From Clostridia bacterium (GTDB taxonomy: Bacteria; Bacillota; Clostridia; Christensenellales; UMGS416), in assembly GCA_016938675.1 (NCBI GenBank), contig JAFGUF010000022.1:1-64000 (forward strand): a stretch of 64,000 nucleotides of DNA, read 5' to 3'. Below are positions 1-64,000 of this stretch, piece after piece. Under the pieces are notes generated by a model. The model had not been told where the DNA came from. It saw nothing but the letters and a program-made list of their open reading frames with translations, and did not search any database. Within the stretch, counting starts at the first letter, position 1, and every line of letters starts with the position of its first letter. The position numbers and the translations under genes are program-made.

Positions 1-34
1 GAATAATTGTTTCCGAGGTCTTGTTGATAATGTT

Positions 35-892
35 TTACTTCGTAAAACCTTCTCCCTCGACCTCTTTTACATCATACATCATTACAAAGGCGTTTTCGTC
101 GATATCCTTTATCACGGAGCGAAGCTTGGCTATCTGTGTTCTGGATACGACGCACAACACCACCTCTTTATGTGTTCTACTGAATCCTCCGTGACCGTCT
201 AGCAGTGTTACGCCTCTTTCTATTTTGGTCATTATGGCCTGTGTTATGTCCTGAGAGCGGTTAGAAACTATCATAAAAGCCTTAGCAGAGTCCATTCCTG
301 TCTGTACAAAGTCAAGAACCTTTGAGCTTACAAACAATGCAACAAGAGCATATAATCCCGCAAGCGGCGAAAGCAAAACAACAGCTGCAGTAACTACAAG
401 GAAGTCAATTGCAAAAAGCACCCACGCAACGCCTATATTGGGAAACTTATCATTTATAATCATTGCCAGAAGGTCAGTTCCGCCGGTTGTTGCGCCTTCC
501 CTTATAACAAGGCCTAGGCCTAAGCCTGCCAGCGCACCGCCGAATATTGAGCTAAGAAGCATATCTTCCTGCACCATCTTTACCCACTCAACTGGCATTT
601 TTATTACTTCAATAAACAAAGACAGCAGTATAGTTGAAAATAGCGAGAGCATCATAAACCTAAAACCATGCTTCCGCCATCCGCCAAGAAAAAGCGGCAC
701 GTTGAGAATCAATACCAGCAAGCTGACATTCCATCCGAGAAGGGCATTTAGAAGTGTTGCAAATCCGGACACACCACCCGGCGCAATTTCATTAGGAATA
801 AAAAATATACTGAATGCAGCCGCAAGGAAAAAGGAACCAAGCGTAACGAAAAATATCGTTTTAAATTTCAATGCTTTTTTGTCTTTTTTCAT
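35..892 (-). CDS. YitT family membrane protein (DUF161 + DUF2179)
   Basis: Polytopic membrane protein of the YitT family, common in Firmicutes and without a settled biochemical role. Hydrophobic segments fill roughly residues 12-200, with the first near 13-33 and the characteristic charged/glycine patch REGATTGGTD near 130-140. The last ~65 residues form a soluble DUF2179 domain (GHGGFSRTHKEVVLCVVSR region), which in related proteins lies in the cytoplasm and is suspected of ligand binding. Length (285 aa) is normal for the family. The start is preceded by AAGGGG at good spacing. It lies 31 bp downstream of sigH on the same strand and may be co-transcribed with it. The family call is firm; the function is unknown. 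Confidence 0.9.
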   Translation of the reverse strand: MKKDKKALKFKTIFFVTLGSFFLAAAFSIFFIPNEIAPGGVSGFATLLNALLGWNVSLLVLILNVPLFLGGWRKHGFRFMMLSLFSTILLSLFIEVIKMPVEWVKMVQEDMLLSSIFGGALAGLGLGLVIREGATTGGTDLLAMIINDKFPNIGVAWVLFAIDFLVVTAAVVLLSPLAGLYALVALFVSSKVLDFVQTGMDSAKAFMIVSNRSQDITQAIMTKIERGVTLLDGHGGFSRTHKEVVLCVVSRTQIAKLRSVIKDIDENAFVMMYDVKEVEGEGFTK

Positions 893-923
893 GTTTTCCC
901 CTTTAATGTGATTCTATTTGCTT

Positions 924-1535
924 TTACTCTCCGCTTAGGTGATGCTCCAATTTTTTCTTTACCCTCTGAAGAGCATTATCTATTGATTTCGGCACTTTTC
1001 CTAATGCCTCCGAAATTTCTTTATAGCTTTTTCCGTCCAGATAAAGCTTAAGGGCACGTTTCTCCATGTCAGTAAGCTGCGTATCAATGGCCTCTCTTAT
1101 GCTCTTTACATCCTCTTTGAGTATTACTCTTTCCTCCGGCTCTATATAAAGCTCAGACATCATAGATTCGCCCACGGTCACATCTGTATCTTCATCAAAT
1201 ATAGGCTTGTCCAGTGAAAGATATGAATTGAGCGGTATGTGCTTCTGCCTGGTAGACGTCTTCACCGCTGTGATTATCTGGCGTGTCACACAAAGATTAG
1301 CAAAGGTTCTGAAGGATGCGTTTTTGCTTTTGTCATAGTCTATTATAGCCTTATAAAGCCCAATCATCCCCTCCTGGATTAGATCTTCCTTGTCAGCGCC
1401 AATAAGGAAATAGGGCCTTGATTTGGATAATACAAAATTTTTGTACTTTTCTATAAGGTATTCGAGCGCAGTTTCGTCTTTCTTAGCTTGCGCCGCCAGC
1501 TGTTCATCAGTCATATTTTCAAATCTGTGTAGCAT
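924..1535 (-). CDS. sigH: RNA polymerase sigma-H factor (SigH/Spo0H)
   Basis: Sigma-70 family factor that closely follows Bacillus SigH. It has the region-2 motif YFLIGADKEDLIQEGMIGLY, the segment RQIITAVKTSTRQKHIPLNS, LDKPIFDED, and a region-4 helix-turn-helix KSYKEISEALGKVPKSIDNA. In Bacilli and Clostridia SigH directs transition-state and early sporulation genes, so the organism probably belongs to a spore-forming lineage, though no spore genes lie in this window. The usual upstream neighbour (TrmH-type methyltransferase, YacP) is not found here; the next gene upstream is divergent. The chosen ATG has no clear Shine-Dalgarno; another ATG lies seven codons in. At 203 aa it is slightly shorter than B. 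subtilis SigH. Confidence 0.93.
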   Translation of the reverse strand: MLHRFENMTDEQLAAQAKKDETALEYLIEKYKNFVLSKSRPYFLIGADKEDLIQEGMIGLYKAIIDYDKSKNASFRTFANLCVTRQIITAVKTSTRQKHIPLNSYLSLDKPIFDEDTDVTVGESMMSELYIEPEERVILKEDVKSIREAIDTQLTDMEKRALKLYLDGKSYKEISEALGKVPKSIDNALQRVKKKLEHHLSGE

Positions 1536-1707
1536 ATTTATAATAATATATCCTGCGAGTTCTTAAGTCAACTGAATAAGATGATTCCTCAAACCGTGAA
1601 ACAAGAAAACAATATATATTTATATAAGACTGCATTAACATGAACTTTACATCATTGTGGTTTAATGAATGTAATAATTTAAATAACTGCTGGGCGAAGG
1701 AGTTATC

Positions 1708-2544
1708 ATGAAGAAAACACAAATATTCTATTTTACCGGAAGCGGTAACTCTCTCGTTGTTGCCGAAGAGACTGCAAAGAGAATAAGAAACACTGAGCTT
1801 ATAGAGATATCAAGCGCGCTTGAAAAAGAGCACTTGAAAACAAATGCGAATACTATTGGTTTTGTTTTCCCCTGCCACGGCCTTACTATCCCCATACCCG
1901 TTAAAAGATTTCTCCAGCAGCTCAGCATGAAAAAGGCTCTGTATATATTTGCTGTCTGCACAAGAGGCGGCTCTGCCTTTATTGGATTTGACACTATCTC
2001 AAAAATCCTTAAAAAGAAGCATAAGCACCTTAATGCATCCTTCATAATTGATATGCCAAACAATGACCCCAAAGTAAAGGATTATAACGAAGTAACATAC
2101 AAGGATATTGAATTGTTTCATAAAAATATGCACCAAAAGCTGGATCTGCTGGAAAGCGTAATAGCTGCAAAAGAAGAGTATGAAGACAATATAGAAGGTG
2201 AACGGATATCAAAGAATAAAGCAGTGAATAAACTGCTCGAATGGCTTGTTCCCTTTGCTCTGCACAATGCAGCCCCTAAAGTAAGCAGGTATTTCTATGC
2301 TGGCGATGACTGCATAGGGTGCTCTACGTGTGAAAAAATTTGTCCGTCACATAAAATATCATTAAAAGATTCAAAGCCTGTATGGGACAATAAAAAAGAC
2401 TGCTATATGTGCTACGCCTGCCTTAATTACTGCCCCATAGAGACTATACAAATTAATTCAAAATTCTATATGAAGTCATATACAAAAGATCACGGGCGCT
2501 ATCATCATCCTGAAATAACTGCACAGGATATGATGGATAGGTAA
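1708..2544 (+). CDS. EFR1-type flavodoxin/ferredoxin fusion protein
   Basis: Soluble redox protein with an N-terminal flavodoxin-like domain and a C-terminal bacterial ferredoxin domain. The FMN phosphate loop is visible as YFTGSGNSL at residues ~7-15. Two [4Fe-4S] ligand sets, CIGCSTCEKICP (about 202-213) and CYMCYACLNYCP (about 232-243), each fit CxxCxxCxxxCP. EFR1 proteins are abundant in Clostridia and are thought to shuttle electrons from ferredoxin to flavin, but few have been assigned a reaction. The start is supported by GAAGGAG seven bases upstream. It is divergent from sigH over a 172-bp AT-rich spacer. A second EFR1 protein is at 20274-21164. Confidence 0.87.
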   Translation: MKKTQIFYFTGSGNSLVVAEETAKRIRNTELIEISSALEKEHLKTNANTIGFVFPCHGLTIPIPVKRFLQQLSMKKALYIFAVCTRGGSAFIGFDTISKILKKKHKHLNASFIIDMPNNDPKVKDYNEVTYKDIELFHKNMHQKLDLLESVIAAKEEYEDNIEGERISKNKAVNKLLEWLVPFALHNAAPKVSRYFYAGDDCIGCSTCEKICPSHKISLKDSKPVWDNKKDCYMCYACLNYCPIETIQINSKFYMKSYTKDHGRYHHPEITAQDMMDR

Positions 2545-2686
2545 GATATTAGCTGAATAGAAATATATGATTAACCCTTTAGCATTATTAGCTGTCTTAT
2601 ATTTTAAATATTACAAAAAACTTATCTTCATTAATGCTCTCATATGATATAATTATATTATTAATTAAGCACACCAGGAGATAACA

Positions 2687-5056
2687 ATGAAAAAAGATGT
2701 TCAATCCAAAGGAAGAGAAAAGAATGTAACTTCCGGAAAAGGAAATGTATACAAAAGAGGGGATGGGCTGAACGCCAAAAAGCCAGTAGGAAACCAAAGC
2801 GGATACAGCGACAGGCCAAAGGGAAGTCAATCTTCGCAGTCTTCATCATCAGGCACCCCTGACTTAAGCGGCCTATTTTCAGGTTCATCAGGCAGCAGCT
2901 CCCAGAAGGCAACAGGCGGGCTTGACCTTAAGAAAATAATCATCATCGGCATAATAATAATTGTAGGATATTTTCTGCTAAAGTCATGTGCCAATATTGA
3001 CCTGCTGGGCGGCACTGATATGTCCCAGTATACAGACACTACAAACACAGGCTCCTCATCTAACCAGTCAGCATCAGGCGAACTTGACTATTCAGTTTCT
3101 AATGACGCCCGCAGCAAATATACAAACGTGCTTGGAAAGGGCCAGGATGAGTTCACCATTATGGTATATATGTGCGGATCTGACCTGGAATCGAGAAGCG
3201 GCATGGCAACAGCTGACCTTAACGAAATGCTGCACGCAACAATTGCTGATAATGTAAATATTATCGTAGAAACAGGCGGCGCTAAGACATGGAAAAACTC
3301 GGTTGTGTCAAGCAGCACGAACGAAAGATACCAGCTAACCAGCGAAGGCCTGAAAAGGCTTGACGGAAATCTTGGCAGAAAGCAGATGACAGACCCTGCA
3401 ACACTGGCTGACTTCATAAAATACTGCACAAAGAATTTTGAAGCGAACAGATACGCCCTTATATTATGGGATCACGGCGGTGGGTCAACAATGGGATACG
3501 GTCACGATGAATTCTATCCAAACGCTACAATGACACTGGACGAGATTAACACAGCGCTTTCAAATGGCGGCACTAAATTTGACTTTGTGGGCTTTGATGC
3601 CTGCCTTATGGCAACATATGAAACCGCAGTAATGCTGAATAACCACGCGGACTACATGATCGCATCCGAAGAAACAGAACCTGGCATTGGCTGGTACTAT
3701 ACAGACTGGATTACAGCGCTTTCTGAAAACACTTCAATGCCTACAATTGAAATCGGACAAAATATCATTGATGACTTCATTGATAAAACATACGAATCAT
3801 CCCCGATGGACAAGACCACACTATCTCTTGTGGACCTTGCCGAGCTCTCCGGAACAGTACCGGAAGTATTCAATGCATTTGCATCATCTACAGGCGAACT
3901 AATCAACAGCGATGAATATAAGATAGTGGCCGATGCCAGAGGATACTCAAGGGAATTTGGCTCACCCAGCCAGCTTGACCAAATTGACCTTATCCACTTA
4001 GCACAAAACATGGGTACGGATGATGCTGAGAAGCTGATTGATGCACTTGATGGCTGCATAAAGTATAACAGAACATCCTCAACTATCAGCAACTCAAACG
4101 GTATATCCATATACTTCCCCTATACAACGCTTTCTTCTATGAGCGGAATGATAAACACCTATGAGAAGATTGGCATGGACAAGGCATATACGGACTGCAT
4201 CAGAGGCTTTGCTAGCCTTGAAGTCGGCGGACAGGCCATATCTACAGGTTCATCGAATCCCTTAGGTTCGCTTCTCGGTTCATTCACGGGCAGCTCCGGC
4301 AGCGGAGTAGGCGACTTGCTCACGTCATTCCTTGGCTCAGGAGCCCTCACAAATATGCTAGGCGGCTCAGATACAAGCTGGGTGGATACAGACGCTATCC
4401 TTAATAACACTGAGTATTATGAAGAAAACTCTTTAAAAGACGGAGCTCTGGAATTGAGCAAAAAAGACGGAGACTCTGTTCTCGCCTTAAGTAAAGATGA
4501 CTGGGACTTAGTTCAGACCGTACAGCTTAATGTATTCTTCGATGATGGAGAGGGATATATTGACCTTGGCATGGACAATGTTTATGAGTTCAATAATGAC
4601 GGCGACCTTATAATAGGCTTCGACGGCACATGGCTTGCGCTCGACGGTCAAGTAGTTGCATATTACTTCGTGGATGAAAAATATGAAGGCGACGAATACG
4701 CAATAGTCGGCAGAGTTCCTGCAATGCTGAACGGCGACCGGGTTGATCTAATGCTTGCATTCACAAGCGAAGTACCAAAAGGACAGATTCTGGGAGCAAG
4801 ACTCGTATACGATGACGGTTCTGTTGCCAAAGGACTGATCGAGCTGAATGACGGCGATGTACTGGACTTCCTCTGTGACTACTACACCTATGACGAGAAA
4901 TTCTCAGACAGCTACTATCTTGGTGACCAAATGGTAGTAAACGGTAAAATACAGATCAGCAATGTAAGCGTAGGTGATGCAACATGCCTTGTTACATACA
5001 TGCTAACGGATATATACAGCAATACTTACTGGACTCCGGCTATAGAATACAAATAA
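2687..5056 (+). CDS. Membrane-anchored clostripain-family (C11) cysteine peptidase
   Basis: Large cell-surface protein of the clostripain-related C11 family. Residues 1-80 are hydrophilic and Ser/Gln/Gly-rich with a KGNVYKRGDGL motif that often precedes the single membrane segment in these proteins. The TM helix (IIIIGIIIIVGYFLLKS) is at about 84-100 and the rest is predicted to be outside. The catalytic pair is readable: His in LILWDHGGGS (about 263) and Cys in FDACLMATYE (about 306). A Gly/Ser-rich segment near 515-565 links to a beta-rich C-terminal domain (about 580-789). C11 enzymes usually cleave after Arg or Lys; the substrate here is unknown. The start has AGGAGATAACA before ATG. Confidence 0.85.
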   Translation: MKKDVQSKGREKNVTSGKGNVYKRGDGLNAKKPVGNQSGYSDRPKGSQSSQSSSSGTPDLSGLFSGSSGSSSQKATGGLDLKKIIIIGIIIIVGYFLLKSCANIDLLGGTDMSQYTDTTNTGSSSNQSASGELDYSVSNDARSKYTNVLGKGQDEFTIMVYMCGSDLESRSGMATADLNEMLHATIADNVNIIVETGGAKTWKNSVVSSSTNERYQLTSEGLKRLDGNLGRKQMTDPATLADFIKYCTKNFEANRYALILWDHGGGSTMGYGHDEFYPNATMTLDEINTALSNGGTKFDFVGFDACLMATYETAVMLNNHADYMIASEETEPGIGWYYTDWITALSENTSMPTIEIGQNIIDDFIDKTYESSPMDKTTLSLVDLAELSGTVPEVFNAFASSTGELINSDEYKIVADARGYSREFGSPSQLDQIDLIHLAQNMGTDDAEKLIDALDGCIKYNRTSSTISNSNGISIYFPYTTLSSMSGMINTYEKIGMDKAYTDCIRGFASLEVGGQAISTGSSNPLGSLLGSFTGSSGSGVGDLLTSFLGSGALTNMLGGSDTSWVDTDAILNNTEYYEENSLKDGALELSKKDGDSVLALSKDDWDLVQTVQLNVFFDDGEGYIDLGMDNVYEFNNDGDLIIGFDGTWLALDGQVVAYYFVDEKYEGDEYAIVGRVPAMLNGDRVDLMLAFTSEVPKGQILGARLVYDDGSVAKGLIELNDGDVLDFLCDYYTYDEKFSDSYYLGDQMVVNGKIQISNVSVGDATCLVTYMLTDIYSNTYWTPAIEYK

Positions 5057-5182
5057 ATAATCTATCAAATTAAATGACTATTCGGCGCATCTGATTAAAC
5101 GGCATGCTCCATTCAGGTGCGCCGCAAATAAAGTGCAGGTAAAACAAAAAAATATTACGCTGCAGATGATAAGGAGAGGTAT

Positions 5183-5614
5183 ATGACAAAAACAGAGCAG
5201 GCTAAGCATTGCTTCAGCCAGGGTTTCAATTGCGCACAGGCAGTAATAGGAGTATTCAGCCAAAGTCTTGGCATTGACAAAGACACAGCTATGAAGCTCT
5301 CTACCGGCCTTGGAAGCGGCCTGAGATGCGGTGAAGTATGCGGAGCTGTAACTGGCGCTGCAATAGTTATTGGCCTTAAATACGGCCACGGCAGAGAAAT
5401 AGATGAAGAATCAAAAAAGAAAACTCACGCTTTATTAGTGGAATTTGAAAAAAGATTTGCAGAAGAAAACGGCAGCATTGTATGCAAAGATATACTGACA
5501 TATGATTTGTCCAATGAAGAAGAATTGAAAATCATTAAGGAGAAAAACCTTTTTGAGACAATATGCCCGGATATAGTCGAGAGTGCCGTTGAGATTTTAG
5601 ATGAGATACTTTAA
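5183..5614 (+). CDS. C_GCAxxG_C_C family redox-active protein
   Basis: Small (143 aa) cysteine-rich protein of the C_GCAxxG_C_C family. Conserved cysteines are at about 17 (FNCAQAV), 49 and 53 (LRCGEVCGA), in VCKDIL near 101 and in ICPDIV near 129. The glycine-rich part GLGSGLRCGEVCGAVTGAAI is the family signature. Members occur in anaerobes, often beside redox enzymes, and may bind metal or an Fe-S centre; no reaction is established. AAGGAGAGGTAT precedes the ATG. It stands alone, 126 bp after the peptidase, and that gap holds a 7-bp inverted repeat (5083-5124). Confidence 0.85.
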   Translation: MTKTEQAKHCFSQGFNCAQAVIGVFSQSLGIDKDTAMKLSTGLGSGLRCGEVCGAVTGAAIVIGLKYGHGREIDEESKKKTHALLVEFEKRFAEENGSIVCKDILTYDLSNEEELKIIKEKNLFETICPDIVESAVEILDEIL

Positions 5615-5676
5615 AGAATAGATTTATATTGCCTTAAGTATAATTCCTTAAATTACATAAATCTTGGATAAAAAAT

Positions 5677-6108
5677 CTACACATTCTCCTCATTCAGGCT
5701 CTTGTTCCTGTAAATAAGGTCTTGCCTAGTGGTGAAGCCCTGACTTTCCCAAAAACCGTTACCCAATTCATTGGTATGATATACGATGAGGGCTGCTTTA
5801 TGTATGCCCTCTTTTTGCATTGCTTCCATTGCCGCATTCAGCAATGCTTTGCCAATGCCCTTACCACGATATTCAGGCTTTACCATCGCGTGATATATGT
5901 ATCCCCGCCTCCCGTCATGTCCGCAGAGTATGCTGCCCGTGATTTGTTCCGCATCGCATGATACAAAGCAGGAAGTAGGATTCCTATCCAGAAATTTATC
6001 TATGCCCTCGCGTGAGTCATCTAGGCTGCGCAGGCCCACGCCCGCCTGAGCCGTCCACATTGAGTAAACATCTTCATAGTCAGTTATTGTCATTAAACGT
6101 ATATTCAT
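5677..6108 (-). CDS. GNAT family N-acetyltransferase
   Basis: Single-domain acetyltransferase (143 aa) that would transfer an acetyl group from acetyl-CoA to an amine; the substrate is unknown. The acetyl-CoA pyrophosphate loop is present as RGKGIGKAL (about 81-89), after the typical beta-4 strand YIYHAMVKPEY, and NELGNGFWESQGF matches the C-terminal motif B. It is the last gene of the long minus-strand operon and follows the AlkZ-related gene by 12 bp. GGAAGGGATAT gives a good ribosome binding site. Confidence 0.87.
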   Translation of the reverse strand: MNIRLMTITDYEDVYSMWTAQAGVGLRSLDDSREGIDKFLDRNPTSCFVSCDAEQITGSILCGHDGRRGYIYHAMVKPEYRGKGIGKALLNAAMEAMQKEGIHKAALIVYHTNELGNGFWESQGFTTRQDLIYRNKSLNEENV

Positions 6109-6120
6109 ATATCCCTTCCA

Positions 6121-6807
6121 TCAGCCGTAAATGAATTTTTGTATTTTCTTTGCTTCCGCATTTGGATTTAGCCTCAATATTTGATCCTCAATTTTCTTTG
6201 CACATTCGCTGGGATCGTTGCTTTTAGCTTCTTTTGCCTGTTTTTCACCTAATGCATATTCTGACGTCTCAAATGTAGTTGCTGGCCATCCATAGGGCAT
6301 GCCATCGTTTGATATTTTTAGTGTTTCTCCGCTTACAGTAATAAACATCCCCATCTGCAGCCTAGTAACAGCTGAGTTGAATCTTGACTTGTTTTGTTTA
6401 TCTATACCAAGCATCTCCTTTACCTTATCAAGCGAGATAGACGGATTTCCACATATAATATTGTAGATGTCCTTCTCAAAGCGAGTCATTTTTCCTTCAG
6501 CATATTTTTCGTCAAATGTCCTGCCATGCCTTCTGACTGAATAAAAAAGCGTGTACCATTCTTTTGTTATATAACCACCTTTATTAAAGAAAAATTTGCC
6601 GTACATTATATCATCTCTTTGATTAACGCTTAGCATACACCATGCCCAGGGATCTGTTTCAGTCAATCCGGTATGCCACCTAATTTCGGGGCTAAAATAC
6701 TCTGCAAGAGTAAATATGCCTTCGCTGTTATCGCCCGCAAGCGTGAAACCGGCCATAAGAATATTTTCAACAAAATCATCATAACAATTAATAGTACTTA
6801 AATTCAT
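6121..6807 (-). CDS. AlkZ-related protein (winged-helix, DNA glycosylase superfamily)
   Basis: A 228-aa soluble protein that resembles the short AlkZ-related proteins of Firmicutes. Typical parts are an N-terminal motif W-H-T-G-x-x-x-x-D-P-W-A-W (about 44-56), a KGGYITKEWYTLFYSVRRHG segment and a helix-turn-helix-like stretch near 115-155 that starts SISLDKVKEML. AlkZ enzymes excise interstrand crosslinks or alkylated bases, but these short relatives have not been shown to be glycosylases and the catalytic QxQ motif of AlkZ was not identified. It lies 31 bp after the small membrane gene at 6839-7195. The Shine-Dalgarno (AAAGGTAG) is rather far from the ATG. Confidence 0.55.
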   Translation of the reverse strand: MNLSTINCYDDFVENILMAGFTLAGDNSEGIFTLAEYFSPEIRWHTGLTETDPWAWCMLSVNQRDDIMYGKFFFNKGGYITKEWYTLFYSVRRHGRTFDEKYAEGKMTRFEKDIYNIICGNPSISLDKVKEMLGIDKQNKSRFNSAVTRLQMGMFITVSGETLKISNDGMPYGWPATTFETSEYALGEKQAKEAKSNDPSECAKKIEDQILRLNPNAEAKKIQKFIYG

Positions 6808-6838
6808 TAGTTAATTCTACCTTTATTAAAAATCTGTT

Positions 6839-7195
6839 TCAACGGAAGATTAAAAGCCCAGCACCATATGAAGCGGCATTAAGAATAAGAGAAACAAGCA
6901 ATGCCCTGCCCGCTTTAATCCCAGTAAGCTTTGAAAATATCAGCCCTTCGATAATAACAACGGCCGCCTCCAAAAAGTAAAGGAGCCCATAGTAACCGTT
7001 ATATCCCATATACGAAAAGTACATAAGCATAATGAAATTGAGCAGCGGATTCGTTAGCACATTCAAAAGCAGTACATAGTAAACATAGCTGCCCTTTCTG
7101 AATAACAAGAATACAATCCCGCATTCAATAATAATGGTGATTAAAAGAGGTTTGAGCAGAAAGAGCAGTAATGTAATAATAATGTTGCCCGTCAT
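6839..7195 (-). CDS. Small polytopic membrane protein, unknown function
   Basis: 118-aa, very hydrophobic protein with about four membrane helices (near 5-32, 38-62, 66-86 and 95-116). The NVLTNPLLNF motif in helix 2, and a Glu inside helix 3 (FLEAAVVIIEG), stand out as polar features buried in membrane segments. I do not recognise the family. Its ATG overlaps the stop codon of the preceding microprotein (TAATG), which implies translational coupling. It closes the run of small membrane proteins downstream of the MFS gene, so it probably belongs to the same membrane function. Confidence 0.7.
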   Translation of the reverse strand: MTGNIIITLLLFLLKPLLITIIIECGIVFLLFRKGSYVYYVLLLNVLTNPLLNFIMLMYFSYMGYNGYYGLLYFLEAAVVIIEGLIFSKLTGIKAGRALLVSLILNAASYGAGLLIFR

Positions 7196-7371
7196 TATTT
7201 ATTCTTTTTGCTTTTCTTTGCCTTCACTATCAGCTTAATTACTATAAGCACCGCAAGAACAATCAGCACGCCTATTATAATGTATCCCAATATCCATGGT
7301 GTGCTTGTAACTGCAGAGCTGCTTTCTCTTGCAGTTTCTAACGGTGCCTCAACAAGGTCTAAAATACACAT
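7195..7371 (-). CDS. Microprotein 5 of the cluster: single-TM, 58 aa
   Basis: Short gene read directly from the reverse strand. The protein starts MCILDLVEAPLETAR, has one membrane helix at about 27-48 (WILGYIIIGVLIVLAVLIVI) and ends in a lysine-rich tail (KAKKSKKNK). By the positive-inside rule, the tail would be cytoplasmic and the N-terminus outside. A good AAGGGGAT lies about ten bases upstream of ATG, and the stop overlaps the next start as TAATG. The frame is open only on this strand, and the architecture matches the four preceding microproteins, which supports it as a real gene. Function unknown. Confidence 0.72.
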   Translation of the reverse strand: MCILDLVEAPLETARESSSAVTSTPWILGYIIIGVLIVLAVLIVIKLIVKAKKSKKNK

Positions 7372-7416
7372 AAGTTTCTTATCCCCTTTTTAATTTTCTC
7401 ATATACTATAAAAATA

Positions 7417-7623
7417 CTATTCTTTATAATTTGGAGTTTTGTGTTCATCTTTTTTCTTCTTAAGTGCTCTTTTTATAAGCACAGTGGAAATAATTATAAA
7501 TCCTGCAATCAGCGCTGCAAAAAAAAGCACTTCAATAGCAGCGAGAACAAAATGCCTCATCTCCGCCTCTGGACTGACGGGATTTAAAAAAAGTGCGAAT
7601 GCAGCTGCTTGGTTATTTTTCAT
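7417..7623 (-). CDS. Microprotein 4 of the cluster: single-TM, 68 aa
   Basis: Begins MKNNQAAAFALFLNPVSPEA, has one long hydrophobic helix at about 23-46 and a strongly basic tail (KRALKKKKDEHK). The frame extends upstream to another ATG at 7677, but the start chosen here has GACGGA at the right distance and overlaps the previous gene by 11 bases, in keeping with the close packing of the cluster. Predicted topology is N-out, C-in. No recognised family. A 45-bp gap with its own ribosome binding site separates it from microprotein 5. Confidence 0.68.
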   Translation of the reverse strand: MKNNQAAAFALFLNPVSPEAEMRHFVLAAIEVLFFAALIAGFIIISTVLIKRALKKKKDEHKTPNYKE

Positions 7624-7810
7624 TTTCATTTCCGTCTTTATTTGATTCTTCAGTGATAGTTCCATGTTTTTTATCATAAGATTTTCTGAACCTGTTTATT
7701 GCAAAAAGTATCAGTCCTATTATGCCCATAAATACGACTATAAACACAAGTGCAGATATCCCCAGCATCATTGGCGGCGGCGCAATATCTAATAACATTA
7801 TTATATTCAT
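7613..7810 (-). CDS. Microprotein 3 of the cluster: single-TM, 65 aa
   Basis: Starts MNIIMLLDIAPPPMML, followed by a hydrophobic segment to about residue 38 and a charged tail (NRFRKSYDKKHG) that becomes acidic at its end. The DxAPxPxMM-like N-terminus resembles that of microprotein 1 (DAAPTPEMM), which suggests duplication. AGGTGA lies just upstream of the ATG, 13 bases after the stop of microprotein 2. The architecture recalls the gamma chain of sodium-pump decarboxylases, but no decarboxylase genes are nearby. Confidence 0.7.
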   Translation of the reverse strand: MNIIMLLDIAPPPMMLGISALVFIVVFMGIIGLILFAINRFRKSYDKKHGTITEESNKDGNENEK

Positions 7811-7823
7811 TCATTCACCTCAT

Positions 7824-7991
7824 CTAATCCAGCTTTTCAAGTTTCTCGATGGTATGCTTATTCTTTTTTCGCTGCCTGAAAAATGCGGCTATCGGCAATA
7901 CAAAAATACAAATCCCTGCAAGATTAAATATTACCATCCCAGCCGCAAGCAGAATTTTTTCAATGATAGTAATATCACCTAGCTCATTCAT
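7824..7991 (-). CDS. Microprotein 2 of the cluster: single-TM, 55 aa
   Basis: Read from the reverse strand: MNELGDITIIEKILLAAG start, one hydrophobic helix at about 13-38 and a basic C-terminal stretch (RQRKKNKHTIEKLEK). The ATG lies inside the last codons of microprotein 1 (8-base overlap), so translation is probably coupled. This is the shortest member. It has no proline motif at the N-terminus, unlike microproteins 1, 3 and 4. Function unknown; reality rests on the overlap pattern, hydrophobic plus basic-tail design and shared context. Confidence 0.65.
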   Translation of the reverse strand: MNELGDITIIEKILLAAGMVIFNLAGICIFVLPIAAFFRQRKKNKHTIEKLEKLD

Positions 7992-8163
7992 TCTGTTTTT
8001 TGTTCTCCTTCGCTGCCTTCTTCTTCCTTATGGCTTTTGCAATAAGAATTATTGAAACGGCGATAATAGCACAAAGCACTATAACTGCGCCCATTGATAT
8101 GCCTATAATCGCCATCATTTCAGGCGTCGGTGCAGCATCAAAGTGTGTGTAAAAATTAAGCAT
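7984..8163 (-). CDS. Microprotein 1 of the cluster: single-TM, 59 aa
   Basis: Starts MLNFYTHFDAAPTPEMM, with one helix at about 18-44 and a lysine-rich tail (KAIRKKKAAKENKK). The ATG overlaps the end of the MFS gene by 8 bases, with GGAGG seven bases before it, so it is almost certainly translated together with the transporter. Predicted topology: short N-terminus outside, basic tail inside. The design is like OadG-type gamma subunits that hold larger partners at the membrane; that is analogy only. Confidence 0.72.
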   Translation of the reverse strand: MLNFYTHFDAAPTPEMMAIIGISMGAVIVLCAIIAVSIILIAKAIRKKKAAKENKKQNE

Positions 8164-9205
8164 TTTGAGCCTCCTTGTTTTCCTTCATTTTTCCCCTGCC
8201 CTTGGTTACAGTCAGTATGCAAAGAGCCGATACTATTATCGAGCATATTATAACATATTTCGAGGCTGCAGTACCAATAGCTAATACATAAGTTACGAAT
8301 GTCCCTAGCAGCAAAGACAGCGTAGTAAGCCCGAACGCAAGGCCCTCATAGCCCTCCAGATATTCAGCCAAAACGCACAATGTCACCGGCATTGTCATAT
8401 TGAAAAGGAATATCCCCAGAATACACAGATATATATTACTATTGAAAAATGCAAGCAGCGGCAGGGAAAGAACCAATGCACCTACTCCCGTAAGCCTTGC
8501 ACCAAATTTATCAGCAATAAATCCACCGCTAAATTTCCCAAGAAATGAAGCTCCCGTTGCCAGAATAATTAGCCCCGTTGTTGTCTTCCATTCCATTGGT
8601 ATGGTGAATCCGGTATGTGCCCTAATAGCTACAGAAATACATATTAGCCCAATAGCTGCAGCAGGAATTATTTTCTTTGAAGCGGCACTAAATTCTGATT
8701 TTTCAAGATTGATACTTGTGCTGCAAAAAATATATATAAGCACTCCTGATACCGCTAAAAAAAACATGGGATATAATATTGATATCTCTGCTTTGCCTGC
8801 AAATGTGCCAAGCAATACTCCCCATGAACCGGATGAGACAAAGATACCGCTTCTGGACATTTTCCCTTTAGCATTTAGCAGACTGTCTATTCCGCCTCCT
8901 ACATGGAAAAATGCATTTCCGAGCGCAATCAGCACTACAGCAAGATATATCTGCTGCGCAAAAGCAAGACCCACAATCGTAATTACTACTCCTATCAGCC
9001 CTGCAGGAACATATCTTTTCATATCGCAGATATAGCCTACTATAAACTGCAGCCCAAACGCTACAGTATTGTATACAAGAAACCAGAAGGCCAGCTGCTG
9101 CAGATTTTCTACTCCTGCTGAAAGAGTGGAAAACAGCACGTAAAAACACGCGAAGTCCACAGCAAAATGCGCAAACGTGTAAACGGACAATGAACGTGTA
9201 TGCAT
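8156..9205 (-). CDS. MFS transporter
   Basis: Major facilitator superfamily permease (349 aa, about 11-12 helices), slightly shorter than usual. It has GYICDMKRYVPAG in the position of the cytoplasmic loop 2-3 motif and GGFIADKFGARLTGVG for the equivalent loop of the second half. The substrate cannot be read from sequence. AAGGAG lies six bases upstream of the ATG. It is followed without gap by the run of microproteins and preceded by two PH-like membrane proteins, so its partners may be these small proteins. Confidence 0.85.
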   Translation of the reverse strand: MHTRSLSVYTFAHFAVDFACFYVLFSTLSAGVENLQQLAFWFLVYNTVAFGLQFIVGYICDMKRYVPAGLIGVVITIVGLAFAQQIYLAVVLIALGNAFFHVGGGIDSLLNAKGKMSRSGIFVSSGSWGVLLGTFAGKAEISILYPMFFLAVSGVLIYIFCSTSINLEKSEFSAASKKIIPAAAIGLICISVAIRAHTGFTIPMEWKTTTGLIILATGASFLGKFSGGFIADKFGARLTGVGALVLSLPLLAFFNSNIYLCILGIFLFNMTMPVTLCVLAEYLEGYEGLAFGLTTLSLLLGTFVTYVLAIGTAASKYVIICSIIVSALCILTVTKGRGKMKENKEAQNA

Positions 9206-9215
9206 AGATAACTCC

Positions 9216-9788
9216 TTAATATATGTCTTCCTTTATTTCTTTGCCCCAATAATCTTTTATCAGATGCAATTCAACATCAGAACATAAAATAAAAAATCCG
9301 CCTGATAGTTTTGTTTTGTGTTTTTCAATCTTGTGGGTAAATCGATCTTTTTTGTTGATACCTTTATAAAACTGCTCTTTATCTGCAATTATTACGAGCA
9401 TAGGAACTTCTATGCCTCTCAACTTATCTATAATTGAAGCCTGGCTTTCAATCTCTATATGAATAATTTTACTCCATTTGAATTCATTCTCAATTATTAC
9501 CCCGTCTATATCATCATATACTTTTATACTGTTCTCATCAAATTCGTGCATCTGGTTACGGCTTATTAGCTTAGTTAAGCCAAAATACCCCAAGAAACTC
9601 AGACTACCGAGCATAAAAAACCAAAAAACAATGATGGCCAGCATCATGAAAACGATTCCTTGCTCTTTGTTAATATTAATCAAGTAAATTATGAAAAGCG
9701 TTGCAAACAGCATCGCTCCAACTAGCAAAAATATCTTCCCCGTTTCTATTTTTTTTCTTATTTTCTCTGTAATTGAATCAGTTCTCAT
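9216..9788 (-). CDS. Two-TM membrane protein with PH-like (YcxB-type) domain, copy 2
   Basis: 190-aa protein with two close membrane helices (about 17-40 and 46-72 of the chosen frame) and a soluble C-terminal domain that includes a FKWSKIIHIEIESQ strand pattern, typical of YcxB-like/PH-like domains fused to a TM hairpin. The frame stays open to 9836, but GGAGGG followed by AAAGT and ATG supports 9788, which overlaps the upstream gene by 11 bases. The layout equals that of the preceding gene (9778-10311), so the two are probably ancient tandem duplicates. No function is known. Confidence 0.6.
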   Translation of the reverse strand: MRTDSITEKIRKKIETGKIFLLVGAMLFATLFIIYLININKEQGIVFMMLAIIVFWFFMLGSLSFLGYFGLTKLISRNQMHEFDENSIKVYDDIDGVIIENEFKWSKIIHIEIESQASIIDKLRGIEVPMLVIIADKEQFYKGINKKDRFTHKIEKHKTKLSGGFFILCSDVELHLIKDYWGKEIKEDIY

Positions 9789-10311
9789 ACTTTCCCTCCA
9801 ATGCCAGCTTATACTCGCCGATAATTTCCTTTTCATAATACTTTTTTAGTTCTCTATAAAATTCAGGATAGTATTCAACATATAGAAACTTTCCATCTAT
9901 TTTTTTTATGTTCAGTCCATTCATCGTGTATTCGCTGCATTGCTGCTTTGTAAGAGATCTTTCAAAAATATATATCATCCTGATTTGCCCTGCAAGACCT
10001 AAATATATCAAGCCAACATCTGACCATTTCATTTCAATTTCTTTTTTAGGACCGTTGAACAGCATCCCTTCTTCCTTCAAAGTTATTCTATACCGGTCAC
10101 CTGAGTAGGTGAAAACAGAAATATATATAACAGCAGCTAATAAGAACGATAACCCTCCAAAAGCATATGACAGTATGATCATATCTTCTCTTTCTATATC
10201 AGGAACTAAAATCACTAATACAAGCCAAATGCTCATAAAAAATGCTGGTAGAATTAGGGGCGTTAAGTACCTATTAACTTTATTCTTAGGTCTAAAAATA
10301 GTGAATTCCAT
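9778..10311 (-). CDS. Two-TM membrane protein with PH-like (YcxB-type) domain, copy 1
   Basis: 177 aa. Two hydrophobic helices (about 15-37 and 45-68) are followed by a soluble domain beginning DRYRITLKEEGMLFNGPKKE, then MKWSDVGLIYLG; this beta-strand pattern and the conserved KWSD-type motif are seen in YcxB-like PH domains. GGAGAG lies seven bases upstream of ATG. It is the first gene of the long minus-strand operon that runs down to 5677. Function unknown. Confidence 0.6.
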   Translation of the reverse strand: MEFTIFRPKNKVNRYLTPLILPAFFMSIWLVLVILVPDIEREDMIILSYAFGGLSFLLAAVIYISVFTYSGDRYRITLKEEGMLFNGPKKEIEMKWSDVGLIYLGLAGQIRMIYIFERSLTKQQCSEYTMNGLNIKKIDGKFLYVEYYPEFYRELKKYYEKEIIGEYKLALEGKYEN

Positions 10312-10717
10312 TTTTCTGCTCTCCGATTTCTTATTTAATTGTATTAAATCTTCTAATCAAAAAATTGTTAATCCTAGTATGCCTAAAGCAATATCTTTTG
10401 TCCCATGCTCAATTACAAATTATACCACGATGTCATCGTTTTGGAAATATAAAAACGATAAGCAACACACATGTATGACTACAAAAAAATTTAGCAAATG
10501 CAGTGTTTATGCAATCTCAACCGCTAAAAAAGATAATATAATACACTTTTTAACGTATTATTATACGATTTATTTTGTAACAAATATATGAACTTAGATT
10601 ATTTTAATATAAACATTGTGTATAATTAATAAACAATGTGTTAACTTAACAATTGTGTAAAATCTTTATGTTATTTTTTGTACAGATAGATATAAAAATA
10701 ACAATTAAAGGGTTACT
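10312..10717. other. 406-bp AT-rich intergenic region between divergent genes
   Basis: Separates the divergent PH-like gene and the beta-helix surface protein. The right half is extremely AT-rich and holds three direct repeats of an AACAWTGTGT-type motif, described separately. A plus-strand open frame runs through much of it (from 10109), but it overlaps a convincing gene and has no family features. No RNA gene was recognised. Confidence 0.6.
10612..10658 (+). repeat. Three direct repeats (AACATTGTGT / AACAATGTGT / AACAATTGTGT)
   Basis: Near-identical 10-11-base motifs begin at 10612, 10632 and 10648, 60-106 bp upstream of the surface-protein start. The first overlaps a TATAAT (10621-10626) that could be the -10 element, though no good -35 is present. 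This arrangement suggests binding sites for a regulator that acts in place of a -35. Inference from pattern only. Confidence 0.45.
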
Positions 10718-13390
10718 ATGCGAAATAAAATACTTCTAGTTTTATTGCTTGTGTTGGTTGTGCTGACTTTTTCCAAGGCTGCCTATGCAGCTGATTATTC
10801 AATAAATTCAGATACTGACCTTGCATCGCTCTCTCCAGCGGCAGGAAGCACTATCATCGTTCAAAGCGGAACAACACTAACTATCTCTTCATCAAATACA
10901 TCTGCTTTGTATGATATAAGTATCATATGCGAAAGCGATGTTCATCTTACAATTCAAAACCTAAATATCATTTCAACAGCAGGCACTGCACTTGCCTTTT
11001 CGGGCGGAAGCAACAGTCTTAAAATAAAAGGCACAAATAATCTGCAGTCTGCGGCGCACTGCCCCGGCGTAAAGGCAGAAAATGATACTGAATTGACAAT
11101 TTCCGGCGAAGGTCAGCTGACTGCCCGCGGCGGCACAATGGGTGCAGGCATAGGCGGCAGCGAAAACATCGGCGCAGTTACAGACGAATCACTAAGAATC
11201 AGCTCCGGACATATAAATATACTTTCCGGCACAATAATTGCCTATGGTGGCAGCTATGGAGCAGGTATTGGCGGCGGCGAGCAGGGCCACGGCGGATATA
11301 TAAATATATCCGGAGGCACAGTTACAGCCTATGGCGGCGCGACAAGCGCAGCAGGAATAGGTGGGGGCTCAGGGGGCAAAAGCGGGCTTATAACAATTTC
11401 AGGCGGAACAATTACAGCCTACGGCACAAACAGCGGCGCAGCAATAGGATCTGGCAGCTCATTCAGAGTGGAGGAGATTACTATCTCCGGCGGCACTGTA
11501 AACGCATATGCCGGCTCATCCGCGGCAGGAATCGGTGGAGGATACCTAAGCCCTGGCGGCATCATAAAAATAACAGGCGGGACTATTAATGCCCGCGGCG
11601 GGTGGCAAGGCGCAGCCATTGGCAGCGGCCATTATGCTGACTGCGGCACTATAATAATAGAAGGTGGCGACATAAAAGCCACATTATCATCCGGAACATA
11701 TTCGGCAGCCATCGGAACAGGAAGATACGGAAGAGGCGGCACTATAATAATAAAAGGCGGCACTATATATGCCCAGGGCGGCAGCTACGGCGGAGCAGCA
11801 ATAGGGAGTGGATGGAATAGCAGCATCACTGAGACAACATACATACAAATATCCGGTGGCACCATAGACGCAAGAGCCAAATATGCCGCAGCAATAGGCG
11901 GAGGAAGGTTCGTCGACAACAATGGGGATATCATAATCACCGGAGGCGTTATATCAACCTACACTTCAGTATCCGGCTATAATGATATCGGGGCATGCCA
12001 GAATACATACTCCGGCAGAGTACTAATAAGCGGAGATGCTGCACTTTTCCTTCAAAACAATACTTCATCAGAAATAGTTACATCCACGCACAACTATTTC
12101 GACAATGAAACATATGTGTCAGGCTCTGCTTACGGATATGACCTTATAGCCTCATGGTCGGGCACGGCATATGCATGGCTTCCTACGATTGACGTAATGT
12201 ATGCTGCGGGTCGAGGCGGCAGCTTAAGCCAGAGAATGCTGTCTTCTGAAAATTCTGAAAAGGTTCTTAAAGGGTATAGCCCGAAAAATGCTCCTGCAGT
12301 CACACCAGACTCAGGATATTCATTTGTCGGGTGGAGCAACGGCAGCTTAACATCAACTAATCTTAATAACTTCAAAATATACTCACCTACTACCTTAACT
12401 GCAGTTTTCGAGCCGATAAATGTTACATCTGTATCCCTAGATATATATGACGCTACATTGATATTGGGCGATTCAGATATATTAAATGATACTATTGACC
12501 TGACTGAAACTATTTCTCCCGATGATGCTGCAGATAAAAGCGTGACCTGGAAGAGTTCTGATAATTCCATTGCAACAGTGGATAAAAACGGCATAGTAAC
12601 AGCAATTTCCGAAGGAGCAGCAACCATTACTGTGGAGACAACTGACGGCGGATACACCGCAAGCTGCACAATTACAGTAATACAGCTTTCAACAGAAATA
12701 GCTTTGGATAAGTACAATATTTATCTTGTAAAAGGCTCCCTAGACACCCTAACCAGCACAATAACGCCAAGTACCACAAGCGACAAAGGCGTAACATGGA
12801 GCTGCGATAACCCTAACGTAGCAACATTTACAGTATTAAGTGACAATACCATACAAATTACGGCTCAGGGAGCAGGAACGGCAAATATTACAGTGACAGC
12901 AAATGACAGCGGAAAATCAGCCACCTGTGTAGTGCATGTAAATAATCCTGACTTAGGTTCAAGTTCAAAGAAAGCGAACCTCACAGCGCAGCTGGTAAAT
13001 GAATCTGGCGCTGGAGTGGGAGGATATAGCTTCACTCTATATTCAGACCCAATTTCAGATATTACAGATTCGACGGGAAATGTTGCATTTTTAAATATAG
13101 CCTATGACTACCATACGCTGATAATTGCTGACAGCTCCGGAGCGGAAATAAGAAGATATGACCTTATATTTACCTTAAGTTCAGACAACGGGTATTCTCT
13201 ATCAGGAAGTGACATACGCCTTAACTACACCGCAAATACAGAAAACATACATCTGCTTTTCAAAATAAATGACACAGGAGATGACATAACTTTTGAAGAT
13301 GTTGATTTCAAGGTTTCCAATCCTGTAACAGGCGACAGAACTTCTTTATGGGAGAGAATTATTGAATTTATAAAAGGGCTGTTTAGTTAA
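10718..13390 (+). CDS. Secreted beta-helix repeat protein with Ig-like (Big_2) and Cna-B-like domains
   Basis: Signal peptide LLVLLLVLVVLTFSKAAYA ends near residue 25. Residues ~125-440 hold about ten tandem repeats of 29-32 aa built on ISGGTITAYGxxSGAAIGSG, a right-handed parallel beta-helix pattern. Next come an InlB/Flg_new-like repeat near 490-565 (GYSFVGWSNG...LTAVFEP), two Big_2 Ig-like domains (about 568-655 and 660-745, with TWKSSDNSIATVDKNGIVTA as a marker), and a Cna-B/SpaA-like domain (about 755-830). There is no LPXTG motif or SLH domain; the C-terminus is a short amphipathic FIKGLFS. A role as adhesin or extracellular matrix protein is likely but inferred. RBS AAAGGG. Confidence 0.78.
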   Translation: MRNKILLVLLLVLVVLTFSKAAYAADYSINSDTDLASLSPAAGSTIIVQSGTTLTISSSNTSALYDISIICESDVHLTIQNLNIISTAGTALAFSGGSNSLKIKGTNNLQSAAHCPGVKAENDTELTISGEGQLTARGGTMGAGIGGSENIGAVTDESLRISSGHINILSGTIIAYGGSYGAGIGGGEQGHGGYINISGGTVTAYGGATSAAGIGGGSGGKSGLITISGGTITAYGTNSGAAIGSGSSFRVEEITISGGTVNAYAGSSAAGIGGGYLSPGGIIKITGGTINARGGWQGAAIGSGHYADCGTIIIEGGDIKATLSSGTYSAAIGTGRYGRGGTIIIKGGTIYAQGGSYGGAAIGSGWNSSITETTYIQISGGTIDARAKYAAAIGGGRFVDNNGDIIITGGVISTYTSVSGYNDIGACQNTYSGRVLISGDAALFLQNNTSSEIVTSTHNYFDNETYVSGSAYGYDLIASWSGTAYAWLPTIDVMYAAGRGGSLSQRMLSSENSEKVLKGYSPKNAPAVTPDSGYSFVGWSNGSLTSTNLNNFKIYSPTTLTAVFEPINVTSVSLDIYDATLILGDSDILNDTIDLTETISPDDAADKSVTWKSSDNSIATVDKNGIVTAISEGAATITVETTDGGYTASCTITVIQLSTEIALDKYNIYLVKGSLDTLTSTITPSTTSDKGVTWSCDNPNVATFTVLSDNTIQITAQGAGTANITVTANDSGKSATCVVHVNNPDLGSSSKKANLTAQLVNESGAGVGGYSFTLYSDPISDITDSTGNVAFLNIAYDYHTLIIADSSGAEIRRYDLIFTLSSDNGYSLSGSDIRLNYTANTENIHLLFKINDTGDDITFEDVDFKVSNPVTGDRTSLWERIIEFIKGLFS

Positions 13391-13429
13391 TAATAGTTCA
13401 ATATAAAATGATTTAAGTGATTTATAAAA

Positions 13430-13460
13430 GAAGGCGGAGTTTTTACTCCGCCTTCTTTGC
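13430..13460. terminator. Bidirectional intrinsic terminator
   Basis: Perfect stem AAGGCGGAGT / ACTCCGCCTT with a TTTT loop, flanked by A- and T-rich bases on both sides. It lies between the converging surface-protein gene and the minus-strand membrane gene and can serve both. Confidence 0.85.
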
Positions 13461-13465
13461 AATCT

Positions 13466-14416
13466 TTATTGATTCAATCCAATGGCTTTATGTATCTGGC
13501 TCTGCATCAATGCAAGAGAGAAGAAGCAAAGGAAAAACAATCCCTGTATGGCGTATAATGCGCTCATGTCAGCATCTTTGGATAACTTCGCTAGTTTCCT
13601 GCCGGTTGTGTACAGCCAATACACAGCATAAAACGGGACTATAAAAAACATTGCGGTTTCAAGCGAGGAATTTATTTCGCTGCCCTCCAGCTTTGCTACA
13701 TCATCATTCACTGACTTAACCCAGTAGACAGCATATATACCAAGAGTAACAATAGATAATATAACGCTCCAGCCAATGCTCTTTTTGATGATGTCTTTGT
13801 CGCCTGCTTTCGCAGGGAAGAATATGCAGCTCACCCACATCAGAACAAGAACACCCAATGTATATAAAATTGCTTTAGCACTTATCATAACTTCCGCTAT
13901 TCCACTGCTGTAGTGTTCAATAAGCTTGATATTGGCTAAAAAATCCTTACTACTATACTGAATCACAAAAACAGATGAAACAGTAAATATTAGAACCGCA
14001 TAAATTAGTGCCATGTTTCTTTTTGATAAATATATTCCAAAAAGTAAATAAGCAGCAATTATAGGCAAATCATTATAAAATAGATATAAATCTGCTGATG
14101 TGATTCCAACTTTAAGATATATGGATATACCAAGGGATACTGCCTTTGCAAAGGCACCCAGGAAAAACACAGATGACAAATTCTTTAGCTTATCAGGGCT
14201 GAATGCAGCAATCATAGTATAGGCTGCAAGTGCAATTATTATTACCCACTCTGCCGTAGCCAAGAAGAAACTGTTATTGAGAGATTTTGCCTTCAACGCT
14301 GGCGGCACCAGCGTAATCATATATATCGCGTATGCAATCGCTGCAAGAGTTATCAATATTCCCGCTGCAAGAAGCGGCTTGCTTATTTTTCTCTCCGCAT
14401 TATTGTTTATTTCCAT
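13466..14416 (-). CDS. Polytopic membrane protein with C-terminal DUF4234-like domain
   Basis: 316 aa with about nine hydrophobic helices. The N-terminal two thirds are unassigned membrane segments. The C-terminal third begins IIKKSIGWSVILSIVTLGIY followed by AVYWVKSVNDDV, the pattern of DUF4234 (a pair of helices around a G-I-Y-x-x-Y-W motif). No transport or enzyme motif was seen. It appears to be a single-gene unit, ended by the shared terminator at 13430-13460. Function unknown. Confidence 0.6.
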   Translation of the reverse strand: MEINNNAERKISKPLLAAGILITLAAIAYAIYMITLVPPALKAKSLNNSFFLATAEWVIIIALAAYTMIAAFSPDKLKNLSSVFFLGAFAKAVSLGISIYLKVGITSADLYLFYNDLPIIAAYLLFGIYLSKRNMALIYAVLIFTVSSVFVIQYSSKDFLANIKLIEHYSSGIAEVMISAKAILYTLGVLVLMWVSCIFFPAKAGDKDIIKKSIGWSVILSIVTLGIYAVYWVKSVNDDVAKLEGSEINSSLETAMFFIVPFYAVYWLYTTGRKLAKLSKDADMSALYAIQGLFFLCFFSLALMQSQIHKAIGLNQ

Positions 14417-14566
14417 AATGTCTCCTTAAAACTTTAAAATGAGTCCGTATATAAATTTCATATAATTATATCATACATCAGTTGAGAATAAAATTAAAAT
14501 TCTCCAGGTCAATTTTTTGAACCATAAAAGCGACGAATCCATCGAGTTAAATTAACAACGATATCA

Positions 14567-15439
14567 TTAACTGCCTTTCTTAAACCACGGTATCAGCGCG
14601 CTAACTTGGCTTTGATACTGCGCATAATCTTCACACTTGCTGACAATGTGCTTTTCCATCATTGGCACACTTATGAAGACAAAAAGTAAGGTTATTAAAA
14701 TCGGCCCTGCGGCCACTATATAGCTGCCATCTGCGCTTCCTGCATACATAATGAAAAGCCCCCACCAGAAACATATCTCGCCTAAATAATTCGGATGTCT
14801 AGAATACTTCCACAGCCCGGTATTTATGCATCTGCCTCCGCCTGCAGCTCTGTGCCTTTTCATCTGCGTGTCTGCTGCCATCTGCATTGCGGGGCTTGCT
14901 AATGCAATTGCCAGCCCAATATAGAACAATATACCGGCATATGATTGGTTGAATACTATGCTATAGGCTGCAGCCATTCCGAAGAATACCAGCACTGTGG
15001 GCATCAGGTTAATCCCAAAAAGATTAACTATCTGCCACATCTTTCCGCTGTCTTCACGCAGATTTGAATACCTCCAGTCCTCGTGATGCATTCCCTGCCA
15101 GTTGACTGCCCAGTTATATGTCAGCCTGATTGACCAAAAAAGCACAGCACAAATCAAAGCACCGTCAACAAATGATATTTCTCCGCCCCTAATTATCAGC
15201 CATCCAGCCAACAGAATTGGCGGAGCCACCGACCAATACGGGTCGTAAACACTGGAATTTCTAAATAGTACTCCGGCAAGCCAAACAAATATTGTCGCTG
15301 CAACATCAGCCCAAAAAAACGAAATTAGCATCCCGCTTCTTTGAGTAAGCCTGTATGCAATATAGCCGATAAATAAAGCCGCCAGATAAATGATTATAAT
15401 AATTGCAATGGACGCGGCTTTTGATATATTTTTTCCCAT
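14567..15439 (-). CDS. DUF1295 / steroid 5-alpha-reductase-like membrane protein
   Basis: 290-aa integral membrane protein with about seven helices. The SRHPNYLGEICFWWGLFIMY segment (near 214-233) is the hallmark of the DUF1295 and isoprenylcysteine methyltransferase/3-oxo-5-alpha-steroid reductase fold, where it binds cofactor. NWAVNWQGMHHEDWRYSNLR (about 110-130) is the other conserved block of DUF1295 proteins. Substrate unknown; lipid or terpenoid reduction is possible by family analogy only. It follows ppk1 by about 130 bp on the same strand. Confidence 0.8.
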   Translation of the reverse strand: MGKNISKAASIAIIIIIYLAALFIGYIAYRLTQRSGMLISFFWADVAATIFVWLAGVLFRNSSVYDPYWSVAPPILLAGWLIIRGGEISFVDGALICAVLFWSIRLTYNWAVNWQGMHHEDWRYSNLREDSGKMWQIVNLFGINLMPTVLVFFGMAAAYSIVFNQSYAGILFYIGLAIALASPAMQMAADTQMKRHRAAGGGRCINTGLWKYSRHPNYLGEICFWWGLFIMYAGSADGSYIVAAGPILITLLFVFISVPMMEKHIVSKCEDYAQYQSQVSALIPWFKKGS

Positions 15440-15571
15440 TTTTTTCTCCTTGTATTGTGATTTTTATCTCTTTCTATTGGTGTCTCCTTGCTCTGCTCTT
15501 AGATACTTCGCATTTACTTTTCTCCATGCATCCCGGATTATTTCGGCGCAGATTTGATTGCATTAAGCCTT

Positions 15572-17668
15572 CTACGGTTTAGTTTTCGGTTTGAATATTA
15601 CGTCCGGCGCCATCAGGCTTCTTCGCGCTGCATTTCTGTATTGCTTGAAAAAACTCTCCTGTGAATTTATTTTCTTTCCCCTAGATGCCATTTTCCGGTA
15701 TGTTCCGTCGCTCTGCTGTACTCTCATCTTTACATTGTCGCTGAGCATCAGCTCCATTGCCTCAATTACACTATGTCTTATGTCATCCTGCTCAATCGGG
15801 AACAGTACCTCGACTCTCCTGTCTAGATTCCTTGGCATCCAGTCGGCAGAAGCCAAATACACTTTGTTTTCCCCGCCTGACGTAAATATATATATTCTAT
15901 GGTGCTCTAGATACCTGCCTACAATTGACATGACTTCAATATTTTCAGACAGGCCTTTTACTTTGGAGCGCAAGCCATTAATCCCCCTTATAAGCAGACG
16001 AATTTTAACCCCTGCCTGTGAGGCTTCGTATAGCTTTTCAATGATCTCCTCGTCAATTAGAGCATTGACCTTGGCTGTTATTCCGCTTGGCAGCATATTG
16101 CGCGCTTTCTCTATCTCTTTATCTATCATATCAATAAAGAATTTTCTCAGACCTGTCGGTGCGATAAAAAGCTTCTTGTACTGCGCAGGAACTGAAAAAC
16201 CAGTGAGAACATTAAAGAGCGCTGAAACATCTGCTGTTATAGCCGGCTTCGCAGTAAATAATCCGAAATCAGTATATATTTTTGCTGTAGAATCATTGTA
16301 ATTCCCTGTACCTAGGTGAACATACCTTCTTATGCCGTCTTCTTCCCTTCTTACAATGAGCAGCGCTTTGCAGTGCACCTTCAGCCCCAGCAGCCCGTAA
16401 ATGACATGGCACCCGGCATCCTCCAGCCGCTTTGCCCAAGCAATGTTATTCTCTTCGTCAAATCTGGCCTTTAGCTCAACCAGCACTGTCACCTGCTTGC
16501 CCATCTGCGCAGCTCTAATCAGTGCTGAAACAATGGGCGAATTGCCGCTGACCCTGTACAGAGTCTGCTTTATCGCCAGTACCCTTTCATCTGCAGCAGC
16601 CTTTTCAACAATATCAATTACAGGCTGAAATGATTCGTACGGATGGTGCAGCAGGATGTCCTTTTCCTTAATTGTATCAAACATATTCTCATCCTGCCTG
16701 AAGCATAAGGATTCCTGAGGCGGATCACTGCCGTACTTGTATTGATTATATTCATTCAGGTCAGTAAACGGAAATAGATATGTCAAATCGAGCGGCCCGT
16801 CTACTCTGAATACATCCGACTGGTCGACATTCAAATTTTCTTTAAGAAATTCTAATAAGTCTTCTCTGATATTTCCTTCTGAGAATCCATTCATTATCTC
16901 AAGTCTGCAAGGCTCACCATGTCGCCTGTTCTTAAGAGATTTTTCTATCTCCAGCAACAGATCCTGAGCGTCCTCATCTATAAACAAGTCTCCGTTTCTT
17001 GTTATCCTGAAAAGCTCTGCATCTCCAACTTCGTATCCATTGAAGAAATTGCCTATATGCATTAATATTGCGTCTTCTATCAGTATGTATCTGCGGCTTT
17101 CGCCAATTCTAATAAACCGCCTCAGAATTGATGGTATCTGGACAATTGCGTGCACAGTTTCGTCCGTTCCTATCTTTTTCAGGCTTAAAGCAATATTAAT
17201 CTTTTTATTCGCAAGATTAGGGAATGGCCGCGATGCATCCACGGCAAGCGGTGTAAGCACCGGCTGAATTACCTCTGCATAATATTTATCTACATATGCC
17301 TTTTCGCTGTCTTTAAGGTCTTTGCCCCTTATTATTTCGATGTCTTCCTTATTGCAGGCATTGAGCAAGTCTCGGTAGCAGGCGTATTGAGCCTTCATAA
17401 ATTCATGTGTTTTTTTATTAGCCTGCTCCAGCTGCTCCTCAGGAAGAAGCCCCGCAATATCAGCACGAGTTACGCCATAATCGACCTGCTGCTTAAGCCC
17501 TGCTATGCGTACCATAAAAAATTCATCCAAATTAGATGCCGTTATAGCCAAAAATTTCAGTCTCTCGAAAAGCGGTATTTTGTTGTCCTCCGCTTCCTGC
17601 AAAACTCTATAGTTGAAGTCCAGCCAGGAGAGTTCCCTGTTTGTAAAAAGCTGCTTTTGATTTTTCAT
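15572..17668 (-). CDS. ppk1: Polyphosphate kinase 1
   Basis: Reversible transfer of the gamma-phosphate of ATP to polyphosphate. All four Ppk1 domains are present in 698 aa: the N-terminal helical part starting NRELSWLDFNYRVLQEAEDN, the head domain, and two PLD-fold catalytic domains. The phosphorylated histidine lies in GLKVHCKALLIVRR, followed by YVHLGTGNYND; the second conserved His is in LEHHRIYIFTSG. Length is normal for the family. No exopolyphosphatase gene is adjacent. The ATG is near the window of an AT-rich spacer and lacks a strong Shine-Dalgarno. Confidence 0.95.
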   Translation of the reverse strand: MKNQKQLFTNRELSWLDFNYRVLQEAEDNKIPLFERLKFLAITASNLDEFFMVRIAGLKQQVDYGVTRADIAGLLPEEQLEQANKKTHEFMKAQYACYRDLLNACNKEDIEIIRGKDLKDSEKAYVDKYYAEVIQPVLTPLAVDASRPFPNLANKKINIALSLKKIGTDETVHAIVQIPSILRRFIRIGESRRYILIEDAILMHIGNFFNGYEVGDAELFRITRNGDLFIDEDAQDLLLEIEKSLKNRRHGEPCRLEIMNGFSEGNIREDLLEFLKENLNVDQSDVFRVDGPLDLTYLFPFTDLNEYNQYKYGSDPPQESLCFRQDENMFDTIKEKDILLHHPYESFQPVIDIVEKAAADERVLAIKQTLYRVSGNSPIVSALIRAAQMGKQVTVLVELKARFDEENNIAWAKRLEDAGCHVIYGLLGLKVHCKALLIVRREEDGIRRYVHLGTGNYNDSTAKIYTDFGLFTAKPAITADVSALFNVLTGFSVPAQYKKLFIAPTGLRKFFIDMIDKEIEKARNMLPSGITAKVNALIDEEIIEKLYEASQAGVKIRLLIRGINGLRSKVKGLSENIEVMSIVGRYLEHHRIYIFTSGGENKVYLASADWMPRNLDRRVEVLFPIEQDDIRHSVIEAMELMLSDNVKMRVQQSDGTYRKMASRGKKINSQESFFKQYRNAARRSLMAPDVIFKPKTKP

Positions 17669-17858
17669 TTTATGCCTGCCTAAATAATCTATAGAATATT
17701 ATAACACAATATATTTTTTATTATATTATTAAATACCCCCTAAGCACAATATTTACATGCATTTAAAATGAATATTTCAAGCAAAACTAAATGAGTGTTG
17801 AAATAAATCCAGTGCTACTGTAATATATATTCTATATATTTAAATAAAGAGGTGCACA

Positions 17859-18410
17859 ATGAAAGAGAAAAACAAACTATTAGTCTGGCATTTAGCAGGC
17901 GCAGCCCTCGCTATGTTGATCATTCGATATGCTCACTTTGTATATGATAATAACCCCTGCCTTTTCACATCTCTTTTCTTCCCCGTGAATGAAAGCATAT
18001 GGGAACATAACAAGCTTTTCGTTCTGCCTGTTTTACCTGTGTATTTATTAATTTACGCTATAATCGGCCGGAAATATAAAAACTATATTCCTGCGGCACT
18101 TTTTTCCCTGATCATAATGCCTCTTTTATCAAGTGTCTTTTTTGAGGTATATCTTATCATCGCAGGCACTCATCATGCTATTTCCGGAATAATTGCCTCT
18201 ATTTTAATTCTTATTGCAGGTTTTTTGATATCCTGGCGTTTATCTATCAGAGAAAAGAATATAAAAAAGCCAATTACTCTCGCACTGATTATTTTTGTGG
18301 TCGTTCTAATTATTGCAATGGCAGTCTTCACATACTATCCTCCAAAAGCTAATTTTCTCCGCTGGCTGTTTATGGACACTGTATATAACCAATATGGTAT
18401 TTTAAACTAA
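17859..18410 (+). CDS. DUF6512-like membrane protein
   Basis: 183 aa with about six membrane helices. The conserved FFPVNESIWEHNKL motif near 44-57, followed by hydrophobic stretches, matches small membrane proteins of the DUF6512 type from Firmicutes. No reaction is known. AGAGGTG gives a ribosome binding site before the ATG. It precedes sigI by 150 bp, a gap that could hold the sigI promoter. Confidence 0.6.
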   Translation: MKEKNKLLVWHLAGAALAMLIIRYAHFVYDNNPCLFTSLFFPVNESIWEHNKLFVLPVLPVYLLIYAIIGRKYKNYIPAALFSLIIMPLLSSVFFEVYLIIAGTHHAISGIIASILILIAGFLISWRLSIREKNIKKPITLALIIFVVVLIIAMAVFTYYPPKANFLRWLFMDTVYNQYGILN

Positions 18411-18560
18411 ACTAAATACAAATAAATACCAGTAGTTTGTATGTGCTTTTTGAATTTTTTTTGAACAAATCAAAATGTACATATTATTAGCATATTCTAA
18501 TGATATACTTTTATCGTTCCAATACTGAAGTGTGCCTGAATTAGCACTAAAAAAAGGTTA

Positions 18561-19289
18561 ATGAGTAATAATACTAATTTGCAAAGCAAAATAGAGCCCA
18601 ATGGCATTTCCGACAGGATAGTCAGAATACAAAATGGCGGAGAAGATATCAACGCCTTTATTTCAGAATACATTCCTTTTATCAAGTCATCAATATACAA
18701 ATCTATCGGAAAACATATAACAAAAGAAAGTGATGAAATGTCTGTCGGACTACTGGCCTTTAATGAAGCCGTACAGTCATACGACCCCCAGAAAGGCGTA
18801 TTTTTAACGTTCGCTAGCTGGGTGATAAAGCGTCGCATAATCGACTATTTACGCAAACAAAGCAGAATAAATGAAACCATCTTCAGCGACCTTTCTGAAA
18901 GCCAGCTAGGCAATGTTAACAGTTTCCTCGCTTCAGATAATTACTGGACAGAAAACCCTCTTAAGCTGGAAATCGAGGCTTTGACAATCGCCCTTAAAGA
19001 CTACGACATCAGATTTGAAGAGCTTGTACTGGTTTCTCCCAAAGCAAAGAAGACAAAAGAAATGTGCAGTACTGCCGTTGAGTATATTACGCAAAATCCA
19101 GCAATTATATTAAAACTCAAGCAAAAAAAGCGCCTTCCGCTCAAAATATTTGAGGAAAATCTGCAAATACCCCGAAAATTTATGAATCGCCATCGAAAGT
19201 ATATAATAGCCGTAGTGGAAATCCTTACAGGCGACTATCTCTATCTCAAAGAGTATGTCCCATTTATGGGCAAAGAAGGGCAGCAATGA
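18561..19289 (+). CDS. sigI: RNA polymerase sigma factor SigI
   Basis: Sigma factor of the SigI group (242 aa). It has a region-2 domain (FISEYIPFIKSSIYKSIGKH, then SVGLLAFNEAVQSYDPQKGV and FASWVIKRRIIDYLRKQ) and the SigI-specific C-terminal domain with PLKIFEENLQIPRKFMNRHR and YIIAVVEILTGDYLYLKEYV. SigI factors of Clostridia are held at the membrane by RsgI and respond to extracellular polysaccharides or envelope stress. It overlaps rsgI by four bases (ATGA), as is usual. No clear SigI-type promoter was found in the 150 bp upstream. Confidence 0.92.
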   Translation: MSNNTNLQSKIEPNGISDRIVRIQNGGEDINAFISEYIPFIKSSIYKSIGKHITKESDEMSVGLLAFNEAVQSYDPQKGVFLTFASWVIKRRIIDYLRKQSRINETIFSDLSESQLGNVNSFLASDNYWTENPLKLEIEALTIALKDYDIRFEELVLVSPKAKKTKEMCSTAVEYITQNPAIILKLKQKKRLPLKIFEENLQIPRKFMNRHRKYIIAVVEILTGDYLYLKEYVPFMGKEGQQ

Positions 19290-20194
19290 AAGCAGTAGTT
19301 ATAAAAATAAGTAAAAATAAGGCCTTCATCTTGAAAGATGACGGCAGCTTTTCTTGTGTGCCTGATAAAGGCTATAAAATTGGCCAGGAGATATGGAGAA
19401 AAGAGAGAAATAAACAAGGCTTTACAATTATTGCAAAGGTGGCTGCCGCAGCGGCGGCAATATTCATTATGTTTTTCGGGGCGGTTTACGCATACAATAC
19501 CCCGGCACACTATGTTAGCATTGACATCAATCCAAGTTTCGAATTTAAAGTCAATGTATTTAACAGAGTCATCGGAGCAAATGGGGCTGACAAAGATGGT
19601 GCTGCAGTATTAGAGAAAGTGGAGATTACCAACAAGAGTATGGAAGACGCAATTGAGATAGTAATTCGTCAGGCAGGAGCCGATGGATACATAAACTCAG
19701 CAAGCGAAAGAAATATTGTAGTAGGTGTTCATTGTACCAGCCTTAAAATGGAACAAGAGGTTATGGAAAGTGCAAGAGTGAAGATAGAGCAGTCTCTGGA
19801 TGATATGCAAGTTTCCACTACGGTAACCTTAACTTCAGTACAGCCGGAGACTATTGTCAGCGCACAGGACGCAGGCATAACAGCAGGAAAAATGGAGCTT
19901 ATTACAGATTATTTGGAAAAAACCTCAAAAAGTGAGGAAAAAATTGAAGAACTCCTTGATGTGCCCGCAGGCGTTATTGCCGAAGAAATAAAAGAGATTG
20001 AGGAACAGAGCAAAAACAACAACGGAAAAAACGAAAATGCTTCTAAGCCAGAAGCAAGCAGCAATTCCGAAAAATCATCTCCTCCAAAGAGCAGCAATGA
20101 CCAAAGTGAAAAGGATAAAGAAAAAGATAAAGATAATAACGGCAAAAATAACAAGGATAAAGAAACCCCTAAAGACAAGACTATTGATGACTAG
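19286..20194 (+). CDS. rsgI: Anti-sigma-I factor RsgI
   Basis: Single-pass membrane anti-sigma factor for SigI. The cytoplasmic RsgI N-terminal domain (about 1-50) is followed by a TM helix (about 53-73). Directly outside lies YVSIDINPSFEFKVN, with the Asn-Pro pair that undergoes self-cleavage in characterised clostridial RsgI proteins. An alpha/beta extracellular domain follows to about 225, and the C-terminus (230-302) is a low-complexity Lys/Asn/Asp/Ser tail. There is no carbohydrate-binding or glycoside hydrolase domain, so it resembles the short, Bacillus-like type. Coupled to sigI by a 4-base overlap; ends at a strong terminator. Confidence 0.92.
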   Translation: MKAVVIKISKNKAFILKDDGSFSCVPDKGYKIGQEIWRKERNKQGFTIIAKVAAAAAAIFIMFFGAVYAYNTPAHYVSIDINPSFEFKVNVFNRVIGANGADKDGAAVLEKVEITNKSMEDAIEIVIRQAGADGYINSASERNIVVGVHCTSLKMEQEVMESARVKIEQSLDDMQVSTTVTLTSVQPETIVSAQDAGITAGKMELITDYLEKTSKSEEKIEELLDVPAGVIAEEIKEIEEQSKNNNGKNENASKPEASSNSEKSSPPKSSNDQSEKDKEKDKDNNGKNNKDKETPKDKTIDD

Positions 20195-20217
20195 TATTCA
20201 TACAAAAGATATTAATA

Positions 20218-20248
20218 ATGCCGCCTGAAAAAGCGGCATTTTTTATTA
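20218..20248 (+). terminator. Intrinsic terminator after sigI-rsgI
   Basis: Stem ATGCCGC / GCGGCAT with an eight-base loop, followed by a run of T. Lies 24 bp after the rsgI stop. Confidence 0.88.
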
Positions 20249-20273
20249 TTTAAATTATAGTTTATCAAATCTT

Positions 20274-21164
20274 TCATTGGCTTATCAAATTTTCATTGAT
20301 ATAATGCTTCACGCCATTCCATCCTGAGCATTCCAAAACAGCAGCTTCTGTATCAATACTTATTGATTGCTCGCTTATCTTTTTCAGGCTGAATCCTTCC
20401 TTCAATATGGAAAAATTAAAAATGCCAGCGCTTATCGCCCCTACCGGGCAGCCATATACACATCGCATGCACCATGTGCAATTTGTCAATGTCTTCATTT
20501 TGCCGTTTTCAATCAAAATATTCTGTGTCGGGCAATTATTCTGGCACCACTTACAATCTGTACATTTGCTGCTTGCATTCAATGACTTGCCGAAAACTAT
20601 CCTGCCTGATGAGTTAAACCCAAATGACATAATCGCCTGTGCTAGACCCACACTTCTTTTTCTTCTGCTTACTATGCCTCTGAGAATATCCTCTGATATT
20701 TTTGCTGCTTTGGCCGAAAGAGCCCTAATAAGAAGCTGGTTCATCTGATCAGGGGCGGTTACTGCAAAATTAGAAGGCATTGTTATCATTGTTTCATAAT
20801 CGATTTTGCAGCCTTTCTTTTCAAGTTCTCTGATGCAATGGTTTCTGCATGTCCTGTTGGAACGCTCGTCTCCTCCGCCGGAAACTGAAATAACTGCAGT
20901 TTTTAGCGATTTCATTTCCGGCAGTGTTTTTATCCATCTGAATATTGGCTTAGGCGCATCAAATGAATATACCGGATACATTACAACAAGCCTGTCAGCT
21001 GATTCAAAGGCTTCATTGCCTTCATCTAGGGACGTAACCTTTGATAAGTCAAGAGAAAACATCTGCACAGACATACCTTTTTTTCCAAAATCTATCTTCA
21101 GCTCTTCCGCTGCCATCTTTGTGCCGTTTGTACCGGTAAAATAGACAATTACTATATTTTTCAT
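20274..21164 (-). CDS. EFR1-type flavodoxin/ferredoxin fusion protein (second copy)
   Basis: 296-aa redox protein with a flavodoxin-like N-terminal domain and a di-cluster ferredoxin C-terminal part. The FMN loop is YFTGTNGTKM (8-17). The [4Fe-4S] motifs are CTDCKWCQNNCP (201-212) and CTWCMRCVYGCP (229-240). VVMYPVYSFDAPKP in the middle is a typical EFR1 segment. It follows the J-domain gene by 20 bp and is probably co-transcribed. It shares design but not obvious high identity with the copy at 1708-2544, so it is a separate member of the family rather than a recent duplicate. Confidence 0.87.
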   Translation of the reverse strand: MKNIVIVYFTGTNGTKMAAEELKIDFGKKGMSVQMFSLDLSKVTSLDEGNEAFESADRLVVMYPVYSFDAPKPIFRWIKTLPEMKSLKTAVISVSGGGDERSNRTCRNHCIRELEKKGCKIDYETMITMPSNFAVTAPDQMNQLLIRALSAKAAKISEDILRGIVSRRKRSVGLAQAIMSFGFNSSGRIVFGKSLNASSKCTDCKWCQNNCPTQNILIENGKMKTLTNCTWCMRCVYGCPVGAISAGIFNFSILKEGFSLKKISEQSISIDTEAAVLECSGWNGVKHYINENLISQ

Positions 21165-21184
21165 ATTAATTCTCCATTAATAAA

Positions 21185-21652
21185 TTAGTGCAAATATTTG
21201 GATTTCAGCTCTTCGTATATATTGTAAAGCTCTATGAATTCTTCCTCTGTCCCTCCTGCGTCAGGATGATACTTCCTGCTAAGTTCTCTGAATCGGGATT
21301 TTATATCTGCTATGTCCGCATATTCAGGAAGCCCCAGCCGATATAGAAGCTGCGCACTATTTACTTCTCCGCCTTCCAAATAGCTCTCCTTATATAATCT
21401 GTAGTAAACATTCCAGTAGAATTCCTCTATAGCTTTCTTGAACCCCTGCTTTTCCATCTCTGCAAGCTGCATGAGTGTATACCGCGCAGGCTTTTTGCAT
21501 GAATCTTTAATATCAAAAAATTCATCCCAAACCAGACTTTCTCTTTTGTCTCCACATTCCGGACAGTCAATACAGCGAATTCTGATCTCAGCCTTTTTCA
21601 GGCTGCGCAGTGTCTTCTTAATTTCAATTATTTTTATATGATCAGCTCTCAA
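21185..21652 (-). CDS. Short protein with C-terminal J domain
   Basis: 155-aa protein whose last ~55 residues form a J domain: YADIADIKSRFRELSRKYHP and then DAGGTEEEFIELYNIYEEL. The HPD tripeptide needed to stimulate DnaK ATPase is intact. The N-terminal ~95 residues hold a CIDCPECGDKRE motif (four Cys-type zinc-site candidate near 23-31) and are otherwise unassigned; there are no Gly/Phe or DnaJ zinc-finger domains, so this is a specialised class C co-chaperone. Located upstream of the EFR1 gene on the same strand. Confidence 0.8.
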   Translation of the reverse strand: MRADHIKIIEIKKTLRSLKKAEIRIRCIDCPECGDKRESLVWDEFFDIKDSCKKPARYTLMQLAEMEKQGFKKAIEEFYWNVYYRLYKESYLEGGEVNSAQLLYRLGLPEYADIADIKSRFRELSRKYHPDAGGTEEEFIELYNIYEELKSKYLH

Positions 21653-21831
21653 TATTTCATTCTCCGAACTATATTAGCATTCCGTCTTACACAACATTTT
21701 ACCAAATTATGCGAAAAAAATCTTGCTTTTACGCAACTTTGTTAAAAAAAACACAAAAATGTGATTTTAATCACAGCTTTTTTCTTGCAAGTGTATATAA
21801 TGAAGTCATAAATAAAAACCCGGAGGAAACC

Positions 21832-22857
21832 ATGAAAAAACTTATTCTAATGCTTCTCGCCTTATCTTTAACTCTTGCTGCGTGCACCTCTCCAGCAGAA
21901 AAGCCAGCTTCTCCGCAGGAAACAGCTGTAACAACTGAAATAGAGGAAACAGCGCTTCCGCCAGCTGAACCCATTGAAATATCCGTTCTTATACCTTTTG
22001 GTTCCCCTGCCCTAGCTGCCGGAAAATTGCTGATTGATGAAAGCAATGGAGATAACGTATTGAGCGCGGACGGAATGATAACATATAGAACAGAAGTCGT
22101 CAACGGCGCCGATCCACTAGCCGCTGCTTTTACAAGCCAGAGCCATGATGTTATAATTGCCCCTACCAATATGGGAGCGCTATTTTATAATAAGGGAATA
22201 CCTTATAAGTATGCAGGCGCTGTAGTGTATGGAAATCTCTACCTTGCATCAACCGGAGAATTAAACAACATAGCTGACCTTAGCGGAAAAGAAATTGTAG
22301 CGTTTTCTCAAAACTCTACGCCTGATGTAGTTCTGCTAACAGTACTAAAGCTTAATAACCTTTCAGACACCGTGAATGTGCGCTACGTAAACAGTGTATC
22401 CGAAGCCCAAGGGGAGCTTTTGGCCGGCACAGCCGAAGTCGCACTTCTGGCCGAGCCGATTCTGAGTGTATCAAAGACAAAAGCTGACCTAAACATAATT
22501 GACCTGCAGGATGAGTGGACAAATGCAACAGGAGCCCAAAGCTATCCTCAGGCGGGCATATTCATCAAATCGCAGTTAATTGATGAGTATCCGGACGCTG
22601 TCGAGAGCATTCTTAATGCATTAAGCGAATCTATTGTATCTGTAAATAACGACCCGTCAGGTACTGCATCAGCTTTGGAGGCTATTGAATTCGGCCTTCC
22701 GGCAAAGATTATAGAATCCGCAATACCTTACAGCCACTTGATTTATAGAAGCGCAGATGAATCTAAAGATGATTTAATATACTATTATGAAAAAATAATT
22801 GAACTGAATCCTGCTTTGCTGGCAGAAGCAATTCCGGATGACGATTTTTACAAATAA
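21832..22857 (+). CDS. ABC transporter substrate-binding lipoprotein (SsuA/ThiY-like)
   Basis: 341-aa lipoprotein. The start chosen (21832) has CGGAGGAAACC directly upstream and gives a clean signal peptide LILMLLALSLTLAAC with the lipobox Cys at 20. An open frame extends 41 codons further upstream but lacks a ribosome binding site and any membrane signal. After a Pro/Glu/Thr-rich linker comes an NMT1/SsuA-type binding domain (VLIPFGSPALAAGKLLIDES, then SHDVIIAPTNMGALFYNKG). The substrate could be a sulfonate, a thiamine precursor or another small organic molecule. The permease follows after a hairpin; no ATPase gene is adjacent. Confidence 0.8.
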   Translation: MKKLILMLLALSLTLAACTSPAEKPASPQETAVTTEIEETALPPAEPIEISVLIPFGSPALAAGKLLIDESNGDNVLSADGMITYRTEVVNGADPLAAAFTSQSHDVIIAPTNMGALFYNKGIPYKYAGAVVYGNLYLASTGELNNIADLSGKEIVAFSQNSTPDVVLLTVLKLNNLSDTVNVRYVNSVSEAQGELLAGTAEVALLAEPILSVSKTKADLNIIDLQDEWTNATGAQSYPQAGIFIKSQLIDEYPDAVESILNALSESIVSVNNDPSGTASALEAIEFGLPAKIIESAIPYSHLIYRSADESKDDLIYYYEKIIELNPALLAEAIPDDDFYK

Positions 22858-22868
22858 ACTGAATGCCC

Positions 22869-22895
22869 GGGGCGCAGTATTTCTGCGCCCTTTAT
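22869..22895 (+). terminator. Hairpin between binding protein and permease genes
   Basis: Strong stem GGGCGCAG / CTGCGCCC with a TATTT loop, followed by only three T. It sits 12 bp after the binding-protein stop and 33 bp before the permease start. It may act as a partial terminator or mRNA-stabilising element that sets a higher level of binding protein than permease. A TATAAT sequence lies just after it (22898-22903), without a clear -35. Confidence 0.65.
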
Positions 22896-22922
22896 GATAT
22901 AATAGTGAACCAGGAGATGATT

Positions 22923-23699
22923 ATGCACAGAAAGAAAAAGCTAAGCAGCAGGTCAAAGCATATAAGCGCACTTTTAAGCGTGGTTTTTCTTTATGTGCTT
23001 TGGTATGCGGCCAGCCTGATAATAGACAAAACAATGGCGTATAATCTGGTGCTTCCCAGTCCTAATCTGGTGTTCATAAAGGTATTTGAACTTCTTTCAA
23101 AGCCCACCACCTTCTCCATAATATTTTCAAGCTTTTCAAGGCTTCTTGCTGCTGTTGCGGCCTCTTTTTTCTCTGCTCTCATACTCGGCACAATTGCCGG
23201 GCTTAACGAGGCGTTCGATGCCTTTTTGAAGCCGTATATCAGCAGTATCAGGGCGATACCCGTTGCTTCTATGCTAATTGTGGTTCTTCTTTGGATAGGC
23301 TCAAAAAACGCGCCATTGGTCATTTGTGCTATGGTAGTTTTCCCGATCTTTTATGAGATGGTTTCAGGCAGCATAAAAAATATTGAAAAAAGCTATCTGG
23401 AAGTGATCAGCCTTGATTCGAAACTTAACTTCTTTGCCTTCAGAAAGGTAATAATCCCCGCAATATTCAGCAACCTTTTTATTTCTTTCATCCAGTCAGT
23501 GGGCTTAGGCTTCAAAGTGCTTGTTATGTCCGAGCTTATTGCCTACACAGAAAACAGCATAGGAAAAAAAATATACACCTCAAAGCTAAACTTAGACATC
23601 GAAGGCGTATATGCATGGACTATTATAATCATTATTATTGTTATGCTGCTTGAGTGGATGCTTCGCTACGCAAAAAAAAGATATGGCACCGAAAATTAA
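22923..23699 (+). CDS. ABC transporter permease (SsuC/TauC/ThiX-like)
   Basis: 258-aa inner-membrane permease with about six helices and the binding-protein-dependent transport EAA-type loop at about 165-185 (SYLEVISLDSKLNFFAFRKV). RAIPVASMLIVVLLWIGSKN is typical of the SsuC/TauC group. The start used has CAGGAGATGATT before the ATG; an in-frame ATG 20 codons upstream lies in the hairpin region. Its end overlaps the convergent dtxR-like gene by four bases. The ATP-binding subunit is not in the neighbourhood and must be supplied from elsewhere. Confidence 0.82.
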   Translation: MHRKKKLSSRSKHISALLSVVFLYVLWYAASLIIDKTMAYNLVLPSPNLVFIKVFELLSKPTTFSIIFSSFSRLLAAVAASFFSALILGTIAGLNEAFDAFLKPYISSIRAIPVASMLIVVLLWIGSKNAPLVICAMVVFPIFYEMVSGSIKNIEKSYLEVISLDSKLNFFAFRKVIIPAIFSNLFISFIQSVGLGFKVLVMSELIAYTENSIGKKIYTSKLNLDIEGVYAWTIIIIIIVMLLEWMLRYAKKRYGTEN

Positions 23700-24073
23700 T
23701 TCTTTTTATGCTTCTTTACGTATGCTTTTACGGCTTCCATAGTATCTTTTGATACCACATGCTCCATCCTGCATGCGTCAGCCTCGGCCATTTCTCTGCT
23801 AAGCCCCAACGAAATCATCAGATATTCTGTAAGCATTATATGCTTGTTCATTATCTTTTCTGCTGTCTCCCTGCCAAGGTTTGTCATGGTTATCTGCCCG
23901 TATGGTTCCTGAGAAATCAGCCCATCGTCTTTCAGTCTGTTTATTGCTCTGTTAACGCTGGGTTTAGAATATCCCAGCTCCTTAGCAATGTCTACTGAAC
24001 GAATAATGCCGTTTTCCTGCTCAATATTATATATTACCTCTAGGTACATTTCCTGTGATTCATTGGATTTCAA
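23696..24073 (-). CDS. DtxR/MntR-family metal-dependent transcriptional regulator
   Basis: 125-aa regulator with the DtxR winged helix (SVDIAKELGYSKPSVNRAIN, then RLKDDGLISQEPYGQITMT) and the metal-binding dimerisation domain (AEADACRMEHVVSKDTMEAV). The Glu, Cys, His and E residues that bind Mn or Fe in DtxR/MntR are mostly recognisable: CRMEH provides Cys, Glu and His. There is no SH3-like third domain, so it is MntR-sized. Its targets are unknown; no metal transporter lies next to it. It ends inside the last codon of the convergent permease gene. Confidence 0.87.
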   Translation of the reverse strand: MKSNESQEMYLEVIYNIEQENGIIRSVDIAKELGYSKPSVNRAINRLKDDGLISQEPYGQITMTNLGRETAEKIMNKHIMLTEYLMISLGLSREMAEADACRMEHVVSKDTMEAVKAYVKKHKKN

Positions 24074-24322
24074 AGTATGCTCCTTATTTCTTTAAAAATA
24101 ATGCTTTTGCTTAATAAAATGATACACCACTTTATTTAAAAAGTAAACTGCATATCATATACAGCAATTGTACATTTATTATGGTCATATGTCAAATACC
24201 TCAAGGCTCAGTACACCGTTGAATAAATTATTTTATCTTCACTAAAAGCAGCATATAATTTGACGATTTATTAATATGAGTGTAAAATATGTTAGTAAAA
24301 TCCTACGACTTGAGAGGGAAAA

Positions 24323-25501
24323 ATGCATCCTGAAATTACAAGTGAAAAAAGAAAAAAATTAAGCAAAGTGCTTTTAATAATTGCCGGTGTACTGGCCGGC
24401 CTGATTTTGATTATCATTATATATGGCTCAATAGCAGACAATCCTGATTCCGCTTTGAATGCGACATCCGGTCCATCTACGCCTACGCCATACGGTACGG
24501 AGTTTATTACCCCTTTCTATACGCCTACGCCTGTTCCTACAGTAGATCCGGGTGAAATATTTACGCCGGTGCCATCTCCTGTGCCTACACCGAGCACTGT
24601 TCCCATTAATATGACTGAAATGTATAAAAAAGGCGACAGTGGCGATGATATAGTACTGATTCAGAAAATGCTTATAGCCATTGGTTTTGACCCCGGCGAA
24701 GCGGACGGAGATTTTGGCAGTTCCCTCAAAGATACTGTAAAGCAATTCCAGCTATATTCCGGCCTTGACAACGACGGAATTGCAGGCCCAACAACCATAA
24801 GTAATCTTGTTCAAAGCTGGCTTGCGATGTCCCCATTGCCTCTTGAAGATAATCTGCCTCTTTACGGCATAAAAATCGGTATAGACGCAGGACATCAGAG
24901 AAACGCGAATACAGGAACCGAGCCTGTCTCACCTGGTAGCAGCGAGACAAAGGCAAAAACTTCCTCCGGCACTCAGGGCGTCTATACAGAGCTCTACGAA
25001 TATGAGCTTAATCTTATGCTGGCACTTAAGCTGAAAATCAGACTGGAGGCACTCGGAGCGGAAGTCATAATGACACGCGAAATAAACAATATAGATATAT
25101 CCAATGCGCAAAGAGCCGAAATGATGAATGACGCTAAGGTAGCCTGCTGGATAAGAATACACGCAAACGGCAGCGAAAGCGAGGATTCCTTCGGAATGTC
25201 GATGCTTCTGCCAACAGCAAGCAGCCTTTCAACCAAGGATACGAGAGTATATGAAAAGAGCAAAATATTAGCAAATCAGCTGCTGGAGAGCACGATAGCC
25301 TCAACCGGTGCTAAAAACCTCGGCACTCAGGAAAGAAGCGACCTAACAGGTTTTAATTGGTCGGAAGTGCCAGTATGCCTAATAGAAACAGGCTATATGA
25401 CAAACTCGGATGAAGATAAACTGCTTATAACAAAAGCTTATCAGAAAAAAATAGTGGATGGCCTTGTAGACGGTTTGCTGAAATATTTTAATGTGGGATA
25501 A
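24323..25501 (+). CDS. N-acetylmuramoyl-L-alanine amidase with peptidoglycan-binding domain
   Basis: Membrane-anchored cell-wall hydrolase that cuts the amide bond between N-acetylmuramic acid and the stem peptide. Order: short cytoplasmic N-terminus, TM helix (about 14-35), Pro/Thr-rich linker (about 45-95), PG_binding_1 domain (about 99-165; GEADGDFGSSLKDTVKQFQ), and an Amidase_3 catalytic domain (about 185-390). Zinc ligands and the catalytic Glu fit IGIDAGHQ, ELYEYELN, IRIHANGS and LIETGYMTN. GAGAGGG lies before ATG. It could act in cell separation, growth or spore processes. Confidence 0.92.
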   Translation: MHPEITSEKRKKLSKVLLIIAGVLAGLILIIIIYGSIADNPDSALNATSGPSTPTPYGTEFITPFYTPTPVPTVDPGEIFTPVPSPVPTPSTVPINMTEMYKKGDSGDDIVLIQKMLIAIGFDPGEADGDFGSSLKDTVKQFQLYSGLDNDGIAGPTTISNLVQSWLAMSPLPLEDNLPLYGIKIGIDAGHQRNANTGTEPVSPGSSETKAKTSSGTQGVYTELYEYELNLMLALKLKIRLEALGAEVIMTREINNIDISNAQRAEMMNDAKVACWIRIHANGSESEDSFGMSMLLPTASSLSTKDTRVYEKSKILANQLLESTIASTGAKNLGTQERSDLTGFNWSEVPVCLIETGYMTNSDEDKLLITKAYQKKIVDGLVDGLLKYFNVG

Positions 25502-25645
25502 ACAGTATTATTTTTGAATAATCAACTATTCTTCATATTAGCAGGTTATGTGGGTAAATTCCATGTTTAGCCTGCTATTTTTAACATTATTTATCATATA
25601 AGTTTATTATATTAACTTTCGACCTTTCAAAGAGGCGACTGCCTT

Positions 25646-25663
25646 TACTATATTAATATAGTA
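25646..25663. promoter_or_regulatory. Perfect 18-bp palindrome TACTATATTAATATAGTA
   Basis: Uninterrupted inverted repeat located just upstream of the -35 of the UPF0316 promoter and about 70 bp before its start codon. The length and lack of a loop suggest an operator for a dimeric repressor or activator rather than an RNA hairpin. Confidence 0.4.
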
Positions 25664-25674
25664 TGACATAACAC

Positions 25675-25702
25675 TTGCCTAAATAATCTGCTGTGCTATA
25701 AT
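25675..25702 (+). promoter_or_regulatory. Sigma-A-type promoter of the UPF0316 gene
   Basis: TTGCCT, 16-bp spacer, TATAAT. The -10 sits inside a second inverted repeat (GTGCTATAATTAGCAC, 25693-25708), which could be another operator overlapping the promoter. Confidence 0.65.
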
Positions 25703-25732
25703 TAGCACGAATTTTTTGTAAAGGATAATTAT

Positions 25733-26251
25733 ATGAGGTATTTAATATATTTTCTTATACTCGCTGCAAAAATCGTTGAAATAAGTATAGGCACTACAAG
25801 AATAGTGCTGATAACAAGAGGCGAGAGAGGGCTGGGGGCAATCCTCGGTTTCTTTGAAGTGCTTATCTGGCTTGTATTGGTTTCAACTGTTCTAAAAGAC
25901 ATCGCCAATGATCCCATAAAAGCGGTGGTATATGCGCTGGGCTTTGCGCTGGGTAACTACTTGGGTTCAATATTTGAGGAGAAGCTTGGCATAGGCAATG
26001 TACGCATTGAAGCAATCGTAAAGGAAGTGCATGGTGAGGAGCTTGCCCGCCGCATAAGAAATGAAGGCTATGCGGTAACCGTTATGGAAGGCAAGGGAAT
26101 GAACTACACTCGCAATGTACTTATAATGAACATACCAAGGAAAAACCATAAAAAAGTGGTTAAGATGATAAGAGAAATGCAGGACAATGTCGTGATAACG
26201 GTAACTGATATCAAGCCAGCTTTCGGCGGATACTGGATGATGAAAAAATAA
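25733..26251 (+). CDS. UPF0316 family membrane protein (DUF5698 + DUF2179)
   Basis: 172-aa protein with about three membrane helices (within residues 1-85) and a C-terminal DUF2179 domain (GEELARRIRNEGYAVTVMEG, then NVLIMNIPRKNHKKVVKMIR). It matches the UPF0316 family of Bacilli and Clostridia in order and length. The function is unknown. The DUF2179 domain is shared with the YitT protein at the start of this window, which suggests the same cytoplasmic ligand-sensing module on two membrane scaffolds. AAAGGA lies before the start; a terminator follows. Confidence 0.88.
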   Translation: MRYLIYFLILAAKIVEISIGTTRIVLITRGERGLGAILGFFEVLIWLVLVSTVLKDIANDPIKAVVYALGFALGNYLGSIFEEKLGIGNVRIEAIVKEVHGEELARRIRNEGYAVTVMEGKGMNYTRNVLIMNIPRKNHKKVVKMIREMQDNVVITVTDIKPAFGGYWMMKK

Positions 26252-26262
26252 ACTAGTATATA

Positions 26263-26288
26263 AAAAGAGGCTGAACGCCTCTTTTTTT
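26263..26288 (+). terminator. Intrinsic terminator after the UPF0316 gene
   Basis: Stem AGAGGC / GCCTCT with a TGAAC loop, followed by seven T and preceded by a run of A. Confidence 0.82.
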
Positions 26289-26420
26289 AGTTCTATACCT
26301 ATAGATTTCTTTTTCGATATCAATTAACTTCCTTTAGCCTGCATTTGTAAAGATTACAACCAGTTGATATTTTTATCAAGAAAGTTCTATTTCAAATATA
26401 ATATATTTCTAAACTGCCTT

Positions 26421-27605
26421 TCAGGCCTTTATTTTGCGCATTAATATCAAAACCGCACCAAGGCAAAGTGTAGCTGCGGCTGCAATTACAGTAAAAGCAA
26501 GCCCAAGACCATAGACATCACCAATTTTTCCGGCAACAGGAAATATAATTATCATATATACACTGAACATCATGCTCTGCAATGATAGGATAGTGGCTCT
26601 CTGTTTGCTTGGTATAAGCTTGTTTATATAATCACTTACGGATACAAACAATATGCCCTCTATAGCGGATAGGATAACAAAAGCATATCTTTCTATTCCC
26701 GCAATGCTCATGCCCCAGAATCCTACAATGCCAATTGCTGCTGCTATGCGGGCAATCCCCGCTATGGATATCTTCTTCTCTAGCTTATGCGTCTGAGTGG
26801 CCATTATTGCACATATAAGAGAACCTGATGCCAGCACAATGCCTATTTCAAAAGTTGAGCTGCCAAGGCCTTGCAGCCTGTTTTGCAAGTAGAAAAACTC
26901 CGTTGTATATAGCGTTGCAAAAAGCTCCGATGCTATTATTGTTCTCAGCACCCGCTTGTCATTTTTTACTATGGCGAAGCTTTCCTTTAGCTGCGCAGCA
27001 AATGTCTTTGCAAAATTACCTGCACTCTCTGCCCTTCCGCTTTCCGGCTCCGTAAAGCTTAATGTTTGTACCATAGTAATAATCGCAAGTACAAGCGCAA
27101 ACTTATAAACCGTTTCAAAGCTTAATGTGGCAATATATCCGGCAGCTATTAGGGAAATGATGCTTGCAATATTAAAAATAAATTCGCTTATTCCTACTAC
27201 CTTTAGGTAGCTGTTTTCTCTTCCAATTTCTTTAAGGCTATCGTATACCAGTGCGTCCCCTGCGCCGGATTCAAGATTGTTGCCAAGCGCAGTAAAGAAA
27301 AAAGCAATAGCAAACATCAAGGTATTGCTACCGAAAATCATAAAAAGCGCCGATACAATATTTGCGGCTTTGCCAAGAGTACGGCTGATTTTTCTTCCAA
27401 AAATGTCGGCTATTGCCCCAGTAGGGATTTCCATAGAAAATGATGATATATGATAGACTGTTTCCATCAGTCCAATCTCAAACAATGTTAGCCCTTTGTA
27501 CGCAAGGTAGAGCATCCAGATGCCCCTTGTAAAGTCCAGGTTATTTAAGAATTTGAATATATAGTTTCTGCTGATGTTGCGTTCCAGTTTAGTTTTGTAG
27601 TTCAT
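26421..27605 (-). CDS. MFS transporter, efflux type, under attenuator control
   Basis: 394-aa major facilitator protein with about 12 helices. The loop 2-3 motif is GAIADIFGRKISRTLGKAAN; the N-terminal YIFKFLNNLDFTRGIWMLYL is typical of drug-efflux-like MFS proteins of Gram-positive bacteria. The start at 27605 has AGGAGAAAAATC before it. The frame also continues 28 codons upstream through the attenuator hairpin, which is not likely to be coding. A promoter, a leader ORF and a terminator lie upstream (27640-27868), a layout known for translation-inhibitor resistance genes. Substrate is unknown; an antibiotic that inhibits ribosomes is a reasonable guess. Confidence 0.82.
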   Translation of the reverse strand: MNYKTKLERNISRNYIFKFLNNLDFTRGIWMLYLAYKGLTLFEIGLMETVYHISSFSMEIPTGAIADIFGRKISRTLGKAANIVSALFMIFGSNTLMFAIAFFFTALGNNLESGAGDALVYDSLKEIGRENSYLKVVGISEFIFNIASIISLIAAGYIATLSFETVYKFALVLAIITMVQTLSFTEPESGRAESAGNFAKTFAAQLKESFAIVKNDKRVLRTIIASELFATLYTTEFFYLQNRLQGLGSSTFEIGIVLASGSLICAIMATQTHKLEKKISIAGIARIAAAIGIVGFWGMSIAGIERYAFVILSAIEGILFVSVSDYINKLIPSKQRATILSLQSMMFSVYMIIIFPVAGKIGDVYGLGLAFTVIAAAATLCLGAVLILMRKIKA

Positions 27606-27639
27606 GATTTTTCTCCTAAATTCGATAATTTGCTGCATT

Positions 27640-27675
27640 AAAAATGCGGCATTTTCTTTCTTAGGAAAAGCCGCA
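27640..27675 (-). terminator. Attenuator hairpin in front of the MFS gene
   Basis: On the minus strand, TGCGGC-TTTTC pairs with GAAAA-T-GCCGCA around a short loop, followed by TTTTT. It ends about 35 bases before the MFS start codon and after the leader ORF, the normal position of a ribosome-controlled terminator. Confidence 0.72.
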
Positions 27676-27703
27676 CAGTAAGTAGTCATTATAAATAACT
27701 AAG

Positions 27704-27811
27704 CTACAAATAGGCAGACTCCCCCCTTGGTATCAAAAAATCATGTGTAACGCCTGAAAGTGAAGCAGGCAGCTGCAATAATATTATATTTTCATTTACC
27801 TGATGTGTCAC
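27704..27811 (-). CDS. Putative leader peptide upstream of the MFS gene (35 aa)
   Basis: GTG-started ORF with GGAGG six bases upstream, beginning about 30 bases after the predicted -10. The peptide starts MTHQVNENIILLQLPASL and ends HDFLIPRGESAYL. It ends 28 bases before the terminator hairpin. It is too short for a normal protein but has a stronger ribosome binding site than many genes in this window, which fits a regulatory leader whose translation controls terminator folding. I do not recognise the sequence. Confidence 0.6.
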   Translation of the reverse strand: MTHQVNENIILLQLPASLSGVTHDFLIPRGESAYL

Positions 27812-27839
27812 TTCAAGCCTCCGTTTTTTTCTGGTTTTA

Positions 27840-27868
27840 AGTGTAGCATATATATGAAATCAGGTCAA
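27840..27868 (-). promoter_or_regulatory. Promoter of the MFS leader transcript
   Basis: Read on the minus strand: TTGACC, 17-bp spacer, TACACT. It lies about 30 bp upstream of the leader ORF and is divergent from the rrf2 promoter. Confidence 0.72.
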
Positions 27869-27900
27869 TAATGATATAAATAATTTTTAGATTTCTCCCC

Positions 27901-27929
27901 TTTACAAACCCGACAAAATATGTTATGTT
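27901..27929 (+). promoter_or_regulatory. Promoter of the rrf2-nifS-nifU operon
   Basis: TTTACA, 17-bp spacer, TATGTT. The spacer contains AAACCCGACAAA (27906-27917), and the same motif recurs as AAACCCGATAAA at 27935-27946, 29 bp further on. Confidence 0.6.
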
Positions 27930-27938
27930 TATCTAAAC

Positions 27939-27955
27939 CCGATAAATTTAGTCGG
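27939..27955 (+). promoter_or_regulatory. Putative Rrf2 operator CCGATAAATTTAGTCGG
   Basis: Inverted repeat CCGA-N9-TCGG centred near the expected transcription start and 20 bp before the rrf2 start codon. Its position suits autorepression by the Fe-S-containing Rrf2/IscR-type regulator encoded next. The upstream AAACCCGAYAAA copy could be a second half-site. Confidence 0.6.
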
Positions 27956-27974
27956 ATATAGACAGGAGCTAATA

Positions 27975-28400
27975 ATGATAAGGGTATCAACAAAGGGACG
28001 GTACGGGCTGAACGCTGTGTTCGCACTTTCACAGTCCGAAGGAAATCAGCCCTTATCCATAAAACAAATAGCAGACGGTACGAGCGTTCCGCTCAACTAT
28101 ATGGAGCAGATACTTATAAATCTGCGCAAAAACGGATATGTTGAAAGCACACGAGGCGCAAAAGGCGGATATTCACTTGCCAAAGAGCCAAAGGACATAA
28201 ACATGTATGACCTGCTCAATATACTTGAAGGCGAGATATTCCCTGTACACTGCAAGCACGGCGGCAACTGTGCAAATCACGGCGAGAGCCCCCATTGCTG
28301 CGCAGGAGAAATAGTGTGGGACAGGATAAACAAAGCCGTAAAGGAAGCTGTGGGAGACTACACCCTGCAGGATTTAATTGATGACTTTAATAAAAAATAA
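27975..28400 (+). CDS. Rrf2/IscR-family transcriptional regulator
   Basis: 141-aa winged-helix regulator. The HTH is SIKQIADGTSVPLNYMEQIL and the wing NGYVESTRGAKGGYSLAK is typical. Cysteines CKHGGNC and the later CC pair (about 94-112) match the IscR-type cluster-binding region, so it probably carries a [2Fe-2S] or [4Fe-4S] cluster and senses Fe-S status. It is the first gene of the rrf2-nifS-nifU unit and probably represses that operon through the site at 27939-27955. CAGGAG lies before ATG. Confidence 0.92.
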   Translation: MIRVSTKGRYGLNAVFALSQSEGNQPLSIKQIADGTSVPLNYMEQILINLRKNGYVESTRGAKGGYSLAKEPKDINMYDLLNILEGEIFPVHCKHGGNCANHGESPHCCAGEIVWDRINKAVKEAVGDYTLQDLIDDFNKK

Positions 28401-28418
28401 TTTATAAGAGGATAAATT

Positions 28419-29579
28419 ATGGAAAACAGATATATATATTTGGATCATGCGGCTACAACGCCGGTGCGCAAGGAAGTGCTGGATGAAATGTACCCCTACT
28501 TTTCGGAGAAATTCGGAAACACTCTAAGCGTTCATAAATGGGGCAGAGAGGCCAGACAGGCCGTCGAAGCCGCACGTGAACAGGTGGCCAGTGCATTAAG
28601 CTGCGATCCCGGGCAGGTTTACTTCACAGCCGGGGCCACAGAAAGTGACAACTGGGCTATTAAAGGCTATGCTTATGCAAACCGAAATAAGGGCAACCAC
28701 ATCATAACATCTCAAGTGGAGCACCATGCTGTGCTGCACACCTGCGAAACGCTGGCTAAGGAGGGCTTCGAAGTGACTTATCTGCCTGTTGATGAATATG
28801 GGCGTATAAGAATCGAGGAGCTAAAGGCAGCTATAACGGATAAAACCATTCTTGTTACTATCATGTTTGCCAACAATGAAATCGGCACTATTATGCCAGT
28901 TAAGGAAATCGGCGCAGTCTGCAAGGAGCATAATGTACCCTTCCACTGCGACGCAGTGCAGGCTGTCGGCAAGGTACCGATCGATGTGAATGAGCTGAAT
29001 ATCTCAATGCTTGCTCTTTCCGCGCATAAATTCTATGGGCCAAAGGGCGTAGGCGCGATGTATATTAAAAAAGGCATTCGACTCAATAGCCTGATAGAGG
29101 GCGGTGCCCATGAAAAAAACAAAAGAGCAGGCACATTGAACCATGTAGGCATTGTAGGCCTTGGCAAGGCAATAGAACTGGCAATAGCTGAAATGGATGA
29201 AGAAGGCGCACGACAGACTGCTCTGCGTGACGCGCTGATAAAGGGCATGACGGAGAGGATACCCGAAGTCAGGCTCAACGGCCACCCCACAGAAAGGCTT
29301 TGCAACAATGTAAATATGTCCTACAGGTATGTAGAGGGCGAAGCTTTGCTTTTAAGCCTAGATATGATGGGCATCGGCGTCTCATCGGGCTCAGCGTGCA
29401 CATCCGGGTCACTAGATCCTTCTCATGTGCTGCTGGCTATAGGGCTTCCTCACGAAATTGCGCACGGCAGCGTGAGGTATACATTCGGAAAAATGAACAC
29501 AATGGAAGATGTGGAATACACTATTGAAAACATGGTAAAGATAGTTGAGCGGCTCAGGGCCATGTCGCCACTGGGATAA
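28419..29579 (+). CDS. nifS: Cysteine desulfurase NifS/IscS type
   Basis: PLP enzyme that removes sulfur from cysteine to give alanine and an enzyme persulfide for Fe-S assembly. Motifs: YLDHAATTP at the N-terminus, VEHHAVLHT, HCDAVQAVGK, and the PLP lysine in SAHKFYGPKG (about 208). The persulfide Cys is in SSGSACTSGS (about 327), in the long exposed loop of group I enzymes. Length 386 aa is normal. It follows rrf2 by 18 bp and precedes nifU by 42 bp. In many Clostridia mnmA comes next; here it does not. Confidence 0.95.
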   Translation: MENRYIYLDHAATTPVRKEVLDEMYPYFSEKFGNTLSVHKWGREARQAVEAAREQVASALSCDPGQVYFTAGATESDNWAIKGYAYANRNKGNHIITSQVEHHAVLHTCETLAKEGFEVTYLPVDEYGRIRIEELKAAITDKTILVTIMFANNEIGTIMPVKEIGAVCKEHNVPFHCDAVQAVGKVPIDVNELNISMLALSAHKFYGPKGVGAMYIKKGIRLNSLIEGGAHEKNKRAGTLNHVGIVGLGKAIELAIAEMDEEGARQTALRDALIKGMTERIPEVRLNGHPTERLCNNVNMSYRYVEGEALLLSLDMMGIGVSSGSACTSGSLDPSHVLLAIGLPHEIAHGSVRYTFGKMNTMEDVEYTIENMVKIVERLRAMSPLG

Positions 29580-29621
29580 ATAATTAACAGGTAATAACTT
29601 TTTACAAGGAGAAAATAAATT

Positions 29622-30002
29622 ATGAGTGATATGTACAGCAAAAATGTAATGGACCATTTTGCGAATCCCAGAAACGTCGGCGTGATTGACGACGCGAGCG
29701 GCGTAGGCACAGTGGGCAATGCAAAATGCGGGGATATAATGCAGTTTTTCATCAAGGTGGAAGACGATAAAATAGTCGATGTAAAATTTAAGACATTTGG
29801 CTGCGGCGCCGCGATAGCCACATCATCAGCAGCAACAGAAATGATAAAAGGCATGACATTGGATGAAGCACTAAAATTCACCAATAAGATGGTAATAGAA
29901 AAGCTTGGCGGCCTTCCTCCTGCAAAAATACACTGTTCTGTTTTGGCTGAGGAAGCCTTGCACGAAGCTATAAAGGATTATAAAGAAAAACTGGAAAAGT
30001 AA
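29622..30002 (+). CDS. nifU: Fe-S scaffold protein NifU/IscU type
   Basis: 126-aa scaffold on which NifS-derived sulfur and iron are assembled. The three cluster-binding cysteines are present: GNAKCGD (about 35), FGCGAA (about 62) and KIHCSV (about 105), with the conserved Asp after the first. The protein is the IscU-type N-terminal domain only; no C-terminal Nfu domain or central [2Fe-2S] domain. AAGGAG precedes the start. A terminator-like hairpin follows. Confidence 0.95.
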   Translation: MSDMYSKNVMDHFANPRNVGVIDDASGVGTVGNAKCGDIMQFFIKVEDDKIVDVKFKTFGCGAAIATSSAATEMIKGMTLDEALKFTNKMVIEKLGGLPPAKIHCSVLAEEALHEAIKDYKEKLEK

Positions 30003-30031
30003 CATCCATATTACTTTGATATAATTATTGA

Positions 30032-30065
30032 GGTCGCGCTCGTTTTGGGTGCGTCCTTTTTTATA
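30032..30065 (+). terminator. Terminator after nifU
   Basis: Imperfect stem GGTCGCGCTC / GGGTGCGTCC (one mismatch and two wobble pairs), followed by a run of seven T. Confidence 0.7.
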
Positions 30066-30073
30066 GGAATAAT

Positions 30074-30102
30074 TTGCCTATTATCTTCTGTAGTGATATA
30101 CT
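30074..30102 (+). promoter_or_regulatory. Promoter of the luxE/luxC-like pair
   Basis: TTGCCT, 17-bp spacer, TATACT, about 20 bp before the start codon of the luxE-like gene. Confidence 0.65.
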
Positions 30103-30123
30103 CATATGATAAAGGGGAATGAT

Positions 30124-31239
30124 ATGAACTACAGGAGAAAACTTTTTTCTTATCCCAGGCCCTATGACTTGGACGGCACTAAAAAATATTTTTTCAAGGC
30201 TGTTTATGAAAGCATTCTTCATCATGAGAAAAGCTGCCCTGAGTATGCAGAAATATTGAAAATGAATAATTTCTCCCTTTCCGATTTAAAAACAGAGGAT
30301 GACCTATACAAAATACCACCCATTACAACATTATACTTAAAAAGAAACCGAATGCTCTCAGTTTCTGAAAATAAATTGGCTATAAAAGCAACATCATCTG
30401 GAACTAAAGGCACGCAAAGCTTTATTGGCCTTGATAGATCAAGCTTGCTGTATGGAATAATTATGATGCTCAGATTTTTTTCCTATCACAAAGTATTATC
30501 GCTGATACCTGTAAACTACATTGTACTAGGATATGAACCAAGCAGCCATAATAATATAGGAGCTATAAAAACAGCATACGGCACAACCAAATTCGCACCT
30601 GCACTTCATAGAGAATATGCACTTAAAGACACAGGCTCAGGCTATGAAATCAATATTGACGGAATAAAGAAGGCGTTGAAGCGATATTCCAGAATGCCTT
30701 TTCCTGTGCGCTTCGTAGGATTCCCAGCATACATGTATTTTCTTGCACAGTCATTGAAAGAGAATAATATTCATCTAAAGCTCAGTAAAAAATCCAAAAT
30801 TTTGTTAGGCGGCGGATGGAAGCAATTCACCAATGAGCAAATTGACGCTGATTCTTTCTATAAGCTTATCAAAGAAACCCTTGGAATCGAAAAGAAAAAC
30901 TGCTTAGAATTTTTCAGTGCCGTTGAGCATCCCCTGCCATACTGCAAATGTGATAACGGCAATTTCCATGTGCCTGTCTACTCACGTGCAATAATAAGAG
31001 ATATAAATAATTTTAGTCCATTGGATTTTGGGGAAATAGGTCTATTAAGCTTCATCTCGCCATTAGTTACAAGTGTTCCCATTACTAGCATAATGACCGA
31101 TGATATGGCGGTAATGCATCATGCAAATGAATGCAACTGTGGAATAGGTACGCCATTTTTTGAGCTCAAGGGCCGTGCTGGAGTTCAGCAGATAAAAACC
31201 TGCACAACAGATGCCGCATCATTGCTAAAGGATAACTAA
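30124..31239 (+). CDS. LuxE-like acyl-protein synthetase
   Basis: 371-aa member of the LuxE acyl-protein synthetase family of AMP-forming ligases, which activate a fatty acid as acyl-AMP and pass it to a thiol of a partner reductase. The ATP-binding loop reads ATSSGTKGTQS (about 90-100). KILLGGGWKQF and the C-terminal PLVTSVPITSIMTDDMA with a Cys-rich HANECNCGIG segment are typical of LuxE homologues. The start at 30124 has AAGGGG before it; an upstream ATG six codons earlier does not. It is followed after 2 bp by the luxC-like reductase. No luciferase genes occur, so a role in aldehyde or lipid metabolism is more likely than light. Confidence 0.8.
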   Translation: MNYRRKLFSYPRPYDLDGTKKYFFKAVYESILHHEKSCPEYAEILKMNNFSLSDLKTEDDLYKIPPITTLYLKRNRMLSVSENKLAIKATSSGTKGTQSFIGLDRSSLLYGIIMMLRFFSYHKVLSLIPVNYIVLGYEPSSHNNIGAIKTAYGTTKFAPALHREYALKDTGSGYEINIDGIKKALKRYSRMPFPVRFVGFPAYMYFLAQSLKENNIHLKLSKKSKILLGGGWKQFTNEQIDADSFYKLIKETLGIEKKNCLEFFSAVEHPLPYCKCDNGNFHVPVYSRAIIRDINNFSPLDFGEIGLLSFISPLVTSVPITSIMTDDMAVMHHANECNCGIGTPFFELKGRAGVQQIKTCTTDAASLLKDN

Positions 31240-31241
31240 GT

Positions 31242-32530
31242 ATGAATCTTATATCAGGAAAGCTATTAGATAAACAGCAGAGCCTTAAAGAGCTTGATAC
31301 ATTGTATGACACAATTACCAGTGTGCTTGCAAAAGATGAATTGTCGTCTGAAACCGTAATAGCTGCATGTGAAAGCTTAAGTAAAACACTAACGGAAGAT
31401 AAATATATTCCTATTCTGTTATCCCTCGGAATTCCGGAGTACAAAGCTCATTCAGAGCTCGAAGCAGCTAAACAGATGCTAAATAAAGAATATCTTGAAA
31501 AAAGAATTAAAATGGAACTGCCTCAAACAAAAGTCAGGGAATTTGTTCCATATGGCAGAAAAACACCTGTAAAGAATATAGTCAAGCCCCTCGGCGTTCT
31601 TTTCCATATAGTAGCAGGCAATGTGGATGCTCTGCCTGTTTTCAGCGTAATAGAAGGGCTCCTTACAGGGAACATAAATATACTTAAGCTTCCTGGCAAT
31701 GACAACGGTCTTTCGATTGCCTTCCTAAAAAAACTTGTAGAAATTGAACCTCAATTGAAGGATTACATATACGTGTTCGACTACCCCTCTGATGAAATTG
31801 AGTCTATGCAAAAGATGGCTCTCCTCTCAGATGCAATAATCATATGGGGAGGAGACAGTGCAGTAGAATCTGTTCGCAAAATGGCAAAACCAGATACCAA
31901 AATAATCGAATGGGGGCACAAAATTAGCTTCGGTTATGTATCCGGCAACAATATAAATGATGAAGAGCTCGATATGGCCTGGCATACAATATTTGTGACT
32001 CAAACCAGTTGTACTGCAGCTCCTGCCAGGGGATATATTTAGATACTGACAATTTTACGGATGTTTGCGTGTTTGCTGAAAAGTTTGCAGCAATACTAGA
32101 TAAAAAAGCGCAAAGTATTCCCGAAAATTTCGATGACTTTTTAAAAGCACAAAAATCCCTTGAAATATATACTGAACTTTTAGAGTCAGCAAAGATAGAA
32201 AAAAGAATATTCAAAACTGCTAATTGCAGTGTAATTGCATACAGTGATAAAGACTTGATGCCATCCTATATGTTTCGCAATTGCTGGATAAAACCGCTTC
32301 CCAAATCAGAAATAGTAAATGTGCTTAAAAAATACAAGAATCATCTGCAGACAGTTGCATTAATATGCGAAGAAAAAGAAAAGGACTTATTTGTTTCGAT
32401 GTTCTCAAATACAGGCATCGTAAGAATAACCAAGGGCAAAGAGATGTCTGATACATACTGCGGTATGCCACATGACGGTGAATTTTCCCTGCAAAGATAC
32501 GTAAAGACAGTATCCTGCGAAATATTCTAA
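31242..32530 (+). pseudogene. LuxC-like acyl-CoA reductase, frameshifted at the active-site cysteine
   Basis: Two frames together match one LuxC-type acyl-CoA reductase (about 430 aa). The first part (31242-32042) carries the N-terminal domain and FHIVAGNVDALPVFSV and ILKLPGND nucleotide-binding segments, then ends with FVTQTSCTAAPARGYI. The second part resumes in the -1 frame (about 32009-32530) as CSSCQGIYLDTDN and continues to the C-terminus. The expected run around the catalytic Cys is QTxCSSxQ, so the shift falls directly on the active site. A 1-base deletion or a 5-base insertion would explain it. Either the gene is inactive or there is a sequence error; there is no obvious slippery heptamer. 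LuxE and LuxC together reduce fatty acids to aldehydes. Confidence 0.8.
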
Positions 32531-32598
32531 GACCGAAGGGAACAAAAATAGAATAATCTTCGTCTAAACATATAAATGCAAAAACAGAGGTGAAATAA

Positions 32599-33834
32599 AT
32601 GAAACTAAAAACGATTCTTTCTATAGCTGCAGCAATAGCAATTGCATTCTCCGGCTGCGCGAAGGTTGAAGAAACAGGCTTTGATAGCACTGAGTCGCCG
32701 GCAATGGCATCAATTGCTGATGTACAGGCAGAAACCCTAAGCAATTCTCAGAACATACAGCTGGAATTTGATCTAAATCTTTTGAAAGAACTAAGCAAAA
32801 ATGAAAAGAACCTTTTCTATTCGTCTTTCTCCATCAATCAAGCGCTTTCCATGGCGCTATTTGGCGCAGAAGGCGAAACACAACAGGAGATCATTGACGT
32901 ACTCGGCTATTCCGGGCTTAATACTGCGGACATCGCCGCATATCAGAAATATCTGCTGGAAGCATATGAGGAGACTGGCGACACTACATTCTATTCAGCA
33001 AACTCTATGTGGATAGACAACGATATCATACTTAATAAAACATACATAGATACAATGGTAAAATACTTTTCTTCAGATGTTGAAAACCTTGACCTTCAAT
33101 CAAGCGATGCTCCGGATATCCTTAACAAGTGGATAGACAAAAAGACTAATGGCATGATAACAAAGCTTTACGAGGAGCCCTTTGATGCCCTTACAAGGCT
33201 TGTACTGATGAACGCTATATACTTTAAGGGCCAGTGGACAAATCCATTTAACCCTGATCTGACAAGCGAGGCAATATTCAATGGGTTAAGCGGCCAGAAT
33301 ACAGTTGATATGATGTATTCAGATGCAGAGGTACTAGGCTGGGAAAATGACGATTACAAGGCAATATCGCTGCCATATGGAGACGACGAAAGGTTTAAGA
33401 TGGTTGCTGTGCTTCCCGAAGGCAGTATAAGCGATTTTATAGCCGGATTAGATTCACAGGAACTTAGCAACATACTTACCAATTTTGAAATTAAAAACGA
33501 AGCAAAAGTATGGCTTCCAAAATTCGAAATGGAAGAAAAAATAAATTTAAGCGATACACTGAAAGCATTGGGAATCGTTAAGGCTTTCACAGGCGAAGCA
33601 CAGTTCGGTGAAATATCAGATACAGAGCTGTTTATTGACGAAGTGCTGCATAAGGCTAAGATAAAAGTTGACGAGGAAGGAACAGAGGCAGCAGCCGTTA
33701 CAGGGCTTGTAATGAAAGCAAACAGCCTGCCCCTTGATATGTTCCAGTTTTCAGCCGATAGGCCGTTTATCTTTTTCATAGCCGATGAGGATAATACGGT
33801 GCTCTTCACCGGTGTTATCTACGACATGGACTAG
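32599..33834 (+). CDS. Lipoprotein serpin (serine protease inhibitor superfamily)
   Basis: 411-aa serpin with a lipoprotein signal peptide (AIAIAFSGC, lipobox Cys at 20), so it is probably anchored to the outside of the membrane. The serpin fold covers about 55-411, with NAIYFKGQWTNPF and the C-terminal SADRPFIFFIADEDNTVLFTG (shown in part: ADRPFIFFI). The reactive-loop hinge EEGTEAAAV has the small residues needed for loop insertion, so it is likely inhibitory. Counting from the P15 Gly puts P1-P1' at about Asn-Ser (KANSL), but this is uncertain by one or two residues. AGAGGTG lies before ATG. Possible targets are own surface proteases or host enzymes. Confidence 0.9.
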   Translation: MKLKTILSIAAAIAIAFSGCAKVEETGFDSTESPAMASIADVQAETLSNSQNIQLEFDLNLLKELSKNEKNLFYSSFSINQALSMALFGAEGETQQEIIDVLGYSGLNTADIAAYQKYLLEAYEETGDTTFYSANSMWIDNDIILNKTYIDTMVKYFSSDVENLDLQSSDAPDILNKWIDKKTNGMITKLYEEPFDALTRLVLMNAIYFKGQWTNPFNPDLTSEAIFNGLSGQNTVDMMYSDAEVLGWENDDYKAISLPYGDDERFKMVAVLPEGSISDFIAGLDSQELSNILTNFEIKNEAKVWLPKFEMEEKINLSDTLKALGIVKAFTGEAQFGEISDTELFIDEVLHKAKIKVDEEGTEAAAVTGLVMKANSLPLDMFQFSADRPFIFFIADEDNTVLFTGVIYDMD

Positions 33835-33846
33835 ATACGATATATA

Positions 33847-33876
33847 GAAGCTGCGGATTTCTCCGCAGCTTTTTTT
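33847..33876. terminator. Bidirectional terminator between serpin and CotH genes
   Basis: Stem AAGCTGCGGA / TCCGCAGCTT with a TTTC loop and seven T on the plus strand. It touches the stop codon of the convergent CotH gene. Confidence 0.88.
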
Positions 33877-36800
33877 AATTTCCAAATAGCTCTTCCATTG
33901 TGCCGTCATCCAATTCGAATACTTCCTGCAGTTGTTCTAAGGAAATATCCCTTCTTGTTGCTATCGTCTGCTTTAATGCCTCAATGTTTTGCTGCCACTT
34001 TTCATAGCTTATAGGGCTGTAATACCTGCCAATATGATATACCATTTCATTTTCTATTTGTGCTGCCAGCTCATCAATCAAGCTCTCAAGCCTTTCCTGC
34101 GTGAATACCTCATTCATAAAATATGCATATCGCTGTACAAAGCTGTCCCTGAAGCTCTCGTTTTTAAATAGCTCCGAAAAAAGAAAGGAGTATTCGTCTG
34201 CGTTGAAATAAGCACTTAAATAATTCAGATGGCTTGTTGCATTTACTAACGCCATATCTGTGTCAAAAAGCAGCGGACGCCATTTTCCTCCCTCTGCTTT
34301 CCAAAATTTCATGTTGCCAATATCATAATTACCATAGAAAGATTGAATTATTATATAGTCAATGAATGCGTCAACATCTGCCATTTCGCAAAACTCTTCG
34401 TAATTTTCCTTTATACTGAAATCATTTCCAGATAGGAAATCCTTGAATTTTTTCCACTCGGTAATATCACCTGCAAGCAGTATGTCCTTATATTTTATTA
34501 TTGTAATGTCATCTTTATCCACATTATAGTGGCTCGCAAGATAATCCTCATTTTGTTTCTCACGCAGGTTATAGAGCCCCCAGTACTGTCCATTAATATA
34601 TACTGCAACCGGGTATCCATCCATAATATCCAGATTAGTATATCCCTTTACACTCTGATGAATAAAATAGTCCTTTATCTTCGTAACGCCTATATCCTGT
34701 CCGCTGTTCCTCAAAAGTATATGCTTGTATTCATTCACTTCACTATCCTTAAAAAAAGGATAATAAACTTCATTAAGTCCGTACTCATCTCGCAATCTTA
34801 CAACCAATGACTTCTGGTCATACATCCTGCTGAACTGTCCTGCGACCTGGAGCCCAGCTTCAAACCCAAGCGCCTGATTATTATCTTCGTCATAATACTC
34901 AAAGGAAATTCTACACTCCCAGTTTTCCCAATAATTCGCCCCAAGGTAAGGCACTATATCTGAAACCTCGCCTGAGCCAACAACCAGTATCCCACTAGAT
35001 TCACTAAATAAATAAACCGGACTTGTTGACAAACATACTATTGGCAGGTCATGCTTTCGTGAGAATATATAGGTATGTGCATCTACAGTGCTTGGAAGTT
35101 TTCCCTCCGAAAATGCCACAGCCTTTATAACAGTATCCTTATCTATGTAAATTGGATTGGTATAGAGAATAGATTTTTCTGTAGGATATTTTCCATCAGT
35201 GGTGTAGCGTATCTGTGCGTCATCGCGGCAGGTTAATTCAAGCAGTATGCTCTCCTCGTCTATCTGTCCGCTTTTCACGGAGAATTCAGGCTGAGCCGTG
35301 TAGGAATCCATTGTGCTTGTGCTGTTTTTTCTAGTTGGTGTCTTTTCAGTAAAAAAATAGCGCCTACTCCCCGTATTCAATAACCTTCCTGAGCTGAAGT
35401 CGCCTGTTAAAAATCCTGTATTGTAGCAATCAATTATTACACCTTCTGAATTCACAAGCTTTAGCTCTTCACCTTCAGCGCTGACAGATAAATCTGCGTT
35501 GATAACTGTTGCTGATTCAGGTGAATTCCCCTTGAGCTGCAAAGTAATATATCCTCCTGCTGATATATATGAATCAGGGAAATACCAAGGCTCGCCGCTA
35601 TCATCAATTACGGAATACCCAGAAAGGTTAATAGACGCATCAGAGCTGTTATATATCTCAATAAATTCCTCAAACGCGTATAGTACTCCCTGGCTATAGC
35701 TGATATATGACGTTGCAGCTTCGCTTATGAATATATCCGTCAAAATAATATCTTCTGAGATATCTATTTCCTCTTCATAGTGCCCTGTGTTTTCTTTCCC
35801 CGGAGTCGGCAAGGTGAAGTATCCATAACCGCCATCTGGAAGCCTGCCTTTAGAGACATTCCCGGGCAAGGTATTTATTGCTACCTCATCTATAGTTGAA
35901 TAGTTTTTATCTACTAGAATAATTTCCGTATCATCGCTTCCTATTGCAAATGATGTGTGCAGCTCGCCGTTCTCGTTTTTGTTTTTTCCACTAAGGAAAA
36001 CGACCAAATATCCGCCTGCTGGCATGCTAGCTCCATCCGGAAACACCCACTTTCCAAGGTCAGATGATTCATCTGTAAGAAAACATCCTGACATATCAAT
36101 CTCTTCGGCTGATGGGTTATATATTTCTAACCAATCGCTTGTATCTCCGTCGCAGTCGAGCAGTCCATATTTATTCGAAGGCATCACTTCATTTATTACA
36201 AGCGGTGATTCCGACTCCCTATATGGCCCTATATCATATGTTGGGCTTGAGGGCGTAGAGTTTTTAACCCCCGGTGTTGCCGAGGAGAAATAGACCCATT
36301 CTCCGGCTTGTGACACCCCTGCTGATATATCATCCGGCAATTGCTCCACAATACAGCTGTCTTTTATCACGCCTGAATAATCACACAATATGATTTCCTC
36401 GTCCGTGCCTCCTATACTGAATGGCAAGTGTAATCCGTTGGTTAGACTGTCATCCCCCGAAGCAAACATCAGTACATATCCATATGCTTCAATCTCATAG
36501 TCGGGCAGTCTGCATTTTCCTAGTTCTTGTTTATCATCTGATATATAGTAATCTGATAGATTTACAGCTATGTTATTGGGATTGTATAGCTCAATCCAAT
36601 CAAAGGATTCACCGCCTTCATCCCTAATCGTATATTTATTTGAACACATATATTCATTTATTATTATTTTAGGAAGCTGCCTGTATACAGCCTGAATTTC
36701 AGATGAATTGCTATAATTACCAGAGTTTTCTCTGCCCGGCGTTGGCGTATAATAATACACCCACTTTTCAGACTGATTTATGCCCGCTGAAATATCTGGA

Positions 36801-37267
36801 GACATGGCGTTTAATTCGTATCTGTAGAGAATTTCACTTCCGGAGGATAGAATCAAGTCTCCGTCGTTTTCACTAAGCTTAAAGTTTAAATGGATTTCAT
36901 TGCTATTTTGGCCTCCCTTAGCCGAAGCAAAAATAATTTTGTACTCTCCTGGCTTAATAATTACTTCTGGAAGCCTGCATTTTAAAAGATTATCGTAATC
37001 ATCACTCAGATATATATCCTTGAGGTTTATATCCTTATCGCCATAGTTATACAACTCAATCCAGTCAGGTGTGTCCCATGATGAATCATATAGGGTTCTT
37101 TCATTATGTATCTGGTATTCTGTTATAGCCAATGTGCAATCACCATTTTTAAAAGTGGGTTTTGCACAAAAACAGCAAAACAATAGAACGGAAATGCATG
37201 CCACTGCTAATACAGCAACTATTATTTTAGATATGATAATTATTTTTTCTTTATTTATTTTTTCCAT
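33875..37267 (-). CDS. Large surface protein: four lamin-tail domains, CHB_HEX_C and CotH kinase-like domain
   Basis: 1130-aa extracellular protein with an N-terminal membrane anchor (about 8-34, including FCCFC). Four lamin-tail domains follow in tandem, at about 40-185, 195-335, 350-495 and 505-650; each has a W-I-E-L/I-Y-N motif and ends near a P-T/S-P-G-x-E/K-N-S/T segment. Next is a chitobiase/CHB_HEX_C-type Ig domain (about 660-740; IRYTTDGKYPT). The last part (about 745-1120) is a CotH-type atypical kinase domain with GLYNLREKQNEDYLASHYN, LRNSGQD and the metal-binding PLLFDTDMALV. CotH of Bacillus phosphorylates spore-coat proteins; secreted LTD-CotH proteins are widespread but unstudied. 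Confidence 0.85.
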   Translation of the reverse strand: MEKINKEKIIIISKIIVAVLAVACISVLLFCCFCAKPTFKNGDCTLAITEYQIHNERTLYDSSWDTPDWIELYNYGDKDINLKDIYLSDDYDNLLKCRLPEVIIKPGEYKIIFASAKGGQNSNEIHLNFKLSENDGDLILSSGSEILYRYELNAMSPDISAGINQSEKWVYYYTPTPGRENSGNYSNSSEIQAVYRQLPKIIINEYMCSNKYTIRDEGGESFDWIELYNPNNIAVNLSDYYISDDKQELGKCRLPDYEIEAYGYVLMFASGDDSLTNGLHLPFSIGGTDEEIILCDYSGVIKDSCIVEQLPDDISAGVSQAGEWVYFSSATPGVKNSTPSSPTYDIGPYRESESPLVINEVMPSNKYGLLDCDGDTSDWLEIYNPSAEEIDMSGCFLTDESSDLGKWVFPDGASMPAGGYLVVFLSGKNKNENGELHTSFAIGSDDTEIILVDKNYSTIDEVAINTLPGNVSKGRLPDGGYGYFTLPTPGKENTGHYEEEIDISEDIILTDIFISEAATSYISYSQGVLYAFEEFIEIYNSSDASINLSGYSVIDDSGEPWYFPDSYISAGGYITLQLKGNSPESATVINADLSVSAEGEELKLVNSEGVIIDCYNTGFLTGDFSSGRLLNTGSRRYFFTEKTPTRKNSTSTMDSYTAQPEFSVKSGQIDEESILLELTCRDDAQIRYTTDGKYPTEKSILYTNPIYIDKDTVIKAVAFSEGKLPSTVDAHTYIFSRKHDLPIVCLSTSPVYLFSESSGILVVGSGEVSDIVPYLGANYWENWECRISFEYYDEDNNQALGFEAGLQVAGQFSRMYDQKSLVVRLRDEYGLNEVYYPFFKDSEVNEYKHILLRNSGQDIGVTKIKDYFIHQSVKGYTNLDIMDGYPVAVYINGQYWGLYNLREKQNEDYLASHYNVDKDDITIIKYKDILLAGDITEWKKFKDFLSGNDFSIKENYEEFCEMADVDAFIDYIIIQSFYGNYDIGNMKFWKAEGGKWRPLLFDTDMALVNATSHLNYLSAYFNADEYSFLFSELFKNESFRDSFVQRYAYFMNEVFTQERLESLIDELAAQIENEMVYHIGRYYSPISYEKWQQNIEALKQTIATRRDISLEQLQEVFELDDGTMEELFGN

Positions 37268-37412
37268 ATAAGTTTCTTAATCTTCAAATTCTCTTTATAT
37301 ATAATGATTTGTTTCTACCTAACAAATTAACAATACTTTACATAGATATTATGTATAAATTATATCAAAACTATAAATGAGTCCGGAAAGCATATAATAT
37401 CTGTCTTTTCCC

Positions 37413-38738
37413 TTAGTTAATTTCTTTTGATATCTTTTCTTTATGCTTTGCAAATAAATATGCCCCTATAGTAAGCACAACATAAAGTACCACTATTGAA
37501 ATCATCTGCTTTAATTCATCTGCGAACTCATAATATAATATCAATATTCCACCTGCAAAAAGCGTTATCATTGCAGAAATAGATATAAACGTTGACGATT
37601 TCGTTTCTTTTCTTATTTTATAGTTAGCCAGTGCCATCAAAAACGATACAAGCAAAAAAGTTATGCTTCCAAACTCAAGAATAAGCTCTAGGCCCCCTGC
37701 CAGAATAAGCATGCTGGAAATCAAAGACATAGTTAGTATAGCATTCACTGGTATTCCGCTTTTTCTGGCGGACAAAATCTTTGGAAGGTATCCATTCTCT
37801 GCTACAACAGCCATCTGTCTGGATGACCCGAAAAGCGTTCCGCTAATTGCGCTGCTTGTTGCAAGAACAGCACCTAAAATAACCAGATTCGCACCCAGCT
37901 TTCCCATCAGGCTTTCCGCTCCTGCTGCCAGTGCATATTCTTTGTTATGTATTATGTCCTTCGCAGGAATAGCTAAAACTGCTCCAATTGATATTACCAT
38001 ATATATAACTATAGCAAGCGTAATAGCCAGATAGATGGCGCGTGCAATGTTCTTATCTGGATTTGTCATCTCTTCTACAGCATTCACAACCAGCTGAAAC
38101 CCTTCATAAGCTACAAAAGTAATGGACGCAACAATCAATATTGTAAGCACACTTATTGACCCTGCTTCATTTGATATATTCTGAATAACGTTAGCAAAAT
38201 TAGGTGACCCAAAATGAATCAGCATTACTGAGATGCCCAAAAGTATAATCAATTTTGTGTACACCATTAAATCCTCAATTTTTCCCATGCCATTTACGCT
38301 CTGCACATTTATAAAGGCAAAAACTCCTATTATTGCTACAGCTATTAATTTCCTTATCCATATATTTTGCGCAAAGGCAAAGCCGCTGATGGCATATGAA
38401 GAGAATGTATATGCATATAAAGCAAGTGTGCTTATATATCCGAAAACGACAAACCATCCTATTATTGAGGCAGCAAAGTGCGATTTGGGATATGTTTTCC
38501 TGAAGAATGAAAACGTTGCGCCCTCATCAAGATAATATTTGCCAAGCTGTACATATGAATATGCAGCAAGAAGAGCAATAACTCCGCCGATCAATATAGC
38601 AAACGGTGTGAAGTTGCCTATAAGAGACACAGATACGCCAAGAACTGTAAATATTCCTCCGCCTACCATTCCGCCCAAAGCTATAGCTACCAATTCAGGA
38701 AGCCTGAGGCTTTTGTTTCTTTTTCTATGTATGGACAT
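37413..38738 (-). CDS. APC-family amino acid permease
   Basis: 441-aa amino acid-polyamine-organocation transporter with about 12 helices. The substrate-binding unwound segment of TM1 is visible as ALGGMVGGGIFTVLGV (near 17-32), and TM6 has FVAYEGFQLVVNAVEEM with the expected Glu. The C-terminal part is short. A role in amino-acid uptake or exchange is likely for a fermenting anaerobe; specificity cannot be read. It is followed by a 146-bp AT-rich spacer before the CotH gene and preceded by the terminator of oppA. Confidence 0.88.
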   Translation of the reverse strand: MSIHRKRNKSLRLPELVAIALGGMVGGGIFTVLGVSVSLIGNFTPFAILIGGVIALLAAYSYVQLGKYYLDEGATFSFFRKTYPKSHFAASIIGWFVVFGYISTLALYAYTFSSYAISGFAFAQNIWIRKLIAVAIIGVFAFINVQSVNGMGKIEDLMVYTKLIILLGISVMLIHFGSPNFANVIQNISNEAGSISVLTILIVASITFVAYEGFQLVVNAVEEMTNPDKNIARAIYLAITLAIVIYMVISIGAVLAIPAKDIIHNKEYALAAGAESLMGKLGANLVILGAVLATSSAISGTLFGSSRQMAVVAENGYLPKILSARKSGIPVNAILTMSLISSMLILAGGLELILEFGSITFLLVSFLMALANYKIRKETKSSTFISISAMITLFAGGILILYYEFADELKQMISIVVLYVVLTIGAYLFAKHKEKISKEIN

Positions 38739-38841
38739 TTATTGGTCTCCTAATTTCAATTAATTACGTACAATAATATAGCACAAATATCTAAATATGT
38801 AAAACCGCTCTGACGTAATATTCTCTGATACAAAATACATA

Positions 38842-38871
38842 ACAAAAAGCTCTCCGGAAATCCGGAGAGCT
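38842..38871 (-). terminator. Terminator downstream of oppA
   Basis: Perfect stem AAGCTCTCCGGA / TCCGGAGAGCTT; on the minus strand it is followed by TTTTTG. Ends the oppA transcript 35 bp past its stop. Confidence 0.88.
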
Positions 38872-38905
38872 TCTTTTTGCTTTTTTCTGAAACTATTATA
38901 GCAGA

Positions 38906-40585
38906 TTAGTCTACTACTTTAGCTCCTGTGAAGTCGATTGTTCCTAATACTGAACGATCCCATCCTTCAACCTTTGCAGATGCAAGCATTGTATCTGAAT
39001 AGTGGTATACAGGAACTATAGGCATATCGTTCATGAAGATATCCTGAGCTTCATACAGAGCAGCAAAGTGGTCTGCTGGATCTGTAGCAGCTCCGGCTGC
39101 AGCCATAGCTGTTTCGAAGTCTTCACTGTAGTAGTTAGGATCATTGTATGCGTTGCCGTCCTGGAAGATAGCAAGCATTCCTGATGGATCCATGAAGTCT
39201 GTTAACCAGCCGCCACGTGCAACTTCGAAGTCGCCTTCTTTACGTGTATCCTGGAATACTGCCCATTCTTGGTTCTCAAGTGTGCAGTTGATGCCGAGGT
39301 TTGTTTTCCACATTTCCTGAACCATTTCAGCTACAAGCTTGTGGCCTTCTGATGTGTTGTAAAGAATTGTGAACTCTGGGAAGCCTTCGCCGTTCGGATA
39401 ACCTGCTTCAGCAAGTAATTCCTGAGCTGCCGCTACAGAGCTGTCGTCTGTTGAAAGGCCGTATGTACCAGCTGTTTCAAAGAAGTCTTTTCCATCGCTG
39501 TCAAGGAATCCTGGCGGTATAAATCCAGCTGCAGGAACCTGGCCTGATGCCAATGTGTCACAAATTACTTGACGGTCGATAGCCATTGACAATGCTTTAC
39601 GTACGTTAGCGTCTGCCCAAAGTTCAAGGTCCATATTAAAGCTGTAGTAATATGTTCCGAGTAGAGGGAATACGTAGAAGTCTGGATCTTCAGCGATAAG
39701 TCTTGGTATTTCTTCAGTTGGAACTGAAGGAATGAAGTCTAAGTCACCAGCCTGATATGCCTGGTATGCTGTTGTAGCTTCATCAATGAATTTTCCGTTG
39801 ATTGCTGGGATCAGAACTGAATCAGCATTCCAGAAATATTCATTCTTTTCAAGTCTTAAGCTTTCACCGATTGTGTATTCTGTAAGAACAAAAGCTCCGT
39901 TAGATACGAATAATGCAGGATCAGATGCCCATGTGCCTTCTGGACCAGCTTCAACTGCTGATTGCTTAACCGGCTTGAAGTGATAGAAAGCCATTAATGA
40001 TACGAAATAGTCTGTTGGTGATGCCAACTGAACAACAAATGTATTTGCGTCAGGAGCTGAAATACCAACGTCCTCTTTTGCGCCTTCACCATAAGCAAAT
40101 GCTGCTGCTCCTACAACGTTTGTATATTCCCAAATCCAGGAATACTCAGATGCTGTAGCAGGATCCATTGCTCTTAACCATGAATATACGAAGTCGTCAG
40201 CTGTCAAGTCTGAACCGTCTGACCATTTAGAATCTCTCAAATGGAAAGTAACTGTAAGGCCGTCTGCTGAAGTTTCCCAAGATTCTGCGATACCTGGATA
40301 AACAACACCGGATTTTTCCCTTACTAATCCTTCAAATGTCTGGTTGATAACGTCACCACCATCTGATGCGCCGTTCAAACCTGGGTCCATTGTCTTAGGA
40401 TCAGCACCGATATTCCAGTTAAGCTCTCTGCCCATTTCAACAGGTGCTTCTGTTTCAACAGGTGCTTCTGTTACAACTGGTTCTTCTGTTACAACTGGAG
40501 TTTCTTCTTCTTGCTTAGGTGTGCAAGCTACCAAAACTGAGCTGACCATCAACACTGCCATAAGTATTAATAATACTCGTTTCAT
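38906..40585 (-). CDS. oppA: Oligopeptide ABC transporter substrate-binding lipoprotein OppA
   Basis: 559-aa lipoprotein of the SBP_bac_5 family. Signal peptide with lipobox VLVAC (Cys near 21), then an acidic Val/Glu/Thr/Pro-rich linker, then RELNWNIGADPKTMDPGLNG, the normal family start. LRDSKWSDGSDLTADDFVYSWLRAMDP (in part SDGSDLTADDFVYSW) is the signature region. It binds peptides outside the cell for delivery to OppBC. It is at the end of the opp cluster but has its own strong promoter (40668-40696), which fits the usual excess of binding protein over transporter. Confidence 0.93.
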   Translation of the reverse strand: MKRVLLILMAVLMVSSVLVACTPKQEEETPVVTEEPVVTEAPVETEAPVEMGRELNWNIGADPKTMDPGLNGASDGGDVINQTFEGLVREKSGVVYPGIAESWETSADGLTVTFHLRDSKWSDGSDLTADDFVYSWLRAMDPATASEYSWIWEYTNVVGAAAFAYGEGAKEDVGISAPDANTFVVQLASPTDYFVSLMAFYHFKPVKQSAVEAGPEGTWASDPALFVSNGAFVLTEYTIGESLRLEKNEYFWNADSVLIPAINGKFIDEATTAYQAYQAGDLDFIPSVPTEEIPRLIAEDPDFYVFPLLGTYYYSFNMDLELWADANVRKALSMAIDRQVICDTLASGQVPAAGFIPPGFLDSDGKDFFETAGTYGLSTDDSSVAAAQELLAEAGYPNGEGFPEFTILYNTSEGHKLVAEMVQEMWKTNLGINCTLENQEWAVFQDTRKEGDFEVARGGWLTDFMDPSGMLAIFQDGNAYNDPNYYSEDFETAMAAAGAATDPADHFAALYEAQDIFMNDMPIVPVYHYSDTMLASAKVEGWDRSVLGTIDFTGAKVVD

Positions 40586-40618
40586 TGTATAAATTTCCTC
40601 CTCTAGTTTTTATATATA

Positions 40619-40640
40619 ACACTTCATATTGAAGTGGTAT
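40619..40640 (-). promoter_or_regulatory. Inverted repeat in the oppA 5' untranslated region
   Basis: ACACTTCA-TAT-TGAAGTGGT forms an 8-bp stem directly before the Shine-Dalgarno (GAGGAGG) of oppA. It has no T run, so stabilisation of the highly expressed mRNA or control of translation is more likely than termination. Confidence 0.4.
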
Positions 40641-40667
40641 AATCTTTTTCCCTTTTTATTAGACAAC

Positions 40668-40696
40668 ATTTTAATACATATGTTTCGTGCTGTCAA
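40668..40696 (-). promoter_or_regulatory. Consensus sigma-A promoter of oppA
   Basis: On the minus strand: TTGACA, 17-bp spacer, TAAAAT. It lies about 85 bp upstream of the oppA start, within the oppF-oppA gap. Confidence 0.8.
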
Positions 40697-40762
40697 TAAA
40701 TAAGGCTCCCGTATAATATAATTATTATTGACGGTTTTTAAACATGAAATTAATGCCTTTGC

Positions 40763-41764
40763 CTATTTTACCAAATGGCAGGCCACAAAATGGCCAGGCT
40801 TAACTTCCCTTAATTCAGGTGTAATCTGTTTGCAGACATCTACACATTTTCTGCATCTGCTGGCAAATCTGCATCCTTCCGGCGGGTCAATAGGGCTTGT
40901 AACATCGCCTTCTAATATTATGCGCTTGCTCGCCCTTGTTACCTTTGGATCCGGAATTGGAATTGCTGAAAGCAACGCTTCAGTATATGGATGCAGCGGG
41001 TTTTCATATAATTCTCCGCTTTCGCATACCTCAACAAGCTTACCAAGGTACATAACGCCTATTCTGTCTGAAATATGCTTTACCATGGAAAGGTCGTGGG
41101 CAATGAAAAGGAATGTTAGTCCCATCTCATTCTGCAGGTCTTCTAGCATATTAACAACCTGAGCCTGAATAGAAACGTCAAGAGCTGAAATAGGCTCGTC
41201 GCACACTATGAGCTCCGGCTCAACTGCCAATGCACGTGCTATTCCTATTCTCTGTCTTTGTCCGCCGGAAAACTCGTGCGGGTAGCGGCTTGCGTGCTCT
41301 TTCTTCAGGCCTACTTTTTCAAGCAGGTCGTATATTCGCATCTGGCGCTCTTTACCTTCGTAAAGATGATGCGTATCGATACCTTCTCCAATGATGTCTG
41401 TTACAGTCATTCTTCCATTTAAGGAAGCATAAGGATCCTGGAAAATCATCTGCATTCTTTTTCTATATGGCAACATCTGCTTCTCTGTGAAATTCGTGAT
41501 ATCTACTCCGTCAAATACTATTTGTCCGCCAGTTACGCTGTGGAGTTTTAAAATGGTTCTGCCGGTAGTTGACTTTCCGCATCCGGACTCGCCTACTAGG
41601 CCAAAGGTCTCCCCTCTTCTAATGTACAAGTCTATTCCGTCAACGGCAGTTAGCATCTTTTTATTTGATGACAGCCATGCTGAACCCTGGGGGAAATATT
41701 TTTTAAGACCTTTTACTTCAAGCAGTATATCATTTTGAACTGCCTTGCTTTTCTTATCAGACAC
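40763..41764 (-). CDS. oppF: Oligopeptide ABC transporter ATP-binding protein OppF
   Basis: 333-aa ATPase of the peptide transporter. Walker A GESGCGKS, Q-loop region MIFQDPYASLNGRM, signature SGGQRQR and Walker B LIVCDEPISALD are all intact. The C-terminal oligo_HPY extension has PPEGCRFASRCRKCVDVC, the cysteine cluster typical of this family. It overlaps oppD by 8 bases and works as a heterodimer with it. Confidence 0.94.
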   Translation of the reverse strand: MSDKKSKAVQNDILLEVKGLKKYFPQGSAWLSSNKKMLTAVDGIDLYIRRGETFGLVGESGCGKSTTGRTILKLHSVTGGQIVFDGVDITNFTEKQMLPYRKRMQMIFQDPYASLNGRMTVTDIIGEGIDTHHLYEGKERQMRIYDLLEKVGLKKEHASRYPHEFSGGQRQRIGIARALAVEPELIVCDEPISALDVSIQAQVVNMLEDLQNEMGLTFLFIAHDLSMVKHISDRIGVMYLGKLVEVCESGELYENPLHPYTEALLSAIPIPDPKVTRASKRIILEGDVTSPIDPPEGCRFASRCRKCVDVCKQITPELREVKPGHFVACHLVK

Positions 41765-42782
41765 TTATTTTTCCTCCTTTTTTGTACCCTTCAACATCCG
41801 GAGCACCTTCATGGAGCAGCCAACATGCTGATGTGTGGGTATCACTAAGGCTAACCATAGGCGCTTCTTTTTCGAGGCAAATCTTCATAGCATGAGGACA
41901 GCGTGGAGAGAAAGGGCAGCCTGCAGGCGGGTTCATTAAGTCAGGTGGCGAACCGGCAATTGGAATAAGCCTCTCTTTGTGCAGCTTGTCCATGCGCGGA
42001 ACAGAACTATGTAGCCCGATAGTATATGGGTGCTTCGGATTATAGAATATCTCCTCTGCTGTGCCCTTTTCCATCATTAGTCCGCCATACATTACTATAA
42101 TGTCTGTGCAGACTTCAGCAATTACGCCAAGGTCATGGGTTATTATAATAATTGATGTATCAATTTCTTTTTGAAGCTTTTTCATAAGCTCAAGTATCTG
42201 AGCCTGAATTGTAACATCCAGTGCTGTCGTAGGTTCGTCAGCTATTAAAAGCTTAGGATTGCAGGAAAGCGCCGTTGCTATCATTGCCCTTTGGCGCATA
42301 CCGCCTGAAAATTCGTGCGGATACGCTTTGAGGCGCTGCTCAGGCTGAGGAATGCCTACTAATTTAAGCATCTCTATTGCCCTTTGCCTTGCCTCTTTCT
42401 TGCTCATTCTTTTATGCCTGCGAAGCACTTCCATCATTTGATTTTCTATTGTATATACAGGATTCAACGAAGTCATCGGATCCTGAAAGATCATCGCCAA
42501 ATCATCGCCGCGCAAATCAGACATCTTTGTGTTTGACCATTTTGTTATGTCTTTTCCGTCAAATATTATCTGGCCTTCCTTTATTCTGCCCGGTTCTTCT
42601 ATCAACCTGATTATGGATAAAGCAGTTACGCTCTTGCCGCTTCCTGATTCACCAACGATACCTAAAATATCACCTTTTTTCATAGTAAAGGTTGATCCGC
42701 GTACGGCCTGGACTTCACCCAAGTGAGTGAAGAAAGATGTTCTCAGGTTTTTTACTTCTAATATTATATTGCTATTGCTCAT
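41757..42782 (-). CDS. oppD: Oligopeptide ABC transporter ATP-binding protein OppD
   Basis: 341-aa ATPase. Walker A GESGSGKS, MIFQDPMTSLNP, signature SGGMRQR and Walker B LLIADEPTTALD are present, with the C-terminal peptide-transporter extension PPAGCPFSPRCPHAMKIC. It starts 10 bp after oppC and overlaps oppF, so the two ATPases are made in equal amounts. Confidence 0.94.
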   Translation of the reverse strand: MSNSNIILEVKNLRTSFFTHLGEVQAVRGSTFTMKKGDILGIVGESGSGKSVTALSIIRLIEEPGRIKEGQIIFDGKDITKWSNTKMSDLRGDDLAMIFQDPMTSLNPVYTIENQMMEVLRRHKRMSKKEARQRAIEMLKLVGIPQPEQRLKAYPHEFSGGMRQRAMIATALSCNPKLLIADEPTTALDVTIQAQILELMKKLQKEIDTSIIIITHDLGVIAEVCTDIIVMYGGLMMEKGTAEEIFYNPKHPYTIGLHSSVPRMDKLHKERLIPIAGSPPDLMNPPAGCPFSPRCPHAMKICLEKEAPMVSLSDTHTSACWLLHEGAPDVEGYKKGGKISV

Positions 42783-42791
42783 AATTTCACC

Positions 42792-44069
42792 TTATCCTTT
42801 CCTTAGCCTTGGATCCAGCGCGTCACGCAAGCCGTCACCTAAGAAGTTGAATGCCAGCATCATCAAAGCGATAGTAAGCGCAGGGAAGAAAAGCTGGTAA
42901 GGATATGTAAGTATTCCGCCCAAAGCATTATTAGCAAGGGTTCCTAGCGACGCCTGAGGTGCAGATACGCCAAGGCCTATAAAGCTTAGAAATGACTCTG
43001 TAAATATTGCTGACGGAATCATCATTGTCATAGAAACAATGATTGGGCCCATAGCATTGGGAATAAGATGACGCATTATAATCTTTCTTTTTGATACTCC
43101 CAGGGTGCGTGCAGCAAGTATGAACTCCTGCTCCTTCAATGAAAGCATCTGTCCTCTAACAAGCCTCGCCATTCCTACCCAATATACTAATCCTATTGCA
43201 AGAATAATAGTCCACAGCCCTTGATTACCAAGCAGAACCATCATTAGAATGATTATCAAAATCAACGGCACTGAATTTATTATATCAACTATTCTCATCA
43301 TTATATTGTCTGTTGTGCCGCCTTCAAATCCTGAAATAGCACCATAAAGTACACCTATTACAAAATTAACAATTGTAGCAACCAATGCAACAATCAAAGA
43401 AATCCTTGTTCCGTACATTATCCTGGTAAGTAGGTCACGTCCAAGCCCATCTGTACCTAGTGGGAACTCCTTGTTTGCCATTTTGCCGTATACCTGTGTT
43501 GTGTCGATACCATTATATGTAATTTTATATTCATAATCGCCTACCGGCTCATCTACAACAAGATTCGAGTAATCCAGAACAATTTCCTGTCCGTTATATT
43601 CATATGTTTTTGAATTAGACTCAACGTTGTTTTTTGCTTCCTGCTGAAGTTTTTTCTTCTCCGCAGGAGACATTATTTTGCCATCTGTAAAGGATCTGTC
43701 TAATACGCTTTCTTCTTTTTCAATTTCTTCGAGCACCTGAAGCTGGCCTTGTTCATTATCAACAACAAACATGTGATAATCGCCGGAAACATGCACATAC
43801 AAACCTTCTGCAATTTCATATACTTCAAGCCTTGGTCCAAGGTTTTTGAAGTCGTTTTGCTGGTCAGAGTATGAAACATTTGTAAATAAAGGTCCAAGCA
43901 CTCCAAAGCCAATAACAAGGAAGATTCCAGCGAGGCCTATCATAGCCAATTTATTTTTCTTCAGTCTTCGCCATGCATCCTGCCAGTAAGTCAGGCTTTT
44001 TCTGAATATATTATGTTCCTTTTCCTTTTCAGTAACAAATGAAAAGCTATCTTTGCTAAATTCGCTCAT
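42792..44069 (-). CDS. oppC: Oligopeptide ABC transporter permease OppC with a large extracytoplasmic insertion
   Basis: 425-aa permease, well above the usual ~300 aa. The N-terminal OppC_N segment and TM1 (about 38-62) are followed by a ~150-residue soluble insertion (about 65-200) that begins NVSYSDQQNDFKNLGPRLEV and includes a charged KKKLQQEAKNNVES stretch; it should lie outside the cell. After it the normal permease resumes with FPLGTDGLGRDLLTRIMYG and five more helices with the EAA loop LAARTLGVSKRKIIMRHLIP. The insertion lies at the usual place where short loops meet the binding protein, so it may contact OppA or peptide. Confidence 0.92.
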   Translation of the reverse strand: MSEFSKDSFSFVTEKEKEHNIFRKSLTYWQDAWRRLKKNKLAMIGLAGIFLVIGFGVLGPLFTNVSYSDQQNDFKNLGPRLEVYEIAEGLYVHVSGDYHMFVVDNEQGQLQVLEEIEKEESVLDRSFTDGKIMSPAEKKKLQQEAKNNVESNSKTYEYNGQEIVLDYSNLVVDEPVGDYEYKITYNGIDTTQVYGKMANKEFPLGTDGLGRDLLTRIMYGTRISLIVALVATIVNFVIGVLYGAISGFEGGTTDNIMMRIVDIINSVPLILIIILMMVLLGNQGLWTIILAIGLVYWVGMARLVRGQMLSLKEQEFILAARTLGVSKRKIIMRHLIPNAMGPIIVSMTMMIPSAIFTESFLSFIGLGVSAPQASLGTLANNALGGILTYPYQLFFPALTIALMMLAFNFLGDGLRDALDPRLRKG

Positions 44070-44072
44070 ATC

Positions 44073-44999
44073 CTAGGCTCCCTTCTGGAATTTAATACGC
44101 GGGTCAATAAATGCGTAAGCTATATCAACAAGCAGAACCATTATAATATAGAATGCTGCATAAAAAACTGTCATTCCCATTATAGTTGTGTAGTCTCTGT
44201 TCGTTATGCTCTCAACAAAATATCGTCCCATTCCTGGAATTGCGAATATCTTTTCAATTACAAATGATCCAGTAAGTATAGCGGCTATCATTGGACCTAA
44301 ATATGTTACGACCGGAATCAGTGCATTTTTAACAGCGTGCTTTGCAATTACTTTATATTCCCTTATGCCGTTTGCTCTAGCCGTTCGTATATAGTCCTGC
44401 CGCAGAACTTCAAGCATGGAAGAACGTGTCAGTCTTGTGACAAATGCAAGCGAATATCCGGCAAGCGCTACTACAGGGCCGATATACCCTAGCGGCGATG
44501 AAATGCCGAAAGTTGGCAGCCACCCGAGTTTGCCTGCGAAGAAATATATGATTCCTGTTGCCAGAACAAAGCTGGGGACTGTAATTCCAAGTGTCGCCAT
44601 AAACATAACAAGATAATCTATAGGCTTGTTTTGCTTCAATGCTGAAATGATTCCGAACGGAATTCCAATTGCAACTATCAATATTGATGCAAAAAAGCCA
44701 ATTGTACCTGATGCTGGAAACCCCCCCGCTATAAGCTCCTCAACATCGACACCGATTTTAGAAAATGACGGGCCCAGCTTAAAAGTGGCAAGCCCCTTCA
44801 TATAATCAATGTATTGCTTAAAAAGCGGGTCATCTAGGTGGTATTTTTCGTTGAGCACTCTTAATATCTCATCCGGAACCGGTCTTTCCCTGGTGAAAGG
44901 GCCTCCTGGAATGGAGTGCATCAAGAAGAACGTTATTGTAGCAATTAAGAAAATTGTAATTAATGAGGCAACAATGCGCCTAAGAAAATATCTTCCCAT
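44073..44999 (-). CDS. oppB: Oligopeptide ABC transporter permease OppB
   Basis: 308-aa permease with six helices. It has the conserved N-terminus YFLRRIVASLITIFLIATIT, and the EAA loop RTARANGIREYKVIAKHAVK followed by ALIPVVTYLG. It starts the oppBCDF operon; stop and oppC start are three bases apart. Shine-Dalgarno GGGAGG. A TTGAAT-TATAAT promoter lies about 50-80 bp upstream. Confidence 0.94.
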   Translation of the reverse strand: MGRYFLRRIVASLITIFLIATITFFLMHSIPGGPFTRERPVPDEILRVLNEKYHLDDPLFKQYIDYMKGLATFKLGPSFSKIGVDVEELIAGGFPASGTIGFFASILIVAIGIPFGIISALKQNKPIDYLVMFMATLGITVPSFVLATGIIYFFAGKLGWLPTFGISSPLGYIGPVVALAGYSLAFVTRLTRSSMLEVLRQDYIRTARANGIREYKVIAKHAVKNALIPVVTYLGPMIAAILTGSFVIEKIFAIPGMGRYFVESITNRDYTTIMGMTVFYAAFYIIMVLLVDIAYAFIDPRIKFQKGA

Positions 45000-45049
45000 T
45001 TTTCCTCCCTTATAACTTACCTCTGCTTAAGCCTGTTTTAATAACTTTC

Positions 45050-45078
45050 ATTATACATCATATATATTTTGTATTCAA
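45050..45078 (-). promoter_or_regulatory. Sigma-A promoter of oppBCDF
   Basis: On the minus strand: TTGAAT, 17-bp spacer, TATAAT; the -10 lies about 50 bp before the oppB ATG. Confidence 0.75.
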
Positions 45079-45244
45079 ACAAAATAACATGGATAACCGG
45101 CATTTCGCAACGTAAGCGTTTATTGATTTTTCTCTTAATTTACCTTTTATTATATATCTGAAAGTGTAAAATTTAAATTGCCTGTTATGGGATGAACTTA
45201 CAGTTCTCTTTATCTCGCTAAATTCATGAAGTTCCGCCAAAACT

Positions 45245-45270
45245 AAAATAGTTCCACAAAAGTGGAACTA
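45245..45270 (-). terminator. Terminator after rpsT
   Basis: Perfect stem AGTTCCAC / GTGGAACT with a four-base loop; on the minus strand it is followed by ATTTTAGTTTT. Confidence 0.82.
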
Positions 45271-45325
45271 CGCCTTTGCAGTTGCTTATATTTTAATCCT
45301 GTTGTCCATCCAAATTAAGCGCAAA

Positions 45326-45580
45326 CTACGCTTGAACTGCTTTCTTAGCCACTTGTGACTTCTTGCGATTTGCGGCATTTTTATGAATAACGCCTTTTGA
45401 TGCGGCGCCGTCGATTACAGATATTGTTTCCTTGAGTAAAGTTTCGACGTTTTCTTTTGCATCAACAGCTGCATTAAACTTCTTTAATTGAGTTTTAAGA
45501 GCACTTCTCACTCTTTTATTCTCAAGATTTTGTCTTGCGGTAATTTCTATTCTTTTCTTCGCAGACTTATGATTTGCCAT
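45326..45580 (-). CDS. rpsT: 30S ribosomal protein S20
   Basis: 84-aa S20, which binds 16S rRNA early in small-subunit assembly. The sequence begins MANHKSAKKRIEITARQ, continues with NKRVRSALKTQLKKF and ends KNAANRKKSQVAKKAV, as in other Firmicutes. An open frame runs 46 codons further upstream but AAAGGAGGAAATTC directly before 45580 and the universal MANHKSAKKR start fix the true N-terminus. Single-gene transcript with its own terminator. Confidence 0.97.
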   Translation of the reverse strand: MANHKSAKKRIEITARQNLENKRVRSALKTQLKKFNAAVDAKENVETLLKETISVIDGAASKGVIHKNAANRKKSQVAKKAVQA

Positions 45581-45820
45581 CCGAGAATTTCCTCCTTTAT
45601 ATATATTCAGCTTTTGAATTGTACCACGTTTGAAAATCAATTGCAAGGAAAATAAGCAAATTAATTTTTGATGAACCAAAGGCACGCGCACAGTTTTTTT
45701 AATTAGGACAGTGCCCAAATATCAGCAAAAAAACAGATTCCGCTTATGCATTTACCTGAATTCTTCGGCAAATTTATTCCGGCTGTTTACACAAATAATA
45801 ATATATATTATTATATAGCA

Positions 45821-46720
45821 ATGAGAATAAAGCAAATATTCGAAAAAATCGCAAAAAACAAAGTAATTACTACTGTGTTTTCATTAATTGGCAAAATAGT
45901 TAGAACGATAGAGCGACACAGGATATATAATAAAGGCGCTGAGCTAGCATATTATCTTGTAATTGGCATCCTTACAATGCTCGCAACTCTTGTATATGCC
46001 GCGCACTTTGTACCTAACCTCATCCAGTTGGTAGACACACAAGCTCTTTCCCTGCTGCCTGAAAACGTACGAGAGCTTATACTAAATGCGCTGCTTGAGA
46101 TTAAAGTGCCTAAATCAATTTCAGTTATCGTATTTACTTCAATTACATCTATCTGGTTTGCATCTCGTGCCATGCATTCCATTATGATAGCCTTAAATGA
46201 AATATATCATGTAAAAGATCAGAAAATAGGCTTCAAGTCAAAAGTCTTTTCAGTGCTTTTCACTCTAGCGCTCTTAGCAATGTTCTTGTTCGTTTTTGCT
46301 CTGAATATCGTTCAGTCTTCCCTCTCCGAGCTCGCGGAGAAGTATTTAGGCTGGTCCATGGCATTCTTTACTCACAACAAAGTATGGCAGATGCTCGTTT
46401 CCGCAGGAGTACTTTTCATGATGTTTAATTCGCTCTATTATTATATACCGGGCAAAAAACTGAGATGGTACTATTCTGTCCCTGGAGCATTTTTTACGAC
46501 AAGCACCTGGCTGATTATGTCAAAAGCGTTCACTTTGTATATTACAAGCATTTCAAGCTTTTCCTGGATACTAGGCTCTTTCGGTTCTCTGTTTGTATTC
46601 CTTATATGGATATACTGGTCGGCACTCTTCCTATTGATAGGAGCCGTTATAAACTCAGCTATTATGCTACGCATTGAGGCGGGCGAACGGGCACGCAAAA
46701 GCAAAAAGAAGTCTGTATGA
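45821..46720 (+). CDS. YihY/BrkB-family membrane protein
   Basis: Integral membrane protein (about 299 aa from this start) with six helices. GAELAYYLVIGILTMLATLV (TM1), SRAMHSIMIALNEIYHV, YYIPGKKLRWYYSVPGAFFT and FLIWIYWSALFLLIGAVINS are characteristic of the YihY/virulence factor BrkB family. Function is not settled. The frame is open from 45746, but that extension is Asn/Tyr-rich and neither start has a clear Shine-Dalgarno; the internal ATG gives a normal N-terminus. It ends one base before the convergent gene. Confidence 0.87.
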   Translation: MRIKQIFEKIAKNKVITTVFSLIGKIVRTIERHRIYNKGAELAYYLVIGILTMLATLVYAAHFVPNLIQLVDTQALSLLPENVRELILNALLEIKVPKSISVIVFTSITSIWFASRAMHSIMIALNEIYHVKDQKIGFKSKVFSVLFTLALLAMFLFVFALNIVQSSLSELAEKYLGWSMAFFTHNKVWQMLVSAGVLFMMFNSLYYYIPGKKLRWYYSVPGAFFTTSTWLIMSKAFTLYITSISSFSWILGSFGSLFVFLIWIYWSALFLLIGAVINSAIMLRIEAGERARKSKKKSV

Positions 46721-47005
46721 CTATTTAATTATCCTCTTCATTCCTTGATAAGGATTAAGTTCCGATATATTAAATTCTATCATTCCCTCTTTTACAAGAG
46801 GCAGTGACGCCATAGCTGTCTCTATATGCTCTCTCGTCTCGCTTTCAAGAATCAAAATCGCACTTCTTTCTTCCGTCAGGTATATTTCTCTTAGTGTCCC
46901 TTCAAGATACAGCTCATGCACCCTGTAGGCTTCCTTTGCCAATATCTCGTCTGCCTTGCTCCAGTCAGCGCCCTCGATTTCTTTCTCAATTGCAATAAAC
47001 TTCAT
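46721..47005 (-). CDS. Small YciI/muconolactone-isomerase-like protein
   Basis: 94-aa protein with a ferredoxin-like (dimeric alpha-beta barrel) pattern: MKFIAIEKEIEGADW, a helix, LREIYLTEERSAILILESE, another helix, and a terminal strand with GMIEFNISELNPYQ. This resembles the small YciI or muconolactone delta-isomerase-type families, which include enzymes and unassigned proteins. No catalytic residue can be assigned with confidence. AAGGAGAAGG lies before ATG. It is convergent with yihY with no spacer. Confidence 0.5.
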   Translation of the reverse strand: MKFIAIEKEIEGADWSKADEILAKEAYRVHELYLEGTLREIYLTEERSAILILESETREHIETAMASLPLVKEGMIEFNISELNPYQGMKRIIK

Positions 47006-47019
47006 AAGCCTTCTCCTTA

Positions 47020-47056
47020 TTTTTAAAACGAGCCACCCAATAAGGGCAGCCCGTAG
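47020..47056 (-). terminator. Terminator after the NYN-domain gene
   Basis: On the minus strand, CGGGCTGCCC pairs with GGGTGGCTCG (with wobble pairs) around TTATT, followed by TTTT. It lies between the NYN gene and the small gene at 46721-47005. Confidence 0.65.
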
Positions 47057-47081
47057 TAACCATTTAAGTGCATTATGCCTC

Positions 47082-48074
47082 TTAATTTATCTTAAGCAGC
47101 ATTGAATGGGTATCGTCGAATTCTACTTTTACAATCTTGTCTTTTTCAAGTTCCTTCATGATGTCAGAAAATCTCTTGAAGCCAAGTTCTTTCTCGTCAA
47201 ATCCAGGATAGTCCGTCTGAACAGCGCTCTTGACTATTGAAGGATTGACTCTTTCGAATCCGTCTTCCTTAAACTCTTTAAGCTTCTGCACGAATATTTC
47301 TTTCCAGTTGGTTTTGTTTATCTTGCTGCCGGCCTTTTCTTCCTGAGCAAGAGAAACAACTATTATATTATTTTCGTCCTTTAAAGATATTGTTTTATAT
47401 TTATTCTTCAATATCTTTAGAAGCTTACTGAATGTAGCACATCCGAACTCTTTCTCATCAAAATCCGGGCGCAACCTCTTCAATGTCTTTTTAAGCTCAC
47501 TGGCGTACATCACGCTTTCGCCGCCGCCCTGATCGGAAATGATTCTTTCAATCAGCTCGTTGAGCTCTTCCATAGTCATGGATGACTCATCGCCCGACTT
47601 TTTCCTGTCACGGACTTTCTTTGCCGCCACTGCAACCGTTTCTAAGAATACAAACTCGTTGCACGCATTTATAAATATCTTGCTTGCTACTTCACTTCTG
47701 GAGATTCCGAGTACGTATTTGCCCATGGATTTCAGTTTTCCTACCAAAGGTGTGTAGTCCGAGTCTCCCGATACAATGCAGAAACAGTCAATTAGATCAT
47801 TTTTGTACGCTACTTCAAGAGCGTCTATTACAAGCTGTATGTCCTGATTGTTCTTCTGATTGTATCCCCAGCGCAGCGATGGCACGACGTAGAAAGTGTT
47901 GCTTAATAGCGATGATTTAAGCCCTGAGTATCTGTCGTTGTATCCATAGGCTCTGCCAAGCAGTATGTCTCCTCTCATCTTTACCTTTTCTATTACGTCC
48001 TTGAATGTCTCCACCTTGCCGCCGCAGTTTTCAAGATCAATAAATATGGCGTAGTTATTTCTTCCCTTTTCCAT
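47082..48074 (-). CDS. NYN-domain ribonuclease-like protein with two OST-HTH/LOTUS domains
   Basis: 330-aa protein. The N-terminal NYN (PIN-like) domain (about 5-145) has acidic residues in IFIDLENCGG (Asp13), QDIQLVIDA (Asp78, Asp84) and IVSGDSDYTPLV (Asp104, Asp106), forming the metal site expected of an endoribonuclease. Two winged-helix OST-HTH/LOTUS domains follow at about 165-245 and 255-330; both include an L/V-x-P-x-F/x-D-E-K-E-x-G pattern (RPDFDEKEFGCATFSKLL and YPGFDEKELGFKRFSDIM). LOTUS domains bind RNA (notably G-rich forms) or partner helicases. Strong Shine-Dalgarno AAAGGAGG. Probably acts in RNA quality control or defence. Confidence 0.85.
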   Translation of the reverse strand: MEKGRNNYAIFIDLENCGGKVETFKDVIEKVKMRGDILLGRAYGYNDRYSGLKSSLLSNTFYVVPSLRWGYNQKNNQDIQLVIDALEVAYKNDLIDCFCIVSGDSDYTPLVGKLKSMGKYVLGISRSEVASKIFINACNEFVFLETVAVAAKKVRDRKKSGDESSMTMEELNELIERIISDQGGGESVMYASELKKTLKRLRPDFDEKEFGCATFSKLLKILKNKYKTISLKDENNIIVVSLAQEEKAGSKINKTNWKEIFVQKLKEFKEDGFERVNPSIVKSAVQTDYPGFDEKELGFKRFSDIMKELEKDKIVKVEFDDTHSMLLKIN

Positions 48075-48341
48075 TTTCCATACCTCCTTTCATTATATTA
48101 TTATAATGCAAATTTTGCAGCCGGGATAACCGACTGCATAACACTGCAAATTATTGTCATTGTTAGTCTATCATGTTTGAAGGTTATTAGCAAGAAGCGA
48201 TAATAATAAATGAATAAATCCCTAATCGACATATTATCCTATTATTCCCTATAATTTGCATATAATTATTAAATATAGATATATTCCATTATATGTTCTT
48301 TGTGATATAATATTTAAAATTAATATTCAAGGAGATGTAAT

Positions 48342-48539
48342 ATGAGTAGAGAAGAAAGAGAGAATGAATTTAAGAAAATGCGCATTTTCTTATGGACGTC
48401 TTTATCACTATTTATTGTATTCATTGTTATGTTTATATGGTTCAGAACAGTTTTCACAGGGTTTATGAGTTTTGTAAGCTTAGTTTCAAGCATACTCACA
48501 ATTGTAAAATATGTTTCAGAGCAAACAAAAGTAAGGTAG
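48342..48539 (+). CDS. Small two-TM protein of the GTPase module
   Basis: 65-aa protein with a charged N-terminus (MSREERENEFKKM), a first hydrophobic helix at about 16-34 and a second at about 39-56. AAGGAGATGTAAT lies directly before ATG, a stronger ribosome binding site than is usual for small spurious frames. It precedes the GTPase gene by 7 bp and shares its AT-rich composition. In other GTPase- or ATPase-based conflict systems, small membrane proteins serve as effectors that disturb the membrane; that role is inference here. Confidence 0.68.
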   Translation: MSREERENEFKKMRIFLWTSLSLFIVFIVMFIWFRTVFTGFMSFVSLVSSILTIVKYVSEQTKVR

Positions 48540-48546
48540 TAAATAT

Positions 48547-49599
48547 ATGAAAATAACAATGTTAGGGAATTCCTCAGCCGGCAAAACCGTATACATGTCA
48601 AGAATGGCACAAAGTTTTTATTATAATAATTATCATGGGTTTCAATTAGTAACTAAAAATGCTGAAGGCGAATATAGCTACTTGACACATCAATTACTTA
48701 CTAAAATTGATACCATAGAATCAAAAAACAAATTCCCTGCCGGAACAGATAAATCTACAATCATGAATTTCTTCTTACAATTTAATTATCAAAAAATACT
48801 TGATATTGATTGGATTGATTACAAAGGTGGTAGTCTTGAAGAAATAACAAAAGAAGAAATTAATGAAGATGAAAACTTGGAAATTGAGTCAGTTATTCTT
48901 GCAAGCCATGCTCTGATGATATTCATCGATAGTGTAGTTATTTCCGAAAATTATAGTACTATAAGAAAGCAGACTTTGATTGGAGAAAGGAATATTCTTG
49001 AGATACTTAGAAAAGCAATGCAGCTAAATAAAACAGACTTGAGCATTTTATTTGTACTTACAAAGAGTGACTCTGATTTGCTCAGTGAAGACCAGACTAG
49101 TAAATTAATTGAAACCGCTAAGGAGTTGTATACACAATTGTTGCATGAGGGACGAAAATACAATTGGAAATTTAGTTTCATAAAAATCGGTTGCGTAGGT
49201 AAAAAAAATATTAAAACAACTCGTAATATAAGTCACGATAATTCACGATATAATTATGAAGTTGAGATAGTATCACCTATTACAGAATCATATAATATTG
49301 AAAAAACCCTTATCGTTTGCTTAAAAGATTGTTGTGAAATGCAATTAGAAATTGAGAAAAGCAACTTCAATTCAAACGCCCTTAGACTTGATGAATTGAT
49401 AACAAAAAATGCAACAACATTCGCAAAACTTATAGACCTTTTATTTGGAAAATCACAAAGGCAGTTGGAAATTGAAGATGTAAAAGAAAAAATGCAAAAC
49501 GAAAAAAATCAAATTAAAAATCTTAAAGCCCATCTACCGCTTTTTGAAAGAATATTGAACGGAGTAGACCATGAAGTCGAATTATATACTATATACTAG
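48547..49599 (+). CDS. Uncharacterised P-loop GTPase-like protein of an accessory module
   Basis: 350 aa. G1/Walker A is GNSSAGKT (7-14), a DxxG G3 motif is found in WIDYKGG (Asp91-Gly94), and G4 is TKSD (172-175) after a hydrophobic strand ILFVLTKSD, so guanine specificity is plausible. A C-terminal coiled-coil-prone segment covers about 305-338 (EIEDVKEKMQNEKNQIKNLK). It resembles TRAFAC-type GTPases that comparative genomics places in predicted biological conflict systems; I cannot name the exact family. It overlaps the following gene by 29 bases. Composition is AT-rich: one 60-base line that I counted has 22% GC and another 35%. Confidence 0.72.
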   Translation: MKITMLGNSSAGKTVYMSRMAQSFYYNNYHGFQLVTKNAEGEYSYLTHQLLTKIDTIESKNKFPAGTDKSTIMNFFLQFNYQKILDIDWIDYKGGSLEEITKEEINEDENLEIESVILASHALMIFIDSVVISENYSTIRKQTLIGERNILEILRKAMQLNKTDLSILFVLTKSDSDLLSEDQTSKLIETAKELYTQLLHEGRKYNWKFSFIKIGCVGKKNIKTTRNISHDNSRYNYEVEIVSPITESYNIEKTLIVCLKDCCEMQLEIEKSNFNSNALRLDELITKNATTFAKLIDLLFGKSQRQLEIEDVKEKMQNEKNQIKNLKAHLPLFERILNGVDHEVELYTIY

Positions 49600-50221
49600 A
49601 ACCGAAAATCGTGATTATAGGTGGATATATAATATTGAAGGTAATGACGAGTTGAAAAAGCATTTACTATCGCACTATAGAAGTTATTCTAAAGATAGAG
49701 AACACCTGTATTATATAAATATAAATAATAATGCTTGCTTTTATAAAATCTTACACGCTCCTTGGCGAGATGGTTCTGGAAGAGATGTGTATATGCTGGA
49801 AGGGATAATATTTGAAAAAAAATGTATTTCCATCGTTGACAGGTTGCTGCCATATTTATTTTTATATTATCTCGAAAATCCTTTTTATGTCCCTTTGCTG
49901 CCTGCTGATGATGAATATAATGAAAAACAAAATATTGAAATCCAAATTGATCAAATTCTTGACAATGTAATCAATTGCTATTTATCTAATAATGAATATG
50001 CTAAATTGACAAGTGCTTTCAATACAAATAAATATGTAGAAAGCATAAATATGATCAATAGTGAGTTTAATATAGCTTTTTTTAACGATTCTACCAATGA
50101 CGCACAAACAAAAAGTTTGAACCCCGGTGTTTTCGATAATTCTGACAAAGACACAACAAAAAAAACATTTCAGCAACTAGTTGAGTTTATACAAATATTG
50201 GTCAAAAATTCTAAAAAATGA
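49571..50221 (+). CDS. Partner protein of the GTPase module, unknown family
   Basis: 216-aa soluble protein. The N-terminal half has a beta-rich pattern with LYTRTENRDYRWIYNIEG, REHLYYINI and CFYKILHAPWRDGSGRDVYM followed by LEGIIFEK. The C-terminal half is helical and ends in charged, Asn/Asp-rich sequence. The beginning overlaps the GTPase gene by 29 bases, so the two are translationally coupled and probably interact. Its position next to the GTPase is like that of GTPase-associated partner proteins in predicted conflict systems. No enzymatic motif was found. GC content is low, like the other two genes of the module. Confidence 0.65.
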   Translation: MKSNYILYTRTENRDYRWIYNIEGNDELKKHLLSHYRSYSKDREHLYYININNNACFYKILHAPWRDGSGRDVYMLEGIIFEKKCISIVDRLLPYLFLYYLENPFYVPLLPADDEYNEKQNIEIQIDQILDNVINCYLSNNEYAKLTSAFNTNKYVESINMINSEFNIAFFNDSTNDAQTKSLNPGVFDNSDKDTTKKTFQQLVEFIQILVKNSKK

Positions 50222-50365
50222 AATCTGCTATGCTTTTTATGAAAGTATATAAATCTCAATATTTAAAATATTTAAAATTAAAATTTCATGAATAAAAATT
50301 TATCAACTTTTTCGTTGCTATTTCATCATGTCTATACTTTATTTACAAGAAATATGAGACTTCAT

Positions 50366-50746
50366 CTATCTCTTCTCTGATAATACCTTCTGCCTTTTAA
50401 AGGCAACTATATCAGCTATCAAATCAGCAGGCAGCGGCTCATTCAACGAAAACTGCACTGAGCCCTTGCCCTGCTTATATCCCTTCAGTGCTTCAGCATA
50501 TTCTTCCATCGCGTCCGCACCGGGATACAGACCGACATGATTTTTGTATCCGGCTATCATTACCTGCTGGTCTCTTTTCCCACCCTTTACAAGGGCATAA
50601 GCAGGTATATTATAATTGATCATCTCTATTGCGTCCGGGGCCGCCCTATAAATGCACTCTCTCAATTCAATTAGCTTGTTTTTTGTTCGTTCAGATAGCT
50701 GATTCATGTATTCCTCAACTGCTTTATAATCTTCTCTGCCTTTCAT
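50366..50746 (-). CDS. DUF1801 (YdhG-type) protein
   Basis: 126-aa single-domain protein of the DUF1801 family, with APDAIEMINYNIPAYAL, a KNHVGLYPG motif and a GKGSVQFSLNEPLP segment. Distant relatives include Fra/YdhG, proposed as an iron chaperone with a frataxin-like fold, but most members are unassigned. GGAGAA precedes ATG. It stands alone, convergent with the GTPase module. Confidence 0.85.
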   Translation of the reverse strand: MKGREDYKAVEEYMNQLSERTKNKLIELRECIYRAAPDAIEMINYNIPAYALVKGGKRDQQVMIAGYKNHVGLYPGADAMEEYAEALKGYKQGKGSVQFSLNEPLPADLIADIVAFKRQKVLSEKR

Positions 50747-50984
50747 ATAATTCTCCTTGTCTTCACTTATTTAATACTATATATTTATGCGGATATTTCT
50801 AAAAATTATTTTTCGTCCACAGTTTAATTATCAGCTCAAAAATTATTTTCGAAACCATCCTCAGCTTTTTTGCAGCCCTTAATAAAAATATTTGAATATG
50901 CTATAATAAACCTGACCTTATTGTGCAGATATTGTCATGCAATAAATAATCATTCTTGTTATCATATATTCGAAAGGTAAAGTT

Positions 50985-51836
50985 ATGAAGTGGATTAAAA
51001 GATTAGAAGAATGCGTTGACTACATTGAAGATAACCTAAAAGGCGAAATTGACATAGCCGTCCTATGCAGGATATCCTGCCTGTCGCGCCTCTATTTCCC
51101 CAGGCTCTTTGAGGCGGTAACAGATATACCCTTGAGCGAATATATCCGAAGGCGCCGCATGACACTGGCTGCCAGAGAGCTCTCCGAAGGGGATAAAAAG
51201 GTAATTGATGTTGCTTTCGACTATGGGTATTCAACACCAGAGAGTTTCTCAAGAGCTTTCAAGTCCGTGCATGGAGTTTCCCCATCCGTATTGAAGTCTG
51301 AGAACCCCAAAGTAAAATCCTACCCTAGGCTTGCCTTCGCAATATCTATAAAAGGAGATGCAGCAATGGACTATAAAATCATTGAAAAGGGCGCATTTGA
51401 TGTGCTGGGCTTATCATTAAGGACAACTGACAAGGATGGGAAAAACTTCAAAGAGATACCTGAGTTTTGGCAAAACATTTGCGTCGACGGAACAGATAAA
51501 GAACTCTGCAGGCTATCTGCTGATAACGAAACTATGTACGGCATATGCTTTGACCTAGAAGAAGATGGCTACTTTAAGTATGCGGCCGCTGTGCCCTACG
51601 CCGGAGGAGAAAAGGGCAGCTTTGAAGTTATGACTATACCTGCTGCTAAGTGGGCAATATTTGAATGCGTTGGCGCTATGCCGGACGCTATACAAAAAGT
51701 ATGGAAGAGGATATTCTCAGAATGGCTGCCCGCAACTGAGTTTGAAATGGAATCGCTTCCCCAAATTGAGATGTACTATCCCGGCGATAGCACACAGGAT
51801 GACTATCGCAGTGAAGTTTGGATTCCGGTGAAGTGA
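50985..51836 (+). CDS. AraC-family regulator with GyrI-like effector-binding domain
   Basis: 283-aa transcription factor. The AraC HTH pair is at about 8-105 (LCRISCLSRLYFPRLFEAVT, then EYIRRRRMTLAARELSEGDK and FDYGYSTPESFSRAFKSVHG). The C-terminal part (about 125-283) is a GyrI-like/effector-binding domain starting YKIIEKGAFDVLGLSLRT. Proteins with this layout (Rob, SoxS-like, BmrR-type ligand domain) sense amphipathic drugs or small molecules and activate efflux or detoxification genes. The target is not evident; no efflux gene is adjacent. GAAAGG precedes the start. Confidence 0.9.
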   Translation: MKWIKRLEECVDYIEDNLKGEIDIAVLCRISCLSRLYFPRLFEAVTDIPLSEYIRRRRMTLAARELSEGDKKVIDVAFDYGYSTPESFSRAFKSVHGVSPSVLKSENPKVKSYPRLAFAISIKGDAAMDYKIIEKGAFDVLGLSLRTTDKDGKNFKEIPEFWQNICVDGTDKELCRLSADNETMYGICFDLEEDGYFKYAAAVPYAGGEKGSFEVMTIPAAKWAIFECVGAMPDAIQKVWKRIFSEWLPATEFEMESLPQIEMYYPGDSTQDDYRSEVWIPVK

Positions 51837-51975
51837 TAGATGAATTACAATATTCAATCAACCCTTGCCACTTAGGTGAGGGTTTTAACATTTTGTGTCT
51901 ATATTCCGATACTTTATATTGAAAGATATTATATTGTGATTTATAATTTTATTATATTTCCAGAAGAGGTTATAA

Positions 51976-52752
51976 ATGATTGCCACTATTACAAATAATA
52001 TCGATAACATTTTCTTTGATTTAGTTAAAAATTCTAGGAATAGTATAAAATTATGTGCTCCTTTTGTAAAAAAAGAGATTGTTGCAAAGATACTAGATTC
52101 CAAATCAGAAAACGTAGATGTTAAGCTCGTTACTAATTGTACATTGAATTACTTTCATAAGAAATCATCCGATATTGAGGCTTTAGAGCTTATGATAAAC
52201 AATTCATACATTGTTGCAAACCAGCAAAATCTACATGCTAAAATATACATTTTTGACGACAAGAAAGCAATCATTACATCCGCTAATCTTACATATTCAG
52301 GATTTAATAGAAACATTGAATATGGATTACTTACAGATGAAAGCAATTTAGTAGGAGAGGCGAAAAGCTTTTTGAAGAACATTATCGGTCAAGATAAAAA
52401 GAGCTATTTAGATTCTGAGCAGATAGCCACAATAAAAAAAATACTCCTTGATATTCCTCAAACACCGAAGTACGACATGAATCATGAAATTAGCGATATA
52501 TTTGAATCTGATAAAAAATATATCGCAGACAACTTAACCGGCTGGACAAAGCTTATTTTTTCTGCAATGGACACCATGGAAAATAAAATAATATCTCTTT
52601 CTGATTTTAATAGTTACTTTAGTTATTTTAAAAATCAGTATCCGAAAAACAATAATATTGAAGCAAAAATAAGGCAGCAATTGCAAGTACTCAGAAATAT
52701 TGGGCTGGTAAAATTTGAAGACAGGGGCGTATATAAAAAGCTTTGGATTTAA
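51976..52752 (+). CDS. Phospholipase D-like domain protein, single HKD motif
   Basis: 258-aa protein. One PLD-type motif HAKIYIFDDKKAIITSANLT (His near 77) is present, with SGFNRNIEYGL after it, so a homodimer would be needed to form a full active site, as in the Nuc/BfiI-type nucleases. The C-terminal ~90 residues (about 165-258) look like a helical/winged-helix domain, perhaps for DNA binding. Related stand-alone PLD proteins occur in restriction and defence loci, but no methyltransferase or helicase is adjacent. AGAGG precedes ATG. GC content is below that of the core genes. Confidence 0.78.
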   Translation: MIATITNNIDNIFFDLVKNSRNSIKLCAPFVKKEIVAKILDSKSENVDVKLVTNCTLNYFHKKSSDIEALELMINNSYIVANQQNLHAKIYIFDDKKAIITSANLTYSGFNRNIEYGLLTDESNLVGEAKSFLKNIIGQDKKSYLDSEQIATIKKILLDIPQTPKYDMNHEISDIFESDKKYIADNLTGWTKLIFSAMDTMENKIISLSDFNSYFSYFKNQYPKNNNIEAKIRQQLQVLRNIGLVKFEDRGVYKKLWI

Positions 52753-52771
52753 TATTACAAAATCCTTGTAC

Positions 52772-52800
52772 TTGCCCAATCTATATTAATATGCTATAAT
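52772..52800 (+). promoter_or_regulatory. Promoter of the rsgA leader transcript
   Basis: TTGCCC, 17-bp spacer, TATAAT, 30 bp before the leader-peptide ATG. Gives a leader RNA of about 205 bases before the rsgA start codon. Confidence 0.75.
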
Positions 52801-52830
52801 TAATCAAAATCTAAAAGGAGGACTTGTTTT

Positions 52831-52902
52831 ATGAGTGGAAAAGTTAATAAATTATCACATCGGAATGAACTCAAATCAGTCCTTAGGTTTAGGTACGAGT
52901 AA
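52831..52902 (+). CDS. Leader peptide (23 aa) controlling rsgA, with a C-terminal RFR arrest-like motif
   Basis: ATG-initiated 23-codon ORF with AAAAGGAGGACTTGTTTT directly upstream. The peptide begins MSGKVNKLSHRNELK and ends SVLRFRYE. It is followed after 37 bases by an intrinsic terminator and then by rsgA. The Arg-Phe-Arg sequence fits the (R/K)-x-(R/K) pattern that stalls macrolide-bound ribosomes in characterised erm leader peptides. The GGTTTAGG of its last codons could pair with CCTATACC (52934-52941), which overlaps the start of the terminator stem. Role in attenuation is inferred from this layout. Confidence 0.7.
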   Translation: MSGKVNKLSHRNELKSVLRFRYE

Positions 52903-52939
52903 GCAGATATTACTGTTTTACTCTTTATAATATCCTATA

Positions 52940-52968
52940 CCACAGGATTGACGCCTGTGGCATTTTTA
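52940..52968 (+). terminator. Attenuator terminator in front of rsgA
   Basis: Stem CCACAGG / CCTGTGG with loop ATTGACG, followed by CATTTTTAT. It lies between the leader ORF and rsgA, 45 bp before the rsgA ATG, with no other gene upstream for it to terminate except the leader. Confidence 0.78.
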
Positions 52969-53012
52969 TGCCCAAAATCATCAAAACATAAAAATATAAA
53001 AGGATACTATAA

Positions 53013-54095
53013 ATGAACAATTTAAAAATCACAGATTACGGCTACACTGATCAATTAAAAGAACAAGCATTGCAATATGGCGAATCATTAATTCCTGCCA
53101 GAATAACAGCAGTATTTCAGGGAATGTATGAAATAGCTACAGACTACGGTATATCAAAAGCAAAACTCAAGGGCAACTACATATTAAACAATCCTTCCGA
53201 AGAAATGATACCGACAGTAGGAGATTTTGTCCTGGTTGACTATCAGGAAGGCAGCATAAGCCCCATACACTATCTTTTGCCAAGGTCATCTATTTTGGCA
53301 AGGAAAGCGCCCACTGACAACAAGAAAAACAGCCAATTGATAGGCGCTAATATAGACTACGCTTTTATTGTGACATCCATGAACAAAGACTTCAGCGCTG
53401 GAAGAATAGAGCGCTATCTAACGGCTATATACCAAGCCGGAATAACCCCTATACTGCTGCTTAGCAAAAGCGACCTTGCTGATAATATCAATGAATACCT
53501 CGCAATGGCAGGCGATGCAGCGCCCGGAGTGGACGTGATATGTAACTCCACAGTTACAATGGAAGGGATGAAAGAACTGAGTGAAATGCTTGTAAAAGGC
53601 AAAACGGTTATATTCATAGGTTCATCAGGCGTAGGGAAATCATCGCTGCTAAATGCAGTGGCAGGCACAGAAATAATGCAGGTAAATGATATACGCGAAG
53701 ATGATGCCAGAGGCAGGCACACAACCACGCATAGGCAGCTACTCATGCTAGATAGCGGCTGTATGCTAATCGACACACCCGGTATGAGGGAATTTTCACT
53801 AATTGAAACAGGTAGCGGCGTGGATGAAACATTCAGCGACATACACGAATTGGCACAGCAATGCCATTTCTCTGATTGCTCGCATGGCAAGGAAATAAAG
53901 TGCGCAGTAAAAAACGCAATAGATGAAGGCCGGCTGGATCCTAAAAGGCTCATCCAATACAACAAGCAAAAGAAGGTAGAAGAATTCTATGAAAAAAAGG
54001 ACTACCTTAAAAACAAGGAAAAAACGATGAAAAAATACTTTGAAATTGGCCGTGAGGCGAGAAAAAGAAAAAATTACGACGGCTACGATTATTAA
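53013..54095 (+). CDS. rsgA: Ribosome small-subunit-dependent GTPase A (RsgA paralogue)
   Basis: 360-aa circularly permuted GTPase that acts in late 30S maturation. Order: OB-fold (about 25-100), G4 LLLSKSD (about 150), G1 GSSGVGKSSLLN (about 203-214), switch region GRHTTTHRQLLM, G3 DTPGMREF and a zinc-binding domain with CHFSDCSHGKEIKC. The C-terminus is rich in Lys and Glu. In Firmicutes the usual rsgA lies beside prpC/prkC/rpe; this copy stands alone behind an antibiotic-type attenuator, so it may be a second, stress-induced RsgA. Whether the genome has another copy cannot be seen here. Confidence 0.92.
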   Translation: MNNLKITDYGYTDQLKEQALQYGESLIPARITAVFQGMYEIATDYGISKAKLKGNYILNNPSEEMIPTVGDFVLVDYQEGSISPIHYLLPRSSILARKAPTDNKKNSQLIGANIDYAFIVTSMNKDFSAGRIERYLTAIYQAGITPILLLSKSDLADNINEYLAMAGDAAPGVDVICNSTVTMEGMKELSEMLVKGKTVIFIGSSGVGKSSLLNAVAGTEIMQVNDIREDDARGRHTTTHRQLLMLDSGCMLIDTPGMREFSLIETGSGVDETFSDIHELAQQCHFSDCSHGKEIKCAVKNAIDEGRLDPKRLIQYNKQKKVEEFYEKKDYLKNKEKTMKKYFEIGREARKRKNYDGYDY

Positions 54096-54123
54096 GTTAA
54101 CGGCAAATACTTAGCTTCCAATG

Positions 54124-54151
54124 TTTACAAAAAACATAAATGTAGTATACT
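54124..54151 (+). promoter_or_regulatory. Promoter of the ferritin-like gene
   Basis: TTTACA, 16-bp spacer, TATACT, about 45 bp upstream of the ATG. Confidence 0.6.
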
Positions 54152-54196
54152 AGATAATAACAGTCAAAATAATCAGCTAGAAAACGGGGGGATACA

Positions 54197-54682
54197 ATGA
54201 ATATACTGGAATATGCCATTAAGATGGAAAAAGAAGGGGAAGCCTACTACAGAAAGCAGGCTGAAATAAGCAAAAACAGCAGCCTCAAAAAAGTATGCCT
54301 GCTGTTAGCTGACGAAGAAAAATCCCACGCGGCAATACTGGAAAACAAGATGAACAGCAAAAAATATACTCTTGAAAAAAGTGAAATAGTAAGCCAGACA
54401 GAAAACATTTTTTCTGACCTGGAAAACATGAAGAGCGAAATAAAGGAAGTTCCAAGCCAGCTTGATTTCTACAGATTTGTTTTAGAAAACGAGCAAAAAA
54501 GTATAGACCTTTATGAAGGATTTCTTTCAGAGTCTACAAAGGATGATGAAAAGGAACTGTTCAGCTTCTTAATCGGTGAAGAGAAAAATCACTATGCTTT
54601 AGTAGATGAACTTGTAAAGCTATTAACTAATGCAGAACAGTGGGTTGAGTCGGCTGAGTTCGGCATCAGAGAGGACTACTGA
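54197..54682 (+). CDS. Ferritin-like/rubrerythrin-type di-iron domain protein
   Basis: 161-aa four-helix protein. Metal-ligand pattern: EKEGEAYYRKQ in helix 1, DEEKSHAAIL in helix 2 (ExxH), NEQKSIDLYEGFL in helix 3 and GEEKNHYALVDEL in helix 4 (ExxH), as in rubrerythrin. The C-terminal rubredoxin-type Cys4 domain of full rubrerythrin is absent. Likely role is peroxide reduction or iron handling. A strong GGGGGG-containing Shine-Dalgarno lies before ATG. It converges on the Nudix-HAD gene, with a long shared hairpin between. Confidence 0.85.
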   Translation: MNILEYAIKMEKEGEAYYRKQAEISKNSSLKKVCLLLADEEKSHAAILENKMNSKKYTLEKSEIVSQTENIFSDLENMKSEIKEVPSQLDFYRFVLENEQKSIDLYEGFLSESTKDDEKELFSFLIGEEKNHYALVDELVKLLTNAEQWVESAEFGIREDY

Positions 54683-54724
54683 TAATCATCTTTACAATAT
54701 AATACAAATAGTAAACAAAAAGCG

Positions 54725-57515
<2,791 letters not shown>

Positions 57516-57537
57516 TTATAGATAATTGCAATAGTAA

Positions 57538-57578
57538 AGGGTCTGTTTAAAAAAATGGTTTTTTTTTAAACAGACCCT
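57538..57578 (-). promoter_or_regulatory. Leader hairpin of pyrG (possible attenuator)
   Basis: On the minus strand, AGGGTCTGTTTAAAAAAA pairs with TTTTTTTAAACAGACCCT around a few bases, directly after the promoter. The upper stem is A/T-only. Only three T follow, so a standard terminator is uncertain. pyrG of many Gram-positive bacteria is controlled by a CTP-sensitive leader terminator, but the GGGC start typical of that mechanism is not at the predicted +1 here. Confidence 0.55.
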
Positions 57579-57588
57579 GTCACTAAAT

Positions 57589-57617
57589 ATAGTACATTGC
57601 ATATCAGCCTATGTCAA
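57589..57617 (-). promoter_or_regulatory. Consensus sigma-A promoter of pyrG
   Basis: On the minus strand: TTGACA, 17-bp spacer, TACTAT. The predicted start of transcription falls 3-5 bases before the leader hairpin. Confidence 0.8.
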
Positions 57618-57783
57618 CATGTATTTGCCAAGTTTTTTAAAATCTTTTATAATTAATAGACAATTATCTGTTTCTCCGCCAATTATGATATTACCCCCCT
57701 ATTTTATTGATAAATAAAATCAGTGCGAACCCTTTACAATTTATATAAATTCTGATAATTTAATCATATAGGGGAAAATAGGA

Positions 57784-58290
57784 ATGAAACGTTATATATT
57801 TACATTTAAAATAATGCCGGCAATTATAGTATCACTTGTCTTATCAGCATGCGGGCAAGCAAGCAGCGACCCGGAAGTCGTAGCTGATTCGAATGAGGTA
57901 GCAAAAGAAGATACTATGGAAAAAACCGAAATGCAGGAAGAGCCTACCATTGACCCGCAAGAAGCAATAGACCACGAAAAGGTTATGAAATATCTTGATG
58001 TTCTCGGACTGGATGACACCTGTGCATACGAGCTGCGCGATACATTCGCCGTAGAAAACAGTGATAATAAATCATATCTGATAAACATATCAGGTGTGTT
58101 GGATGATGATTTCACTGCAATAGAGGCTGCTCTAGCTGCAAATGGCTTTAATATTGTATCTGATATTACAGAAGATGAGGAAAGGCAGGCCAGGAGTTAT
58201 CAGTATTCTGATGGTAAAAGCCTTTATATAGAAATAGTCTACAGTTATGGAGCAGAGTATATGGATGTACACTTTGTACCGCAAGAATAA
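57784..58290 (+). CDS. Predicted lipoprotein, unknown function
   Basis: 168-aa protein with a lipoprotein signal (IMPAIIVSLVLSACG; lipobox LSAC), then an acidic linker of ~45 residues rich in Glu, Val and Met, and a globular domain (about 62-168) with strands such as SYLINISGVLDDDFTAIEAA and SLYIEIVYSYGAEYMDVHF. I do not recognise the fold. GGGGAAAATAGGA precedes the ATG. It is followed after 17 bp by a small acidic protein, probably in one operon. Confidence 0.65.
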   Translation: MKRYIFTFKIMPAIIVSLVLSACGQASSDPEVVADSNEVAKEDTMEKTEMQEEPTIDPQEAIDHEKVMKYLDVLGLDDTCAYELRDTFAVENSDNKSYLINISGVLDDDFTAIEAALAANGFNIVSDITEDEERQARSYQYSDGKSLYIEIVYSYGAEYMDVHFVPQE

Positions 58291-58307
58291 AGAAAAGAGG
58301 AAAAATT

Positions 58308-58541
58308 ATGTTGGATTTTTTTAAAAACGGCGGCGTATTCTTTTTTGATGAAGATGACTCTAGTAGTGAAAGCAGCTACTATCAATTGGAGGACCTGATG
58401 GGAGAAGAAGAGGGAGCAGACATTGTGGAAGCTTACCTCGATGAGGACGGAATGCTCTGCATCTATTATGACTGTACTGTGCTTTCTGAGGACGAGGCAA
58501 TTGATAAGTACAACAACGGCAACTACAAAAAGTATCTATAG
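58308..58541 (+). CDS. Small acidic protein, unknown function
   Basis: 77-aa, strongly acidic protein (many Asp/Glu, e.g. FFFDEDDSSSES and LMGEEEGADIVEAYLDEDGM). It has no signal peptide or membrane helix. AAGAGGA lies before ATG. It follows the lipoprotein gene closely and is ended by a hairpin, so it looks like a real gene of a two-gene unit. No family was recognised. Confidence 0.6.
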   Translation: MLDFFKNGGVFFFDEDDSSSESSYYQLEDLMGEEEGADIVEAYLDEDGMLCIYYDCTVLSEDEAIDKYNNGNYKKYL

Positions 58542-58560
58542 TAAACAACATCCTATAATA

Positions 58561-58586
58561 AATGCACACAGAAACAGTGTGCATTT
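58561..58586 (+). terminator. Terminator after the lipoprotein/acidic-protein unit
   Basis: Stem AATGCACAC / GTGTGCATT with loop AGAAACA, ending in TTTTTAT. Confidence 0.82.
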
Positions 58587-58618
58587 TTATATTGCAACAA
58601 AAATATTGTTATTTACTA

Positions 58619-58647
58619 TTGCATATTTATTCATCATAATGTATAAT
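58619..58647 (+). promoter_or_regulatory. Promoter of the amino-acid binding-protein gene
   Basis: TTGCAT, 17-bp spacer, TATAAT, about 38 bp before the start codon. Confidence 0.7.
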
Positions 58648-58684
58648 TACAAAAAAAATAAATACCGAGGAGAATGTAATCAAA

Positions 58685-59491
58685 ATGAAAAAAATAATTC
58701 TTATTATGATGATTATCGTGCTTGCACTTACCGCAGCATCCTGTGCTAAAGAAGAGGAAGTCGGCAAATACGGACTCACAAACAACACACTTTACGTAGG
58801 CGTAGACGACACATACCCACCAATGGAATATGTTGACGAAAACGGCAACCTCGTTGGATTCGACATTGACTTCGCTAAAGCGCTTGCAGAAGAACTTGGC
58901 GTAAATATTGAATTCAAATCTACAGCATGGGACGGCATCTTCGCCAATCTTTCCGCAAGACAATATGACGTAATTATTTCATCAGTTTCTATGACAACAG
59001 ATAGAATGGAAACAATGAACTTCTCAACTCCATACTTAGCAAACGGTCAGGTGATCATGGTTAGCCCCGCTATGGCTGACACAATCAAAACACCGGAAGA
59101 CCTTGCAGGACTCAAGGTGGGCGTTCAGTTCGAAACAACTGCAGACATTGCAGCAACAAAGCAAAAGGACACAATCGGATTTGAATTGACACAGTACAAT
59201 GACATGACAGTGTGCCTAGCAGCAATGGAAGCCGGCCAAATTGACTGCATAGTTGCAGACATGGCTGTTGCTATTGATGCTGTAGCCAAAAACCCTGAAG
59301 TATTCAAGATAAGCTCAGCACAGCTTACAAATGAACCAATAGCTGTAGCTCTGAACAAAGACGTACCTGAATTGGAAGCAGCTATCAACGATGCTATAGC
59401 AGCTCTCCAAGCATCAGGCAAGCTCGCCGAAATCTCAATCGAGCACTTAGGCGATGACTACACATCAAACATTGATACAGTTTTAAGGTAA
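58685..59491 (+). CDS. Polar amino-acid ABC transporter substrate-binding lipoprotein
   Basis: 268-aa lipoprotein of the SBP_bac_3 family (glutamine/arginine/cystine type). Lipobox LTAASC (Cys at 20), then TLYVGVDDTYPPMEYVDENG, GFDIDFAKALAEELG, WDGIFANLSARQYDVIISSV (the sequence between them is normal) and a hinge with Arg in DRMETMNFS that binds the amino-acid carboxylate. The ATPase and permease genes lie just downstream on the opposite strand, convergent, so the three are probably one transporter made from two promoters. GAGGAG precedes ATG. Confidence 0.93.
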   Translation: MKKIILIMMIIVLALTAASCAKEEEVGKYGLTNNTLYVGVDDTYPPMEYVDENGNLVGFDIDFAKALAEELGVNIEFKSTAWDGIFANLSARQYDVIISSVSMTTDRMETMNFSTPYLANGQVIMVSPAMADTIKTPEDLAGLKVGVQFETTADIAATKQKDTIGFELTQYNDMTVCLAAMEAGQIDCIVADMAVAIDAVAKNPEVFKISSAQLTNEPIAVALNKDVPELEAAINDAIAALQASGKLAEISIEHLGDDYTSNIDTVLR

Positions 59492-59512
59492 CTTAATATA
59501 TCGTTTCATTGC

Positions 59513-59543
59513 TGCACCGGCCTTTATGCCGGTGCATTTTTTT
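59513..59543 (+). terminator. Terminator after the binding-protein gene
   Basis: Perfect stem TGCACCGGC / GCCGGTGCA with loop CTTTAT, followed by seven T. Confidence 0.9.
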
Positions 59544-59577
59544 GCAAAAAAAGCCGCTATCATTTCTAAAAGCGGCA
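59544..59577 (-). terminator. Terminator after the amino-acid ABC ATPase gene
   Basis: On the minus strand GCCGCT pairs with AGCGGC, followed by seven T. It stands side by side with the plus-strand terminator, so the two convergent units have separate ends. Confidence 0.75.
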
Positions 59578-59591
59578 TTATTTTTTGGTTT

Positions 59592-60362
59592 TTATTTTGT
59601 AAGTGCCAGAAATTCCTTAAGTCTCTTGCTCTTCGGGTTTCCGAATATCTCCTCCGGGGTTCCCTCCTCTATTACGCTGCCATCATCCATAAAAACAACC
59701 CTATCAGCTACATCTCTAGCAAATCCCATCTCATGTGTTACCACCATCATTGTCATTCCGGAGAAAGCAAGCTTCTTCATTACTTCCAAAACCTCGCCCA
59801 CAAGCTCAGGATCTAGAGCCGATGTTGGTTCATCAAAAAGCAGTATTTTCGGATCCATAGCCATAGCTCTTGCAATAGCTACTCGCTGCTGCTGGCCACC
59901 GGATAGCCGAGCCGGATATTCATCCCTTTTGCTTTCTAGTCCTACTGATTTCAAAAGCTCCATGCCCTTTTTCTCAGCTTCCTGTTTATCTGTTTTTCTC
60001 ACTATCATAGGCGCAAGTGTCACATTGCCAAGTGCAGTCTTGTGCGGAAAAAGGTTAAACCTCTGGAACACCATTCCAAGCTCTGAGCACATTTCAGTCA
60101 CTTTGCTGCCGTCTATTTTCATCGCGTCTTTGTCGCCAACACGGTAATCCACCATCTCTCCATCAATGTAAACCTTGCCTGATGTGATACGTTCTAGATG
60201 GTTAAGGCACCTAAGCAAAGTAGATTTGCCTGATCCCGACGGGCCAATGACGCACACTACTTCGCCTTTTATTACTTCAAAATCAATATTTTTTAATACA
60301 TGCAGATCACCAAAAAATTTATCTACATTTTCAACTTTTATCATATGAGCATTCTTATTCAC
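59592..60362 (-). CDS. Polar amino-acid ABC transporter ATP-binding protein (GlnQ-like)
   Basis: 256-aa ATPase. Walker [10 protein letters not shown]-loop [18 protein letters not shown], signature LSGGQQQR and Walker [14 protein letters not shown] are complete. The start codon is GTG with AAGGAGG seven bases upstream; an in-frame ATG six codons later is less well placed. It follows the permease gene by 12 bp. It drives uptake with the permease at 60375-61103. Confidence 0.95.
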
Positions 60363-60374
60363 TTGTTAGCCTCC

Positions 60375-61103
60375 TTATAGGTATCTGCTTGTTCTTTTTT
60401 CAACTTTTGAAAAAACAAAGGTTGATATGGTCGTCAGGAATAGGTATACGCCAGCAGCTATAAAGACCATGCGCCAGTCTCCTGTCCCTGATGCCAGTCT
60501 GCTAGCTTCACGGTATAGCTCCGTTATTCCTATTACAGAAGTCAGCGATGTATCCTTAAGTATCATGATAAATTCATTTGAATAAGGCGGAATGACTCTG
60601 GATACAGATTGAGGAATTATTACCTTTGTCATAGCCTGCGTATAGCTCATACCCAGCGCCTTTGATGCCTCCAACTGGCCCTTATCAATGGATAAAATTC
60701 CTGCTCTGAATATCTCCGCTAGATAAGCTGCAGTATTTAGCATCAATGCAAATATTGCCGCCATAAACGGATCAATCCTAAGTGGCATACCTGTAAAGTC
60801 CATATACATCAAAGGAATAGCCAGATATACTATAAGTATCTGAAGCAGCAGCGGCGTACCACGGAATATCCATACATATACCCATGTAACGGTTTTTAGT
60901 ATCTTATTCCTTGATATTCTACCAAGCGCAATGAGCATGCCAAGCACCGTACCTAACAGCATACTCAAAAGTGTGAGCTCAAGAGTAACTAATGTTCCTC
61001 TTGCGAAAACGCTTACCTTTGTCATATTAACATACGAATCTAGCCATTGATACAGCTTTCCACCCTCATTTAGAAGCAAAAGCATGTTTAAGTTCATTAT
61101 CAT
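60375..61103 (-). CDS. Polar amino-acid ABC transporter permease (HisM/GlnP-like)
   Basis: 242-aa permease with about five helices. FARGTLVTLELTLLSMLLGT is the usual start of this family, and the EAA loop reads LEASKALGMSYTQAMTKVII. VWIFRGTPLLLQILIVYLAI is also typical. AAGGCGGG lies before ATG. It is the promoter-proximal gene of the minus-strand unit. A TATAAT lies upstream (about 61145), without a clear -35. Confidence 0.93.
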   Translation of the reverse strand: MIMNLNMLLLLNEGGKLYQWLDSYVNMTKVSVFARGTLVTLELTLLSMLLGTVLGMLIALGRISRNKILKTVTWVYVWIFRGTPLLLQILIVYLAIPLMYMDFTGMPLRIDPFMAAIFALMLNTAAYLAEIFRAGILSIDKGQLEASKALGMSYTQAMTKVIIPQSVSRVIPPYSNEFIMILKDTSLTSVIGITELYREASRLASGTGDWRMVFIAAGVYLFLTTISTFVFSKVEKRTSRYL

Positions 61104-61235
61104 TATCCCGCCTTAAAAAATATTGGTTATGTAATTTCACATTATAGCATAAGTTAATGAAAAATTATACATTAATATGTATTAAATTCATGGTTTTATG
61201 TAGTTAATTTATTCAGTGCAATTTGCTTGCATATC

Positions 61236-61263
61236 ACAAAAGGCTCTGCGCTGCAGAGCCTTT
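61236..61263 (-). terminator. Terminator after gcvPB
   Basis: Stem GGCTCTGC / GCAGAGCC with a three-base loop; TTTTG follows on the minus strand and T-rich bases on the other side. Ends the gcv transcript. Confidence 0.78.
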
Positions 61264-61283
61264 ATAATAATTTTTTAAATATT

Positions 61284-62717
61284 TTATTCTTCTGTGTACT
61301 TAAGGATTGGATTCCTTGCCGCTCCCACTTCGTCCAGCCTCTTAACGGGCGTTGTAGATGGTGCATTGTGCAGGGCTTCGGGGTCTTTATAAGCAAGTTT
61401 CGCAGAATCTATCAGCACGTCGCAAGCATAGTCCAGCGTCTTCTTGCTCTCTGTCTCTGTAGGCTCTACCATCAGTGCTTCCTTTACAATAAGCGGGAAA
61501 TACATCGTAGGCGGATGGATTTTAGCATCCAGCATTGACTTTGCTATATCCAGTGCGGATATCCCTGTTTCATCCTTAATCTTAGATGCGCTCATAACAA
61601 ATTCATGCATGCAATATCCATCGCTTTGCATTTCGTAATATTCCTTAAGCCTTGCTTTCATGTAGTTAGCGTTTAGTACAGCGTTTTCCGAGGCTTCCTT
61701 CAGCCCTTTGCCGCCAAGAGATAAGATATAAGTATACGCTCTGAGATTAACAAGGAAATTGCCATAAAAGCTCTTAACCTTTCCTATGCTGTCATCCGAA
61801 TCTTCAAATTCATACATTTCACCGTTCTTTTTTATACTAGGATTGGGCAGGAATGGCGCAAGTTCCTGTGTGCAGCCTACAGGGCCGCTTCCAGGGCCAC
61901 CGCCGCCGTGAGGTGTGGAGAATGTCTTATGAAGATTCAGGTGCATTACATCAAATCCCATGTCGCCTGGCCGTACATATCCCATTATGGCGTTCATATT
62001 GGCGCCGTCATAATAAAGTTTACCGCCGGCTTTATGAATAATCTCCGCAATCTTTACAATATCTCTCTCAAAAATTCCAAGAGTGTTTGGATTAGTAAGC
62101 ATTAGAGCAGCTGTTTTTTCATCCGCCAGCTCTTCCAGCTTTTTGACGTCCACAAATCCGCCGTCTGTTGAAGGTATTTCAACAACCTCATATCCCACCA
62201 TAGCAGCGCTTGCAGGATTTGTACCGTGGGCAGAATCGGGAATGAATACTTTGTTCCTGTATCCCTCTCCATTGGATTCATGGAATTGCTTTATCATCAT
62301 AAGGCTGGTCAGCTCGCCGTGTGCGCCCGCAGAAGGCTGCAAGGTCATGTCATACATGCCTGTCACTTCGCATAGTGCTTCCTTAAGCTTATACATAACT
62401 TCCATTGAGCCCTGCATGTCCGACTGGCTCTGCAGCGGATGAATATTTCTGAAGTTCTCGATTGAAGCTATTTCTTCATTTATAATCGGATTGTATTTCA
62501 TTGTGCAAGAACCCAGAGGATAAAATCCGTTTGCTACGCCATGGGCTTTTCTTGCCAGTTCCTGATAGTGTCTTACCAAGTCAACTTCAGATACATCCGG
62601 CAAATTTAGCTTCGCCTTGCGCGCATATTTCTCAGGAACGGTTTTCTCATCGCAATTAAAGAGTTTTCTTTTGTTCGCTCCTGCTACACTCTTTTCAAAT
62701 ATCAGTTTGTTATACAT
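61284..62717 (-). CDS. gcvPB: Glycine dehydrogenase (decarboxylating) subunit 2
   Basis: 477-aa PLP-binding subunit of the two-subunit P protein of the glycine cleavage system, which decarboxylates glycine and passes the aminomethyl group to lipoyl-GcvH. LGSCTMKYNP (near 68-77) and the PLP lysine in LNLHKTFSTPHGGGGPGSGP (Lys264) are intact. The start overlaps the gcvPA stop by 8 bases, with AGGGAGG before it. Split P proteins are typical of Clostridia and some archaea. Confidence 0.96.
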   Translation of the reverse strand: MYNKLIFEKSVAGANKRKLFNCDEKTVPEKYARKAKLNLPDVSEVDLVRHYQELARKAHGVANGFYPLGSCTMKYNPIINEEIASIENFRNIHPLQSQSDMQGSMEVMYKLKEALCEVTGMYDMTLQPSAGAHGELTSLMMIKQFHESNGEGYRNKVFIPDSAHGTNPASAAMVGYEVVEIPSTDGGFVDVKKLEELADEKTAALMLTNPNTLGIFERDIVKIAEIIHKAGGKLYYDGANMNAIMGYVRPGDMGFDVMHLNLHKTFSTPHGGGGPGSGPVGCTQELAPFLPNPSIKKNGEMYEFEDSDDSIGKVKSFYGNFLVNLRAYTYILSLGGKGLKEASENAVLNANYMKARLKEYYEMQSDGYCMHEFVMSASKIKDETGISALDIAKSMLDAKIHPPTMYFPLIVKEALMVEPTETESKKTLDYACDVLIDSAKLAYKDPEALHNAPSTTPVKRLDEVGAARNPILKYTEE

Positions 62718-64000
62718 GAGCAGACACCTCCCTGACTATCTGTACAAATTCGTCAATATCCTCAGCAGTATTTAGCTCAGTTACAGCTAGCAGATGCATA
62801 TTCTCGCCCAGGTATAACCCTCCTAAGATATCGTTTTCCTTTAGCTTTTTGTCGAGGTCTCCGATGAAGCAAGGGATTTTAACGACAAATTCGTTGAAGA
62901 TATCTTTCTGATATGTTTCTACTCCCTCGATTTCATTCATTTTCTTCTGCAGGTAACGAGCGTTCTCCATTGACTTAAGCGCAGCTTGCTTAAGCCCCGT
63001 TTCACCCATAGCTCCTAAATATGCTGCCGCTGTCAAGGCATTGAGAGCCTGATTCGAGCATATGTTTGAGGATGCCTTTTCCCTTCTTATGTGCTGCTCT
63101 CTTGCCTGCAGGGTGAGCACAAATCCTCTCTTGCCTTCGCTGTCTGTGGTCTGTCCTGCTATCCTGCCCGGGAGTTTCCTTATAAGCTTTTCAGTAGATG
63201 CCATAAATCCAAGATACGGCCCTCCGTTAGCCATGGAATTGCCAAGGCTTTGGCCTTCGCCTACAGCAATATCTGCATTGTATTCACCGGGGCTTTTTAG
63301 CACTGCCAGTGAAATTGGATTGACAACGGCAATAAACAGGCTCTTGTTTTCGTGCACTATCTTTTCGAATTCATCCATTTCCTCTATTGTGCCGAAGAAA
63401 TTGGGGCTCTGTATTGCGACGCCTGCGATATTATCGTTCAGCTTATTTTTCAGGTCCTCCGGGTTTGTCCTGTAGTTTTCTATATCCACAAGTTCCATCT
63501 CAAGGCCTGCGTATCTGCTCCATGTATCCATAACTTTTATGTATTCAGGATTTACACCCTTGGATATAAGAACCTTTTTCCTATTGTTCGTTCTTGTCAT
63601 CATGCATGCCTCAGCCAGCGCCGTTGCGCCGTCATATACGGATGCATTGCTTGCAGCCATTCCTGTCAGTGCGCATATATATGTTTGGTATTCAAATATC
63701 GCCTGCAGAACACCTTGGGATATTTCTGCCTGATACGGTGTATATGCAGTCAAGAATTCCTGCGTAGAGGCCACATCCATTACTACGCTTGGTATATAGT
63801 GGTTGTATACTCCTGCACCTAAAAAGCAGGATTTATATGTCCTGTTCTTTGCGGCAAGTGAGCGCATAATATTCCTGATTTCTATTTCGCTTTTCCCATC
63901 AGCTAGGTTTATGCCTCTTTTCAGCCTTACAGCGCCAGGCACACCGCAAAAAAGCTCCTCTGTATCTTTAATACCGATTACATCCATCATCTGTTTTCTT
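62710..64000 (-). CDS. gcvPA: Glycine dehydrogenase (decarboxylating) subunit 1, 5' end outside the window
   Basis: Partner subunit of the glycine decarboxylase. Conserved parts: FLGAGVYNHYIPSVVMDVAS, FLTAYTPYQAEISQG and NASVYDGATALAEA. Within the window the first ATG is at 63990, but family proteins have about 12 more residues before the segment that corresponds to MDVIGIKDTEELF, and the frame stays open to the window edge with codons for Arg-Lys-Gln before this ATG. The real start therefore probably lies outside. gcvT and gcvH would be expected upstream. Together with gcvPB it allows glycine use or synthesis in an anaerobe. Confidence 0.94.
   Translation of the reverse strand, partial: RKQMMDVIGIKDTEELFCGVPGAVRLKRGINLADGKSEIEIRNIMRSLAAKNRTYKSCFLGAGVYNHYIPSVVMDVASTQEFLTAYTPYQAEISQGVLQAIFEYQTYICALTGMAASNASVYDGATALAEACMMTRTNNRKKVLISKGVNPEYIKVMDTWSRYAGLEMELVDIENYRTNPEDLKNKLNDNIAGVAIQSPNFFGTIEEMDEFEKIVHENKSLFIAVVNPISLAVLKSPGEYNADIAVGEGQSLGNSMANGGPYLGFMASTEKLIRKLPGRIAGQTTDSEGKRGFVLTLQAREQHIRREKASSNICSNQALNALTAAAYLGAMGETGLKQAALKSMENARYLQKKMNEIEGVETYQKDIFNEFVVKIPCFIGDLDKKLKENDILGGLYLGENMHLLAVTELNTAEDIDEFVQIVREVSAHV

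Follow-up and report, generated by a model that had tools for sequence, protein, structure and literature searches.

In the window (the whole 64,000-nt stretch of DNA analyzed here), five consecutive genes for single-helix microproteins of 55–68 aa (m1–m5) lie between the genes for an MFS transporter (MFS) and a 118-aa four-TM protein (P115), which raises the question of what such an array is for (Table 1). The preliminary description of this DNA had offered three answers, namely a multi-subunit accessory assembly, membrane-active peptides with their exporter, and OadG-like anchors.

Gene layout and coding evidence

The five small minus-strand ORFs reported earlier were confirmed in their coordinates, lengths, and junctions. 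Their reported anatomy also held, since each of m1–m5 has one hydrophobic helix (weakest in m2) preceded by 0–2 and followed by 6–8 Lys/Arg residues, and by the positive-inside rule they are predicted to be N-out/C-in. The alignment z-scores of m1 were about 6 with m3 and m4 and 4.6 with m5, while m2 showed no clear kinship. The 118-aa gene counted earlier as part of the chain is present, but its role as the constant partner of the transporter had been missed.

Table 1 Features of the operon in the window.
Feature	Position	Strand	Description
Gene B	9778-10311	minus	177 aa, two TMs; upstream in operon
Gene A	9216-9836	minus	206 aa, two N-terminal TMs; upstream in operon
MFS gene	8156-9205	minus	349 aa, family without a name; motifs GNxxxHxGxG and IFLFNMTMPxTL
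m1	7984-8163	minus	59 aa; tag DAAPTP after F, then TM, basic tail; 8-nt overlap with MFS
m2	7824-7991	minus	55 aa; D is residue 6, no Pro behind, non-canonical; 8-nt overlap with m1
m3	7613-7810	minus	65 aa; tag DIAPPP after L, then TM, basic tail; 13-nt gap to m2
m4	7417-7623	minus	68 aa; Asn tag form NPVSP after L, then TM, basic tail; overlaps m3
m4, alternative start	ATG at 7677, upstream	minus	86 aa product
m5	7195-7371	minus	58 aa; tag DLVEAP after L, then TM, basic tail; 45-nt gap before
P115	6839-7195	minus	118 aa, four-TM; shares 1 nt with m5 (TAATG)
AlkZ-related and GNAT genes	5677-6807	minus	AlkZ-related protein (PF24741, E 3e-59) and GNAT acetyltransferase; after P115, short gaps

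The gene order of the operon is B, A, MFS, m1–m5, P115, AlkZ-related, and GNAT, and the last two genes may be co-transcribed with P115. Counts in a promoter and terminator scan were not above those in shuffled sequence, so the operon limits were taken from gene spacing. No structured RNA was found across the region.

To judge coding capacity, codon-usage log-odds per codon were compared with those of 114 ORFs of similar size in wrong frames of long genes (mean -0.10, 95th percentile 0.091, maximum 0.122; median of real genes 0.14). The scores of m1 (0.247), m3 (0.176), m4 (0.143; 0.133 with the short start), and m5 (0.208) exceeded all 114 controls. m2 (0.092) is borderline because its score sits at the 95th percentile of the controls. 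Shine-Dalgarno-like matches of 7 nt precede m1 and m3, and those before m2 and m5 are 5 nt and 4 nt long, respectively. Thus, m1–m5 are real, coding-like ORFs, m2 being borderline.

The MFS was absent from all seven other sampled genomes of the host's family. A dN/dS check, proposed earlier for relatives of the array, was run on the equivalent microproteins of related loci. The two pairs with measurable divergence showed purifying selection, strongly in L058/L059 (w = 0.066; 0.043 for the MFS of the same pair) and also in L052/L055 (w = 0.195, with dS near saturation). The signal was weak in L014/L017 (w = 0.55, few changes) and L048/L049 (w = 0.42, dS saturated).

Constant pairing of the MFS transporter with P115

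Even at E 5, the window MFS gave no match to any model of Pfam or NCBIfam, whereas the MFS_1 profile matched 9 of 16 relatives (best 1e-9). Sequence searches with the window protein alone or with the family profile returned no solved relative. On the other hand, the best Foldseek matches of its AF2 model (pLDDT 85) were MFS transporters (E about 1e-6, probability 1.00), the nearest solved folds being YajR, VMAT, and NorA (TM-score about 0.6–0.75). The protein therefore shares its predicted fold with known MFS transporters but differs from them in lacking a profile match, in its constant pairing with P115, and in the two motifs given in Table 1, which are near-invariant across the family alignment. 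One scan gave 17 relatives with 27–37% identity from Clostridia, Christensenella, Oscillospiraceae, archaeal MAGs, and a 'Peribacteria' MAG. A check for carriage on mobile elements gave no plasmid or phage match for the MFS. The 'Peribacteria' MAG gene (L006:252-1301) contains four in-frame TGA codons, read as Gly under code 25, and is readable only so; its contig is likely from a Gracilibacteria-type lineage. At another locus (L047; G337 C3, about 264-266 kb), the MFS is broken by several stops, and the adjoining tagged microprotein and P115 are intact.

P115 was detected at each of the 39 loci collected through MFS matches (the window counted twice). Among 391 sampled genomes of the class, 20 have the MFS, and P115 was present in 20 of these 20 and in 32 of the 371 without it. 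The pairing of the MFS with P115 is thus constant, and MFS–P115 loci occur in Bacillota, in a code-25 bacterium, and in archaea, with MAGs as the source of both the archaeal and the 'Peribacteria' loci.

P115 has no significant match in Pfam or NCBIfam, no Foldseek match below E 1, and no solved relative by profile search. It is confidently predicted to be a four-helix bundle (pLDDT 93); a second structural comparison gave bundle-type similarities only (best Z 8.1, within the range for unrelated helical bundles). Each of its four helices carries spaced polar residues that together form the signature T20xxxE24, N45xxT48, E76x6E83, and N106xxS109xxxG113. When TM1-2 was compared with TM3-4, Glu24/Glu83 and Asn45/Asn106 fell in register, the repeat not being significant (E 0.18). 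A 168-aa protein elsewhere (L103:7579-8085), with a signal peptide, the mature start NSSWHW, and two TxxxE / NxxS hairpins resembling P115 halves, may be a more distant relative.

Eleven other loci each have a single microprotein between the MFS and P115. A tree of 36 MFS proteins placed the window MFS together with L048, L049, L057, L058, and L059 (support 96/97), all of which have one signal-peptide-less tagged microprotein at this site (in L048 the Asp is present with no Pro nearby), whose start in most of them lies in the final bases of the MFS gene. Therefore, the layout MFS–microprotein–P115 is conserved at clade level. The gene order that the preliminary description wished to see conserved recurs to this extent, but the five-member set does not: no relative was found to have the same five microproteins, and the window is the only clade member found with five. 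Loci with several partners also occur elsewhere: downstream of P115, L018 has at least three tagged ORFs, and three are present in L010.

On contig C26, the same genome has a second cluster, B'-A'-P115', whose genes align with B, A, and P115 at z-scores of 14, 22, and 13, respectively. The three paralogous two-TM pairs are at window 9216-10311, G000:C26 (L095 4636-6134), and G000:C21 (L116 3892-5051), and a P115 gene follows two of the three, the C21 pair being without it. A gene B paralogue showed a weak YcxB-like match. The C26 cluster points to a B-A-P115 unit, one version of which would include the MFS and microproteins, and these arrangements suggest that A/B pairs also occur alone.

The Asp-Pro tag of the partner proteins

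Nearly every MFS–P115 locus also has at least one membrane protein with the tag D-[VAIL]-x(0-3)-P. The tag stands exactly at signal-peptidase position +1 in larger surface proteins and near the start in signal-peptide-less single-TM microproteins. The larger partners (190–480 aa, with SH3-like, CBM2, SLH, or TPM domains) have a signal peptide ending in AxA or xxG, followed by D-[VAIL]-x-x-P, as in DVIWEP, DAIAPP, DIVGP, and DLVFEP; the tags of larger partners in archaeal loci are DIPPLP and DAAPYP. The small partners (50–85 aa), often without a signal peptide, have 3–14 residues, hydrophobic immediately before the Asp, and then the tag, helix, and basic tail. Their starts include MILDVVNP, MNMIICDVVTP, MTFFTLHPLDVAPEP, MLTSLLTLTLLDAGGP, and SCLCDVAPP. 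The starts of m1 (HFDAAPTP), m3 (LLDIAPPP), and m5 (ILDLVEAP) fit the tag, that of m4 (FLNPVSP) is its Asn form, and that of m2 (LGDITIIE) does not fit. The common anatomy described earlier (short N-terminus, helix, and basic tail) was thus correct as far as it went, but this Asp-x(0-3)-Pro tag had been overlooked. At L052, L055, and L056, a LemA-like protein and a TPM-domain protein are encoded upstream of the MFS, and the mature start of the latter, DIPAP after Ala, fits the tag.

Enrichment of the tag was measured against a background of locus flanks and the window, with gene calls and signal-peptide sites from simple scripts. With a motif partly defined on the tested loci, relatives that are not independent, and p values that ignore relatedness, a predicted +1 Asp was found in 15 of 22 signal-peptide proteins beside MFS–P115 versus 6 of 77 elsewhere (p = 3e-8; four of these six are further module partners), and D[VAILM]x(0-3)P in 14 of 16 single-TM microproteins beside MFS–P115 versus 4 of 23 elsewhere (p 2e-5). 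None of 188 background genes has the strict tag (hydrophobic-D-[VAIL]-x(0-3)-P in the first 18 residues), which three of the five window microproteins carry. In signal-peptide partners, Asp stands exactly at +1, which suggests that a free Asp end is important for these proteins. P115 itself is unlikely to be a protease freeing the Asp, since a site for signal peptidase I is already present at that position in most tagged partners.

The window has a family MFS with P115 nearby and tagged neighbors (m1, m3, and m5), which is the composition that defines the module. Its array is an expanded case of a widespread module of MFS, P115, and tagged partners that has no name, and the module as such is well supported.

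A reciprocal search with P115 found many MFS-less genomes in which it forms the C-terminal part of a 240–320 aa protein, arranged as signal peptide, DMGPKPS, DVGPKPS, NSAEPPS, or NAAEPPS, soluble domain, and P115. T20, E24, N45, T48, E76, E83, N106, and S109 are kept in 12 of 12 aligned fused P115 domains. A phylum-wide draw and newly read loci added 21 fused proteins with a readable start, all with Asp/Asn directly after the signal peptide, these 21 representing only two or three subfamilies and not 21 independent cases. Fusion of parts that elsewhere are neighbors is a standard sign of interaction. Because the tag and P115 are fused here and are neighbors elsewhere, the tagged protein appears to be tied to P115 and not to the MFS, and because the fusions occur without that MFS, the MFS is not obligatory. 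At L101, a free P115 gene is followed by a short interval in which two small ORFs lie on the opposite strand, and then by a gene for a secreted dockerin protein (5273-7168) whose start, NPVPIGG, is the Asn tag form, like that of m4.

Proposed docking of tagged partners and alternative explanations

We propose that m1–m5 are tagged N-out/C-in accessory subunits that dock on an MFS–P115 core, a reading to which we give a probability of about 0.5, its docking, topology, and transport role being inferred. The membrane module would have three parts: the MFS, P115 as a four-TM adaptor, and partners bearing an Asp/Asn-x(0-4)-Pro tag on the outer side of the membrane. P115, with the MFS, would hold the tag through its conserved polar residues; this is proposed because the constant parts carry invariant polar residues, while the variable parts share an outer Asp/Asn-then-Pro end. 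Holding the tag would fix the partner proteins to the MFS, where they may tune or couple the transporter in the role of accessory or sensor subunits. The large partners would contribute domains that bind the wall or a ligand, whereas the microproteins would be the minimal partner (tag, helix, and basic tail) serving as regulatory subunits. In the window lineage, the single microprotein slot would have become five, of which three are Asp-tagged, one has the Asn form, and one is untagged.

Small single-pass proteins such as AcrZ, MgtS, and MntS bind and tune transporters (PMC10710835), and the structure of AcrZ-AcrB has been reported (PMC7267776). Like m1–m5, they have one helix and a comparable size and are each associated with one transporter, and they suggest a plausible mode of action for the microproteins, whose tie to a transporter here is genomic linkage. 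However, the AcrZ-type proteins named in that review act singly on an RND, PiT, P-type ATPase, or MntP transporter (PMC10710835), whereas m1–m5 are five in one operon, are accompanied by an MFS and by another constant membrane protein, and share an Asp-Pro tag at the outer face.

In favor of docking, we counted the pairing, the tag enrichment, the fusions, the clade layout, the predicted bundle fold of P115, and the known transporter-tuning small proteins. We counted against it that m2 has no proper tag and m4 has Asn, that P115-tag fusions occur without this MFS, that two microprotein pairs gave weak selection signals, that the tag statistics have the limits given above, and that many loci have only large tagged proteins, so that the function may lie there and not in transporter tuning. 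Of the three earlier answers, the multi-subunit accessory assembly fared best, with microproteins between the MFS and P115 in 11 other loci, and the earlier interpretation as a whole is supported in part.

A broader extension, on which we place somewhat less weight than on docking in the window, is that an Asp/Asn-x(1-4)-Pro mature end serves as a general code for the docking or sorting of extracytoplasmic and single-pass membrane proteins, a code that would be read by P115, either with a dedicated MFS or fused to its own tag, in Bacillota, candidate-phyla bacteria, and archaea. The window would then be the extreme case, with partners cut down to tag, helix, and tail and multiplied five-fold.

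The main rival to docking is modification of the Asp end. The MFS and P115 might process or modify the exposed Asp/Asn end, for instance with a group carried out by the MFS, the microproteins being substrates. Asp lies exactly at signal-peptidase +1 in diverse partners, the invariant polar set of P115 could be catalytic, and the constant parts are membrane proteins while the variable parts are surface proteins. A precedent exists in lipoprotein maturation, in which a signal peptidase and acyl transferases act on an N-terminal Cys; there too, surface proteins are marked for membrane-embedded machinery by a conserved residue at mature position +1. Unlike that system, the module has Asp/Asn at +1, cleavage resembles that by signal peptidase I, and there is no known modification. 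Moreover, the fused proteins unite the tag with P115 in a single chain and are found where the MFS is absent, and the signal-peptide-less microproteins would need an extra cut between Leu, Cys, or Phe and Asp, which is unusual for signal peptidase I. We regard modification as unlikely, though it deserves more attention than the remaining alternatives.

That some of m1–m5 are untranslated, as chance ORFs or decaying leftovers of duplication, is quite improbable. m2 combines a borderline codon score with the lack of a tag, and the host's close relatives have no MFS and hence provide no selection figure for m1–m5. Against this stand the codon scores of the other four, which beat every control ORF, the ribosome binding sites and tight overlaps, and the occurrence of the strict tag in three of the five but in no background gene.

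Slightly less probable still is a multi-peptide operon for membrane-active bacteriocins, in which secreted or membrane-inserting peptides would be accompanied by the MFS as exporter and P115 as immunity protein. The microproteins are small, hydrophobic, cationic-tailed, and partly paralogous (z up to 6), they lie beside a transporter and a small polytopic protein, and m1, m4, and m5 gave very weak matches to the putative bacteriocin YxzE. However, sister loci pair the same tag, transporter, and P115 with 190–480 aa SH3-like, CBM2, SLH, or TPM surface proteins, purifying selection is strong in a relative (w 0.066), and the module spans bacteria and archaea. The earlier option of membrane-active peptides with their exporter is thus disfavored.

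The OadG-like gamma anchors of a sodium-pumping decarboxylase (OAD_gamma, PF04277) share the size, topology (short outer N-terminus and one helix), and basic tail of m1–m5, but we reject this last option almost completely, as the weak match of m1 (E 0.0074) reached 17.4 bits against a curated cut-off of 27, m2–m5 gave no OAD_gamma match, the operon has no decarboxylase, OadA, or OadB gene, and the partners in every relative are the MFS and P115.

The window microproteins had no significant match in Pfam, NCBIfam, or PADLOC. An anti-phage defense system was also considered and dropped, as PADLOC gave no match for m1–m5, P115, the MFS, the AlkZ-related protein, or two fused P115 proteins. In the literature, DMGPKP, DVIWEP, NSAEPPS, and FNMTMP were not found, and wider literature searches likewise gave no specific lead; most subscription journals lie outside the coverage of this search, and a description under another name is possible.

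P115 has no family match, yet it occurs in 52 of the 391 sampled genomes of the class (about 13%), and the full module reaches archaeal MAGs. Point mutation of the invariant polar residues of P115 or of the single Asp of the tag can test the proposed docking directly. Should the tag prove to be a signal for docking or sorting, it would constitute a code carried on protein ends, similar in kind to the signals of lipoproteins or sortase substrates, and many unannotated small membrane proteins would gain a testable partner.

Follow-up and report, generated by a model that had tools for sequence, protein, structure and literature searches.

A putative ribosome-sensing attenuator upstream of a second rsgA gene in a Clostridia bacterium and recurrent uORF leaders among its relatives

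In the leaders of erm genes (e.g., ermC and ermK), a leader peptide is combined with mutually exclusive hairpins, and ribosome arrest, specific to both drug and peptide, occurs late in the leader. Antibiotic ribo-regulation was the subject of a 2016 Term-seq study, and an induced rsgA may be listed there. In hflXr (rli80) of Listeria monocytogenes, an anti-antiterminator lies partly within the uORF, and read-through follows when ribosomes stall, as was tested experimentally (PMC6310831); a short uORF, uORFC-6-1, also precedes hflX (PMC8632094). Lincosamides and pleuromutilins are thought to arrest ribosomes at the first or start codons of the vmlR, cplR and vga(A) leaders, and the same is thought of tetracycline and retapamulin at toiL, the uORF before topAI in E. 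coli, where tetracycline acts at the start codon (PMC12121999). In Streptomyces coelicolor, the RsgA/EngC paralogue SCO6149 is activated by WblC and induced by tetracycline (PMC7157823).

Here we describe a second copy of rsgA, named rsgA2, that lies behind a uORF-containing leader in the window, by which we mean the whole 64,000-nt stretch of Clostridia bacterium DNA that was analysed. The earlier note, made from the sequence alone, knew of no described rsgA with such control, and we likewise found none in the open-access literature. The leader resembles those of ermC and ermK in having a leader peptide and mutually exclusive hairpins, but a late drug- and peptide-specific arrest is unsupported for it. 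Like hflXr and the hflX gene behind uORFC-6-1, the locus combines a ribosome GTPase paralogue with a short uORF, and it has in common with hflXr a terminator, an antiterminator and an anti-antiterminator overlapped by the uORF, which in the window are predicted. The likeness drawn here is one of plan; unlike RsgA, HflX acts by splitting ribosomes, and the RLR of the hflXr peptide is tied to macrolide sensing. With vmlR, cplR and vga(A) the window leader shares a predicted trigger at the first codons that is largely independent of the peptide, whereas those leaders control ARE ABC-F resistance genes and not a 30S-assembly GTPase. The toiL uORF is alike in the arrest by tetracycline at its start codon, but stalling there opens a single repressive hairpin; class I leaders of RsgA2 genes, described below, have two competing hairpins and are predicted to be closed when their second half is translated. 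SCO6149, a member of the WblC/WhiB7 regulon, is likewise a second RsgA, and one that a ribosome drug induces; its control lies with an activator protein, and the passage on it describes no cis leader (PMC7157823). A translation-stress role of RsgA2 is consistent with this case, since SCO6149 is tetracycline-induced through WblC. Attenuation by uORFs is itself known; what is new here is the target family and a so far undescribed class of RNA.

The rsgA2 gene and its leader

The rsgA2 gene (53013-54095, plus strand, ATG at 53013) encodes a circularly permuted GTPase of the RsgA (YjeQ/YloQ) family with 360 aa. The protein has the permuted GTPase domain and exceeds the cut-offs of PF03193 (166.8 bits) and TIGR00157 (162 bits), and both the GTPase motifs and the Cys/His zinc ligands are invariant in the RsgA2 alignment, A1. 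The reading of this gene as an rsgA paralogue, already made in the earlier note, agrees with the presence of a canonical RsgA on another contig of the same genome, which scores 213 bits as against 163 bits for the window copy, and with a tree that splits RsgA2 proteins from canonical RsgA with 100/100 support. By these sequence comparisons, the window gene is a true RsgA paralogue and a second copy, and from its family it presumably has a role at the 30S subunit.

Among the neighbouring genes of the window, one at 51976-52752 joins a PLD-type nuclease domain to a DpnI_C (Dam-replacing) HTH; it is DrmC-like in PADLOC, and its product is possibly a methyl-directed restriction or defence protein. 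An AraC regulator with a GyrI/Cass2 small-molecule binding domain is encoded at 50985-51836, and at 48547-50221 a DO-GTPase-like protein overlaps a 216-aa protein that matches no family. Elsewhere, on a Lysinibacillus plasmid (L017, 1498-3020), fosM (fosfomycin resistance) immediately follows RsgA2.

All leader features lie on the plus strand. The promoter (52772-52800) consists of TTGCCC (52772-52777), a 17-nt spacer and TATAAT (52795-52800) with an extended -10 TG, and matches the consensus at 10 of 12 positions. The Shine-Dalgarno (SD) sequence AAGGAGG (52815-52821) precedes a uORF of 23 codons (52831-52902, ATG at 52831 to TAA at 52902) that encodes MSGKVNKLSHRNELKSVLRFRYE. Downstream is an intrinsic terminator (52940-52966) with a 7-bp stem and 5 T, made up of the hairpin CCACAGG-7-CCTGTGG (52940-52960) and CATTTTTATG, a rather weak T run; rsgA2 has its own SD, AAGGA (53000-53004). 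As in attenuators of the hflXr and vmlR type, a short ORF with an SD is thus located between promoter and terminator. Every element that the earlier note had named in 52772-53013 (promoter, near-perfect SD, a 23-codon leader ending LRFRYE, and a terminator before rsgA) is present in the sequence. Terminator matches in the region are at chance level when taken alone (3 found, 3.0 expected), and the whole leader folds much better than its shuffles (-49.8 vs -32.8 kcal/mol, z -4.95, 0 of 200 as low). No known Rfam regulatory RNA matched above its gathering score at any rsgA2 leader; elsewhere in two of the loci, Rfam matches were to a SAM riboswitch and a tRNA and to nothing else.

Predicted switch in the window leader

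In the minimum free energy fold without a ribosome, an anti-antiterminator (52809-52894) is formed in which the SD region of the leader (52809-52824) is paired with leader codons 16-22 (52878-52894). Its two helices join 52809-52815 with 52888-52894 and 52818-52824 with 52878-52884, and the SD itself is held in a helix with codons 16-18. This is the predicted OFF state. To follow the effect of translation, RNA extending up to the T run was folded with a ribosome placed at each codon and with five footprint sizes. In these calculations, which describe equilibrium without transcription or translation kinetics, the probability of the terminator was 0.99 without a ribosome and fell to 0.09 for a ribosome at codon 1, 0.12 at codon 2 and 0.14 at codon 3. 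The drop was robust across all five footprints at codons 1 and 2, not at codon 3, and an additional dip near codons 10-12 depended on the footprint. With the ribosome on codons 19-21, which encode R-F-R, or on the stop codon, the probability was 1.00.

In the predicted ON state, with a ribosome on codons 1-3, the antiterminator (52876-52951) pairs 52876-52883 (TCAGTCCT) with 52944-52951 (AGGATTGA) and 52886-52893 (GGTTTAGG) with 52934-52941 (CCTATACC), encloses a hairpin at 52897-52923, and removes AGG and CC from the terminator stem. Terminator and antiterminator are therefore mutually exclusive in the folding of this leader and are switched by ribosome position. Of 400 shuffles, 7 gave an equally strong switch, which puts its chance occurrence at about 2%. 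A possible 7-bp helix between GGTTTAGG and CCTATACC had been singled out in the earlier note; in the model it forms jointly with a second helix of 8 bp when the ribosome is at codons 1-3, and it makes up half of the predicted antiterminator but not the whole of it. As sole antiterminator this helix was rejected, its probability in the full-length RNA being 0.00-0.02. In that full-length RNA the terminator hairpin is always formed and the rsgA2 SD is partly masked (mean unpaired probability 0.38) by a helix (52924-53011) that joins about 52924-52936 with about 52999-53011; a second, translational layer of control is therefore possible.

uORF leaders of RsgA2 genes in other genomes

We gathered 251 RsgA2 loci; 20 stretches of 20 kb, taken from genomes of the window's order, served as the control. 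A single RsgA2 protein used as query over the genome contigs gave no match, and an alignment query was used instead. Spacers of 250 nt or more were considered, and strong-SD uORFs were defined as ATG uORFs with an SD of at least 5 bases. Such uORFs lie upstream of RsgA2 in 49% of cases in Firmicutes and in 67% in the window's order; the corresponding figures were about 3% for control genes and 4% for dinucleotide shuffles of matched composition. For that order alone the counts were 10 of 15 for RsgA2 vs 2 of 73 (Fisher p = 4e-8), a p-value that, like the others for uORFs, is somewhat optimistic because gene starts were picked by rule and related genomes were counted separately. A uORF together with a terminator was found before 57% of RsgA2 genes vs 7%.

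All four relatives in the window's family that have RsgA2 show promoter-like sequence, an SD, a short uORF and a terminator before it. Their uORF peptides are mutually unrelated (MLYRAMREIPS, MRVLKGFTTV, MMGEFVKAGFALR and MLSKSNDLTMSILIKPFRR..., the start of the last being less certain). Searches with the window's leader peptide returned only itself at low E in the family and 396 genomes of the order, and nothing in plasmid and phage collections; weak matches were inspected and judged to be chance. The uORF-leader architecture is thus common among RsgA2 genes though the peptide is unique to the window genome, and the expectation that the peptide would be kept in relatives with the terminator failed: it is absent there, though uORF and terminator are retained. 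Leader codons show a modest third-position bias (position 3 accounts for 42% of changes in class I and 47% in class II), which, together with a peptide without homologues, means that the case for uORF translation rests on the conserved SD, start and stop; from these we infer that the leader uORF is translated. An early-stall switch like that of the window was predicted in 8 of 64 uORF-terminator loci, the window included, vs 9 of 512 shuffles. The other 56 terminator-type loci, among them the four family relatives, lack it in equilibrium folding, and the direction of control is therefore only a proposal for the group.

Leader classes were assigned by inspection. Class I leaders have about 18 codons, end some 55 nt before rsgA2 and follow M-x5-7-[ED]-[IS]-V-x3-G-E-V-x2-3; class II leaders have about 10 codons of the MTALYEVIVS type, with one or two terminators; other types are MSVEMMNMNVLTKYFMKTSVYDK and MMKFYLTYEPLVLCREGKQVY. 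In Nocardiopsis, three RsgA2 genes (L055, L071 and L074) have a common leader such as MAEFTFHPQPTSTIVREP, a separate actinobacterial type. The only residues shared among RsgA2 leaders are an [ED]-x-V core, and [ED]-[IVLS]-[VAI] is enriched (55 of 143 leaders vs 17.4 +/- 3.5 in shuffles).

In the class I alignment (A2, 40 sequences), the partner of segment A (GGGAGG, codons 13-15) is B (CCTCCC), and that of A0, the E-I-V codons, is D. With both A:B and A0:D formed, the result is a long hairpin and an accessible rsgA2 SD (C), which the alternative pairing B:C masks. The covariation score of this design was 0.210 vs 0.140 +/- 0.011 in shuffles, with 0 of 500 as high, and the same 0 of 500 was obtained for paired cells and double changes; slid structures scored 0.07-0.11. 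In an alignment-free comparison of own with swapped partners in 33 class I sequences less than 80% alike, z was -9.4 for A:B, -4.3 for B:C and -3.1 for A0:D, values that shared ancestry may inflate. The E-I-V codons may be conserved for pairing, for the peptide or for both. In folding with a ribosome placed at each codon, the class I rsgA2 SD was unpaired with a mean probability of 0.47 when the leader was empty; the value stayed at about 0.45-0.54 while early codons were occupied and dropped to 0.03 once the ribosome stood in the second half. Since the SD is closed only in this last case, translation of the second half is predicted to shut class I rsgA2, and early arrest or absence of the ribosome is predicted to open it.

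R1, a covariance model of class I leaders, did not match at the window leader, which was thus rejected as a class I member; the best score in the window was 12.2 bits (E 1.4), elsewhere. A single ancestral element behind the window leader and class I is therefore only possible. R1 matched in 29 of 396 genomes of the phylum, mostly exactly before RsgA2. Further elements lie upstream of GNAT acetyltransferase genes (L313, L317, L323 and L324) and of genes for zinc proteins with an RNHCP domain (L320, L321 and L326), and those of L322, L325 and L327 have no clear partner gene. The L327 element (1501-1617) consists of a uORF and B segment of the class I type with no RsgA2 after it; it is near-identical to the genuine copy in the same genome and is probably a truncated duplicate. 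Several uORFs of the GNAT and RNHCP leaders stop directly after E-I-V (e.g., MKKNYKMEIVY), a hint of a role for the peptide or the termination site. Fusions also occur: RsgA2 carries an N-terminal GNAT domain on a Roseburia plasmid (L019, 874-2454) and a C-terminal RNHCP domain in L120 and L121 (both minus strand), which come from two genomes of the window's order. Common leader and fusions together are good evidence for a functional link of RsgA2 with GNAT and RNHCP. In the window's own genome no GNAT or RNHCP partner was found, the GNAT search having had no positive control.

Proposed mechanism, alternatives and meaning

It is very likely that an attenuator with a leader uORF controls the rsgA paralogue, and the leader probably senses stalled ribosomes. 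As a whole, we think it fairly probable that the window leader is a ribosome-sensing transcription attenuator of RsgA2, part of a translation-stress response, which early-codon arrest is modelled to open. In a ribosome-free leader, the SD would pair with codons 16-22, the antiterminator strands would be occupied and the terminator would halt transcription. A transiting ribosome would either cover the antiterminator strand or spare the SD helix, so that termination would persist. A ribosome arrested on the first codons would block the SD, so that codons 15-21 could base-pair with 52934-52951 at the expense of part of the terminator stem, and RNA polymerase would read into rsgA2. The read-through RNA may be restrained again by the helix over the rsgA2 SD. 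We infer early-codon arrest as the signal, with lincosamides, pleuromutilins, tetracycline and other initiation-stage inhibitors as candidate causes; RsgA2 would presumably aid 30S maturation or clear 30S subunits under drug stress.

The earlier note had proposed that ribosome stalling controls this rsgA copy, and that a macrolide arrests the ribosome at R-F-R. The general idea is well supported by the shared architecture and the switch folding; its macrolide form, that of erm, msrD or yxjB, is distinctly unlikely. R-F-R does match the known +x+ arrest motif: tylosin stalls ribosomes at RYR in B. subtilis and erythromycin at R/K-x-R/K (reviewed in PMC12121999), and hflXr leaders carry RLR (PMC6310831). 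However, a ribosome at codons 19-21 sits on the antiterminator strand and would favour the terminator, not the ON state; the peptide and its R-F-R are unconserved, and [KR]x[KR] is no more frequent in RsgA2 leaders than expected (19 of 143 vs 25.5 +/- 4.0 in shuffles). Ordinary attenuation through uncharged tRNA is very unlikely: the 3 Arg, 3 Leu, 3 Ser and 3 Lys codons of the leader would allow for sensing of Arg, Leu or Ser, but they form no codon run, the leaders share no residue outside the [ED]-x-V core, and the controlled gene is non-metabolic.

Feedback from initiation capacity would have an untranslated leader, as when active 30S subunits are few, and not an arrested ribosome switch on RsgA2, so that a 30S factor is made when 30S is scarce. 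This would suit such a factor and the class I SD, which in the folding opens if the uORF carries no ribosome and closes during translation of its second half, but class I may respond to early arrest as well, and the window terminator, forming without a ribosome, has the opposite sign; we consider this reading unlikely. That there is no regulation, the uORF being a chance one and the terminator belonging to the upstream gene or too weak, would be in keeping with the short T run and the chance level of terminator-like matches in the region. A good promoter match 140 nt before the hairpin, the fold z-score and the strong recurrence of uORFs before RsgA2 make this account quite improbable.

Beyond the window, we tentatively make a wider proposal, at slightly less than even confidence: a so far undescribed translation-stress regulon of Firmicutes controlled by cis-RNA, in which the RsgA2, GNAT and RNHCP genes each follow one of a set of related uORF leaders responsive to ribosome position, and are sometimes fused. 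RsgA2 would then be a stress-specific 30S factor or a drug protector on the 30S side, with HflXr and the ABC-F proteins as its 50S-side counterparts. If true, 30S assembly would be tied to the sensing of ribosome drugs or ribosome stress, many bacteria would have a reason for their second rsgA, and RsgA2 proteins would form a candidate class of intrinsic-tolerance factors of the small subunit. The common leader also offers a hypothesis for two further families, the GNAT group and RNHCP.
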